Shown here in pieces: positions 1-44,155 of a stretch of DNA of 44,155 bases. A program made the position numbers and the translations under genes. Position 1 is the stretch's first letter. Each line of letters opens with the position of its first letter. The notes beneath the pieces are model-generated. The model saw only the letters and a program-made list of their open reading frames with translations. It was not told the origin of the DNA and did not search any database. The DNA comes from Ignavibacterium sp. (lineage in GTDB: Bacteria; Zixibacteria; MSB-5A5; GN15; PGXB01). Where the stretch lies: positions 1 through 44,155 of the forward strand of contig DYGG01000005.1 in NCBI GenBank assembly GCA_020724775.1. The letters run 5' to 3'.

Positions 1-32
1 TCCCGAAAAACTGCCCTTTGTCATCAGTCTGG

Positions 33-60
33 CGGGTCGGCTGCTGAAGCCGACCCGTTT
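33..60 (+). terminator. Probable rho-independent terminator at the left edge
   Basis: A perfect 9-bp GC-rich stem (33-41 with 49-57) has a 7-nt loop and is followed on the plus strand by TTTCATTT. The T-run lies to the right, so it fits a plus-strand gene ending outside the window, converging on rlmH. On the minus strand no T-run follows, so it would serve rlmH poorly. A plus-strand frame stays open from base 2 to a stop at 86-88 and could instead be the tail of that unseen gene. Confidence 0.5.
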
Positions 61-527
61 CATTTATGGTAGGAACCGCCGTGAATGATGGAGAAAGCCC
101 GATAGAGTTGCTCCAGTAGAACCGGGCGAACCAACTGATGTGACATGGTTAAAGGGGAGAGGGCAAGCACCAGGCGGGCACGCTCGAGTATAGACTTGTC
201 CAATCCGTGAATTCCTCCGATAATGAAATCTATGGCGGCGGAATGTCGAAATTCGGCGTTCAGTCTTTCAGAGAGCGCTCTGGAATCGAAGAGGCGTCCT
301 TTGTCTGACAGGGCAATAATCGAATTGCGTCCAAGACGGGGGGATATAAGGGCGGCTTCGGCGCGCCGCAACCGCTCCGGTGACAGATTTTTGCAGCCTC
401 TGATATCGGGAAGACACTTAATAGTGACAGCCGCAAATCGCTTGAGAAACTTAAGGTACTGCTGAACGGACAGTTCGACCCATTCCTCTTTGTTTTTGCC
501 AATAGCAATTATAGTGATGCGATACAT
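60..527 (-). CDS. rlmH: 23S rRNA (pseudouridine-1915-N3)-methyltransferase RlmH
   Basis: This 155-residue SPOUT-class enzyme matches the usual RlmH length (about 155). RlmH uses S-adenosylmethionine to methylate pseudouridine 1915 in helix 69 of 23S rRNA on assembled ribosomes. The knotted C-terminal half is clear: FIIGGIHGLD at 101-110 (SAM-binding glycine loop), LSPLTMSHQLVR at 123-134, EQLYRA at 139-144 and the terminal GGSYHK, which corresponds to the family's C-terminal YH(K/R) motif. Its ATG overlaps the stop of yjbQ by one base (TAATG), and no Shine-Dalgarno sequence is visible, so translation is probably coupled. It is the last gene of the minus-strand operon that starts near dtd. Confidence 0.95.
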   Translation of the reverse strand: MYRITIIAIGKNKEEWVELSVQQYLKFLKRFAAVTIKCLPDIRGCKNLSPERLRRAEAALISPRLGRNSIIALSDKGRLFDSRALSERLNAEFRHSAAIDFIIGGIHGLDKSILERARLVLALSPLTMSHQLVRPVLLEQLYRAFSIIHGGSYHK

Positions 528-928
528 TATGCCATCAGAGGCTTGACAAAGACCTTACGGTTACGAGGTCCGTCAAACTCGCAAAACAGTATCCCCTGCC
601 AGGTGCCCAGAAGCAGTTGGCCATTTTCCACGATGACAATGAGGGAATGTCCCAATAAGGACGATTTAATATGGGCGTCAGAATTCCCCTCGGAATGGTA
701 ATAGTCATCCGTTTGGGGGATTTCGGAGCGAAGTTTATTAAGGATATCCCGCTTGACATCGGGGTCGGCGTTTTCATTAATGGTCAAGGCGGCGGTGGTA
801 TGTGGGACAAAAACTGCCAGCAGTCCATCCCGAATATTCAGTTTTTCCACCATAGCCTGGATTTGCGAAGATATGTCAATAATCTCCTCGCGGGTGTGGG
901 AGTGGACTGTAAGAACTTCAGTTTTCAA
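527..928 (-). CDS. yjbQ: YjbQ/UPF0047 family protein
   Basis: The 133-residue product has the full length and signature blocks of the YjbQ (UPF0047) family: PHTTAALTINENAD at 42-55, YHSEGNSDAHIKSSLLG at 77-93, and GTWQGI then FCEFDGPR at 108-122. The family is a small beta-sandwich trimer with a conserved His/Glu/Asp pocket. Weak thiamine-phosphate synthase activity has been described for E. coli YjbQ, but the physiological role is unsettled. The start is TTG at 926-928; a GAGG element lies about 8 nt upstream and the gene overlaps the end of ftsY by 11 bp, so coupled translation is likely. No thiamine gene is nearby, so context does not confirm that role. Confidence 0.9.
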   Translation of the reverse strand: MKTEVLTVHSHTREEIIDISSQIQAMVEKLNIRDGLLAVFVPHTTAALTINENADPDVKRDILNKLRSEIPQTDDYYHSEGNSDAHIKSSLLGHSLIVIVENGQLLLGTWQGILFCEFDGPRNRKVFVKPLMA

Positions 929-1835
929 AAAGAGCCTCTACAAATTCCCTGGGGTCGAAAGGCTGCAGGTCATCGATTTTCTCTCCTATACCGATGAAGT
1001 CGACCGGCACGGAGAGTTCTTCGGCGATGGCAATTATAATGCCGCCTCGAGCGGTGCCGTCCAGTTTGGTAATTACAAGGCTGTCGCACCCGACCGTTTC
1101 GGTAAAAATCCTTACCTGGGAGAGGGCATTCTGCCCCGTGGTGCCATCAATAACCAGCGTTGCCTTTATCTGTTCGGGAGGAATCACCTTTTCAGTGACG
1201 CGGCGAATTTTGCGAAGTTCTTCCATCAGGTTGGCCTTGGTATGCAGACGTCCCGCGGTATCGACCAGCAAATAATCGATATTCTTATTTTTAGCGGAGG
1301 TGGCGGCATCAAAAGCAACTGATGCCGGGTCAGCGCCGGACTGCGCTCTCATAAAATGAACGCCGGAGCGTTCCGCCCAGATGGCAAGTTGGTCCACGGC
1401 GGCAGCGCGAAAAGTGTCGCAGGCGGCAATCATAACTTCCTTCCCCTGAGCCTTCAGATAATGAGCGAGTTTTCCTACAGTAGTTGTTTTACCTGTGCCG
1501 TTCACCCCCGTGATAAGCCAGACCAGCGGGCGGGAATTATTGGTTTCAGATTTTGAAGACGGTTTTCGTGTCAGAATTCCGGCGATTTCATTCTTGAGCA
1601 GACGGAGCACCGAGTCTTCATCTGCCAAACCGCTCTCGCTTGCCTGACGATGGAGCAAATCGATAATCTTCTGAGTCGCCTTTACTCCTACATCGGCTTT
1701 CAGAAGGACCTCTTCTATCTCATCAATCAGAGCATCGTCAATCTTCCTGCCGCTTATCAAGCGGCCTATTTTGCCCAGAAGATTGTCACGGGTCTTAGAT
1801 AATGATTCCTTGAGTTGTTTCAGTTTGGAGAACAT
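918..1835 (-). CDS. ftsY: Signal recognition particle receptor FtsY
   Basis: FtsY is the SRP receptor GTPase that docks ribosome-nascent-chain complexes at the inner membrane for co-translational insertion. The 305-residue protein has the N helical bundle (about 1-95) and G domain: P-loop GVNGTGKTTT at 110-119, DTFRAAA at 140-146, DTAGR at 192-196, TKLDG at 256-260, and the closing DDLQPFDP at 288-295. The long acidic A domain of E. coli FtsY is absent; only a short basic N-terminus precedes the N domain, as in many other bacteria. It begins 11 nt after the smc stop without a clear Shine-Dalgarno sequence. The smc-ftsY pairing is a widespread gene order. Confidence 0.97.
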   Translation of the reverse strand: MFSKLKQLKESLSKTRDNLLGKIGRLISGRKIDDALIDEIEEVLLKADVGVKATQKIIDLLHRQASESGLADEDSVLRLLKNEIAGILTRKPSSKSETNNSRPLVWLITGVNGTGKTTTVGKLAHYLKAQGKEVMIAACDTFRAAAVDQLAIWAERSGVHFMRAQSGADPASVAFDAATSAKNKNIDYLLVDTAGRLHTKANLMEELRKIRRVTEKVIPPEQIKATLVIDGTTGQNALSQVRIFTETVGCDSLVITKLDGTARGGIIIAIAEELSVPVDFIGIGEKIDDLQPFDPREFVEALFEN

Positions 1836-1846
1836 ATCAAGGCAGA

Positions 1847-4800
1847 CTAATTGAGCTCACTGTCGGCCGTCTTGATTTTCACATCAGATGAGATTCGCTC
1901 CTGAATGGACTCAGGGATATCCGGTTCCAGATCGCTTATGGACGTATTTATGAGAGATTTCTCCGGTTCTTCACTAAAGCGAACCGAGACCACCCGGGAG
2001 ACTCCGGGCTGCTCCATGGTAACACCGTATAGAACGTCGGCCGCTTCCATCGTGATTTTGTTATGGGTGATAATGATGAACTGCGTCTGGTCGGAGAAAG
2101 CCTTTATCATTTTGAGAAAACGGTGGATATTGGCGTCATCAAGTGGGGCATCAATTTCATCCAGAATGCAGAATGGTGAAGGCTTGACCAGATAGATGGC
2201 AAACAGGAGTGAAATAGCCGTCAGCGCCCTTTCACCGCCCGACATCTGGGCGATAGAAAGAAGTTTCTTGCCGCGGGGACGGGCTATAATCTCAATCGGC
2301 GACTCCAGCGGGTCATTTTCATCAACCAGTCGGACATCGGCCTCGCCGCCGGTGAAAAGCTCCTCAAAGACTTTCCGGAAATTCTCGCGAACCTTACCCA
2401 GGGTTTCGACAAATAAATTCTTGGCGGTGGTATTTATCTTGGTGATGGTGCTTTGGAGAGTTGATTTAGCATTCAGAAGGTCGTTCATCTGGGCCGTCAA
2501 AAACTCCTGCCGCTCTTTTGCAACTCGATATTCATCCAGAGCCAGGAGATTGACCGCGCCGTAGGCTTTGACGGCGTCTTTCAGTTCATGCAATTTTGGT
2601 AGTTGCAACTCCGGGGCAACCGAGGGGTCAGGATTCGCGGGCGTTTCATATTCAATATTCATGTCATGTTCATTAAGAACCTTGTCTATGATATTCCGGC
2701 ATTCCGAATCAATTTCAGTTAACCGCAGTTCCAATTTGTGAAGCCGGTCAAGCGATTCCTCCCGTGACTGCCGATGGGTCTTAATTTCTTTTTCCCGAGA
2801 ACCGATATTCTCAAGGAGGGCGGAATGTTGCTCCCGAATCTCGATCTGACGGGCACTAATCTGGTTGCGCTCGTCAAAAATAGTCTTCAATTGAGTCTCG
2901 AGCATGACAATTTGAGCGCCGGTTTCTTCGAAGTCAGCCGCAGCTGTTTCTATTTCAGAAGACTTTGTATTGAGCGCATTATCGATTTCTTCGATAAGTT
3001 CACGGGTATGCTGCAACTGGGTTTCGAGCTGTCGCTGTTTGCTCTTCAGTTCAATCAGGTTTATCTGCAGTCCGGACATGCGAGACTGCATTTTTTCGGC
3101 TTCTTTTTCATATTCAGAAATCCGGGCGTCTTCGGCGGTAATTGCGCTGAGGAGAGTGGATTTTTCCGATTCGAGATGGTCGTAATTCAAGGTAAGGTCG
3201 TACTGCCGGGTACGCAAAGCGGCGAGCCTTTCGGACAGATGGGCAGATTCTGATTCGACTCTGATGATCTCATTATTGACGGCTATCGCTTCCGCCTCCA
3301 ACTGGGCAATTTGCCGGCGGAACTCACTTATCTTTTCCTGGCAGAGTTCGATTTCGCTTAAGGTTTCTTTGAGGTCGCCCTGGTTTCGGCCGAGAGCGGT
3401 GGTCAGTTCACTCCGTGAACCACGCAGGGAAGCAAGGCGAGATGCATAAGAAGCAATCGCCTCGTCTTCGACGCGGATTTTATCCTTCCTTCCGAGCAGT
3501 GAGAGTCCCTCGAAGGACCCGCCCGAAAGAAGATAGGTGCCATTTAGCAGACGGCCATCGGTGGTGACAGCAAATAAGAATGGCGGCAAGGCGGCGGCGA
3601 TCAGGTCAGCCGATTCCGGGCGACAGACGACCACCCTTCCGAGTAGTAACCGGGTCAGCCCGGTCAGATGTTCCGGAGCCGAAACGAATTGGTCAGCCCA
3701 GCCTATAAAACCTTCCGAATTAATCTCCGGTCGCTTGATTTCAAGCGAGGCAGAAATTTCGCCCGTTATGATAATGCCGGCCTTCCCTTTTTTCTCGCGT
3801 TTCAAGTAGTCGATGATTTGATGGGCGGTATGACGGTCGCGGCAGATTAGGTAACCGGCCATATCACCGAGAGCGGCATCGAGAGCATCTTCAAACCCGG
3901 CGTGCGGCGCCAGATAATCGGCGACCGTTCCCAGAAGTTCGGGCCAGAGGGCGCGATTCTCAAAGGCTGCTACCACGCCGGAGCCATATCCTTCAAAGTG
4001 GGTTATCATATCATGAAGGAGTTTCTTGCGGGCTTCCGAGGCCTCCAGATTGGCGGTAAGTTCCACCAGTTCTCCCGACATCGTTTCCGATTGCTCGAGA
4101 AGGTCGGCGATGCTTTTCTCCAGTTCCGTTTTGCGAGCCAGAAGGGAAGCCAGCTGAGTCTCCTGTTCGGCCGTGCCTCCGGAGGTGTGGTCAAGTCTTG
4201 ATTTTAATTCACTCCCGCGGCTCCGGGTCAATTCCAGATTTTGCGCGAGGATAGCAAGGCGCTGACTTAAATCAGATTCCAATTCTTTGAGGTTTGTATC
4301 ATCGCTCTTGCCGGCGGAAAGGCGGCTCTCCAGATTCAGCAGTCTTTGCGCCAGTTCTTCTTTGGCCTTTCGGGCGTCGAGCAGACGGGTATCGGCATCC
4401 CCCGCCAGTGATTCCACCTCGGCAAGTTGCGTCTGTCCCCGTTCAATTTCCTTGAGCGTTTCTTGAATCTGACTCTCGTAATCTGTTATCTGGAGAAGGA
4501 GGCTCTCCTTTCGCCTCTTGAGCGCTTCGATGTCAAGGATATTGCGCTCCCGGCTCTCGCGGGCATGGTCCCGTTTCGCCCGAATGACGGAAATTTGATT
4601 CTCCAGAGCGTGTGCCGCTTCTGACTTTTCATACACTTCCGCAGAGATTTGAGAAAGGCGGCGGTCGATTTCGGATAGTTGACGTCTCTCTTCTTCCTGT
4701 CGGGCGGTGAGCGTATCTATTGCAGCGTCGAATCCGGCTCGGGCGTCAAGCGCCTGGTCGCGCTGAACAGTTTTCTCCTGTCGCTCTGATTTCAGATGGT

Positions 4801-5503
4801 TGAGAGTTTCTTTGTTGAGAAATATCTCCCAGGCTTTGATTTCCTCAGTCATTTTTTGATACCGTTCCGCCCTTTTCATCTGACGGCTGAGTGAAATCAC
4901 CTGAGAGTTAATCTCCGCTAGGATATCTTTGAGACGGGTCAGGTCCTGTTCGGTTGCCTCCAGTTTGCGCAGGGCCGCTTTCTTACGATTCTTGTATTTG
5001 GATATTCCGGCGGCCTCTTCAAAAAGAAAGCGACGGTCATCAGTGCGGTCAGATAGAATGGCATCTATCATATCCTGCTGGATTACCGAATAGACGTGCG
5101 CTCCGATGCCGGTGTCCATCAGGAGGTCAGCGATATCTTTTAGACGGCAGGGGACTTTGTTAAGAAGATACTCCGATTCGCCGGAGCGGAACAATCGTCG
5201 GGTTATCTGGACTTCGTTGTATTCCGTGGGAAGAATGCCGCGATTGTTCTGAATGACGAGAGTGACCTCAGACATTCCCAGCGGTTTAATATCGCGAGTG
5301 CCGTTGAAGATAACCTCTTCCATTTTAGTGCCACGTAGAAGCGACACCCGCTGCTCGCCGAGGACCCAGCGGATGGAGTCGAGAATATTGGTTTTGCCGC
5401 AGCCGTTGGGACCGACGATGGCGGTGACGCTGCGGGTTAACTTGACAATTGTCTTATCGGGAAAAGATTTGAATCCAAGAAGTTCCAAACGCTTAAGGTA
5501 CAC
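1847..5503 (-). CDS. smc: Chromosome segregation ATPase SMC
   Basis: This 1218-residue protein is a bacterial SMC, the core of the condensin-like SMC-ScpAB complex that compacts and segregates chromosomes. The N-terminal head carries Walker A GPNGCGKTN at 31-39. Two long coiled coils rich in Glu, Arg, Leu and Gln flank a hinge at about 500-665 (glycine-rich start FEGYGSGVVAAFE). The C-terminal head has the signature QMSGGERAL near 1086 and Walker B CILDEIDAPLDD near 1108-1119. Length is normal (about 1150-1200). The start is GTG with a GGAGG element 4 nt upstream. scpA and scpB are not in the window. A tail of about 60 residues follows the head domain and looks unstructured. Confidence 0.98.
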   Translation of the reverse strand: MYLKRLELLGFKSFPDKTIVKLTRSVTAIVGPNGCGKTNILDSIRWVLGEQRVSLLRGTKMEEVIFNGTRDIKPLGMSEVTLVIQNNRGILPTEYNEVQITRRLFRSGESEYLLNKVPCRLKDIADLLMDTGIGAHVYSVIQQDMIDAILSDRTDDRRFLFEEAAGISKYKNRKKAALRKLEATEQDLTRLKDILAEINSQVISLSRQMKRAERYQKMTEEIKAWEIFLNKETLNHLKSERQEKTVQRDQALDARAGFDAAIDTLTARQEEERRQLSEIDRRLSQISAEVYEKSEAAHALENQISVIRAKRDHARESRERNILDIEALKRRKESLLLQITDYESQIQETLKEIERGQTQLAEVESLAGDADTRLLDARKAKEELAQRLLNLESRLSAGKSDDTNLKELESDLSQRLAILAQNLELTRSRGSELKSRLDHTSGGTAEQETQLASLLARKTELEKSIADLLEQSETMSGELVELTANLEASEARKKLLHDMITHFEGYGSGVVAAFENRALWPELLGTVADYLAPHAGFEDALDAALGDMAGYLICRDRHTAHQIIDYLKREKKGKAGIIITGEISASLEIKRPEINSEGFIGWADQFVSAPEHLTGLTRLLLGRVVVCRPESADLIAAALPPFLFAVTTDGRLLNGTYLLSGGSFEGLSLLGRKDKIRVEDEAIASYASRLASLRGSRSELTTALGRNQGDLKETLSEIELCQEKISEFRRQIAQLEAEAIAVNNEIIRVESESAHLSERLAALRTRQYDLTLNYDHLESEKSTLLSAITAEDARISEYEKEAEKMQSRMSGLQINLIELKSKQRQLETQLQHTRELIEEIDNALNTKSSEIETAAADFEETGAQIVMLETQLKTIFDERNQISARQIEIREQHSALLENIGSREKEIKTHRQSREESLDRLHKLELRLTEIDSECRNIIDKVLNEHDMNIEYETPANPDPSVAPELQLPKLHELKDAVKAYGAVNLLALDEYRVAKERQEFLTAQMNDLLNAKSTLQSTITKINTTAKNLFVETLGKVRENFRKVFEELFTGGEADVRLVDENDPLESPIEIIARPRGKKLLSIAQMSGGERALTAISLLFAIYLVKPSPFCILDEIDAPLDDANIHRFLKMIKAFSDQTQFIIITHNKITMEAADVLYGVTMEQPGVSRVVSVRFSEEPEKSLINTSISDLEPDIPESIQERISSDVKIKTADSELN

Positions 5504-5517
5504 AGAGCCTCCGGGGG

Positions 5518-6096
5518 TCAGTTATGATTTTTGTCGGGACGGGCCGGCGTTTCCGTCCGGAATTGTCCGATCATTTCAATGATTGATTTGTAGATGTTTT
5601 TTTCATCACGAAGAAATTTGCTTCGAATCTCAAAGTTGTAATAGGGATGCCCCAAAGAACTGCTGCCGCCGATTCGGACCGCCTCAGGAAAAGAGAGCAA
5701 AACCGACTGCACAAACTGATTGGGGTTTAAATTCAAGTCCAGAATCAGGTCGTATTTATTTTTCTTGAGCGCGTTGATATAACTTTTCTTCGCCAGTCCG
5801 CTCCAACTCAGATGGTCCGATGAAGGGGTCATGATACGGTATCCCTTGCGGGGGAAAATGCCATAGACCTGGCTTCCCGGCGCCGCCAGAAGATATATTT
5901 CACAATCGGCAAAAATTCGAGAAATCTCGGGCAGGAATTGCTTTATCATGGTCAGTTCCTTTTGGTCGGCGGGGAGACAGACCATTATGTTGCGCGTCCT
6001 GAGAAGGTCGAAGGGGAAATTTATGACGGTGCCAGTATGACGACGCGCTAACCGGCGGAGACGAAATGAGGCAACAATCTTTTTCAAGCCAGCCAT
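5518..6096 (-). CDS. GT9/heptosyltransferase-like half-domain protein, function unknown
   Basis: The function is not recognised. The 192-residue sequence begins with a basic patch (about 1-20), then alternates short hydrophobic strands and helices. YDLILDLNLNPN at 115-126 and the following RIGG (141-144) resemble the N-terminal Rossmann half of family 9 glycosyltransferases (heptosyltransferases) and the DUF6913-type proteins found in Bacteroidetes. The C-terminal nucleotide-sugar-binding half, which would bring the length to about 330-350, is missing, so catalysis on its own is doubtful. The ATG overlaps the stop of the RodZ-like gene by one base, and smc follows after 14 nt. The position between a cell-shape gene and smc suggests an envelope or division role, by inference only. 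Confidence 0.6.
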   Translation of the reverse strand: MAGLKKIVASFRLRRLARRHTGTVINFPFDLLRTRNIMVCLPADQKELTMIKQFLPEISRIFADCEIYLLAAPGSQVYGIFPRKGYRIMTPSSDHLSWSGLAKKSYINALKKNKYDLILDLNLNPNQFVQSVLLSFPEAVRIGGSSSLGHPYYNFEIRSKFLRDEKNIYKSIIEMIGQFRTETPARPDKNHN

Positions 6097-6911
6097 TACC
6101 GCGGACCCCCGCCAGGTTGAAAGAAACTCGCCTTATTCTGATGATTTATTTCCAGCGCCCGTATCGGCTTGCCTGACGGCGAAAGAGGCTTGAGAGCGGT
6201 ATCATTCAGTTTATATTCCGCGCCGGCGGGATTACCGGCTGATATCTGAAAGCCATTTATGGCCGTAAAGTCATGCATTGTACCCGGCTGAAGGTTATCC
6301 ATAAGAACCGTATCGCCATCGGCAACTATCAAAAACCAGCAGGTTTCTTTTACGGTTATCTTCAGATGCAAACGATTATCAACAAGAGACATTTCTTCAA
6401 GGGTGTCAGTCGCCAGTGAATCGGTTTCAAGAAGGGAAGAATCGACGTCAGCCAGAAGCGTCGTATCTGTCGCCGGGACTGATTCTTTGTCCGCGCCGGT
6501 GGGAAGTTCGCCCTTGAATATCAGTACCACCACCAGGGCAACTACCACCAGTACCCCAATGATGAACCAGAGCCCTTTTCGTGAGCCTTGAGAAGACGGA
6601 ACGGAAGCGGGAAGAGGAACCGGTCTTTCGGAGGAATGAGAGTTCTCCGCAACGGAATTAGGTACCGGGGACTCCTCCACAATTTTGCTGCCGAAAAGAT
6701 CATCGGCATCAAACCCGAGTTCCTTGGCGTAGGAACGGGCGAAGAGGTTATAATATACCGGCGAGAAAAAGGCTTTAACGTCCCCTTCCTCAATCGCCTC
6801 GATATTTTTTTCAAGAATTTTTGTTTCCGCCGCCATGGTCGCAATATCGCGCCCAAGTTCAATCCTTTTCGCCTTCAGGATTTCCCCGATTTCTTTATAC
6901 AGATATTTCAT
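6096..6911 (-). CDS. RodZ-like helix-turn-helix membrane protein
   Basis: RodZ links MreB filaments to the elongation machinery and helps set cell shape; that role is inferred here from architecture. The 271-residue protein has a cytoplasmic HTH_25-type domain (about 5-70, with LGRDIATMAAETKI and the FFSPVYYNLFARSYAKELG block), a Pro/Ser linker, one transmembrane helix (about 114-132, VLVVVALVVVLIF), and a periplasmic DUF4115-like beta domain (about 180-265). I chose the ATG at 6909-6911 because GAAGG lies just upstream and the codon overlaps the maf stop as ATGA. An in-frame TTG at 6930-6932 would add 7 residues but has weaker support. A mreB gene is not in the window. Confidence 0.85.
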   Translation of the reverse strand: MKYLYKEIGEILKAKRIELGRDIATMAAETKILEKNIEAIEEGDVKAFFSPVYYNLFARSYAKELGFDADDLFGSKIVEESPVPNSVAENSHSSERPVPLPASVPSSQGSRKGLWFIIGVLVVVALVVVLIFKGELPTGADKESVPATDTTLLADVDSSLLETDSLATDTLEEMSLVDNRLHLKITVKETCWFLIVADGDTVLMDNLQPGTMHDFTAINGFQISAGNPAGAEYKLNDTALKPLSPSGKPIRALEINHQNKASFFQPGGGPR

Positions 6912-7528
6912 TTTACCTTCAGTATTGAGCAAATTTTGCCTGCCAAATGATTTAAAAGAGTCAATGGCAAACCGATAACATTATCAATATTTCCCTCTAT
7001 TCTGTCAACTAAAAAACCGCCTGCATCCTGTATGCCGTAGGCTCCGGCTTTATCGAGCGGCTCACCGGTTTGTATATACGCCTTAATCTCCTCTTCGGAG
7101 ACTTTATTAAAGAATACGTCGGTGAGTTCCGAAGCGGTGACGGCGGCGTGGCGGTGATTTCGTAAAGAAACCGCCGAGCAGACGGTATGCTTCTTTCCCG
7201 ATAATGCGCGGAGCATCTGGAAGGCGTGCTCCGGCGAATTCGGCTTGCCGAGAATTTCTCCCTCAAGAATTACAATAGTATCGCACCCGATTATGATTTC
7301 ATCAGGAGACGTCAATGTGAGGACAGCCTCGGACTTGAGAAATGCCAGTCGCTCAGCATAGGTAATCGGGTCATCGGCAAGGTGATTGTTCTCGTCAATG
7401 TCAGGGACCAATTGCCGGAAAGGAATCTTATTCTCCTTAAGAAGAGCGACTCTTCGGGGAGACCCGGACGCCAGGATAAGTTTGTAACGGGATAGCAGGC
7501 GGCGGATATTAGAATAACTCTTGGTCAT
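6908..7528 (-). CDS. maf: Maf family nucleoside triphosphate pyrophosphatase
   Basis: Maf proteins hydrolyse non-canonical or specific nucleoside triphosphates (such as dTTP/UTP or modified pyrimidines) to monophosphates and pyrophosphate. The 206-residue product shows LASGSPRR at 19-26, GCDTIV at 81-86 with catalytic Asp83, LSGKKHTVCSAV at 109-120, DKAGAYGIQ at 159-167 and GLPLT at 186-190. The SPRR-like loop and the DKAGAYGIQ block suggest the dTTP/UTP-type YhdE branch rather than the m7GTP type, though this was judged by eye. The start overlaps the 3' end of dtd by 20 bp and has no obvious Shine-Dalgarno sequence. The RodZ-like gene follows with an ATGA overlap. Confidence 0.95.
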   Translation of the reverse strand: MTKSYSNIRRLLSRYKLILASGSPRRVALLKENKIPFRQLVPDIDENNHLADDPITYAERLAFLKSEAVLTLTSPDEIIIGCDTIVILEGEILGKPNSPEHAFQMLRALSGKKHTVCSAVSLRNHRHAAVTASELTDVFFNKVSEEEIKAYIQTGEPLDKAGAYGIQDAGGFLVDRIEGNIDNVIGLPLTLLNHLAGKICSILKVK

Positions 7529-7958
7529 CGAGGATTATGGTAACGGGACCGTTGTTTATTAAGGTAACTTTCATCTTGGCGGCGAAAATCCCGGATGCGG
7601 TCTTCAAGCCGGAGTGCCGGAATTCTTCTACTGTTTTCTGAAACATTTGTTCAGCATCAGATGGGGGCATTGCCAGGTCAAAGCCGGGGCGACGTCCGTG
7701 ACGGCAATCGGCGTATAGAGTGAATTGTGAAACGACAAGAAGTTCTCCTTTGACGTCCATTATAGAGAGATTCATTTTCCCCCGATTGTCCTCAAAGACC
7801 CTTAAATTCAGGCATTTTTCAACCATCCGGGGGATTCGTGCCGGGTCATCATCCTTGCGGTAGCCACAAAGCACGACAAACCCCGTTAGAATGGAACTGA
7901 CCGCACCATTATCGACAGTAACAGAAGCGCTTTCTACTCTTTGAATGACAAACCGCAT
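7509..7958 (-). CDS. dtd: D-aminoacyl-tRNA deacylase
   Basis: DTD removes D-amino acids and glycine mischarged on tRNA by RNA-based catalysis, protecting translation. The 149-residue protein has normal length and begins MRFVIQRVESASV. It retains SQFTLYAD at 77-84 and the cross-subunit NGPVT at 136-140, which supplies the Gly-cisPro motif. The usual G-x-RPSF block is GRRPGF here (88-93), a Ser to Gly change beside the active site; the family does vary there. It is the first gene of the minus-strand operon. A TTGCGC-N16-TATATT promoter lies so close that the predicted leader is only about 8 nt, and no Shine-Dalgarno sequence is seen. Confidence 0.95.
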   Translation of the reverse strand: MRFVIQRVESASVTVDNGAVSSILTGFVVLCGYRKDDDPARIPRMVEKCLNLRVFEDNRGKMNLSIMDVKGELLVVSQFTLYADCRHGRRPGFDLAMPPSDAEQMFQKTVEEFRHSGLKTASGIFAAKMKVTLINNGPVTIILDDQELF

Positions 7959-7972
7959 ATATTTGCATCGCC

Positions 7973-8000
7973 AATATATGTATTAGTTAAATCAGCGCAA
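7973..8000 (-). promoter_or_regulatory. Candidate promoter for the dtd-rlmH operon
   Basis: Reading the minus strand, TTGCGC (7995-8000) is followed after 16 nt by TATATT (7973-7978). Transcription would begin near 7966, about 8 nt before the dtd ATG. The region is the 117-bp divergent gap between dtd and the activase gene. No equally good promoter was found on the plus strand of this gap. Confidence 0.4.
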
Positions 8001-8075
8001 CCGAATATGATTGCGGGAATCGGTTTAACTTATTATTTTTGAAGCAAGTTTCACAACGAAAGGCGGCCCTTCGAA

Positions 8076-11000
8076 ATGGAATTCGAAAGAATCTCGCTGG
8101 GAATTGATATTGGCTCGATATCGGTCAAGGTTGCGGTTATTGACGAATCGGAGCGGATAGTCAAGACTGTTTACAGGCGATTTCATGGTCGCCCTTATCA
8201 GACGTTACAGAATCTGCTGGAAGAGGAATTCTCCCCCTACCTAACCTCAGAGGTGAATCTGGGATTTACCGGCATCGGAGCCCGGACCGGCGTCAAGATT
8301 CTCGGAGGCGTTGCTTTTGGCGAGATACCGGCATTGTCTGTTGCGAATTATCGTCTGGCGCCGAATGTGCGGACTATCATTGAGATGGGAGGAGAAAGTT
8401 CCAAATATATCGAAATAGACGCCGGGCGGCAGACGGTGGTCGATTTCAGCATGAACAATCTCTGCGCCGCCGGTACCGGTTCCTTTCTCGACCAGCAGGC
8501 GGGGAGGCTGAAGATTTCGATTGAAGAAGAGTTCGGACAGATGGCACTTAAGTCGCAGCATCCACCGCGCATTGCCGGACGTTGCTCGGTCTTTGCCAAG
8601 TCCGATATGATTCATCTGCAGCAGATTGCGACGCCTGATTATGATATCGTGGCCGGTTTATGTTTTGCGGTAGCGCGCAATTTTAAAAGCGCCATTGCAC
8701 GAGGCAAGAAATTCACTCCACCCGTAGCCTTTGAAGGGGGAGTGGCGGCAAACCCGGGCGTAGTGCGCGCCTTCAAAGAAATTCTCGAGATCGAGGACAG
8801 TCAATTTATCATACCGGAAAAATTCAATGTGATGGGGGCAATCGGCGCGGCATTTCTGGCAAGAAAAGCCGGGGCGGAGTCAGATGCGGTAGTCGAACCG
8901 GAAAAGATAGCGGGGTATCTAAAATTTCGAGAGATTCCTAAGGGCGGCAAGGAGAGGCTGACATTCGACTTCCCGGAGTTTAAACATTACGGGATAACCT
9001 CGGAAAAATACGGGTCGGTCTCGGATGGTCTGGAGGTATATCTGGGGATAGATGTCGGCTCGCTTTCGACCAATCTGGTGCTTATAGATCGGGACAAAAA
9101 GGTGGTAGCGCGCAGATATTTAATGACCGAAGGGAGGCCTATCGAGGCGGTGCGACGCGGCTTAAGCGAAATTGGTGAAGAAATTGGCAAAAAAGTCATC
9201 GTAAAAGGGGTCGGAACGACCGGTTCGGGACGATATTTAACCGGAGATTTTGTCGGGGCAGATATTGTAAAAAACGAAATTACCGCTCAGGCGACTGCCG
9301 CCATAAATATTGACCCGAAAGTGGATACCATTTTTGAAATTGGCGGACAAGACTCCAAGTACATTTCACTTCAGAATAAGACCGTTATCGACTTTGAGAT
9401 GAACAAAGCCTGTGCGGCCGGAACCGGTTCTTTTCTGCAGGAACAGGCAGAGAAATTAGCCATCAACATCGAAAAAGAGTTCGGGGATTTGGCTCTGACT
9501 GCGGAATGCCCCGTAGGTTGCGGCGAGAGATGTACAGTCTTTATGGAATCGGACCTGGTGAGCCATCAGAGAGCCGGCGCGGAAACGGATGATTTGGTCG
9601 CCGGACTGGCGTATTCCATCGCCTCGAATTATCTGACAAAAGTTGTCGGCGACCGGAAAATAGGAGATAATATATTCTTTCAAGGGGGAGTCGCCTGGAA
9701 TAAAGGGGTGGTAGCGGCATTCGAGGGGCTAACCGGCAAGAAGATAACCGTGCCGCCGCATCATGACATTACCGGAGCCATCGGGTCGGCGATTCTGGCG
9801 ATGGAAGCAGACCGGGGTCAGAAAAGTAAATTCAAAGGATTTGACCTTTATAAGAGAGAGTATAGAATCTCCACATTCCCCTGCACGGACTGCTCCAACC
9901 TCTGCGAGATTCGGAAGGTGGAGGTCGAAAACGAAGAGCCGCTTTACTATGGAAGCAGGTGCGAGAAATATGATGTCAGCCGACAGGAGGCAAAAACGGC
10001 CGGCAAAGATTTCCAGAATCTGAGACAGCAACTGTTATATAGAAGATATCTTTCCTTTGAAAAACCGACCCGGAACCGGGGACGAGTCGGTATGCCGCGG
10101 GTCCTGCATTTCTTCGAATATTATCCTTACTGGAGAGCGTTTTTCGAATCGCTGGGATTCGAAGTGGTCAATAGCGACCTCTCCGATCACGACATTGTTG
10201 AAGAGGCGCTGGAGAAATTTACAGCTGAAACCTGTTTTCCGATTAAGATGGCGTTCGGACATGTCTCCAATCTTATTAAGAAGAAAGTGGATTATATATT
10301 CCTGCCGGGAATTATCCGTTTCCAGGGTGGTGCCCCTGATGATGAATATGGCAGTTATATCTGCCCTTATGTCCAATCGATCGGAAATACCATATCGGCC
10401 CGGTTTGACTTCGCCGCTGAAGGGATACGATTCATTGGAACGCCGATCCGACTGCAGAGAGATATCGCCAAGATGGTTAATCAGTTAGAGCCAATATCTA
10501 ATGTGATGCATTTAAAAGAACGCGAGGTCAGGAAAGCGGTTGAAGACGGGATGAAAGCCTATGACCTGTTTCAAAGGAGGCTGCAGGAAACGGGTCGGGA
10601 GTTTCTGGAGAACCTTCAACCGGGGGAGAAATGCGCCGTGATAGTCGGACGTCCTTATAACAGTTTTGACCGCCGACTGTCACTGGAGATACCTGACAAG
10701 ATTCGTAAGATGGGGATAAAGACTATACATATTGATTTTCTGCCGCTCGACCTCGGCAGTCAGGACCTTTCATCGATGTACTGGCTTTATGGCCGCAAGA
10801 TTCTGGCGGCGGCAAATTTCATAAGAAAGCACCCCAATCTTTACGCCATCTATCTGACTTCGTTCGGCTGCGGACCTGATTCATTCATAACCCACTTTTT
10901 CCGCAGGCATATGTCGGGGAAGCCATATTTGCAGTTGGAAATGGATGAGCATTCTGCCGATGCCGGGATGATTACCCGGGTTGAGGCCTTTTTGGACTCA

Positions 11001-12275
11001 TTGCGTTTTTATGAATATAAACCGCCTATCACTGAATTCAGCCCGGCTGACAGAAGTTTCTCTCCGGCGGACAAGACGATTTTCATCCCCAATATGTGCG
11101 ACCATGCCTATGCCATCAGGGCCGCTTTTGTAAGGTGCGGAATTAAGGCGGAGGTGATGAAGGAGCCGAACGAAGAGAGTTTGCGATTAGGGAAGAAGTT
11201 CACCTCCGGCAAAGAGTGTTTCCCCTGTGCGGTAACGACTGGAGATATGATTCGAAAACTGTACTCCAAAGATTTCGACCCGGCGCGATCGGTTTTTTTC
11301 ATGCCGGGCGCCGACGGTCCCTGCCGTTTCGGGTTGTACAGCCAGTATCATCGAATTGTCCTGGATGAACTGGGGCACAAGAATGTCCCGATATATTCGC
11401 CCAATTCCCGGTCTTCTTATAGCGACTTTGGATTAGAAAAGACACCATTTAGAAGATTGGGATGGCGCGGAATGGTATTCATTGACTGCCTGATTAAAGC
11501 CTTACTTAAAACCAGGCCATACGAAATCGAGAATGGAGCATCTCAAGAGGTCTATGACCAGTATCTGCGGAAACTGCAAGAGTGTATAATCGCCAACGAG
11601 GATATAAACAGGCTGGCGGAAGAAGCCGCCCGAAAATTCTCGCAGATTAATTGCCGCCCGGAAGGAAAACCGGTAATCGGATTGGTGGGGGAGATTTATC
11701 TGCGGAACAATCGCTTCTCCAATAATCATCTCATAGAAAAACTGGAGGCTCTGGGGATGGAGGTCCGTCTGGCTACTTTTGGAGAGTGGGTCAATTATAC
11801 ATCTTTTACTTTCAAACTGGATTCATTGTACAAGAAGAGGTGGAAGAGCATACTTAAAGCCTCCCTGCAGGGGTATTATCAGCATCGTGACGAAAGAGTA
11901 ATCGAGGAGCACTTTGGAAAGCACTTCCCCATAGAGAAAGAGAACTCGATTGCACGGGTGCTTCAGTATGCTTCGCCGTATCTTCCGGTGGCGGTTAGGG
12001 GAGAGGCGGTCCTCTCGATAGGCAAGGCGGTCGATTTTTTCCGGACTGGCGCCTCGGGAATCATCAATTGTATGCCTTTCAACTGTATGCCTGGGACAAT
12101 CGTCAGTTCGCTCTCCCGTCGGGTAGCGGCTGATTTAAGTAATATCCCGTGGCTGAATATCAGTTATGAGGGGCTTCAGGATACCGGAGAAGAAACCAGA
12201 CTGGAAGCCTTTGTGGAGCAGGTTCGCAATTTCGCCCAGAACTCGCAGGAGAAGGCGAAACAGAGAACAGCATGA
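8076..12275 (+). CDS. Giant acyl-CoA dehydratase activase-related protein, double ASKHA domain
   Basis: This 1399-residue protein belongs to the BadF/HgdC activase family. Two ASKHA ATPase domains lie in tandem (phosphate loops at 8-23 and 323-338). Each has the pair of cysteines that in HgdC-type activases hold a [4Fe-4S] cluster between two subunits: Cys130 in LCAAGTGSF and Cys170 in GRCSVF; Cys446 in ACAAGTGSF and Cys486 in ERCTVF. The fusion would therefore form the cluster within one chain. A CX2CX3C motif (603, 606, 610) leads into a DUF2229/COG3580-like region (about 665-900). A COG3581-like region (about 995-1390) carries CFPC (1048, 1051) and paired cysteines at 1332 and 1337. Similar fused proteins are known in anaerobes, but their substrate is unknown. 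No dehydratase subunits are nearby. Confidence 0.9.
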   Translation: MEFERISLGIDIGSISVKVAVIDESERIVKTVYRRFHGRPYQTLQNLLEEEFSPYLTSEVNLGFTGIGARTGVKILGGVAFGEIPALSVANYRLAPNVRTIIEMGGESSKYIEIDAGRQTVVDFSMNNLCAAGTGSFLDQQAGRLKISIEEEFGQMALKSQHPPRIAGRCSVFAKSDMIHLQQIATPDYDIVAGLCFAVARNFKSAIARGKKFTPPVAFEGGVAANPGVVRAFKEILEIEDSQFIIPEKFNVMGAIGAAFLARKAGAESDAVVEPEKIAGYLKFREIPKGGKERLTFDFPEFKHYGITSEKYGSVSDGLEVYLGIDVGSLSTNLVLIDRDKKVVARRYLMTEGRPIEAVRRGLSEIGEEIGKKVIVKGVGTTGSGRYLTGDFVGADIVKNEITAQATAAINIDPKVDTIFEIGGQDSKYISLQNKTVIDFEMNKACAAGTGSFLQEQAEKLAINIEKEFGDLALTAECPVGCGERCTVFMESDLVSHQRAGAETDDLVAGLAYSIASNYLTKVVGDRKIGDNIFFQGGVAWNKGVVAAFEGLTGKKITVPPHHDITGAIGSAILAMEADRGQKSKFKGFDLYKREYRISTFPCTDCSNLCEIRKVEVENEEPLYYGSRCEKYDVSRQEAKTAGKDFQNLRQQLLYRRYLSFEKPTRNRGRVGMPRVLHFFEYYPYWRAFFESLGFEVVNSDLSDHDIVEEALEKFTAETCFPIKMAFGHVSNLIKKKVDYIFLPGIIRFQGGAPDDEYGSYICPYVQSIGNTISARFDFAAEGIRFIGTPIRLQRDIAKMVNQLEPISNVMHLKEREVRKAVEDGMKAYDLFQRRLQETGREFLENLQPGEKCAVIVGRPYNSFDRRLSLEIPDKIRKMGIKTIHIDFLPLDLGSQDLSSMYWLYGRKILAAANFIRKHPNLYAIYLTSFGCGPDSFITHFFRRHMSGKPYLQLEMDEHSADAGMITRVEAFLDSLRFYEYKPPITEFSPADRSFSPADKTIFIPNMCDHAYAIRAAFVRCGIKAEVMKEPNEESLRLGKKFTSGKECFPCAVTTGDMIRKLYSKDFDPARSVFFMPGADGPCRFGLYSQYHRIVLDELGHKNVPIYSPNSRSSYSDFGLEKTPFRRLGWRGMVFIDCLIKALLKTRPYEIENGASQEVYDQYLRKLQECIIANEDINRLAEEAARKFSQINCRPEGKPVIGLVGEIYLRNNRFSNNHLIEKLEALGMEVRLATFGEWVNYTSFTFKLDSLYKKRWKSILKASLQGYYQHRDERVIEEHFGKHFPIEKENSIARVLQYASPYLPVAVRGEAVLSIGKAVDFFRTGASGIINCMPFNCMPGTIVSSLSRRVAADLSNIPWLNISYEGLQDTGEETRLEAFVEQVRNFAQNSQEKAKQRTA

Positions 12276-13918
12276 ACGTGTCAGGGCATAAGCAGGCCAA
12301 TCAGATTATAGAATCATTCTTTGATGCCTACTGGAAAGTAAACTGTTCTTCCGGTACATTTCACGGCATCCACCAGCATGATTCTGAAATGGACCATTGG
12401 GGGTATGAAGTACGTAAAGACTTTCAGGAAAAACTCCGACGCTGGCGGGAAGAAATCAGCGCACAATTAAAAGCCGATACTCTTGAGACTGGACAGAGGC
12501 TTGACCTGGAAATTCTTCTGTGCGAAATCGAAAGAGGGATTGCCGAGGGGGAGTATTTCGACCGCTTTGAAAACGACCCCTCTCTGTACCCGAATGCCGC
12601 GATTATGGCGCTTCTGATTCTCGAAATAAGAGAATTTGCGCCGCTTGAAGATAGGCTGACGGCGCTGGCAGGGCGGCTCAAAGATATCCCGCGCTTTTTG
12701 TCTGAGGCAAAAGATAATTTGCGGCGCTCCGAATTGATTCCGGGCGAGTGGATGGCGATGGCGAAGGAAGCCAATTCTGCCGCCCAGAAATATTTCACCA
12801 GGCTAATTACGGAGACCGCTGGCAAGTTTCCGCCGTTGCGCAACGAATTGATGGCCGCCGCCACGCTGGCGGCAAAATTCTTCGAAGATTACGCTCAATT
12901 CATTAACAATGAGTTGGGCCGCAAGGCGGTCGGCTCCTTTGCGGCCGGCCGCGAATTCTTCGATATTCTTCTCCAGCGACATCATCTGCTGCCTTACCGG
13001 GCGTCGGACCTGACAAGGATAGGCAAGGAGTATCTCGAGCGGACGCTCAGAGAAATGCAAAAGACGGCGGCCGAAATAGACCCTCTCAAGAGCCTGCAAG
13101 ACCTGATAGAGAATATCAAAAGGGATACCCCCGATGCAGGGAAACTTGAGAATTATTACTGTGAAGTTGTCCGCCGGACCCGGGAGTTTGTCGTCACCCG
13201 GGAGCTGGCCACTCTACCGCCTGGGGAATCACTGGAGATAATGACAACGCCTCCCTCGGAAAGGGGGATTCTGCCATACGCTGCTTATATGCAGCCGGCG
13301 CCGTTTGAAGCCAATCAGAAAGGGTTTTTCTGGGTGACGCCGATTGATAAGGGGCTCAGTATGGAACTACAGCAGGCACAACTTTCCGGTCACAGCCGTG
13401 CCGCCATCGAAATCAGGGCGCTTCATGAAGGGTATCCGGGGCATCATCTTCAGTTGTGCCTCGCCAATCGACTCCCTTCAAAGGTAAGAAGAGTTTTCGG
13501 CACCAATGTATTCGTGGAAGGGTGGGCTCTTTATTGTGAGGAACTGATGAAGAGAGAAGGCTTTTATCGCGACCGTCGGACCGACCTTATGCAATTGAAA
13601 GACCAGTTGTGGCGTTCCTGCCGGGTGGTCATAGATGTCGGCTTGCATACGGGAGAAATGACGTTCGATGACGCGGTCAAGATGCTGGTGGAGACGGCAA
13701 TGCTGGAGCCGACCAGCGCCGTAGCCGAAGTGCGCCGCTATACGCAGAATCCGACGCAGCCGATGAGTTACCTTATCGGCAAAATAGAGATTGAGCGTCT
13801 GGCGGCCGACTACCGTCGGAAATTTGCGGATAAAAGTTTGCGGCAATTTCACGATGAATTATTATCTTACGGCTCGATTCCGATTGCTCTGGCGCGGCGG
13901 GAAATGCTGGGAACATAA
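12272..13918 (+). CDS. DUF885 family protein, putative metallopeptidase
   Basis: This 548-residue protein matches the DUF885 family (about 550-600 residues). It has the HExxPGHH-type motif at 385-392 (HEGYPGHH) and EGWALYCEE at 416-424, which together resemble a gluzincin metallopeptidase site with a second Glu zinc ligand. No signal peptide is seen, so it is probably cytoplasmic, unlike some secreted members. The ATG overlaps the TGA of the activase gene (ATGA), so the two are co-translated. Peptidase or other amide hydrolase activity is an inference from the family; substrate is unknown. The long helical N-terminal region (about 1-330) rich in Glu and Arg is typical. Confidence 0.85.
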   Translation: MNVSGHKQANQIIESFFDAYWKVNCSSGTFHGIHQHDSEMDHWGYEVRKDFQEKLRRWREEISAQLKADTLETGQRLDLEILLCEIERGIAEGEYFDRFENDPSLYPNAAIMALLILEIREFAPLEDRLTALAGRLKDIPRFLSEAKDNLRRSELIPGEWMAMAKEANSAAQKYFTRLITETAGKFPPLRNELMAAATLAAKFFEDYAQFINNELGRKAVGSFAAGREFFDILLQRHHLLPYRASDLTRIGKEYLERTLREMQKTAAEIDPLKSLQDLIENIKRDTPDAGKLENYYCEVVRRTREFVVTRELATLPPGESLEIMTTPPSERGILPYAAYMQPAPFEANQKGFFWVTPIDKGLSMELQQAQLSGHSRAAIEIRALHEGYPGHHLQLCLANRLPSKVRRVFGTNVFVEGWALYCEELMKREGFYRDRRTDLMQLKDQLWRSCRVVIDVGLHTGEMTFDDAVKMLVETAMLEPTSAVAEVRRYTQNPTQPMSYLIGKIEIERLAADYRRKFADKSLRQFHDELLSYGSIPIALARREMLGT

Positions 13919-13973
13919 AAAGTGACGAATTGTTAAATCATTACATAAAATCTAAGAACGAAATGGAGTAAAG

Positions 13974-14300
13974 ATGAGCAAACCGGTAGAAATTAATGAT
14001 GGTTCTTTCGAAGCGGAAGTCATTAAATCTGATAAGCCTGTTATAGTTGATTTCTGGGCAACCTGGTGCGGTCCCTGCAAGATGATCGCGCCGATTCTGG
14101 AGGAGGTTGCCACAGAGTACGACGGCAAATTGAAAATAGCCAAAATGGATGTTGACTCCAATACCAAGGTTGCCTCTCAGTATGGGATTATGTCAATTCC
14201 GACGCTGCTCTTTTTTAAGAACGGGCAGTTGGTCGACCAGGTAATCGGAGCGATCCCAAAAGCGCAACTGGTCAACCGTCTTGCCAAAGTACTTTCTTGA
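13974..14300 (+). CDS. trxA: Thioredoxin
   Basis: This is a 108-residue classical thioredoxin, a cytoplasmic protein disulfide reductase reduced by thioredoxin reductase. The active site WCGPC is at 31-35 in FWATWCGPCK, and the cis-proline motif SIPT is at 74-77. Buried Asp26 (VDFW) is present. There is no signal peptide. A GGAG element precedes the ATG by about 8 nt. A TAAAAT box at 13946-13951 could be its -10, but the matching -35 is poor, so it may also be read from the genes upstream. The next gene begins 3 nt after its stop. CcdA about 3 kb downstream could relay its electrons to the periplasm, which is inference. Confidence 0.97.
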   Translation: MSKPVEINDGSFEAEVIKSDKPVIVDFWATWCGPCKMIAPILEEVATEYDGKLKIAKMDVDSNTKVASQYGIMSIPTLLFFKNGQLVDQVIGAIPKAQLVNRLAKVLS

Positions 14301-14303
14301 AAT

Positions 14304-14744
14304 ATGCCTACCTACGGTGATACCGGGGAGGGATGGAAAAATCCCTCCCCAGAGCAGATTCGCGACCTTCTAAACAGTTCTAAAGTTATTGCTGTGGTAG
14401 GGCTCTCTTCCAACCCCGAGCGACCGAGCCATAATATAGGAAGATATCTTATGGAGCAGGGGTATCACGTCATCCCGGTCAATCCGAATGAAAGTGAAGT
14501 GCTCGGGGAAAATTCATTTCCAGACCTAAAATCAGTCCCGGAAAAAGTCGATATTGTCGATGTCTTCCGTCGCGGAGAAGAAGCGGTGGGAATAACAGCG
14601 GAGGCAATCGCGATCGGAGCGAAAGCGGTCTGGTTGCAGGAAGGGGTGATTTCAATTCCGGCGTTTCGCATGGGGGAGAAGGCGGGCATTATTATGGTGA
14701 TGGACCGCTGTATTTTCAAAGAGCACTCCGGCATAACCAAGTAG
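14304..14744 (+). CDS. CoA-binding domain protein (YccU-like)
   Basis: This 146-residue protein is a stand-alone CoA_binding_2 Rossmann domain, as in E. coli YccU. The nucleotide-binding start VIAVVGLSSNPERPSH (28-43) and the following strand YHVIPVNPNESEVLG are family hallmarks; DIVDVFRR and KAVWLQEGV follow in order. CoA binding has been shown for relatives, but no enzymatic role is established. The start codon is 3 nt after trxA, so the two genes share a transcript and are probably translationally coupled. A CoA-binding protein next to thioredoxin could reflect CoA-thiol or protein-CoAlation chemistry, but that is only a guess from context. Confidence 0.88.
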   Translation: MPTYGDTGEGWKNPSPEQIRDLLNSSKVIAVVGLSSNPERPSHNIGRYLMEQGYHVIPVNPNESEVLGENSFPDLKSVPEKVDIVDVFRRGEEAVGITAEAIAIGAKAVWLQEGVISIPAFRMGEKAGIIMVMDRCIFKEHSGITK

Positions 14745-14751
14745 GTATATC

Positions 14752-14847
14752 ATGTGCGCTTATGACATCATATTTTTGGCAATATTCCTGGCAATCTGGT
14801 TTCTCATTCTGATATTTGTTCTTCCGCGTTTAAGCAAACATACGTGA
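14752..14847 (+). CDS. Possible 31-residue single-pass membrane peptide
   Basis: A short open frame starts 7 nt after the CoA-binding gene with a TAGGT element 5 nt before its ATG. It encodes a Cys at residue 2, Tyr and Asp at 4-5, an uninterrupted hydrophobic stretch from about 6 to 24 (Ile, Phe, Leu, Trp), and a basic tail (PRLSKHT). This layout fits a small membrane protein with the tail in the cytoplasm. It ends before the operon terminator at 14915. No homologue is recognised. Chance is possible because A/T-rich sequence often reads as hydrophobic residues. Confidence 0.45.
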   Translation: MCAYDIIFLAIFLAIWFLILIFVLPRLSKHT

Positions 14848-14914
14848 CTTCCCAGCAATTGTGACATCCAGTTGGATGAAACCTCATCTGAAAAAAAGCG
14901 TGATTCGTAAAACA

Positions 14915-14942
14915 GTTGGCAGAGAATTGTCTGCCGGCTTTT
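14915..14942 (+). terminator. Rho-independent terminator after the trxA operon
   Basis: A 9-bp stem (14915-14923 with 14930-14938, including two G-U pairs) closes a 6-nt loop and is followed by TTTT. It lies between the small membrane peptide and the strong rhomboid promoter, which fits an operon boundary. Confidence 0.55.
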
Positions 14943-14952
14943 CTCAATTTGA

Positions 14953-14981
14953 TTGACAAAATTGGCGCCAGTCGCCATAAT
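14953..14981 (+). promoter_or_regulatory. Strong sigma-70-type promoter for the rhomboid gene
   Basis: TTGACA (14953-14958) and CATAAT (14976-14981) are separated by exactly 17 nt. Transcription would start near 14988, leaving a leader of about 28 nt before the rhomboid ATG at 15016. Confidence 0.7.
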
Positions 14982-15015
14982 TAAGCATAAGTGAAAGCAT
15001 GCCGATAGGTTAATT

Positions 15016-15834
15016 ATGAGTTGGAACGACCACTATCCCGGCTCGCCGTCGAGTTTTAGAATCGGTCCCGGGCTCCTGTCGCCGGTGATTAAGTACCTGA
15101 TGATTATTACCGGCGGGGTATTTTTTATTCAATTGCTGGTCAAATATCCGATTGAACTGACGTTTGGGCTGACGCCGGCGGTCTTCTTCCGGGAATTTCC
15201 GAATTATCTGTTTCAACCGTTGACCTACATGTTTTTCCACGCCGGGTTCTTCCATATCTTTTTCAATATGTTTTCACTCTGGATGTTTGGCACGGAAATA
15301 GAGCAGTCCTGGGGTTCGCGCTCATTTCTTAAATTCTATCTTTTGTGCGGTCTGGGCGGGGCGCTTATTTCGCTGGCGTTAAATCCGGGGCTGTCACGGC
15401 CGATAGTTGGGGCATCCGGCGCCATCTACGGTGTGCTTCTGGCATACTGGATTATGTTCCCTGACCGCTATCTTCTGATTTTCTTCATATTCCCGATGAA
15501 GGTCAGATGGGCAATTCCGCTTTTCGCCGTCCTTAATTTCCTGGCGGCGGGTCCCAATGTGGCTCATCTGGCCCATCTTGGAGGGGCGTTGGTGGGGTTC
15601 CTTTACATGAAGGCAGACTGGCGTTTACGGCGTCCCCTCCAGTGGCTGAAGTCGTTGCGGCACAAAAGAAAGGTTAATCAACTGGAGAAAAACCGTCAAA
15701 AAGCCGAAGAAATAATGAGAAGAGTTGATGCTATCCTGGATAAAATCAATGAGGTAGGCATCGAGAATATTTCCCGGGATGACCGCAAATTCCTTGAGGA
15801 AGCCAGCCAGATTTTATCCAAGAATGACAAATAA
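15016..15834 (+). CDS. Rhomboid family intramembrane serine protease
   Basis: The 272-residue protein has six predicted membrane helices between about 25 and 198 and a charged cytoplasmic tail (200-272) with coiled-coil character. The catalytic pair is intact: Ser134 in GASGA and His187 in AHLGG. The HxxxN motif that helps stabilise the oxyanion (His80, Asn84) is present, as is the loop WMFGTEIEQSWG typical of the family. Rhomboids cleave transmembrane helices of substrate proteins within the inner membrane. It has its own strong promoter, and the pseudo-receiver gene begins 19 nt after its stop. The substrate is unknown; single-pass proteins nearby include the RodZ-like protein and the anti-sigma factor, but no link is shown. 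Confidence 0.93.
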   Translation: MSWNDHYPGSPSSFRIGPGLLSPVIKYLMIITGGVFFIQLLVKYPIELTFGLTPAVFFREFPNYLFQPLTYMFFHAGFFHIFFNMFSLWMFGTEIEQSWGSRSFLKFYLLCGLGGALISLALNPGLSRPIVGASGAIYGVLLAYWIMFPDRYLLIFFIFPMKVRWAIPLFAVLNFLAAGPNVAHLAHLGGALVGFLYMKADWRLRRPLQWLKSLRHKRKVNQLEKNRQKAEEIMRRVDAILDKINEVGIENISRDDRKFLEEASQILSKNDK

Positions 15835-15853
15835 TTTTGCAATTACAGGTTAA

Positions 15854-17056
15854 ATGCCAAAGAAGATACTGGTAGCGGAGAAATCTGACACCATTCGGGG
15901 TATCGCCGAAGCGGTATTGCATCAGAATGGTTACGACGTCGTCTCGGCGGCGACTCTGGAAAAAGCCAAAGAGTTAATCATCACCGGACAGCCCAACCTC
16001 ATAGTTTTGGGGGCAGACCTGAAAGATACCGACGGAAAATATCTCTATGATTCTCTGGAGGAGAATCCGATGATGGCGTCAATTCCACTGCTGCTCATCG
16101 CCGACCCTGACGGCCGCTCCCTGCCGTATCCTGACGAAGTGATACTACCCCGTCCCTTTGAACCGCAGGATTTTATCGAGAGGATTCGGCTCTTTGCCGG
16201 CGGCGGGAATCAGAAGCCGGCATCTTCCTCCGCCGGAGCCCGCGACCCCTTCACTATGGGCACTATTGATGACGCCTTCCTGGATGCGGCGCTGGGGATA
16301 GAAAAAATCTCCGTGGAGTCGTCCGAAGAGTTCGATAAGACATTTATGACCGGTAAACTGAAGACTGCAAGTAAGTCTGACAGTGGGGATGCCTTTAATT
16401 TAGCGCAGCAGCCGATTGATGACCAGGAAAAGAAAGGTGGCACTCAAAAAGTCGAGACCCTGATGATTCGTGAAGATAACGGCACGGCCAAAGAGACCAA
16501 GAAGGCGCCCGAAAAACTCTCAGGAACATCACAAATCGAAATTGCCTCCGACCAATATGGGCTTATTGCTCCCGAATCACCGGCTAAGCTCGAAGTCTCG
16601 AAACCAAGTGTCCATGATTATGACTGGTTCATCAAGGAGATGCAGAAAGATGCCGCGAACATTACGTTTACTCCTGACGGACCAAAGGTCACTGCCACTC
16701 CCAGCGAAAAGATTATGGAGCCGGTTCCGCCGACCGTGGCGGAAGTGGAGCATCCTGCCACCAATATTCCCGAGAAGCCGCCGGCAGTCGGTTCCGGAGT
16801 TGACCAGTTCATCGAGAAATTCAAAGAAGAGGTCAAGCAGTTGGAGAGCCAGGCAGAAGTTGGAAGTCCCGACAGGGGCGAATCACCGGCGCTTCCGGAA
16901 TCTGCCGACTTGGGCGAAGTCCGGCACTTTTCCAATTATGTGGCGGAACTTCTTGCCGAAAGGCTGGCCAAAGAGATCGCCTCAAAACTTGATGCAGAGA
17001 CGATATTCGAACTGGTAAAAAGCGACCTTGCAAAGATACTGGCGGCAAAAAAATAA
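15854..17056 (+). CDS. Pseudo-receiver protein with disordered middle and conserved-looking C-terminal helix
   Basis: The N-terminal 117 residues have the fold pattern of a response-regulator receiver (KKILVAEKSD, GYDVVSAATLEKA, PNLIVLGADL, RPFEPQDFIERI). The functional residues are altered: the acidic pair is Glu9-Lys10, the phosphoacceptor position before ADLKDTDG is Gly53, the switch Thr/Ser is Ala83, and the invariant Lys is Arg100. Phosphorylation is therefore unlikely. Residues 118-340 are low-complexity and rich in Pro, Lys, Glu and Ser. A C-terminal amphipathic helix segment (about 350-400) resembles the tails of some receiver proteins of Deltaproteobacteria. No DNA-binding or enzymatic output domain is seen. 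It is probably a protein-protein hub co-transcribed with rhomboid; the role is unknown. Confidence 0.75.
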   Translation: MPKKILVAEKSDTIRGIAEAVLHQNGYDVVSAATLEKAKELIITGQPNLIVLGADLKDTDGKYLYDSLEENPMMASIPLLLIADPDGRSLPYPDEVILPRPFEPQDFIERIRLFAGGGNQKPASSSAGARDPFTMGTIDDAFLDAALGIEKISVESSEEFDKTFMTGKLKTASKSDSGDAFNLAQQPIDDQEKKGGTQKVETLMIREDNGTAKETKKAPEKLSGTSQIEIASDQYGLIAPESPAKLEVSKPSVHDYDWFIKEMQKDAANITFTPDGPKVTATPSEKIMEPVPPTVAEVEHPATNIPEKPPAVGSGVDQFIEKFKEEVKQLESQAEVGSPDRGESPALPESADLGEVRHFSNYVAELLAERLAKEIASKLDAETIFELVKSDLAKILAAKK

Positions 17057-17086
17057 TTCCCGATTCAGTCATTTCCGATTATATTC

Positions 17087-17108
17087 CTCCTCAATTGAAA
17101 TTGAGGAG
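17087..17108 (+). promoter_or_regulatory. Perfect inverted repeat sequestering the ccdA ribosome-binding site
   Basis: A perfect 10-bp inverted repeat (17087-17096 and 17099-17108) is separated by 2 nt. Its right arm contains GAGGAG, the Shine-Dalgarno sequence of ccdA, 5 nt before the ATG at 17114. In RNA it would fold into a stable 8- to 10-bp hairpin hiding that site; in DNA it would be a 22-bp operator-like palindrome. It can therefore act at either level. No T-run follows, so it is not a simple terminator. Confidence 0.6.
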
Positions 17109-17113
17109 TTCTA

Positions 17114-17851
17114 ATGTTTGAAAGCAGCGTAAGTTATTTGAGCGCCCTTCTCGCCGGAGGACTATCATTCGTATCGCCCTGTGTCCTGCCGCTGATTCCG
17201 GGATATATTTCTTTCATATCGGGAGTTTCGATGGAGGAACTGACCGACAAGGAAAAATCCTCAAAACATCTGTCGCGTATTATTGCCAATACAGTTTTCT
17301 TTGTGTTTGGATTTTCGGCGGTCTTCATTGCTCTGGGAGCCTCGGCATCCTTCATAGGCAAATGGCTTTTTCAGAATCTCGGGATATTCAACAAGGTAGC
17401 CGGCGTGATAATCTTTCTGCTGGGTCTGCATGTTACGGGACTGGTGCGAATAAAGGCGCTTAATTATGAGAAGCGGATTCATGCCGGACAGAAAAAATTC
17501 GGCATACTCGGCTCCGCTCTTATCGGGATGGCGTTTGCCTTCGGCTGGACTCCCTGTATCGGTCCTATTCTCGGCTCGATACTCACCCTCGCGGCAAACC
17601 AGGAAACTGTCAGCCAGGGAATTATTCTGCTATCGTTCTATTCGGCCGGTCTGGGGATACCGTTCATTTTAACGGCGCTGCTGTTCAATTTTCTGATCGG
17701 ATTTTTCGGATTTATCAAACGGCATTTTCGGGCGGTGGAGATCATTTCCGGCGGCTTATTAATGCTTATCGGCATTTTGATATTTTTCAATCTTCTGCAG
17801 CATATATCGAATTTCTTGCTTGATGCTTTCCCCGCTTTGAATGTTGGGTAA
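17114..17851 (+). CDS. ccdA: CcdA/DsbD-type thiol-disulfide transporter
   Basis: This 245-residue, six-helix membrane protein carries electrons from cytoplasmic thioredoxin across the inner membrane to periplasmic thiol proteins, for example those that reduce apocytochrome c. The two redox cysteines sit in the classical motifs SPCVLPLIPGY (Cys23) and GWTPCIGPIL (Cys148). There is no periplasmic domain, so it is the minimal CcdA form rather than full DsbD. Its Shine-Dalgarno sequence lies in a perfect hairpin (17087-17108), suggesting translational control. Partners could be the thioredoxin at 13974 and the CXXCH lipoprotein at 20848, but no ccm/Res cytochrome maturation genes are in the window. 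Confidence 0.93.
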   Translation: MFESSVSYLSALLAGGLSFVSPCVLPLIPGYISFISGVSMEELTDKEKSSKHLSRIIANTVFFVFGFSAVFIALGASASFIGKWLFQNLGIFNKVAGVIIFLLGLHVTGLVRIKALNYEKRIHAGQKKFGILGSALIGMAFAFGWTPCIGPILGSILTLAANQETVSQGIILLSFYSAGLGIPFILTALLFNFLIGFFGFIKRHFRAVEIISGGLLMLIGILIFFNLLQHISNFLLDAFPALNVG

Positions 17852-17875
17852 ACTGCAGGAAAAATATTTTTCAAG

Positions 17876-17895
17876 GCGCCGTCTCTTGACGGCGC
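17876..17895 (+). repeat. GC-rich inverted repeat overlapping a -35 box
   Basis: A perfect 8-bp inverted repeat (17876-17883 and 17888-17895) with a 4-nt loop contains the -35 hexamer TTGACG of the next promoter. It follows a 14-bp A/T palindrome at 17859-17872. The hairpin could end ccdA transcripts, but it lacks a T-run on the plus strand; as DNA it could be an operator. Confidence 0.5.
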
Positions 17896-17914
17896 TGATT
17901 CACCGCTTTATATT
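17886..17914 (+). promoter_or_regulatory. Promoter for the DUF2064-creatininase operon
   Basis: TTGACG (17886-17891) and TATATT (17909-17914) are spaced by 17 nt. The predicted start near 17921 leaves a leader of about 35 nt, with GGAG just ahead of the ATG at 17957. Confidence 0.6.
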
Positions 17915-17956
17915 GAAAACAATGTTCGAATTCTGGAAGTAAACAGCACGGAGAAT

Positions 17957-18700
17957 ATGGCTAATAACAGGAAAAATGATGCCGTTCTGGCGGTCTGCGT
18001 ACAGGAAGTTACTGAGGACGGTTCCGAACTCGATATCGGCAGCGGGTTGACTGCCGAAGATTTGCGACTGCTGCATCATGCCTTCATCGCCGATACCATC
18101 GTGAATATTCTCGATACCAAAGGGGTCGATATACATCTGTTTTACGCCGATTTCCCCGAGACCAAGAAGTCGGTCAATACGGTTCTCAATTATCTCTCTA
18201 AAAGACTGAAGGGGAAGAAGGGAGAGATGCTTTCTAACGGCCTGCGGATAACAGCCTTGCCACAAGAGAGGTGGGGCAGAAAGATGGAAACCGCTTTTAA
18301 GAAGTGCTTTAATGACGGTTATCGGCACGTCCTTTTCATTGGGAGCAGAACGCCCACCTTGAAAGAAAATCTCCTGCGTATGGCGCTGAAACTTCTTAAG
18401 AAATCTGATGCCGTGTTCGGTCCGACCGTGGAAGGACGGTACTACCTGATAGGGATGTCCAATAATTACCATGTGGAACTGGCATCGTTTGACTGGCGCT
18501 CCCCCAATATTTATGCCGAAGTAGCCAACAGTTTCAAGGAAAAGGGACTTTCCTGGTCGGAGATGGAGATATGGTACGCCGTGGAGCATCCGGAAGACCT
18601 GGAGTACTTGATTCGCGATATCAATCAATATCGATTGGAGGGGGATGAAGTATCGGCTAAGGAGACGGAACTGGTGCTGGAAAGGATAATGAGCAGGTAA
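17957..18700 (+). CDS. DUF2064-like GT-A glycosyltransferase-fold protein with altered active site
   Basis: The 247-residue protein matches the DUF2064 (TIGR04282) GT-A family in order: FIADTIVNI near 43-51, FIGSRTPTL at 127-135, and GPTVEGRYYLIGM at 155-167. In relatives these are usually G-x-DxPxL and GPxxDGGYYLIG. Here the metal-binding Asp is Arg131, the second Asp is Glu159 and the following Gly is Arg161. The nucleotide-sugar site is therefore probably not canonical. No membrane segment or signal peptide is seen. It lies 6 nt upstream of a creatininase-family gene with which it shares a promoter. Function unknown; a binding protein or an altered transferase are both possible. Confidence 0.75.
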   Translation: MANNRKNDAVLAVCVQEVTEDGSELDIGSGLTAEDLRLLHHAFIADTIVNILDTKGVDIHLFYADFPETKKSVNTVLNYLSKRLKGKKGEMLSNGLRITALPQERWGRKMETAFKKCFNDGYRHVLFIGSRTPTLKENLLRMALKLLKKSDAVFGPTVEGRYYLIGMSNNYHVELASFDWRSPNIYAEVANSFKEKGLSWSEMEIWYAVEHPEDLEYLIRDINQYRLEGDEVSAKETELVLERIMSR

Positions 18701-18706
18701 TTTAAG

Positions 18707-19435
18707 ATGCAGCGAGAATTGGAGAAACTGACCTGGCGCCAGATGAAGGAACTGGTGCCGCAGAAAATAGATACCCTGATTTTTCCGGTCGGGACGGTCG
18801 AGGCGCACGGGGTTACCGCGCTTGGCACCGACAATATCATCCCAGTCTCGATGGCACATTATCTTGCCGACAAAATCGACGCCCTGATCGCCCCGGCAGT
18901 CAATTACGGAGTAACCCGCTCTCTTTACGGCTATCCGGGTTCCGTCACCGTAACCGAAGAAAGTCTTCGCAAATATATTGATGACATTCTGGTTTCCTTC
19001 GCCCACAACGGATTTAAAAAAATAATCCTGCTAAACGGACATGGTGGGAACAATGCCGTTCTGAAAGAGGTCTCTCTCAACTACCATTACCAATTCAAAG
19101 TCAAAATAGCGGTAATTCACTGGTGGGAACTCTGCCGTGATACGGTCGTGGAGTTTTACGGTGAAGCGGGCGGCCATGCCGCGCTGGATGAAACTGCGCT
19201 GGTGCAAGCGGTGGACCCTTCTCTGGTCGATGAAAAATCGTATGAGGACAAAATGGCATATTTTGTCAGACCGGGGGCGGATATTTATCCGATTCCCGGA
19301 ACAATCCTGCTTTATACCAAGGGAGAAGGACACCCCCGATTCGACATTGAAAAGTCGCGGCAGTTTCAAAAGCGACTATTTGAGAGGGTTGAGGAGTTTG
19401 TCAAACTGATTTTGAAAAACTGGGAAAGCATCTAA
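18707..19435 (+). CDS. Creatininase family amidohydrolase
   Basis: The 242-residue protein has the creatininase fold motifs: VEAHGVTALGTDN at 31-43 with metal ligands Glu32, His34 and Asp42, NGHGGN at 110-115 (His112), and GGHAALDET at 155-163. The family includes creatininase, FAPy and other formamide hydrolases of flavin/F420 precursor synthesis (ArfB), and enzymes of mycofactocin maturation (MftE). Which reaction applies cannot be told from sequence. NGHGGN, rather than the NGHYEN of true creatininase, points away from creatinine. It follows the DUF2064-like gene by 6 nt and ends just before a strong terminator. Confidence 0.88.
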   Translation: MQRELEKLTWRQMKELVPQKIDTLIFPVGTVEAHGVTALGTDNIIPVSMAHYLADKIDALIAPAVNYGVTRSLYGYPGSVTVTEESLRKYIDDILVSFAHNGFKKIILLNGHGGNNAVLKEVSLNYHYQFKVKIAVIHWWELCRDTVVEFYGEAGGHAALDETALVQAVDPSLVDEKSYEDKMAYFVRPGADIYPIPGTILLYTKGEGHPRFDIEKSRQFQKRLFERVEEFVKLILKNWESI

Positions 19436-19437
19436 GA

Positions 19438-19466
19438 AAAGGCGGTCAGCGACCGCCTTTCTTTTT
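19438..19466. terminator. Strong bidirectional terminator
   Basis: A perfect 10-bp stem (19438-19447 with 19451-19460) with a 3-nt loop is followed by CTTTTT on the plus strand and by TTTTCTT on the minus strand. It lies between the converging ends of the creatininase gene and the OmpP1-type gene and serves both. Confidence 0.85.
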
Positions 19467-20844
19467 AGAATCGATAAGCCGCAGTCAGATAGAGCCGGCT
19501 GGTGGAAACGTCTTCATCAATAATCAAGTAATGGTCAACGGCCGGATTGCCGTTATAGACAGAGGCATAGAGAAAATCAGAATTTCGGCTGTAGGTCGTC
19601 CTCACCCACGCCAGGTCAATAGTCATCACCTGATCTACCAGGACTCCCAAACCAAAGGAATATCCATATCGGCTGTCGTTCTGAAACTCTTCCTTGAAAG
19701 GCAAGGGGTCGGTAAAAAAGCCGCTTCGGAGGGACAAACCTAAAGATGGGAAAACATATTCTCCGCCCACCCGGAAGCGGAGGGCATCTTTATAGTATCG
19801 CTTGACATTGTTATTTTCCTGTTCCATCAGGTCGTTATCGCCGTAGGAGAGCTGCGCCCAGTCGGTGTAGTCAACATCGGCAGCCAGTACGGCATTGTTA
19901 AAGCGGCCCAACGCCCCGGCCGAAAAAACGAATGGTCTTTTTACGCGGTACTCGACAAAGTCAAAGGATTCGCTTTCATCCACGGCGGTATCGGCATAAT
20001 AGTAATAGTCGTTGTAACTCTCTTCGACTTTTAAACTGACAGGGGTTTCCATTGCCAAGCCGATTCCCAGATAAGGGGACAGTTGCATTGCTAGCCCCAA
20101 TTTGGCGCCGAACCCGAGATATTTGTCTTCAATATAGGTCTGTTTCCGATATATAAAAGCGTTAGCCGAATCGAGATTATATTCCCAGTTATATTCGTGC
20201 TTCCCGGTGTAGAGAAGCGCCGTTCCACCAAATGAAATATTGGGAGAGAGGTCGACACCGAATCCGAAGCCCCATTGATATAATCCTCCTGATTGGAACT
20301 CGGAACCGGAGGCGGCGATATCGTCAAGACCATTTACGTCGCGATGGTACATCTTAAAGGTGCGGTCAAAATCAGCCACGCGCGCCATACCGAATCCGAA
20401 AACCAGAGCGCCGCGGTATGTGGGATAAGGTACGGTTACCAGCGCCGTGTTGATTCGGGTGTTGCTACGATTATCTTTTGCGGTGCCGGATACTGGAGAA
20501 TACCCCTCAAACCGACCCGGATAAATATCGACGGTCGGGATGACACTATTGCGATCAACAACTTTACGGATATTTCTTATCGATGACTCATCGTTGAATT
20601 TCTGATTGGACATTCCGAGGTTGAACTCAATCCGCGGGATACGGGCAAGATTCGCCGGATTGTAGAACAGGGAAGCGCCGTCAATTGACATCAGACCGGT
20701 GCCGCCCATAGCCATTTGGCGGGCGCCGTATCCAAAGAAATTGCCGGCGGTGATTTCTTCAACACTCTCGATATAATCGGCTTGAACCACAGCCGGGACC
20801 AAGTAAAAAAGCAAGAACGTAAGGCAAATAGACACTGATTTCAT
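19465..20844 (-). CDS. OmpP1/FadL/TodX-type outer membrane beta-barrel protein
   Basis: The 459-residue protein has a signal peptide (about 1-22, cleavage after VVQA). The mature N-terminus contains FFGYGARQMAMGGTG and DGASLFYNPANLA, the pattern of FadL/OmpP1/TodX and PorV-like barrels, in which the N-terminus plugs the pore. Repeated amphipathic strands follow, ending in the terminal Phe (YLTAAYRF) recognised by the Bam machinery. Such proteins usually import hydrophobic compounds; in FCB bacteria related proteins (PorV) serve in type IX secretion. No type IX genes are near. It is the last gene of a minus-strand operon with the CXXCH lipoprotein 3 nt upstream. Confidence 0.82.
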   Translation of the reverse strand: MKSVSICLTFLLFYLVPAVVQADYIESVEEITAGNFFGYGARQMAMGGTGLMSIDGASLFYNPANLARIPRIEFNLGMSNQKFNDESSIRNIRKVVDRNSVIPTVDIYPGRFEGYSPVSGTAKDNRSNTRINTALVTVPYPTYRGALVFGFGMARVADFDRTFKMYHRDVNGLDDIAASGSEFQSGGLYQWGFGFGVDLSPNISFGGTALLYTGKHEYNWEYNLDSANAFIYRKQTYIEDKYLGFGAKLGLAMQLSPYLGIGLAMETPVSLKVEESYNDYYYYADTAVDESESFDFVEYRVKRPFVFSAGALGRFNNAVLAADVDYTDWAQLSYGDNDLMEQENNNVKRYYKDALRFRVGGEYVFPSLGLSLRSGFFTDPLPFKEEFQNDSRYGYSFGLGVLVDQVMTIDLAWVRTTYSRNSDFLYASVYNGNPAVDHYLIIDEDVSTSRLYLTAAYRF

Positions 20845-20847
20845 ACT

Positions 20848-21384
20848 CTATTCCCTTCCGCCACGGCGAGGCGCCTTTTTTCCGGAATCGGAGTTATCCT
20901 TCTGCTTATCGTCGCTCGGCTTGGATTGGGGTGGGTCGCCGGGTGTGCCCGGTTTGGTCCCCGATGAGCCACCTGATGCCGGCGGATTGGTGCCCTGAAA
21001 GGACGGAATCACGCTGGTAGGGCTGGTATATGGGGGACGGAGGGCATCACGACGAACCGCTTTTTCCCCTTCTGATGGTCGCGGGGAGACGGCGTCATCA
21101 TCGCGGTACTTTCGGTCGCCGTCATACCAGTAATAGTCCCACCACCAGGGGTAGGCGTAGTATCGTCCCCAACGAGGGGTACTCCACCAGTAGTCAGGAT
21201 AATGGCCATAGAAATATCCGTACGGATATTCGTGATAATCGGTATGGCAATTAAGGCAGTTATTCTGGTAATCGTGCGCGGTATAACTCTCATCGGTGGT
21301 CGGATGTTTTAAGACCGTGTAACACCCGATGAAAGTGAAAACGACTACGCTCAAAGGTATCAGGAGGGTAATAGTGCGTCGCAT
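20848..21384 (-). CDS. Lipoprotein with one CXXCH motif and a Tyr/Trp-rich segment
   Basis: The 178-residue product starts with a lipoprotein signal peptide and lipobox ending at Cys21 (FTFIGC). A single CLNCH motif at 43-47 matches the covalent haem c attachment site. Residues 50-87 are extraordinarily aromatic (21 of 38 are Tyr, Trp or Phe, with His51 and His61). The second half is a Pro/Gly/Ser/Lys-rich disordered tail ending in RRGGRE. The ATG has GGAGG about 10 nt upstream. A mono-haem lipoprotein anchored in the outer membrane is the simplest reading, but CXXCH in so short a protein could instead bind a metal or be accidental. It lies between two barrel genes. No homologue is recognised. 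Confidence 0.7.
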   Translation of the reverse strand: MRRTITLLIPLSVVVFTFIGCYTVLKHPTTDESYTAHDYQNNCLNCHTDYHEYPYGYFYGHYPDYWWSTPRWGRYYAYPWWWDYYWYDGDRKYRDDDAVSPRPSEGEKAVRRDALRPPYTSPTSVIPSFQGTNPPASGGSSGTKPGTPGDPPQSKPSDDKQKDNSDSGKKAPRRGGRE

Positions 21385-21404
21385 TTATCTCAAACCTCCG
21401 AGGG

Positions 21405-22196
21405 CTAAAAGTATTCGAGGTACCGGAAGCGGAGTCCGCGGCCAAAAGAACTGGTATCGCGTCGGTTGTTGAGGAGGTTCTCAAAGACCGCCTCCATTTC
21501 CAGATTATCGGCAAAAAGCCATTTCAATCCGATATTAAAGTAGCCCCGTCCCTTGCCGAAAGATGAGCCGGATTTGTCATCATTAAGCGCCATATCATAC
21601 TCCACAGTCATCCCGACATTGTAACTGAACTGGGTGTCAAAGCCGAAAAAGACCGAGGGGTCCTTGTCTTTATCGACTTCATGTTCCAAGGAGTAATTGA
21701 CTCCGAAATGAGCGCCCATGGCCCAGTTGTAATAGTAAAAAGACCGGCTGAGAACGGCGTAAAACCCTTTTGATTTGTAGGTGAATCGTTTCCAGTCCTC
21801 GTGATATGAACCATATCCTTCGGATGAAAATCCGAGCGCCAGCGCCGGCATGTAGTACTGCTCATCGATGATACGGAGTTTGAGGTTAAATTCAACGCTG
21901 GGGTGCCAGTCCGGATCGGTTTCCGAGATAACCCGGTCAGCCCCATACGAGGCGCCGATCATAAAATGGTCGGTCAGCCCGATAGTGGTACCGCTCTGAA
22001 TCCCGCCATTTGCCTGCACTCTCAAAATGACATCAAAAGTCCCGCGCGGCAGAGTCCCGGCCGTTGGGGCATTAATCAAGTAACGCAGGGGAATCTCGTA
22101 ATTGGCTTTACGGTCCCGCCGCTGCGCTTCGGCGGTTGAAAAAGTCATCGCACACAGCGCTACTACAAGCGCCGTTGTTCTTAAAGATTGACGCAT
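21405..22196 (-). CDS. Predicted outer membrane beta-barrel protein
   Basis: The 263-residue protein has a Sec signal peptide (MRQSLRTTALVVALCAM, cleavage after AEA at about 24) followed by alternating amphipathic strands, many aromatic girdle residues and a C-terminal Phe (RFRYLEYF). Blocks such as PTAGTLPRGTFDV and KSKGFYAVLSR resemble those in YjbH-type and other uncharacterised barrels of diderm bacteria. I chose the ATG at 22194-22196 because GGAGGG lies 4-5 nt upstream; an in-frame upstream extension of 20 residues is charged and would bury the signal peptide. It is first in the three-gene envelope operon. Function unknown. Confidence 0.75.
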   Translation of the reverse strand: MRQSLRTTALVVALCAMTFSTAEAQRRDRKANYEIPLRYLINAPTAGTLPRGTFDVILRVQANGGIQSGTTIGLTDHFMIGASYGADRVISETDPDWHPSVEFNLKLRIIDEQYYMPALALGFSSEGYGSYHEDWKRFTYKSKGFYAVLSRSFYYYNWAMGAHFGVNYSLEHEVDKDKDPSVFFGFDTQFSYNVGMTVEYDMALNDDKSGSSFGKGRGYFNIGLKWLFADNLEMEAVFENLLNNRRDTSSFGRGLRFRYLEYF

Positions 22197-22237
22197 CCTA
22201 CCCTCCATGATAAGTGAGCAATCTTTCATTTGGGGCG

Positions 22238-22266
22238 ATAATACCTTTTTAACCATACCGTGGCAA
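22238..22266 (-). promoter_or_regulatory. Promoter of the barrel-CXXCH lipoprotein-barrel operon
   Basis: On the minus strand TTGCCA (22261-22266) precedes TATTAT (22238-22243) with a 17-nt spacer. The predicted start near 22231 leaves a 35-nt leader containing GGAGGG before the ATG at 22196. Confidence 0.6.
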
Positions 22267-22278
22267 TAAAAAACTACT

Positions 22279-22295
22279 TATCTGTTATACAGATA
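22279..22295 (-). promoter_or_regulatory. Operator-like inverted repeat upstream of the envelope operon promoter
   Basis: A perfect 7-bp inverted repeat (TATCTGT and ACAGATA) with a 3-nt spacer lies centred about 20 nt upstream of the -35 box, the usual place for an activator site. The rest of the gap from 22296 to 22419 shows only a weak 5-bp hairpin at 22368-22382. Confidence 0.4.
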
Positions 22296-22419
22296 TAGGC
22301 AAATTTCATTCCAACTGTTTTGCCGCGAATTCACCAGAGAGGAAGTAAATCGACGAGTAATAATACAGTGCTGATAAAGCACAATTATTGTTCAATTCCG
22401 CCAGTTGAATGCACTCAAA

Positions 22420-22935
22420 TCATTCATGCCACTGCTCACTAACAATAATCTCCTCCAATGATTTTCTATCCTTCTGAGGGGGTGATTCCGCCGGATACCC
22501 AAGGGTCATGAAGCCGACAAGGATATATTCATCCGGAATCGCGAGGTACTTTTTCGCCGCCGGCAGGTCAAAAGAGCCAATCCAGCAAGTTCCGAGCGAT
22601 TCGCTGGCGGCAGCGAGAGTGATATGAGTTAAAGCAATGGCAAGGTCTATCTGTGATGACGGTTGTCCCGAACCCATACGGTAATCAGGATTGGTGGCAA
22701 CACCGGCTATAATGACAGAAGCATCGGCAATCCAGGTTCGTTCCTTGCAGATACGGGCAATCTCTCTTTTGCGGCTGTTGTCTCTGATAACAATAAATTT
22801 CCAGGGTTGTAAATTCTTTGCCGACGGCGCCAGGCGGGCCGCATCCATTATCCGGCGAAAAATATCATCCGGTATCGGCTTTTTCAGATAGGCGCGAATG
22901 GAGCGTCGTTTCCTTACCGTCTCGTAGAATTCCAT
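22420..22935 (-). CDS. Nitroreductase family flavoprotein
   Basis: This 171-residue protein is a compact FMN-dependent nitroreductase. The N-terminal FMN phosphate-binding stretch RKRRSIRAYLKKPI is at 8-21, LAPSAKNLQPWKFIVI follows at about 35-50, and the C-terminal FMN site LGYPAESPPQKDRKSLEE closes the fold. Members reduce nitroaromatics, quinones or flavins with NAD(P)H, or act as dehalogenases or in cofactor synthesis; the substrate is not evident. It starts one nucleotide after the stop of the aminotransferase gene and lacks its own Shine-Dalgarno sequence, so coupling is likely. Confidence 0.92.
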   Translation of the reverse strand: MEFYETVRKRRSIRAYLKKPIPDDIFRRIMDAARLAPSAKNLQPWKFIVIRDNSRKREIARICKERTWIADASVIIAGVATNPDYRMGSGQPSSQIDLAIALTHITLAAASESLGTCWIGSFDLPAAKKYLAIPDEYILVGFMTLGYPAESPPQKDRKSLEEIIVSEQWHE

Positions 22936-22936
22936 T

Positions 22937-23779
22937 TTAATTGCTCTGGAATATCAACTCATTCAATAGACGCTGAATGCGAGCCGTCAGTTTTCCAGTG
23001 GAGAAGTCATAACCAATTTTATCATGAAAAATGTGAGTGACAGGAAGAACCAGTTTGATGGATGAAGAAATGAATATTTCATCCGATTTGAGCAGGTTTG
23101 AGAGATTTATGTTTCTTTCTCCGGCTCTGATTCCAGCATCAGATGCCAGGGCAAGAATATGCCGCCGGGTCATTCCTTCAAGACATCCGGCCGACAACGG
23201 AGGGGTGAATAATTCATTGTTTTCTACCCAGAAGATATTTGCCGAGGACGTTTCGGCGACATTCCCTTTATGATTTAAGAGAATGGCGTCATCAAAGCCG
23301 TCAATATATGCCAGTTTGCGGGAGGACATCTCCAGCACAAAGGAAAGAGTTTTCACGTGTCGGAAAGGGGAGCGCTCGTCAACGGCAAAAGGGGAGACAT
23401 TAAGTCGAAAGGGATTATTGGGGAGCCTATGCTCGGTGACAATTATAAGCAGGCGCGGTTTCTGTTTGCGACCCGACCAGAATCGCGAATCTCCGGCGGT
23501 GAGAGTCACCCGAACTTTCTTAACAGGAGCCGGATTGAGCGCTATAGAATCGGTTATCCACCGGGACAACTTCTTACGACTTACCGGAATGTTTATATTT
23601 ATCAGGCGAGCCCCATTTTCAAATCTCTCCAGATGATCTTCAAGGAAAATAGCGCGGTCATTCACCGCGAGAAATGTTTCGAATAGTCCATCGGCGTAAA
23701 ACAGGGCGTTGTCAAAAATCGAAATTAACGCCTTACTCACCGGCAAAGCCTTCCCGTCAATGGAGCAGTTTATTTTCAT
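22937..23779 (-). CDS. Class IV PLP-dependent aminotransferase
   Basis: The 280-residue protein belongs to fold-type IV PLP enzymes (branched-chain aminotransferase, D-amino acid aminotransferase, aminodeoxychorismate lyase PabC). The N-terminal DNALFYADGLFET block (23-35), HLERF (49-53), catalytic Lys143 in RHVKTLSF and the Glu176 block NVAETSSANIFW are all present. The length and DGLFETF start are closest to PabC-like lyases, but no pabA or pabB lies nearby, so the substrate stays open. The ATG lies 11 nt after a good -10 box with no Shine-Dalgarno sequence, suggesting a leaderless mRNA. It is followed directly by the nitroreductase gene. Confidence 0.88.
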   Translation of the reverse strand: MKINCSIDGKALPVSKALISIFDNALFYADGLFETFLAVNDRAIFLEDHLERFENGARLININIPVSRKKLSRWITDSIALNPAPVKKVRVTLTAGDSRFWSGRKQKPRLLIIVTEHRLPNNPFRLNVSPFAVDERSPFRHVKTLSFVLEMSSRKLAYIDGFDDAILLNHKGNVAETSSANIFWVENNELFTPPLSAGCLEGMTRRHILALASDAGIRAGERNINLSNLLKSDEIFISSSIKLVLPVTHIFHDKIGYDFSTGKLTARIQRLLNELIFQSN

Positions 23780-23790
23780 ATAGTTGACAC

Positions 23791-23819
23791 AATATATGGA
23801 TTGGATGGGGACTATTCAA
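23791..23819 (-). promoter_or_regulatory. Promoter of the aminotransferase-nitroreductase operon
   Basis: On the minus strand TTGAAT (23814-23819) and TATATT (23791-23796) have a 17-nt spacer. The start would fall about 4-5 nt before the ATG at 23779, giving an almost leaderless transcript. Confidence 0.5.
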
Positions 23820-23827
23820 TACCGTAG

Positions 23828-23855
23828 TTGACATAACCGAATTGCTTTCTATATT
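23828..23855 (+). promoter_or_regulatory. Promoter of the DUF401 gene
   Basis: TTGACA (23828-23833) is followed after 16 nt by TATATT (23850-23855). The ATG at 23865 lies 9 nt beyond the -10 box, so the transcript would be leaderless or nearly so. The nonamer TAGTTGACA here is repeated directly at 23781-23789. Confidence 0.5.
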
Positions 23856-23864
23856 TCCGGTTCT

Positions 23865-25088
23865 ATGACCGACCTCATCAAACTGGGGATTATTTTCATT
23901 GTCATCATACTGGCAATAAGAAAGAAGTTATTTGTAGGATACACGCTCTTCCTGGCGGGGATATTATTGGGCTTGCTGTTTCAAGTTCCGGTCTCGAGAT
24001 TCCCGACCATCTACAAGGACCTTTTGCTGTCCGAGCGGTTTCTAACTCTGTACGGGATAATCATCCTGATAACCTTTCTGGGGCGGCTTCTGAAAGAGAT
24101 TGGCTATTTCAACCGTCTCGTTGATGCCACCAGGAGTCTGAAAGGCGGGGCGCGCACAGCGGCGGCCGTGATGCCGGCGATGGTCGGATTGATGCCAATG
24201 CCGGGCGGGGCTCTTCTCTCAGCGCCCCTGGTCGCGGAGGTCCTTCCGAAAGGGAAGTATTCGCCGGAGTTTCTAACGGTGCTCAATTACTGGTCCAGAC
24301 ATGTAATTGAATTCTGCTGGCCTGTTTATCCGGGGCTGATACTTACAGCGGCTCTCACCAGTCAGACAGTCGGCACCATCACTCTGCTCCAATTAGTCCT
24401 TTCATTGATAATGATTCCGGTGGGGATAATTTTCATTGTCAGCAAGGTTAAAGAACCGGTTCAGAACGAGGGGCATATTCTATTGCCCCTCAGTAAAATA
24501 TTTTTTGCCGTCTGGCCCATCATTCTGGCTATCTCGATTTCGGCGATATTCTCACTGCGACTAATTATAGCGGTTGCTATCGCGCTGTTGCTGCTTCTGA
24601 TATGGGAAAGGCCCGAGAGGAGCAAGATTCGTGAAGTTCTAAAGGAAGCGCTCGCCCCCAGTCTTTTTATGCTTGTTTTTGGTATTCTGTCATTCCAGGA
24701 ACTTCTGGAAATATCAAACGCGGTCAGTTCTATCCCGAAGTTGACTCTTCAGTATGGGCTGCCACCGGGAGTGATTATATTTGCCCTTACTTTTTCGGTG
24801 GGACTTCTAACCGGAATGGTGACAGCATTCATCGGACTTTCTTACCCCCTTCTTTCAGGGTATCTTTATCAACCTGACATCAATTATGGGAATATCTATT
24901 TTGCCTTCCTCTCAGGATATCTGGGAATGATGCTTTCGCCGACACATTTCTGCCTCATTTTGACCAATGAATATTTCAAGGCAAATCTTGCTCGAGTTTA
25001 CCGGCTACTGGCGCCGCCTCTGCTAACTTTATTTCTCTTAGGGACTTTGCTGTATTTGGCGGGATACCCCTGGCGGATTTTTGGGTAA
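23865..25088 (+). CDS. DUF401 family integral membrane protein
   Basis: The 407-residue protein has about ten to eleven hydrophobic helices across its whole length and matches the DUF401 (TIGR00529) family found in archaea and various bacteria. Diagnostic features are VGLMPMPGGALLSAPLVAEV (107-126), the preceding helix with FLGRLLKEIGYFNRLVD, and LGMMLSPTHFCLILTNEYF near the C-terminus, a duplicated half-helix pattern like that of ion-transporter-superfamily permeases. The transported solute is unknown. It is transcribed alone, divergently from the aminotransferase gene, and its start lacks a Shine-Dalgarno sequence. Confidence 0.85.
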   Translation: MTDLIKLGIIFIVIILAIRKKLFVGYTLFLAGILLGLLFQVPVSRFPTIYKDLLLSERFLTLYGIIILITFLGRLLKEIGYFNRLVDATRSLKGGARTAAAVMPAMVGLMPMPGGALLSAPLVAEVLPKGKYSPEFLTVLNYWSRHVIEFCWPVYPGLILTAALTSQTVGTITLLQLVLSLIMIPVGIIFIVSKVKEPVQNEGHILLPLSKIFFAVWPIILAISISAIFSLRLIIAVAIALLLLLIWERPERSKIREVLKEALAPSLFMLVFGILSFQELLEISNAVSSIPKLTLQYGLPPGVIIFALTFSVGLLTGMVTAFIGLSYPLLSGYLYQPDINYGNIYFAFLSGYLGMMLSPTHFCLILTNEYFKANLARVYRLLAPPLLTLFLLGTLLYLAGYPWRIFG

Positions 25089-25142
25089 GAGGCAACTTAT
25101 TATCTTGCATACCGTTATAAAAAGACCAATTTTTAAAGGAAC

Positions 25143-25171
25143 TTGATTAAATGTCGAATGTAATATTTATA
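25143..25171 (+). promoter_or_regulatory. Candidate promoter of the ECF sigma gene
   Basis: TTGATT (25143-25148) and TTTATA (25166-25171) are separated by 17 nt. GGAACTT at 25138-25144 overlaps and equals the common -35 motif of ECF sigma factors, so autoregulation is possible, but no matching ECF -10 element was identified at 16-17 nt. Confidence 0.35.
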
Positions 25172-25192
25172 AATAACATAAGCAGGTGACCT

Positions 25193-25795
25193 GTGGAAAA
25201 AGAAGACCAGAAGCAATCTGATTATCGGCTGATGGAGCGGGTCAAGGCGGGGGACCTGGTTGCTTTCAATCAGATTGTTGACAAGTACAAGGACCGTCTG
25301 ATGAATGTGATATTTCGGATGGTCCAGGGGACAGAGGAGGCAGAGGATATAGTCCAGGAGACATTTCTCCGGGTATATCAGCATAGGGATTCTTTTGATT
25401 TTCGTCACTGTTTCTCTACCTGGCTTTACACGATAGCCCTGAATCTTGCCCGGAACGAATTGCGGAAGAGAAAGAGATTTAAGTTCTTTGATATTTTTGA
25501 TATGCAGGGGAAAGAAGGCGAAATAGCGGTTGAGATGGAACTGCCGTCGAATCTGCCCCAGGTGCTGGAAAAGGCATTAGAGAGTCTCCCGGAGAAATAT
25601 AAAACCGCGTTTGTCTTGCGGGACATTCAGGAGCTTCCCTACGAAGAGGTGGCTCAAATCATGAATATTCCGCTGGGTACGGTCAAATCGCGGGTTAATC
25701 GAGCCCGGGCAATACTTAGAGACAAATTGAAACCAAGAATGGAGGAATATAATGCGTTGTCAAAGGGTACGCTACTACCTGTCAGCCTTCTTTAA
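25193..25795 (+). CDS. ECF-type RNA polymerase sigma factor
   Basis: The 200-residue protein is a group IV (ECF) sigma factor. Region 2 spans about 24-95 (DRLMNVIFRMVQGTEEAEDI, VQETFLRVYQ, FSTWLYTIALNLARNELRKR) and region 4 about 125-178 (LESLPEKYKTAFVLRDIQ, EEVAQIMNIPLGTVKSRVNR). It directs RNA polymerase to stress or envelope promoters. The start is GTG at 25193 with AGGTGA upstream. Its last 44 bp overlap the anti-sigma gene, so the two are co-translated, which keeps them in balance. The partner's transmembrane layout and the TamB/Omp85 genes downstream suggest envelope sensing. Confidence 0.95.
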   Translation: MEKEDQKQSDYRLMERVKAGDLVAFNQIVDKYKDRLMNVIFRMVQGTEEAEDIVQETFLRVYQHRDSFDFRHCFSTWLYTIALNLARNELRKRKRFKFFDIFDMQGKEGEIAVEMELPSNLPQVLEKALESLPEKYKTAFVLRDIQELPYEEVAQIMNIPLGTVKSRVNRARAILRDKLKPRMEEYNALSKGTLLPVSLL

Positions 25796-26474
25796 GGGAG
25801 AGCTGTCGGAGGGGAAGCGTAAGGCATTAGCGGCGCATTTGCAGAGTTGTACCGAGTGCAGCAGGGAAGAGAGTGTCGTTCGGGAAATGTCGATGGCCGG
25901 AAGGCGTATGATGGCTTATAAAACATCTTCCGACTTCAATGCTCGCCTGCTCAACCGTATTGCTGAAGAGCGATTTAAGGAGACCAGGAGCAAGGCATAT
26001 TTCCCGCCGAAAAGGGTGCCGGTATTCTCCTGGAGTCGGGCACTTCCGGTGGCGGCAACAGTCTGCTTGGTGCTGGCTTTTGTCCTGACCGGTGGGGTTA
26101 AGAATCTTCTTAATCACGATGCTACTCCGTTGGCGGTTGAGCAGCACTCACACGGAAGCGGCCTTGATGACCGCTATCTGACAGTGCAGCCGCAGGGTGA
26201 ACATGCGTTGGCAATCCACAAACGGACTTCATCCACCACTGGGCAGTGGGCATTTCATAAGGAATTGGCGCGGGTTAATCGCATCAAAGGTTTTGTCAAT
26301 TCTCTTGCCAGTCAGAGCAATTTTGACCCTTACGCCGGCAGGGGAACGGATAATCTGATTATCCCGGTCAATCCCCGGATTTATCTGGAGATAATTCTGA
26401 ACGGGCAGCCGCTGATTCGTCCGTTGCCGAGCAATCAATCAACAAATACTATGGAGGCGGGACAGACCTATTGA
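25752..26474 (+). CDS. Zinc-finger anti-sigma factor, single-pass membrane protein
   Basis: The 240-residue protein begins with a zf-HC2/ZAS-type domain: Cys3, His29, Cys33 and Cys36 (HLQSCTEC), which binds zinc and sequesters the cognate ECF sigma. A helix rich in Arg and Glu follows (about 60-82), then one membrane helix (about 96-113) and a periplasmic region of about 125 residues with no recognised domain. The ATG is preceded by GGAGG at about 7 nt and lies 44 bp inside the sigma gene. This arrangement fits release of the sigma factor by envelope signals or proteolysis; the rhomboid at 15016 is not a demonstrated partner. A strong terminator follows 24 nt after the stop. Confidence 0.88.
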   Translation: MRCQRVRYYLSAFFKGELSEGKRKALAAHLQSCTECSREESVVREMSMAGRRMMAYKTSSDFNARLLNRIAEERFKETRSKAYFPPKRVPVFSWSRALPVAATVCLVLAFVLTGGVKNLLNHDATPLAVEQHSHGSGLDDRYLTVQPQGEHALAIHKRTSSTTGQWAFHKELARVNRIKGFVNSLASQSNFDPYAGRGTDNLIIPVNPRIYLEIILNGQPLIRPLPSNQSTNTMEAGQTY

Positions 26475-26497
26475 TAATTAGATAACATGATAGTAGG

Positions 26498-26532
26498 ACC
26501 GTCGCGCCCTTCGGAACCGCGGCGGTTTTTTT
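26498..26532 (+). terminator. Rho-independent terminator after the sigma/anti-sigma operon
   Basis: A 9-bp stem (26498-26506 with 26518-26526, one G-U pair) carries a loop that can close further and is followed by a run of seven T. It separates the ECF operon from the CMD-TamB-Omp85 genes. Confidence 0.85.
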
Positions 26533-26604
26533 ATTGGTCTGGTTGACATTTATTGTAATATATCGGTTGCGCCATCATTGCAAGGCAAGTTATTTATAGG
26601 ATTA

Positions 26605-27285
26605 ATGATTAAAACAGATGAAATCGCCGGATACTTCCGCTCCCACGATTGGGGAAAGAGCCACCGCAGATTGCGGATGCTGAGTTTTCTTTCGGCATCA
26701 ATCGCCATCGGCAAAAATGACCTGACTACAGAAATAATGTATTGTCTTAAGAAGTACAAAGTCCCTCAGTCCGCTATTTATGAAACGATTCTTCAGAGTT
26801 ATCTGTTTCTGGGCTTTCCCAAAATGATCGAAGCTGCAATCTGCTTCGGAGAGGTTTTCGGGCAGAAGAAGAATACCCGGCCGGTAAAAGGATATTCATC
26901 CCAGGAGTCTGAAAGATGGTACCGGATGGGGTATGCGCTCTGTCAAAGAGTCTATGGCAAGAATTTCCGGCTACTGGAGCAGAGATTCAGCCGTCTTTCG
27001 CCGGAGCTCTTTCGCTGGATGGTGATAGAAGGGTATGGCAAGGTTCTCTCACGTCCGGGGCTGTCGCAGACGGAAAGAGAACTGGCCGAAGTAGCGGCGC
27101 TGATTGCGGAGGGCCGGGAACGGCAATTGATTTCGCATCTCATAGGGAGCCTGAATGTTGGCGCCGACATCCGGCTGCTGAGGGAAGTGGCGCATGATAT
27201 CGCGCCTCTGGTGGGAGTGATATCGAGCCGACGAGCCGATAAAACTATTGATATGGTCGAAAAGAAGTATGCGGCTGAAAAGTAA
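26605..27285 (+). CDS. AhpD/carboxymuconolactone decarboxylase-like protein lacking CXXC
   Basis: The 226-residue protein looks like a two-repeat CMD-family helical protein. The first repeat (about 25-85) has EIMYCLKKYKVPQSAIYETI and FLGFPKMIEAA; the second (about 105-215) has PELFRWMVIEGYG, RPGLSQTERELAEVAALIAE and QLISHLIGSLNVGA, which match the general CMD pattern. The CXXC of peroxidatic AhpD proteins is absent, so a decarboxylase-like or non-enzymatic role is more likely; this rests on visual comparison. I prefer the ATG at 26605 because AGGA lies 4 nt upstream; an in-frame TTG at 26578 would add nine residues. The gene overlaps tamB by 17 bp. Confidence 0.65.
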   Translation: MIKTDEIAGYFRSHDWGKSHRRLRMLSFLSASIAIGKNDLTTEIMYCLKKYKVPQSAIYETILQSYLFLGFPKMIEAAICFGEVFGQKKNTRPVKGYSSQESERWYRMGYALCQRVYGKNFRLLEQRFSRLSPELFRWMVIEGYGKVLSRPGLSQTERELAEVAALIAEGRERQLISHLIGSLNVGADIRLLREVAHDIAPLVGVISSRRADKTIDMVEKKYAAEK

Positions 27286-30200
27286 ACTGCTGTTAATTCT
27301 ATTCTCCTCTGTTTTCGTTCTGGTACTGGGCCTATACATTGCGTTTTTTCATCTGGGCTTGCTGGAATATCTGGTCAATCGTCAATTACGAAACATTATT
27401 GCGGGGACACTTCCGCTCAAAGTCAACATCGGAGATATCGGTGGCGATTACTTTCGGGAATTGTTAATTTCGGATATTCGTGTCGATTATGATGATGGCA
27501 CCTCTCGCTATAATATGGCAATCATTCCTAACCTGCGGCTTCGATACAATCCGTTGGATTTCTGGCGGGGGGTCATTAGGTTTGAGAAAATTGTCATCGA
27601 CTCGGCGCAATTCACCTTAACGCGGGCGTCTGATGGCCGCTGGCTGGTGCCTACTCCGAATGTAAAGGGAACCGGAGATAAAACAGCGATATCCTTTGAG
27701 GTCCAGGAATTGGAGTTAGCCAGCCTCAGATTCCGGATGATGCGTCCGGAGGACAGCCTGATTTTCGACCGGATTACTCTAAAAGCGGCCATTGAAGCCC
27801 GTGAGAATACTTATGCCCTCCGCCTTGATACCCTGAGTTACCGCTCCTCGGAACGGAAGTTCAACATTAATTATGCCAGGGGAAAGGCGTCACTGACCGG
27901 CAGCCATCTGATGCTTCAAGACCTGGTACTGAAAACTGATTCGTCAGATTTGACTCTGGGCGGGCAGATGACTTTATCGCACACGCTGTCGTGGAGGATG
28001 ATACTTCAGGCACGAAAACTGAATCTCCACGAAGGATTGAGTTTTATCGATGTAAATTTGAGCGGGAATGTCTCCGCGGAGGGAGAGGTTGCTTATCAGG
28101 ACAGGAAGATTTCCGGGAAAGTGAAAATCAGCGGCATCTTTGAGCACCGTCTCTTTGATTCCTTAATGGTGGCGTTCCGGTATTTCGATAAAGAACTATC
28201 CCTGGACACTCTTTCAGGGAAGATTCTCAACGGCACCGCCATCGAAGGTCGCGGAGGTATCGACCTGGGCATCAAGCCGGAGCGGTATCATCTCAAAGCA
28301 AAGATTCGCGGATTCAATCTGAATAACCTGGTGAGCGATACATATGAAACCAATCTTAACGGAGATATCGACTTAAGCGGCAGCGGACTGAAAGACGAGA
28401 GTCTTGTTCTTGACGTAATTGTTGACCTTGGCGAATCGTGGTTTGATGAATATCATGCCTATGAATTAAACGGCGCCATGGCGATTACGACCGACAGTAT
28501 TCGCTTTCTGGACAATTTTGTAATTCACTATAAAGACAACTATTTTAATGTTTCGGGGAGGCTGGATTATAGTGGTGATATCGACCTTGATGGCACCACC
28601 CGGTTTGAAGACCTTTCGGCGTTCAACCGGCAGACTTTTATTGAAAGATTGGGTGGGCGCGCCGACCTCTCTTTTAAGGTCACCGGCGCGGTTCGCAATC
28701 CTGATATCGCCGGAGAGATATCTTCAGACTCGCTCTGGCTCTATGATGTATATTCCCATCAGGCACAAATAGATTTTGCCTTAAAACATTTCCTTTATGA
28801 CCGAGATGGTTTCGTAAACGCCGCGTTGTTCAATGGGTCAGCGTACGAAATTCCATTCGATACTATAACTCTGTCAATGGCGGTGGATTCCCAGTACGTG
28901 GCATTTGAGAAGGCCCATTTCCGCAATCAATTTTCTGAAGCTGATAGCCGAGGAAGTCTGGATTACCTGTCGTACCCACAGGTTCTTGAGTTAGATAGCT
29001 TGAACCTTCGCTTGATGGAACTGAATGTAGAAAACCAGGATAAAATCATCTTAAGAATAGATTCCACCGGCTATGACATAAAGCAATGCCGACTGCTTCG
29101 CCCTCAGGGCGCTCTGGAAGGGAAGGGCCGGGTTAACTACGATGATACCTGGGATCTGTCAATTGATGCCGAGAGATTGAATATCAAACCGCTGGTAGCG
29201 CTTGTCAGCGACAGCCTGGATCTGGATGGAGTCATGCATGGCAGCGGAAGACTGGCCGGCTCTTTCGACAACAGCCGGATAGAATTTATTGGCGCCATCG
29301 ATTCACTTCAGTATGAAGGATTGGTCCTGGGGGATATGTACATAAATTGCGATTATCGCGACAGCATGATATATATTGACTCCATCGCTCTCAACAGCCA
29401 TACCGGATATTATCTCGCGCGGGGTATAATGCCTATTAATCTGAACCTGGCCTCCGATGAGCCGCTTTGGCTCGAGGAAGAGCAAAATATCGATATAACG
29501 GCGGTAGATGTCCGTTTGGATATGGTGAGCCTGCTTCTCAACGATGTGGAGCAGTTGACCGGTGATTTCAGGGCTGATTTCAGGTTGAGCGGGACACCGG
29601 TGAAACCAAAAATCGACGGCAAGGTGATGATTCAAAAAGGTCGGCTAAAACTCTTTGACCTGGTTGACCCGATAGAAAATATAGACCTAAAGATGAGCAT
29701 GAAAGACCGGGTGATAACGATAGACAGTGTCACCGGCGTCTGTCGCGGAAACAAAAAGAAACCGGGGCTGATCAGTGGCGGCGGAACGATTGTAATAAAT
29801 GCAATCGACCAGTTCGACTATGATGTGAGGCTCAAAGCAAACGACTTTCCGGCGGTATATGAACTGGGAGATATTAATGCCGTAGTCGTCGCCGATTTGC
29901 AAGTCCGGGGTCTGACTCCCCCAACCGTCACCGGAAATGTTATACTGCAATCGGCCGTTTATCGGGAAAATTTCGCCAGAGAAAATGAAGGCTGGATAAT
30001 GCTGACCTCGCTACAGGGCGACCAGACCTGGGACCTGGACCTCGATGTTGAAATATCTTCAAATCTCTGGATAAAGAACGACGATATCGATGCCGAGTTT
30101 GCCGGGGAAATCAATTTTATCAGAGAGAAAGGCGTCTATCGATATATCGGCTCTCTGGAAATATTGCGAGGAAAAGGTTTCCTGGCAGACAGGACTTTTC

Positions 30201-30799
30201 GAATCGAAACGGGAAGCACCATCAGTTATGAGGATATTGAATATCCCAACCCGCGCCTGGATATTTACGCGGTGACACAGATAAGAGGGTCGGCCACCAG
30301 CCAGACCGGTCAGAATGAAGTCTCCAATTTTGATTTACGAGTCCATGTGACGGGGACACTGGATGAGCCGGTTATCAGCGCCGCCGAGGGGTCACAATTC
30401 TCGACCGAAGAGATAATACCGCTGATTTTCACCAATTATTATCAATCATCGGGAGAAGGTTCGAGAGGAACCTCGGAGAGGGTCAGCGACCGAATTACCA
30501 GCGGACTTTCCGGGTACCTGAGCACGCAATTCACGCAAATCGGCTCCCGGAGCCTGGGGGTGGAGACATTTGAGATTGATCCGGTTTACGGAGATAAATT
30601 CGACCCATTGGGGACACGTCTGACGGTCGGATTTTATACCCATCCCAATCTCTATATATACGGCCGTTCGGCGATCTCCGGAGTGGCCGGTCAGGAGGTA
30701 GGGTTCGAATATCGCCTTAAGCGAAATCTGCTGCTTGAAGGACGACGCGACGACGAGGACTTGTACCATCTTATCTTGAATCTTTACTGGGACTATTAA
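27269..30799 (+). CDS. tamB: TamB-like envelope assembly/lipid transport protein
   Basis: The 1176-residue protein has an N-terminal membrane anchor (about 6-27), a long stretch of repeating beta strands typical of the AsmA/TamB/VPS13-like groove, and a C-terminal DUF490 domain with SLEILRGKGFLADRTFRIE and YGRSAISGVAGQEVGFEYRL. TamB-type proteins bridge inner and outer membrane and are implicated in phospholipid transport and outer-membrane protein assembly with an Omp85 partner. The Omp85 gene starts one nucleotide after this stop, reproducing the tamA/tamB pairing in reversed order. I chose the ATG at 27269; a TTG at 27248 would add seven residues. No extra cytoplasmic domain is present. 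Confidence 0.92.
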   Translation: MRLKSKLLLILFSSVFVLVLGLYIAFFHLGLLEYLVNRQLRNIIAGTLPLKVNIGDIGGDYFRELLISDIRVDYDDGTSRYNMAIIPNLRLRYNPLDFWRGVIRFEKIVIDSAQFTLTRASDGRWLVPTPNVKGTGDKTAISFEVQELELASLRFRMMRPEDSLIFDRITLKAAIEARENTYALRLDTLSYRSSERKFNINYARGKASLTGSHLMLQDLVLKTDSSDLTLGGQMTLSHTLSWRMILQARKLNLHEGLSFIDVNLSGNVSAEGEVAYQDRKISGKVKISGIFEHRLFDSLMVAFRYFDKELSLDTLSGKILNGTAIEGRGGIDLGIKPERYHLKAKIRGFNLNNLVSDTYETNLNGDIDLSGSGLKDESLVLDVIVDLGESWFDEYHAYELNGAMAITTDSIRFLDNFVIHYKDNYFNVSGRLDYSGDIDLDGTTRFEDLSAFNRQTFIERLGGRADLSFKVTGAVRNPDIAGEISSDSLWLYDVYSHQAQIDFALKHFLYDRDGFVNAALFNGSAYEIPFDTITLSMAVDSQYVAFEKAHFRNQFSEADSRGSLDYLSYPQVLELDSLNLRLMELNVENQDKIILRIDSTGYDIKQCRLLRPQGALEGKGRVNYDDTWDLSIDAERLNIKPLVALVSDSLDLDGVMHGSGRLAGSFDNSRIEFIGAIDSLQYEGLVLGDMYINCDYRDSMIYIDSIALNSHTGYYLARGIMPINLNLASDEPLWLEEEQNIDITAVDVRLDMVSLLLNDVEQLTGDFRADFRLSGTPVKPKIDGKVMIQKGRLKLFDLVDPIENIDLKMSMKDRVITIDSVTGVCRGNKKKPGLISGGGTIVINAIDQFDYDVRLKANDFPAVYELGDINAVVVADLQVRGLTPPTVTGNVILQSAVYRENFARENEGWIMLTSLQGDQTWDLDLDVEISSNLWIKNDDIDAEFAGEINFIREKGVYRYIGSLEILRGKGFLADRTFRIETGSTISYEDIEYPNPRLDIYAVTQIRGSATSQTGQNEVSNFDLRVHVTGTLDEPVISAAEGSQFSTEEIIPLIFTNYYQSSGEGSRGTSERVSDRITSGLSGYLSTQFTQIGSRSLGVETFEIDPVYGDKFDPLGTRLTVGFYTHPNLYIYGRSAISGVAGQEVGFEYRLKRNLLLEGRRDDEDLYHLILNLYWDY

Positions 30800-30800
30800 T

Positions 30801-32696
30801 ATGGGGCGAGGCGCAAAGGCTGTTTTGTTCCTGATTATCCTGGTCGCGATACAATCGTTGGGAGCCAGTACCGAATCTGATTATCTCAATCGATGGCTTC
30901 GCCGTAAGCCCTATATTCAAAGCATCGAAATCACCGGGAACCGCTTTTTCAGTGATGGGGAGATTAGACGCTCGCTCTTTTCCCGCACTGACGACTTTTT
31001 GCGAAGAATTAAGTCTGACCGACGTATCCGGGTCCAGCGCGAGACCCCGTTGCGGGACACCTCGGAGATAAAATATCTCTATTTGACCTCAGGTTTTCTC
31101 GGTGTAAAAGTGCAGGAGCAGTTTGTGCCTATTCTTCCCGATTCCAACGCTTTGGTTAAGATTGATATTCATGAAGGGCGAAGATTTTACTATTCAAATC
31201 TGAAAGTCCACGGAGATTATCCGGAAACGTTCAACAAGGATGTAAATCGGGTAATTGCCCGGTTCAAGAAAAAGGAGGCGGTAGACCCTTTCCGGCTGAA
31301 ACAGGCGACGTATGACTTGAAATCTTCATTTGCCAACAAAGGGTATCCCTATGCCCTTGTTGACTTCAAGGTAGATACCACGGCCGAGAGCGACCAGTCA
31401 GAAGTGATATTCAACATACAGTCAGACTCACTGGTTCACTTTGGAGAACTGGAAATCGTGGGGAACGAGAAATATGCTTCAGGGAGTGTTCGCCGGGAGA
31501 TTACGTTTCGTCCCGGCGATATCTACAGCCGCAGCAAGATTATCGATTCGCAGAAACGGCTTTTGAGCACTGGCAATTACCTGACTATGCAACTTTACAG
31601 CAATACGGAAGATACTCTGGATACAGCCCGCCGACTTAAGCCGGGAATAAGACTTACTCTGAAAGAGAAAAATCCGCATTACGTATCTATAAAAACCGGC
31701 GCCAGTCAGGACCGATACAAAGATTTGATATGGGGGCTTTCGGTATCCTGGGGGAAAAGAAACCTGTTGGGGTCACGACTCCTGGAACTCTCCGCCTATT
31801 CTGGGTTTGTGGTATTTACTGAATGGCGGGTGCTCTACCATAATTATCGTGCCCGCTTCACGGAACCGTGGTTTCTGGGAATCAGGATGCCTATGACGCT
31901 TACTGGAGAAATCTCGCCTGGGGTACGCTCCGCCGTCCAGCCATATAGAATTCAAACCTGGTCCATTTCACTGGAGACTTTCCGGGAATTCAATCAAAAA
32001 CTTAAGATTACCACCGGGCTGGAATATCGGTCAGTCAATATCTATGGACTCAGTCCGGAAGAAGAGATCTTGTATCGTCAGGATAAGGGGATAAATGTCA
32101 GACGGATTTTCTATAACAGCGTCGTTCGCGACAGTCGCAACAACCCTTTTGTGCCGGTGACCGGCTCGATGAGTATTCTGAAAATCGAGTATGCCGGTGG
32201 GATATTAAAGGGAGATGACAATTTCTACCGCGGCGAGGCAAGTTGGTCACGTTATCAAAAAGTCTGGCCCGGGTGGATTTCGGCGTCACGACTGAAAATG
32301 GGGTATGTCAAGGAGTTCGGGGATTCCAGGGATGTTCCAATTGATGCTCGCTTTTATGCCGGCGGGGCAAATAGTATCAGAGGGTACGCCGAAAACGACC
32401 TGGGACCGAGGCTTGCCGATGGCACTCCCAGCGGCGCCAATTTGCTTTTGATTGCCAATCAGGAGTTTCGCTTCCCCCTGATTGGAAAATTGTGGGGGTC
32501 ATTCTTTGCCGACGCTGGAAACGGCTTTTTCAAGTTGGAAGATATTAAATTGAGCCGCGTGGCTTTTTCTTATGGACTCGGATTTCAGTTTATCTCGCCG
32601 GCCGGTCCCATTCGCCTTGATTATGCCCGTCGAATAGACACCGATGAAACCGACCCGGGTTATCGCTTCCATTTCACAATTCTTTATGCTTTCTAA
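30801..32696 (+). CDS. Omp85 family outer membrane protein (TamA/BamA type)
   Basis: The 631-residue protein has a signal peptide (1 to about 22), three POTRA domains (about 36-105, 107-185, 190-280; for example IQSIEITGNRFFSDGEIRRS and FGELEIVGNEKYASGSVRRE) and a C-terminal 16-strand barrel (about 290-631) ending in Phe. The lid-loop signature IRGY is present (Arg527-Tyr529). BamA usually has five POTRA domains and about 800 residues; three POTRA domains and the adjacent tamB gene favour a TamA-like role. It would insert or help assemble outer-membrane proteins or partner TamB in lipid traffic. No signal of lipidation is seen at the N-terminus. Confidence 0.92.
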   Translation: MGRGAKAVLFLIILVAIQSLGASTESDYLNRWLRRKPYIQSIEITGNRFFSDGEIRRSLFSRTDDFLRRIKSDRRIRVQRETPLRDTSEIKYLYLTSGFLGVKVQEQFVPILPDSNALVKIDIHEGRRFYYSNLKVHGDYPETFNKDVNRVIARFKKKEAVDPFRLKQATYDLKSSFANKGYPYALVDFKVDTTAESDQSEVIFNIQSDSLVHFGELEIVGNEKYASGSVRREITFRPGDIYSRSKIIDSQKRLLSTGNYLTMQLYSNTEDTLDTARRLKPGIRLTLKEKNPHYVSIKTGASQDRYKDLIWGLSVSWGKRNLLGSRLLELSAYSGFVVFTEWRVLYHNYRARFTEPWFLGIRMPMTLTGEISPGVRSAVQPYRIQTWSISLETFREFNQKLKITTGLEYRSVNIYGLSPEEEILYRQDKGINVRRIFYNSVVRDSRNNPFVPVTGSMSILKIEYAGGILKGDDNFYRGEASWSRYQKVWPGWISASRLKMGYVKEFGDSRDVPIDARFYAGGANSIRGYAENDLGPRLADGTPSGANLLLIANQEFRFPLIGKLWGSFFADAGNGFFKLEDIKLSRVAFSYGLGFQFISPAGPIRLDYARRIDTDETDPGYRFHFTILYAF

Positions 32697-32805
32697 AGAA
32701 TCAGCCGTAACCTATCAGGATAAATGCCTGCGGTGACTGTTGACACCGGCCGAAAATTGACTATTTTTATATAGATTAGATGTTTTTATACAAGAGGTAG
32801 GTCAC

Positions 32806-33975
32806 TTGAAATCGATATATCTTGATTATAATAGCACCACGCCACTTGATGAGCGGGTACTGGAAGCGATGCTTCCCTATCTGAAAGAAAAATACGGCAA
32901 CGCCAGTTCTATACATCATTTCGGCCGAGAAGCCAAAGCCGGCATTGAAGAAGCGCGGGAAAAGGTTGCCGCGGTGATTGGGGCGGAGCCATCGGAGATA
33001 TATTTCACCTCGGGGGGAACCGAGGCCGACAATATAGCATTAAAAGGGGTGGCCTACCAGCGCAAAGGAAAACGCGAGCATCTGGTGATCTCTTCGATTG
33101 AGCACCATGCCATATTGGAATCTGCCCGGGCGTTACAGAAAGACGGATTTAAAGTTAATTTTGCCGACACAGATAATCTTGGCATTGTGACGGGCGAGAC
33201 CCTGCAGCGGTTGGTAACTGAGCAGACTTCAATTGTCTCGATAATGCATGCCAATAATGAGGTAGGCACTATTCAAGATATCAAAGGGCTCGCGGCGCTG
33301 GCGCACGCCAAAGGAGCATTGTTCCATACCGATGCCGTGCAATCGACCGGAAAGATTAATGTCAATGTCAAAGAACTGGATATCGATTTGCTTTCGCTGT
33401 CGGCGCACAAAATCTACGGACCAAAAGGGGTGGGCGCTCTTTTTATCCGCAAGGGAATCAAGATTGCCCCGCTCTTTCATGGTGGACATCATGAAAAGGG
33501 GAGAAGAGCCGGAACCGAAAATGTCGCCGGTATTGTCGGTCTGGGGCGGGCAATAGAGATTGCGGAGGAGATGCGGGAAAAGGAGCATGCCCGTCTGGTG
33601 TCGCTGGCCGACTTTTTTATAACGGAACTTCAGGATAAAGTGGCCGATGTTTTTCTCAACGGACCGAGAGATAATAACATGAGGGTGCCATCAACGGTAA
33701 ATTGCTCCTTCCAGGCGGTGGAGGGGGAATCGATAATATTGTCACTCGATATGAAAGGGGTGGGGGTCGCCTCCGGCTCGGCCTGCACTTCCGGTTCGCT
33801 GGAAGCGTCTCACGTACTGACGGCAATGAATGTTCCGCCGGAACTGGCGCAGGGATCGATTCGGTTTTCGTTCGGGAGATTTACCACCAAAGACGATTTG
33901 GATTATACGATTTCAGTTATTCCGGAAATTATAGAGAGGCTGCGGGCAATGTCGCCTCTTTATAAGGGCAAATAG
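32806..33975 (+). CDS. Cysteine desulfurase, NifS/IscS type
   Basis: This 389-residue PLP enzyme takes sulfur from cysteine as a protein persulfide, releasing alanine. PLP-binding Lys202 sits in SAHKIYGPKG, and the persulfide Cys327 lies in GSACTSGSLEASHV, the NifS/IscS (group I) form. IEHHAI at 98-103 and FHTDAVQSTG at 173-182 complete the cofactor site. The start is TTG at 32806 with GAGG upstream. The next gene, mnmA, needs a sulfur donor for tRNA 2-thiouridine, and pairing of a dedicated desulfurase with mnmA is known (B. subtilis YrvO-MnmA). No iscU/sufU scaffold gene is adjacent, so tRNA thiolation is a likely main use. A terminator separates the two genes. Confidence 0.95.
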   Translation: MKSIYLDYNSTTPLDERVLEAMLPYLKEKYGNASSIHHFGREAKAGIEEAREKVAAVIGAEPSEIYFTSGGTEADNIALKGVAYQRKGKREHLVISSIEHHAILESARALQKDGFKVNFADTDNLGIVTGETLQRLVTEQTSIVSIMHANNEVGTIQDIKGLAALAHAKGALFHTDAVQSTGKINVNVKELDIDLLSLSAHKIYGPKGVGALFIRKGIKIAPLFHGGHHEKGRRAGTENVAGIVGLGRAIEIAEEMREKEHARLVSLADFFITELQDKVADVFLNGPRDNNMRVPSTVNCSFQAVEGESIILSLDMKGVGVASGSACTSGSLEASHVLTAMNVPPELAQGSIRFSFGRFTTKDDLDYTISVIPEIIERLRAMSPLYKGK

Positions 33976-33997
33976 GAGTGAATTTAATAGGATAATC

Positions 33998-34024
33998 GGG
34001 GTCGATTGTCCGACCCCTTTTTTT
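33998..34024 (+). terminator. Rho-independent terminator abutting the mnmA start
   Basis: A perfect 7-bp GC-rich stem (33998-34004 with 34011-34017) with a 6-nt loop is followed by seven T (34018-34024). The mnmA ATG begins only 3 nt later, so the terminator occupies the place of an mnmA leader. Confidence 0.85.
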
Positions 34025-34027
34025 GTT

Positions 34028-35125
34028 ATGGCAAAGAAGGTTCTGGTAGCGGTTTCCGGCGGGGTCGATTCCTCAACGGCGCTGTTGCTTCTCAAGCAGC
34101 AAGGATATGACGTCGCCGCGGCACATATGAAACTTTGGGATTACGCCGATGTCGGTGGTGACATCCACTATGACGGGCGCTGCTGTTCGCTGGAAGCGAT
34201 AAACGACTTGCGGCTGATTTGCAACGACCTCAAAATCCCATTTTATGTTTTCAATTTCTCCCGTCAATTCCGGGAACGGGTTATCGAGAATTTTGTGGCG
34301 GAATATATGGCGGGACGAACCCCAAACCCCTGCGTGCTCTGCAATACCCATATAAAATGGGAAAACTTCCTGCAAAAGGCGCGAGAGATTGGCGCCGATT
34401 ACATCGCGACCGGGCATTATGCCATAGTCCAATATGATGAGTCGTCACAGCGATTTCATTTAAGAAAAGGAGTGGATGACAGCCGCGACCAGTCTTACGC
34501 TCTCTGGGGATTGACACAGGAGGCCCTTTCGCGCACGCTTTTTCCCCTGGGAACTCTGTGCAAGACTGAAGTTAGGGAACTGGCAAGAGAATTCCAATTG
34601 CGAAACGCCAATCGGGCGGAATCACGAGAAATCTGTTTCATTCAGGATGATGATTATCGACGGTTTCTACGAGAGTGGGAAGAAAAGCGCGGCAAAAGTT
34701 TTGTCGGAGGAGAAATCCAGGACGATCAGGGAAATAAGATTGGCGAGCACAGCGGTATTCCGTTCTTTACATTAGGACAGCGAAAGGGGCTGGGGATTTC
34801 CAACCCCACCCCGCTTTATGTTCATAAAATCGACCCGGTAACCAATGTGGTGAAGGTTGGCGATGAATCCAGGCTCTATTCCTTAGAGATGCCGGTAGGA
34901 GAAATCAACTGGTTATCGATAAGCGCACCGACTGAGACATTATCGGCGTCGATTAAAATCAGGTACCTCCATAAAGCGGCGCCCGGCAGAGTCATCCCCG
35001 CCGGACTGGATAAGGCACAGGTCGAATTTTTGGAGCCGCAGAGGGCAATCACTCCGGGACAAACGGCAGTATTCTATCGCGATGACCTGGTTCTTGGCGG
35101 CGGCATAATCAAAAAAAATAGTTGA
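34028..35125 (+). CDS. mnmA: tRNA-specific 2-thiouridylase MnmA
   Basis: MnmA adds sulfur to uridine 34 of tRNA-Lys, -Glu and -Gln using ATP. The 365-residue protein has the PP-loop SGGVDSS at 10-16, the catalytic cysteine motif NPCVLCN at 100-106 (Cys105 by alignment), ATGHYA at 127-132, RDQSYAL at 153-159 and the second cysteine in SREICFI (Cys203). GQRKGLGIS is in the C-terminal half. All key residues are intact. No Shine-Dalgarno sequence precedes the ATG; instead a terminator T-run ends 3 nt before it, so expression may depend on a leaderless transcript or on read-through. The desulfurase upstream probably supplies its sulfur. Confidence 0.97.
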   Translation: MAKKVLVAVSGGVDSSTALLLLKQQGYDVAAAHMKLWDYADVGGDIHYDGRCCSLEAINDLRLICNDLKIPFYVFNFSRQFRERVIENFVAEYMAGRTPNPCVLCNTHIKWENFLQKAREIGADYIATGHYAIVQYDESSQRFHLRKGVDDSRDQSYALWGLTQEALSRTLFPLGTLCKTEVRELAREFQLRNANRAESREICFIQDDDYRRFLREWEEKRGKSFVGGEIQDDQGNKIGEHSGIPFFTLGQRKGLGISNPTPLYVHKIDPVTNVVKVGDESRLYSLEMPVGEINWLSISAPTETLSASIKIRYLHKAAPGRVIPAGLDKAQVEFLEPQRAITPGQTAVFYRDDLVLGGGIIKKNS

Positions 35126-35150
35126 ATCGTTCCGGCCGGAGCGATATATA
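35122..35150 (+). promoter_or_regulatory. Promoter with palindromic spacer before the UPF0173 gene
   Basis: TTGAAT (35122-35127) and TATATA (35145-35150) have a 17-nt spacer. A 20-bp near-perfect palindrome (35126-35145, one G-T position, core TCCGGCCGGA) fills that spacer. The start near 35157 leaves a 33-nt leader with GGAGGTGA before the ATG at 35190. Confidence 0.55.
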
Positions 35151-35189
35151 AAAGATAGCAGTACCTAATTATCGATTCGGAGGTGAACT

Positions 35190-35870
35190 ATGCTGGAAGT
35201 CACATATTATGGACATAGTTGTGTCGCCGCTACCGACGGCACCCACAGGATTATAATTGACCCCTTTATTACCGGCAATCCTCAGGCAAATCTGAAGGCA
35301 TCGGATGTCAAGGTAGATTTCATCCTAGTGACGCATGGTCACGGAGACCATCTCGGTGATGCCGTGGAAATTGCCAAGCGGAATAAGGCTACGATAATCG
35401 CCCCCAACGAACTGGCGATATATGTCAGCAAACAGGGGGCGCAGGCGCATAATATGCATATTGGCGGCTCCCATGTGTTTCCTTTCGGTCGCGTCAAACT
35501 GACCATCGCGCATCACGGTTCGGCCGCCGGTGATGGTCTGGTCTATACCGGTAACCCCTGCGGTTTCCTGGTAACTATCGGCGGGAAGACCATCTATCAC
35601 TCCGGAGATACCGGGCTCTTCTACGATATGAAACTAATTGGAGAGATGAATCCAATCGATATCGCCTTCTTGCCGATTGGAGACAACTTTACTATGGGTA
35701 TCGAAGATGCGGTGAAGGCGGTAGAATTCTTAAGACCCAAAAAGGTTACCCCGATGCATTACAAGACCTGGCCCGTTATCGATACCGAACCAACGGAATT
35801 TGCATCGAAATTGAAAGGTACAGGAAGCGAAGTTATCATAATGAAGCCGGGTCAGTCGATTACGGTCTGA
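35190..35870 (+). CDS. UPF0173 family metal-dependent hydrolase (metallo-beta-lactamase fold)
   Basis: The 226-residue protein has the binuclear metal motif THGHGDHLGD at 48-57 (His49, His51, Asp53, His54), a further histidine block HHG near 109-111 and SGDTGLF near 137-143, in the compact form of the UPF0173/YtkL family. Its length and start (MLEVTYYGHSC) match the family closely. Substrate is unknown; relatives act on phosphodiesters or lactones in some cases. A textbook GGAGGTGA lies 5 nt before the ATG. It is followed 67 nt later by the AsmA-like gene with no terminator between them, so the two may be co-transcribed. Confidence 0.92.
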   Translation: MLEVTYYGHSCVAATDGTHRIIIDPFITGNPQANLKASDVKVDFILVTHGHGDHLGDAVEIAKRNKATIIAPNELAIYVSKQGAQAHNMHIGGSHVFPFGRVKLTIAHHGSAAGDGLVYTGNPCGFLVTIGGKTIYHSGDTGLFYDMKLIGEMNPIDIAFLPIGDNFTMGIEDAVKAVEFLRPKKVTPMHYKTWPVIDTEPTEFASKLKGTGSEVIIMKPGQSITV

Positions 35871-35937
35871 CGCCAGATTTGAAAATCGAAATTCCCTAAC
35901 CGGCAATGACTCAAGGAATGAAAAGCGGAGCATTAAT

Positions 35938-38379
35938 ATGAAGAAGTTTGGTAAGATCATTGGCTGGACGGTCGCGGTTATCGCCCTGATAATCATTCTC
36001 GGCATTGCCGGACTGGCGCTGTTCTTTCCCAAAGAGAAAGCCAAGGAACTTGCGATTGAAAAGATATCGACCGCACTGGAGCGCCGGGTAACAATTGAGG
36101 GAGTTTCTCTTTCGTTCTGGGGCGGGCTGGGAGTCTATCTTGAAGATATCAAGATTGATAATCCCCCCGAATTTGAACAGCCGTATCTGCTGACGGCGGC
36201 GGCTCTGGATGTTAAACTGAGCCTGATACCGTTGCTTTTCAAGAGAGTCGAGATTGATCAGGTGATTCTGGAAAAACCGGTCATTTTCATGCAACGTCTT
36301 CCGAACGGGACGGTCAATTTCAAATTTGGCGTGACCGAAGAAAAGACAAGCGGTACCGAGAGCCAAACTCCAGATGAAACCAAAGTCGCCGCTCTTGCGA
36401 TTTCCTTTGAAGATATTAATATCAACAGGGGGAGGTTGATATACCGTGACGATTCCTCACGCTTCGTAATCGATGCTAACGGGCTGGCTCTTCAATCGCA
36501 ACTGGAGATTCCCGGCGCAGAACTCTACAAGTCGCGCGGAAAATTGATGATAGACAGCCTGAAATATATTACAGCGAAGTCCAAACTGCCGGCAATGAAT
36601 TTGAATGTTGACTATGACGCCGCCATCGATATGAAGCAAAAGTCGGTGGTATTGTCGGATTCCAAAATAAAGGTCAATGGTCTGGAGTTTGACCTCAAAT
36701 TGGGAATACCGAATTTTCAGAGCCTGGCTTTTGTCAACGCTCAGATAGAGACAAAAAAAGCGGAGTTTTCGAGAATCATTTCACTTCTTCCGGAGACAAC
36801 CCGCTCCCGACTGGCGGAATATTCTCTGGCGGGCAGGCTCGACTTAATGGCGATGGCGCGATATAACAAATCGACCGTGCCGACCGTCAACTTCGAAGGC
36901 AAAGCCGAAGTAAGCGAGTTGGTCTTTTCGCAAAGAGGAATGGCCGGTGAGCTGACGGTCAAATCTCTTCTGGCGGAAGTGCGGAACGATTATCTGAAGA
37001 TGCAGTTGTCGGGGGGGACGTATGCCGGAAGTCCTGTCGAAGGCTACCTGACGGTCAATGGCTTCAAGAATCCGGTAATCGACGGTCGTTTCAAGGGGAA
37101 AATCGACCTGGCGCTGTTCAATCCTTTTCTCCCAAAAAATGGCGAACCAAAAATCGCCGGTCAGGCGGAATTTGATTTAGGCGCGCGCGGAAGCGCCAAA
37201 GACCTTACCGGACTCAAACTGGAAGGGAGCCTTCTTGTAAAGGACGGGAAGTACTCTGCCGCGACTCTGCCTGAGCCGATAGATAATTTTGATGCCGACA
37301 TTAGGATAACACCGGACAACTGGGTCATCAACAATCTTGCGGTAAAGTTTCCGTCGTCCGACATGGCCATTACCGGCAGTGTCAAAGACCCATTCCCATA
37401 TATCTTGCCAAAATATTCCGCAACGGGAAGAAAACCGGTGATGAATTTCACGATGACCTCGAATCGATTTGACACCGACAAACTTTTCCCCGAGGCTGTC
37501 CCGGGGTCAGGCGTCAATCGGGCGACATTACCAGCCGATTCGCTCCCACCGCTCCTCCTTCCGGATTTAAACGGGGTAGGACGGGCAAAGATTGATACCT
37601 TGATCTATTCAAAAGTGGAATTTACCCAAATAACCGGTGATATCGACATTAAGAACCGGGTTATATATGTGTCTAATGCCAGAGGAAAAGTTTATACCGG
37701 CAATGTCAATGGGGCGACAGAGATTGATTTGAATGACTTCAATAATCCGCGCTATACGGGGAATTTTGAAGCGACCCAGGTCGAAGCCAATGATTTCCTG
37801 ACCAGATTCACCAATTTCGGTGGCCACCTGTTTGGCAAGGTGAATCTCAACGGGGACTTTTCGGCGTCAGGTTGGGAACCAGAGCCGCTCATACAGTCGC
37901 TTTCTATGGACGGTCTGGCGGTATTTAATGAAGCCAAAATAGTCAACTTGAATCTTCTGACGGAACTGTCAAAGCAATTGAACTTCAAAATGCCCAGTGA
38001 AGAGGCGCTGAAAGATGCCGCAACGAAGTTTACGGTCAAAGATGGCCGGGTGCAGTTTGAAGGGATGAAATTCACCAGTCAATTAGGGGACTGGAATCTT
38101 CTGGGGTCTGTTGGTTTTGACGGTTCTCTTGATTATATAGGTGAGATACTTTTGTCGGAGAGGGTGACCGGGCAAATAATGTCGCAGCCGGGGGTTGTCT
38201 CCGGATTTGCCGCTCTGCTAAAAGAGAGCGGGAGCGGAAGGGTTAAGGTGCCGTTCCGACTGGGGGGAAGTTATTCGTCACCTCGTCTGTCTCTCGATTT
38301 TTCAGTGAAGGAGCAGATGAAAGACAATTTGAAAAATAAGTTTGACTCCGCCATTCAGAACCTCTTAAAGAAAAAGTAG
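35938..38379 (+). CDS. AsmA family protein
   Basis: The 813-residue protein has an N-terminal membrane anchor (about 8-30, AVIALIIILGIAGLALFF), then the AsmA N-terminal signature with VTIEGVSLSFWGGLGVYLED and KIDNPPEFEQPYLLTAAALD, and a long beta-rich periplasmic region closing with LSEKRV-like and SGRVKVPFRLGGSYSSPRL blocks, the usual AsmA C-terminus. AsmA-like proteins share the lipid-groove fold of TamB and are thought to transfer phospholipids between membranes. The tail ends in a basic helix (KNKFDSAIQNLLKKK). GGAG lies about 8 nt before the ATG. It is the second such protein in the window besides TamB. Confidence 0.88.
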   Translation: MKKFGKIIGWTVAVIALIIILGIAGLALFFPKEKAKELAIEKISTALERRVTIEGVSLSFWGGLGVYLEDIKIDNPPEFEQPYLLTAAALDVKLSLIPLLFKRVEIDQVILEKPVIFMQRLPNGTVNFKFGVTEEKTSGTESQTPDETKVAALAISFEDININRGRLIYRDDSSRFVIDANGLALQSQLEIPGAELYKSRGKLMIDSLKYITAKSKLPAMNLNVDYDAAIDMKQKSVVLSDSKIKVNGLEFDLKLGIPNFQSLAFVNAQIETKKAEFSRIISLLPETTRSRLAEYSLAGRLDLMAMARYNKSTVPTVNFEGKAEVSELVFSQRGMAGELTVKSLLAEVRNDYLKMQLSGGTYAGSPVEGYLTVNGFKNPVIDGRFKGKIDLALFNPFLPKNGEPKIAGQAEFDLGARGSAKDLTGLKLEGSLLVKDGKYSAATLPEPIDNFDADIRITPDNWVINNLAVKFPSSDMAITGSVKDPFPYILPKYSATGRKPVMNFTMTSNRFDTDKLFPEAVPGSGVNRATLPADSLPPLLLPDLNGVGRAKIDTLIYSKVEFTQITGDIDIKNRVIYVSNARGKVYTGNVNGATEIDLNDFNNPRYTGNFEATQVEANDFLTRFTNFGGHLFGKVNLNGDFSASGWEPEPLIQSLSMDGLAVFNEAKIVNLNLLTELSKQLNFKMPSEEALKDAATKFTVKDGRVQFEGMKFTSQLGDWNLLGSVGFDGSLDYIGEILLSERVTGQIMSQPGVVSGFAALLKESGSGRVKVPFRLGGSYSSPRLSLDFSVKEQMKDNLKNKFDSAIQNLLKKK

Positions 38380-38431
38380 GTTTTACTTTGGTTCAACTTG
38401 TCGGTTTAAGGCGCCGATACGTATCTTATAT

Positions 38432-39049
38432 ATGATTTTTAAGACCATATTAGAGGATATCCGCGCCATTTACCGCAATGACCCGGCGGCGCGGAACATA
38501 GAGTTTGTACTTTATCCCGGTTTTCACGCCGTTTTGGCGCATCGGTTTATACATCCCTTGCATAATCTGGGACTGCCTTTCATACCGCGGCTTCTTTCGC
38601 AAATAGTCCGGTTTTTCACCGGTGTAGAAATTCATCCTGGCGCGACCATAGGGCAAGGCTTTTTCATCGACCATGGCGCTGGAATTGTAATAGGCGAGAC
38701 CGCGGAAATTGGAGATAACTGCGTGATGTTTCATAACGTCACCCTCGGCGGAACCGGCAAGCATTCCGGGAAGAGGCATCCCACGATCGGAAACAGAGTG
38801 ATAATAGGCACCGGGGCAATACTCTTAGGACCGTTGACTGTCGGAAACAATGTAAATATAGGCGCCAATACCTTTCTTTATATGGTCGATATCCCGGACA
38901 ATTGTACCGTGGTCGGCACGCCCGGTGTTATTACCAGACTTGAAGGAAAGTCGGCTCATATTAAGCCCCAGAAGACAGTTGTCCCGGCCGAGCGGATCCT
39001 GAACGAATCATCGGTAATTCCGAACCAATTATCCCATCGAAATCAATAA
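38432..39049 (+). CDS. cysE: Serine O-acetyltransferase CysE
   Basis: CysE transfers acetyl from acetyl-CoA to serine, the first step of cysteine synthesis. The 205-residue protein is the short form: a helical N-terminus (1-60), then a left-handed beta-helix of hexapeptide repeats from about 68 to 165. The catalytic block is FFIDHGAGIVIGETAEIG with Asp80 and His81, and LGGTGKHSGKRHP (105-117) is the usual substrate loop. No Shine-Dalgarno sequence precedes the ATG (TCTTATATATG). It could feed cysteine to the desulfurase upstream, though cysK is not in the window. The C-terminal tail beyond 180 is poorly structured. Confidence 0.95.
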   Translation: MIFKTILEDIRAIYRNDPAARNIEFVLYPGFHAVLAHRFIHPLHNLGLPFIPRLLSQIVRFFTGVEIHPGATIGQGFFIDHGAGIVIGETAEIGDNCVMFHNVTLGGTGKHSGKRHPTIGNRVIIGTGAILLGPLTVGNNVNIGANTFLYMVDIPDNCTVVGTPGVITRLEGKSAHIKPQKTVVPAERILNESSVIPNQLSHRNQ

Positions 39050-39080
39050 CAGGCTTCAAAATAGCCGTCTGTGATGAGCA

Positions 39081-39103
39081 ATCTTTTTGTTTGACAAAAA
39101 GAT
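39081..39103 (+). promoter_or_regulatory. Operator-like inverted repeat over the proS -35 box
   Basis: A perfect 10-bp inverted repeat (39081-39090 and 39094-39103) has a 3-nt spacer. It contains TTGACA (39091-39096), the -35 box of the proS promoter, at its centre. Confidence 0.5.
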
Positions 39104-39118
39104 ATAAAATGCTATCAT
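39091..39118 (+). promoter_or_regulatory. Promoter for proS
   Basis: TTGACA (39091-39096) is followed after 16 nt by TATCAT (39113-39118). The start near 39125 gives a leader of about 29 nt containing AGAGGA before the ATG at 39154. Confidence 0.55.
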
Positions 39119-39153
39119 TTCGGGTTCTGTAATTCCGGAAAGTAGAGGAATAG

Positions 39154-40872
39154 ATGCGCTGGACGCAAACATATATACCGACATTAAGAGAAGTCCCATC
39201 AGAGGCGGAACTCATATCGCACCAGTACCTTCTTCGGGGCGGTTACATTCGCAAACTGGCCGCCGGGGTTTATATTTATCTTCCTTTGATGCAACGGGTT
39301 ATAGAGAAATTCAGCCGGATTGTACGGGAGGAAATGAATCGTGCCGGAGCGATTGAAATTACTATGCCGGTGTTGCATCCGGCTGAGGTTTGGCAACTTT
39401 CGGGTCGTTATAACACCGTTGGCAAAGAGCAGATGCGACTCAAAGACCGCCACGAACATGAATTGGTTCTTGGGGGAACTCACGAAGAGATAGTGACTTA
39501 TCTGCTTAAGGGAGAATTGAAAAGTTACAAGCAATTGCCTATCAATCTTTATCAGATTCAGGTGAAATTCCGGGATGAAATCAGACCCCGATTCGGTCTG
39601 ATGCGCGGCCGGGAGTTTATCATGAAGGATGCTTATACTTTTGACGCTGATGAAAAGTCTTTCGATGTTTCATATCAGAAGATGGTTGATGCCTATTTCG
39701 CGATATTTAAGCGGGCAGGTTTGGATACCAGAAAAGTTGAGTCTGACACTGGCGCCATGGGGGGCAAGGCGGCTCATGAGTTTATGCTGATAGTGGATAC
39801 TGAAGGAGGGGAGCAGAATCTTGTGTTCTGTGACCGGTGTGAATATGCCGCCAACATGGAAAAGGCTACTTTTAGAGAAGCCAATCCTCCGGCGCTCGAA
39901 AGTGAACTACATCCGGTGAAGGAAGTCGATACCCCCCAGGCATCTACGATTGAGGAAGTGACTGCCCTTCTTAAGGTTGAGGCAAAGCGTTTGGTTAAGA
40001 CTTTGATTTACCTCGGTGATGGCAAACCGGTGGCGGCGTTGATTAGAGGAGACCGTGGGCTTAATCTTACGAAGTTGAAAAATCATTTAGGGGTCAATGA
40101 GTTAGAAATGGCGCCCCCCTCAATAGTTGAAAAGATAACGAAATGTCCGGTCGGATTCGCCGGACCAATTGGTTTGCCTAATATTCCGATCATTGTTGAT
40201 AATGAAATCAGCCGGTTACGCAATTTTATAACTGGCGCCAACAAGTTTGAAAAACATCTGATAAATGTGAATTTAGGCAGAGACTTCAAAGCAACAGCGG
40301 TGGCTGATATTGTAGAGGCGCAAGCCGGAGAGAAATGCCCTCTATGTGAAGGATATCTCACTATAAAAAGAGGCATTGAGGTCGGCAATACTTTCATGCT
40401 GGGAACCAAGTACTCGGCTTCCATGGGGGCATTTTTCCTGGATGCCGAAGGGAACGAAAAACCGTTTATTATGGGTTCGTACGGGATTGGAATTACCCGC
40501 ACCCCCCAGGCCGCAATTGAAAAATATCATGACAGCAAAGGAATCATCTGGCCCAAGAATATAGCCCCGTATCTGGTGGAAATTGTCCCGGTAAATTATG
40601 AGAAAGAGGAACATAAAAAGGCGGCGGAACATATCTATAAGGAATTGGTTAATAATGATGTCGACTGCCTGCTGGATGACCGTCTGGATCGCGCCGGGGT
40701 GAAATTCAACGATGCCGACTTGATTGGTATTCCGGTGCGCATCACGATTGGAGAAAAGTCCCTAAAACAGCGTAGAGTGGAGATAAAGTACCGGGGTTCG
40801 GATAATGTTGAACTGGTTGAACTGGATGGAGTAGTGGCGGTAGTCAGGAAACTTCTTAGCCAGGTCAACTGA
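39154..40872 (+). CDS. proS: Prolyl-tRNA synthetase
   Basis: This 572-residue class IIa synthetase is the bacterial form with an editing insertion. The N-terminal catalytic part has ISHQYLLRGGYIRKLAAG (21-38), VLGGTHEEIV and FRDEIRPRFGLMRGREF (motif 2). The YbaK-like INS domain (about 235-390), which removes mischarged alanine, includes KTLIYLGDGKPVAALIRGDR. Motif 3 (IMGSYGIGITRTPQAAIE) and the anticodon-binding domain (about 475-572) close the protein. Two CXXC pairs (CDRC and CPLC) flank the INS domain, as in many bacterial enzymes. A clear AGAGGA lies upstream of the ATG, and the promoter overlaps a perfect palindrome. Confidence 0.97.
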   Translation: MRWTQTYIPTLREVPSEAELISHQYLLRGGYIRKLAAGVYIYLPLMQRVIEKFSRIVREEMNRAGAIEITMPVLHPAEVWQLSGRYNTVGKEQMRLKDRHEHELVLGGTHEEIVTYLLKGELKSYKQLPINLYQIQVKFRDEIRPRFGLMRGREFIMKDAYTFDADEKSFDVSYQKMVDAYFAIFKRAGLDTRKVESDTGAMGGKAAHEFMLIVDTEGGEQNLVFCDRCEYAANMEKATFREANPPALESELHPVKEVDTPQASTIEEVTALLKVEAKRLVKTLIYLGDGKPVAALIRGDRGLNLTKLKNHLGVNELEMAPPSIVEKITKCPVGFAGPIGLPNIPIIVDNEISRLRNFITGANKFEKHLINVNLGRDFKATAVADIVEAQAGEKCPLCEGYLTIKRGIEVGNTFMLGTKYSASMGAFFLDAEGNEKPFIMGSYGIGITRTPQAAIEKYHDSKGIIWPKNIAPYLVEIVPVNYEKEEHKKAAEHIYKELVNNDVDCLLDDRLDRAGVKFNDADLIGIPVRITIGEKSLKQRRVEIKYRGSDNVELVELDGVVAVVRKLLSQVN

Positions 40873-40883
40873 CGGCAAAGCAG

Positions 40884-40912
40884 TTGCGAAACGGGTGATT
40901 TTGGATTATATT
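40884..40912 (+). promoter_or_regulatory. Promoter of the rimP-nusA-infB operon
   Basis: TTGCGA (40884-40889) and TATATT (40907-40912) are separated by 17 nt, giving a start near 40919 and a leader of about 43 nt before the rimP ATG at 40962. No T-tract terminator was seen after proS, so read-through is possible too. Confidence 0.5.
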
Positions 40913-40961
40913 GACCAGTTATATTCTTAGCCATATCGGCTCAGGATAAACATTTAGAGAT

Positions 40962-41402
40962 ATGGAGCTGAAGAACAGAATAATGGAGCTTCTGGCCGCC
41001 CCTCTTTCGGACGAAGGTTTTGATATTGTGGAAATCAAACTTTCCCGTTTCCGAAAAGACAACCGCCTGCAGATATTCGTAGATTCCGACAACGGGGTCA
41101 GGCTTGATGATTGCGCGCGGTTATCGCGCCGCATTGAAACCATTATTGAAGATAATCAGGTTTTCAGCTCTCGCTACACTCTGGAGGTGTCGTCGCCGGG
41201 GTTGGACCGACCCCTTGTGACCGCCCGTGATTTCCGTCGCCGGGTGGGCGAGACCGTTCAATTGACCTTTAACGATTTGGATATAGCAGCGGTTAAGGGC
41301 GAAATTATTTCCGCGGATGATGTCATACTGGAACTAAAAATGTCCGAAGGCATCCGAAAAATCAATCTCGACCAAATTAAGATGGGAAAAATTCTTTTTT
41401 GA
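40962..41402 (+). CDS. rimP: Ribosome maturation factor RimP
   Basis: RimP helps assemble the 30S subunit, binding the S12 region. The 146-residue protein has the N-terminal alpha/beta domain with IVEIKLSRFRKDNRLQIFV (22-40) and LDDCARLSRRIE (48-59), the conserved YTLEVSSPGLDRPL at 72-85, and a C-terminal Sm-like barrel. Length is typical (about 150). It is the first gene of the conserved rimP-nusA-infB operon, and nusA starts 15 nt after its stop. Confidence 0.95.
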   Translation: MELKNRIMELLAAPLSDEGFDIVEIKLSRFRKDNRLQIFVDSDNGVRLDDCARLSRRIETIIEDNQVFSSRYTLEVSSPGLDRPLVTARDFRRRVGETVQLTFNDLDIAAVKGEIISADDVILELKMSEGIRKINLDQIKMGKILF

Positions 41403-41417
41403 TGGAGTAATGCCAAG

Positions 41418-42794
41418 ATGGCTTATGAGATAGTACAGGAACTGGCGAATATCGCTCGCGATAAGAATATCGATATGGATATCGTAGTCAGCAAAGTGGA
41501 AGAGAGCCTTCTTGCCGCCGCTAAAAAGAAGTATCCGCTGGCTGAGAATATCTCTATAAAACTTGACCGTAAAAAAGGTGAAATATACATGATTGCGGTC
41601 AAGAAAGTGGTGAAAAAGGTCACCGACAAGATGACGGAAATCTCACTGGAAGATGCCCGCGAACTTGATGACTCCGCCCAAATCGGCGACGAAATGGATA
41701 TTTATCTGGAGTTGTACGAGGAACTGGGGCGCAATGCCATCACTACCGCCAAACAGGTGCTGATACAGAAAGTGCGGGAGGCGGAGCGGGACAAGATTTA
41801 CGACGAATATATTACCCGCGTTGGCCAATTGGCATCGGGAACGGTTCAGCAGATAGACAAAGGAAATCTGATTATTAATCTGGGCAAAGCCGAAGCGATT
41901 CTGACGACCAAAGAGCAGATTCCCCGCGAAAAGTATCGTCAGGGTGACCGTATCAGGGCGTTTATCCTTGATGTTCAGAAGTCTATGGCCGGTCCTCAGG
42001 TAATATTGTCGCGGGTAAGCAATGATTTTATACGCTGCCTTTTTGAACTGGAAGTCCCGGAGATATTCGAGCGGGTTATTGAAATTAAGGCGATTGCCAG
42101 GGAGCCCGGAGAAAGAACCAAGATAGCGGTATATTCTGCCGACGAGAGAATCGACCCGGTTGGCGCCTGTGTCGGCATCAAGGGAGTGCGGGTTCAGGCG
42201 ATTGTCCGTGAACTCAACAATGAAAGAATTGACATTATACCTTTCAGTTCCAACCCCGAGGTATTTGTTACTCGTTCCCTCGCTCCGGCGAAAGTGGTTC
42301 ATATCGATGTTTTTGAGGTTGAGACAGCGATGACAGTAGCGGTTGAGGACGACAAATTATCGCTGGCCATCGGACGCAACGGGCAGAACGCCCGACTGGC
42401 TTCCAAACTGACCGGATGGAAAATCAATATCATGTCCGAGACGGAATATAACGAGATGAAGAAGCGGGAGGCCGAGGACCTGATTCCGGTGGGAAGTCTC
42501 GAAGGGATAGGCGCCAAAATTGAAGAGCGACTGGTGGCGGCGGATATAACGACAGTCCAGAAACTGGCCAAGACCGACCCTGAAACATTAATAGAAATAG
42601 AAGGGATAGGTCAGAAAACGGCGGAAACTCTGATCGAAAAGGCTAAGGCAATGGTGGCGGAGTTAGCCATCCGTCGCAAGGAAGAGGAGAAGCGGCGGAA
42701 AGAGGAAGAAGCGGCAGGGGCAACGGATGAAGCCAAAAGCGAAACTGAAATGCCGTCCGCCGACGAAAGTGATGATGCAAAAGATGAGAATTGA
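41418..42794 (+). CDS. nusA: Transcription termination/antitermination protein NusA
   Basis: NusA binds RNA polymerase and modulates pausing, termination and antitermination. The 458-residue protein has the RNA-polymerase-binding N-terminal domain (1 to about 130), S1 domain (135-200), KH1 (about 225-290, GACVGIKG at 249-256) and KH2 (about 300-345, AIGRNGQN at 317-324). A helix-hairpin-helix pair follows (about 357-412, SLEGIGAKIEERL and IEGIGQKTAETL), in place of the longer acidic repeats of E. coli NusA, and the last 45 residues are highly charged (Lys/Glu then Glu/Asp/Ser). GGAG lies about 10 nt before the ATG. infB follows after 56 nt. Confidence 0.97.
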   Translation: MAYEIVQELANIARDKNIDMDIVVSKVEESLLAAAKKKYPLAENISIKLDRKKGEIYMIAVKKVVKKVTDKMTEISLEDARELDDSAQIGDEMDIYLELYEELGRNAITTAKQVLIQKVREAERDKIYDEYITRVGQLASGTVQQIDKGNLIINLGKAEAILTTKEQIPREKYRQGDRIRAFILDVQKSMAGPQVILSRVSNDFIRCLFELEVPEIFERVIEIKAIAREPGERTKIAVYSADERIDPVGACVGIKGVRVQAIVRELNNERIDIIPFSSNPEVFVTRSLAPAKVVHIDVFEVETAMTVAVEDDKLSLAIGRNGQNARLASKLTGWKINIMSETEYNEMKKREAEDLIPVGSLEGIGAKIEERLVAADITTVQKLAKTDPETLIEIEGIGQKTAETLIEKAKAMVAELAIRRKEEEKRRKEEEAAGATDEAKSETEMPSADESDDAKDEN

Positions 42795-42850
42795 CCGGTT
42801 TGAATCCGGCCAAGTTTCGTTGAACCAGCGACGCGCGGGAAGGAAATATA

Positions 42851-44155
42851 ATGGCAAAGAAACGACTATATGAAGTAGCCAAAGATTACAATATCTCTTC
42901 AAACGCGCTTATGACGATACTCGCAGAGCTCGGTTTTGCTCCGAAGTCGCATATGTCGGTCGCGACCGATGAGATGATGAATGCCATTCGAAGCAAATTC
43001 GATGCGGAAAAGGAAGCGGTAAAGAAAGATATTGAATTAAAGAAGAAACCGAAACCGGCGCCGGTTGCGGTCGTGGAGGCTCGGCCGTCGCAGACGACAG
43101 TTGTGAAGGGACTGGATGAGCGTCTGGCAAAATTGTCTCAGGCATTGAAGCGTCATGATAAGCGCAAAAAGAAATTCGATAAGCGGAAAAAGGGACGCGA
43201 TGCCCATCAGGTTGACCTCAAGGCGGTGGTCAAGAGTTTTAAGGCGACGATGGCGACCATGGGCGGTCCCAAGAAGACCCGAAAATATAAAAGACGTTTT
43301 AAATCCGGCGGCACGGTCGAAATTCCTGAAGAGAATATCATTGAAGTCAATGAGTTCATGACGGTGGCGGAACTGGCGCGCGCCATGGACATGAAGCCGG
43401 CCGAACTTATTTCAGTCTGTTTCAAAATGGGCATGATGGCGTCAATCAACCAGCGCCTTGACCTGGAGACTATCGAAACTCTGGCTCTGGAGTGCGGTTA
43501 TGGCATTAAAGAAAAAGGAGAGATAGGGGAGGAAGCGCGTGAGACAGAATCCGAGGAGAATCTTGTTACGCGTGGCCCGGTGGTCACCGTTATGGGTCAT
43601 GTTGACCACGGAAAAACCTCGCTCCTCGATTATATTCGCAAGACCAATGTGGTCGCCAGCGAAGCCGGCGCCATTACCCAGCATATCGGCGCCTATGAAG
43701 TAACTCATGCTAACGGCAGCATAACGTTTATCGACACACCGGGGCATGAAGCCTTCACGGCGATGCGCGCCAGAGGAGCTCAGATAACCGATATCGTGGT
43801 GCTGGTGGTGGCGGCGGATGACGCCGTGATGCCGCAAACAGTGGAGGCAATCGACCATGCCCGCGCCGCGGGAGTCCCGATAATTGTTGCCATCAATAAA
43901 ATTGACAAACCGACCGCGAATCCCGATATGATTCGTCAGCAGCTATCCAAATACAATCTGCTTCCGGAAGAATGGGGCGGCAAGAATATCATGGTGGAGG
44001 TTTCGGCGAAGACCGGACAAAGGATAGATAAACTTCTGGAGATGATTCTTCTTCAAGCCGAAATGCTCGACCTCAAAGCCGACCCAAAGATTCGCGGACA
44101 GGGAGTTGTTATTGAAGCCAAGTTGGAACGGGGCAGAGGACCTATCAGCACCGTC
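42851..44155 (+). CDS. infB: Translation initiation factor IF-2 (partial, runs off the right edge)
   Basis: The first 435 codons of infB are present. IF-2 is the GTPase that brings fMet-tRNA to the 30S subunit. An IF2_N domain (about 3-53) starts [20 protein letters not shown], then a short Lys-rich linker and a second IF2_N-like domain (about 165-215, [20 protein letters not shown]). The G domain has G1 GHVDHGKTS at 249-257, G3 DTPGHEAF from 295, G4 NKID at 349-352 and G5 SAK at 385-387. The N-terminal region is short (G1 at 249, versus about 390 in E. coli). AAGGAA precedes the ATG. Domains III, C1 and C2 lie beyond the window. Confidence 0.97.

Follow-up and report, generated by a model that had tools for sequence, protein, structure and literature searches.

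A small lipoprotein of an unnamed family and the FadL-type outer-membrane barrel encoded beside it form a real and old pair, found in several groups of uncultured bacteria. In most lineages the lipoprotein carries a candidate haem-binding CXXCH motif, which is absent from several others that keep the gene set. The pair lies in the 44,155-nucleotide stretch of DNA analysed here (the window), on contig C15 of a 3.07-Mb genome of Candidatus Zixiibacteriota. On balance, we favour the interpretation that it belongs to an outer-membrane assembly in which a FadL/BamG-family barrel would function with a dedicated lipoprotein, one that in most cases would also be a bis-His, one-haem mini-cytochrome. 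At heart, the pair is probably not an electron wire.

As the initial annotation had it, three consecutive open reading frames on the minus strand encode a small barrel, the lipoprotein and the FadL-type barrel, in this order (Table 1). They are likely to constitute one operon, because the gaps between them are of 20 bp and 3 bp and because 4-bp overlaps are frequent in the gene sets of relatives. The best start for the small-barrel gene is at 22196, after GGAGGGTAGG; a longer open reading frame from 22256 was discarded as unsupported, most orthologues starting near 22196. The single promoter of the initial annotation is at most putative: a sigma-70-like site that matches the consensus at 10 of 12 positions is found at 22266-22238, but sites of this type are not enriched over shuffled sequence (5 found, 4.4 expected).

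Table 1. Features of the three-gene set (window coordinates)
Feature	Position	Strand	Remarks
Small 12-strand outer-membrane barrel, signal peptide	21405..22196	-	263 aa; AlphaFold pLDDT 80.4; VIA-align Z 17 to FapF and KdgM
Lipoprotein, unnamed family	20848..21384	-	178 aa; GCYT lipobox, His+7, CXXCH, Tyr/Trp-rich segment, disordered tail
Cys21 codon, lipid anchor (mature +1)	21322..21324	-	Lipobox ..FIGC; GCYT conserved
His27 codon (mature +7), candidate distal haem ligand	21304..21306	-	In 52/52 orthologues with CXXCH, 4/19 without
CXXCH, Cys43-Leu-Asn-Cys46-His47 (mature +23 to +27), candidate haem c site	21244..21258	-	
Aromatic segment, DY..YPYGYFYG.YPDYWW..PRWG.YYAYPWWWDYYWY	21124..21237	-	
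Basic C-terminal end, ..KKAPRRGGRE (KKxxRRGGR motif)	20851..20892	-	Conserved in kind in nearly all orthologues
FadL/OmpP1/BamG-family barrel, constant partner of the lipoprotein	19465..20844	-	459 aa; Toluene_X/FadL Pfam match
Terminator-like stem, 10 pairs	19438..19460		Between the converging FadL-type and creatininase genes

The product of 19465-20844 is a member of the Toluene_X/FadL family, scoring 42.3 bits with PF03349 against a gathering cut-off of 29.7. In the PDB, the FadL profile finds its best match in 9hiv_F (E 7e-13), which is BamG, the PDB title of 9hiv being BamADG of the B. thetaiotaomicron BAM; 9HIV is listed as BtBAM class 2 (PMC12578637). BamG is also the commonest NCBIfam match for all 22 members of the profile, although the window protein, with 78.1 bits, stays far below the equivalog cut-off of 250 (NF053685). 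The host genome encodes a second FadL/BamG-like barrel of equal BamG-likeness (79 bits) on contig C46 (L045:301-1800), and no lipoprotein of this family was seen beside it in the stretch that was read.

The FadL-type barrel could instead move a hydrophobic molecule into or out of the cell, the lipoprotein serving as its gate or as an accessory and the haem, where present, sensing or binding the cargo. The Toluene_X match above the cut-off speaks for this, as do TbuX and TodX, which come next among the PDB matches; against it, BamG, the nearest relative of known structure, has a lateral opening that its own N-terminal tail fills (PMC12611786), and no catabolic genes were recognised in the conserved neighbourhood. 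We regard a transport function as possible but rather doubtful.

The lipoprotein gave no match above noise in sequence searches of Pfam, NCBIfam and the PDB, and AlphaFold2 produced no confident fold for the mature protein alone (pLDDT 40). A magnetochrome-domain match obtained with one member of the family was set aside as too weak (E 0.036). The tail is long and of low complexity, with basic residues at its end. The family is unnamed, no description of it having been found in searches of the open-access literature, and its pairing resembles the theme of a FadL-family barrel with a lipoprotein partner. Two members depart from the common pattern. In the middle gene of G097 (L130), SFTV replaces CYTV at the lipid-anchor site, so that lipidation is not expected, and the operon is otherwise kept. 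The lipoprotein of G098 (family f11), at 125 aa, is a short one that has YYYDDDDC at its end and no basic tail; the triad of this genome is split over two contigs (L105 and L166), with two different FadL relatives.

The possibility, left by the initial annotation, that the three genes are never found together elsewhere is refuted by searches of related genomes. A search with the single lipoprotein sequence returned 20 relatives, all 20 accompanied by the same three genes in order, and the order 12-strand barrel, lipoprotein, FadL-type barrel recurs in 14 families of Zixiibacteriota. Of 132 genomes of this phylum searched with profiles, 124 had the small barrel, about 60 a close FadL orthologue and 49 the lipoprotein. 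Lipoprotein and FadL orthologue nevertheless occur together, since inspection of the gap between the barrel and FadL genes in families f6, f10, f15 and f16 revealed diverged GCYT lipoproteins that the first profile had largely missed. Thus, contig ends aside, genomes with the FadL orthologue have a GCYT lipoprotein gene between the FadL gene and that of the small barrel. The two form the tightest unit of the set: where one is found, so is the other, again with the exception of contig ends. The small barrel is less faithful. No lipoprotein was found beside it in more than 60 genomes, and families f3, f4, f7, f8 and f17 have it with neither the lipoprotein nor the FadL orthologue alongside.

A wider lipoprotein profile, run on 386 genomes, gave 14 matches outside the phylum, and the fetched locus includes a FadL relative for 13 of them. 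In 12 of these 13 cases, it lies within about 100 bp of the lipoprotein gene or overlaps it; in the remaining one (L178), it is about 3 kb away. These relatives mostly have E values of 1e-59 to 1e-123, L187 being a weak case (E 6e-27); inside the phylum, most FadL paralogues have values of 1e-20 to 1e-36. Several of the 14 loci also contain a relative of the small barrel, sometimes non-adjacent, and it is missing beside several pairs. Two matches were discarded: L098, a "Deltaproteobacteria" sequence with a chance PWWWSYYWW in a 2047-aa protein resembling alpha-2-macroglobulin, and G328/L185, excluded from the counts as it has no FadL neighbour and its histidine is out of register. The lipoprotein family defined here goes with a single clade of FadL/BamG-like barrels, and its uncultured bacterial hosts belong to more than one phylum.

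Conservation of the CXXCH motif in orthologues, on which the haem proposal of the initial annotation depended, held in part: the motif is kept in 52 of 71 lipoproteins from inside and outside the phylum, and several lineages lack it although they have the gene set. The motif of the window is not there by chance, because, in addition to this count, it is retained in 40 of the 55 genomes of the triad tree, across deep splits of the phylum. On that tree, a minimum of three changes in CXXCH is needed, in a subclade of f1, in f10 and in f6+f15+f16, and at least three supported lineages keep the lipoprotein-FadL pair without the motif. Its absence is not gene decay, because open reading frames, the lipobox (which only G097 has lost), the aromatic PWW motif and the basic tail are mostly preserved, consistently across several genomes of each lineage. 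Loss of the motif through loss of cytochrome c maturation was also considered and rejected, since phylum genomes that lack CXXCH in the lipoprotein keep PF01578 proteins. Such genomes are rich in CXXCH codon patterns, as in G096, with 563 against 190 in the control.

A second histidine also points to a haem. In c-type cytochromes, a CXXCH motif together with a second His suits bis-His ligation. In the alignment of 71 lipoproteins, a His occupies position +7 after the lipid-anchor Cys in all 52 proteins with CXXCH and in 4 of the 19 without, while the latter still keep Tyr+2 (18/19), Thr+3 (19/19) and Pro+8 (13/19). This pattern fits an axial haem ligand, because His+7 tracks CXXCH while its neighbours Tyr+2, Thr+3 and, mostly, Pro+8 persist. 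Inside the phylum, the association of CXXCH with His+7 has a Fisher p of 6e-9 when relatedness is ignored. On trees, where three independent pairs on starred branches differ in CXXCH and His+7, the sign test is not significant, and the covariation is therefore suggestive. Position +4 differs as well, being always Ile, Val, Met or Leu in the CXXCH proteins and Lys in 10 of the 19 others. The host genome contains the cytochrome assembly protein PF01578 and is rich in CXXCH (437 motif matches versus 121 in the control), so that the motif stands in an exported lipoprotein of an organism with cytochrome c maturation, as expected of a c-type cytochrome. Together, CXXCH and the conserved His+7 suggest a genuine c-type haem site. 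Elsewhere in this genome, on contig C4 (4979-7752, minus strand), about 35 CXXCH codon patterns in 2.8 kb suggest a very large multihaem cytochrome.

The same motif could be a structural disulphide or a metal site that binds no haem. Apart from the lipid anchor and the two Cys of the motif, nearly all CXXCH proteins of the phylum are free of Cys once mature, and no cytochrome fold or family was recognised, both of which would suit such a site. It would not account for the invariance of His47, the fifth residue of the motif, which matches that of the two Cys, or for the second, upstream His present in every case; we therefore consider a haem-free CXXCH unlikely.

The initial annotation saw in the three genes a possible minimal outer-membrane redox conduit, which would place a one-haem lipoprotein in or under a barrel, to carry electrons through the outer membrane in the manner of a split Cyc2. 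Cyc2 indeed provides a precedent, one haem and a porin being able to act as an outer-membrane oxidase (PMC8406198), and most lineages of the family keep both CXXCH and His+7; the host genome here is CXXCH-rich. Nevertheless, the gene set outlives the haem site in the three or more supported lineages mentioned above, which have cytochrome maturation and many cytochromes; the AXPXFAR[Q/K][T/Y] motif upstream of CXXCH that was defined for Cyc2 (PMC8406198) is absent from the lipoprotein alignment, and the fusion is absent too. Conduction as the function of the module is thus unsupported: it is not the shared function, because the set survives loss of the haem site where, inside the phylum, cytochrome maturation persists. 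We judge such a conduit quite improbable, and attach equally little likelihood to the bolder version, an unrecognised electron-transfer pair of the outer membrane in several bacterial groups, in which a lipid-anchored, one-haem bis-His mini-cytochrome would plug a FadL-type barrel as a split analogue of Cyc2, some lineages having reverted to a haem-free complex.

A gene for CcdA, at 17114-17851 on the opposite strand and 3 kb from the set, had been offered as a link to haem attachment. The adjacency is not specific. In most loci of family f4, CcdA, DUF2064 and creatininase genes follow the small barrel and there is no lipoprotein or FadL gene beside it, and in f12-f16, f18 and f19 the fetched flanks of the triad contain no CcdA. 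CcdA was therefore rejected as a member of the module; its position reflects old synteny and is no evidence for haem attachment to this lipoprotein. On the plus strand of the window, 27248-32696 encodes a TamB-domain protein (PF04357, 160 bits) and, immediately after it, a POTRA-repeat Omp85 protein, which scores 275 bits for BamA, just below the cut-off of 297. These genes, 5 kb away from the triad, make up a TAM/BAM-like pair, and in f8 (L141) a TamB-like gene also follows the small barrel.

In fold comparison, the AlphaFold model of the small barrel falls near FapF, KdgM, COG4313 and NanC, which fixes its fold class, not its function. The YjbH model of Pfam (PF06082) gives 25.4 bits against a cut-off of 24, over the first third of its 658 positions only. 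The barrel shares the 12-strand fold of FapF, its top Foldseek match (213 residues aligned, Z 17.6), and might accordingly be a polypeptide channel for surface secretion or anchoring, with the aromatic, low-complexity lipoprotein as cargo or surface anchor; this is improbable, as FapF is tied with KdgM (Z 17.1), no Fap amyloid genes were recognised nearby, and the barrel is often found without the lipoprotein, and several pairs outside the phylum without the barrel beside them.

We thus return to the outer-membrane assembly. Its conserved core would be the FadL/BamG-family barrel and its small dedicated lipoprotein, co-produced with the 12-strand barrel. If BamG-BamH is taken as the model, the lipoprotein probably attaches to the FadL-type barrel through its invariant N-terminal Cys-Tyr-Thr; the physical interaction itself we infer from gene order only. 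The aromatic segment and the disordered basic tail probably make additional contacts, with the barrel, lipid or the cell wall. In most lineages, including that of the window, the covariation would place one covalent haem c between His47 of CXXCH and His27, adding a function in redox or stability that lineages could give up while keeping the pair, and the shared, haem-independent role would be structural or assembly-related. Against this explanation stand the lack of a confident fold for the lipoprotein alone and of acidic residues after its lipid Cys, the few independent events underlying the covariation, and the distance of the FadL protein from the BamG cut-off. The occurrence of the same pair with and without the haem site, in host genomes that within the phylum are all capable of making cytochromes, amounts to a natural experiment.

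Among known systems, MtrCAB/MtoAB-type conduits resemble the set in that a barrel and a candidate c-type cytochrome share one operon. They differ from it in having about ten haems rather than one site and 26 strands rather than the approximately 12 of the small barrel and 14 of the FadL type; with one CXXCH and barrels of these two kinds, the set does not present the multihaem cytochrome inside a large barrel that is typical of Mtr systems. Cyc2 is closer, as it too combines one CXXCH with one outer-membrane barrel (PMC8406198); here, however, the genes are separate, the candidate cytochrome is lipid-anchored, the barrel is of the FadL and not the OprP type, and the haem site is dispensable. 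Should the lipoprotein, besides binding the barrel, also carry haem, it would count as a very small cytochrome of the outer membrane and offer a simple test case for one-haem surface redox.

The nearest parallel is with BamG-BamH and BamG2-BamH2, the latter a putative operon in B. theta (PMC12578637), which likewise associate a FadL-family barrel with a lipoprotein of highly conserved N-terminus (PMC12578637, PMC12611786), BamG being the nearest solved structure to the FadL barrel of the window. The FadL orthologue is not a universal BAM subunit, as it was not found in f3, f4, f7, f8 and f17. Unlike BamH, the lipoprotein is small, with no confident fold and no library family, and has CXXCH and His+7. 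Surface lipoproteins of Bacteroidota have at least two acidic residues among the six after the lipid Cys (PMC12578637); that of the window, with C-YTVLKH, lacks this export signal. If the lipoprotein binds the barrel, the pair would extend the BamG-BamH idea beyond Bacteroidota.
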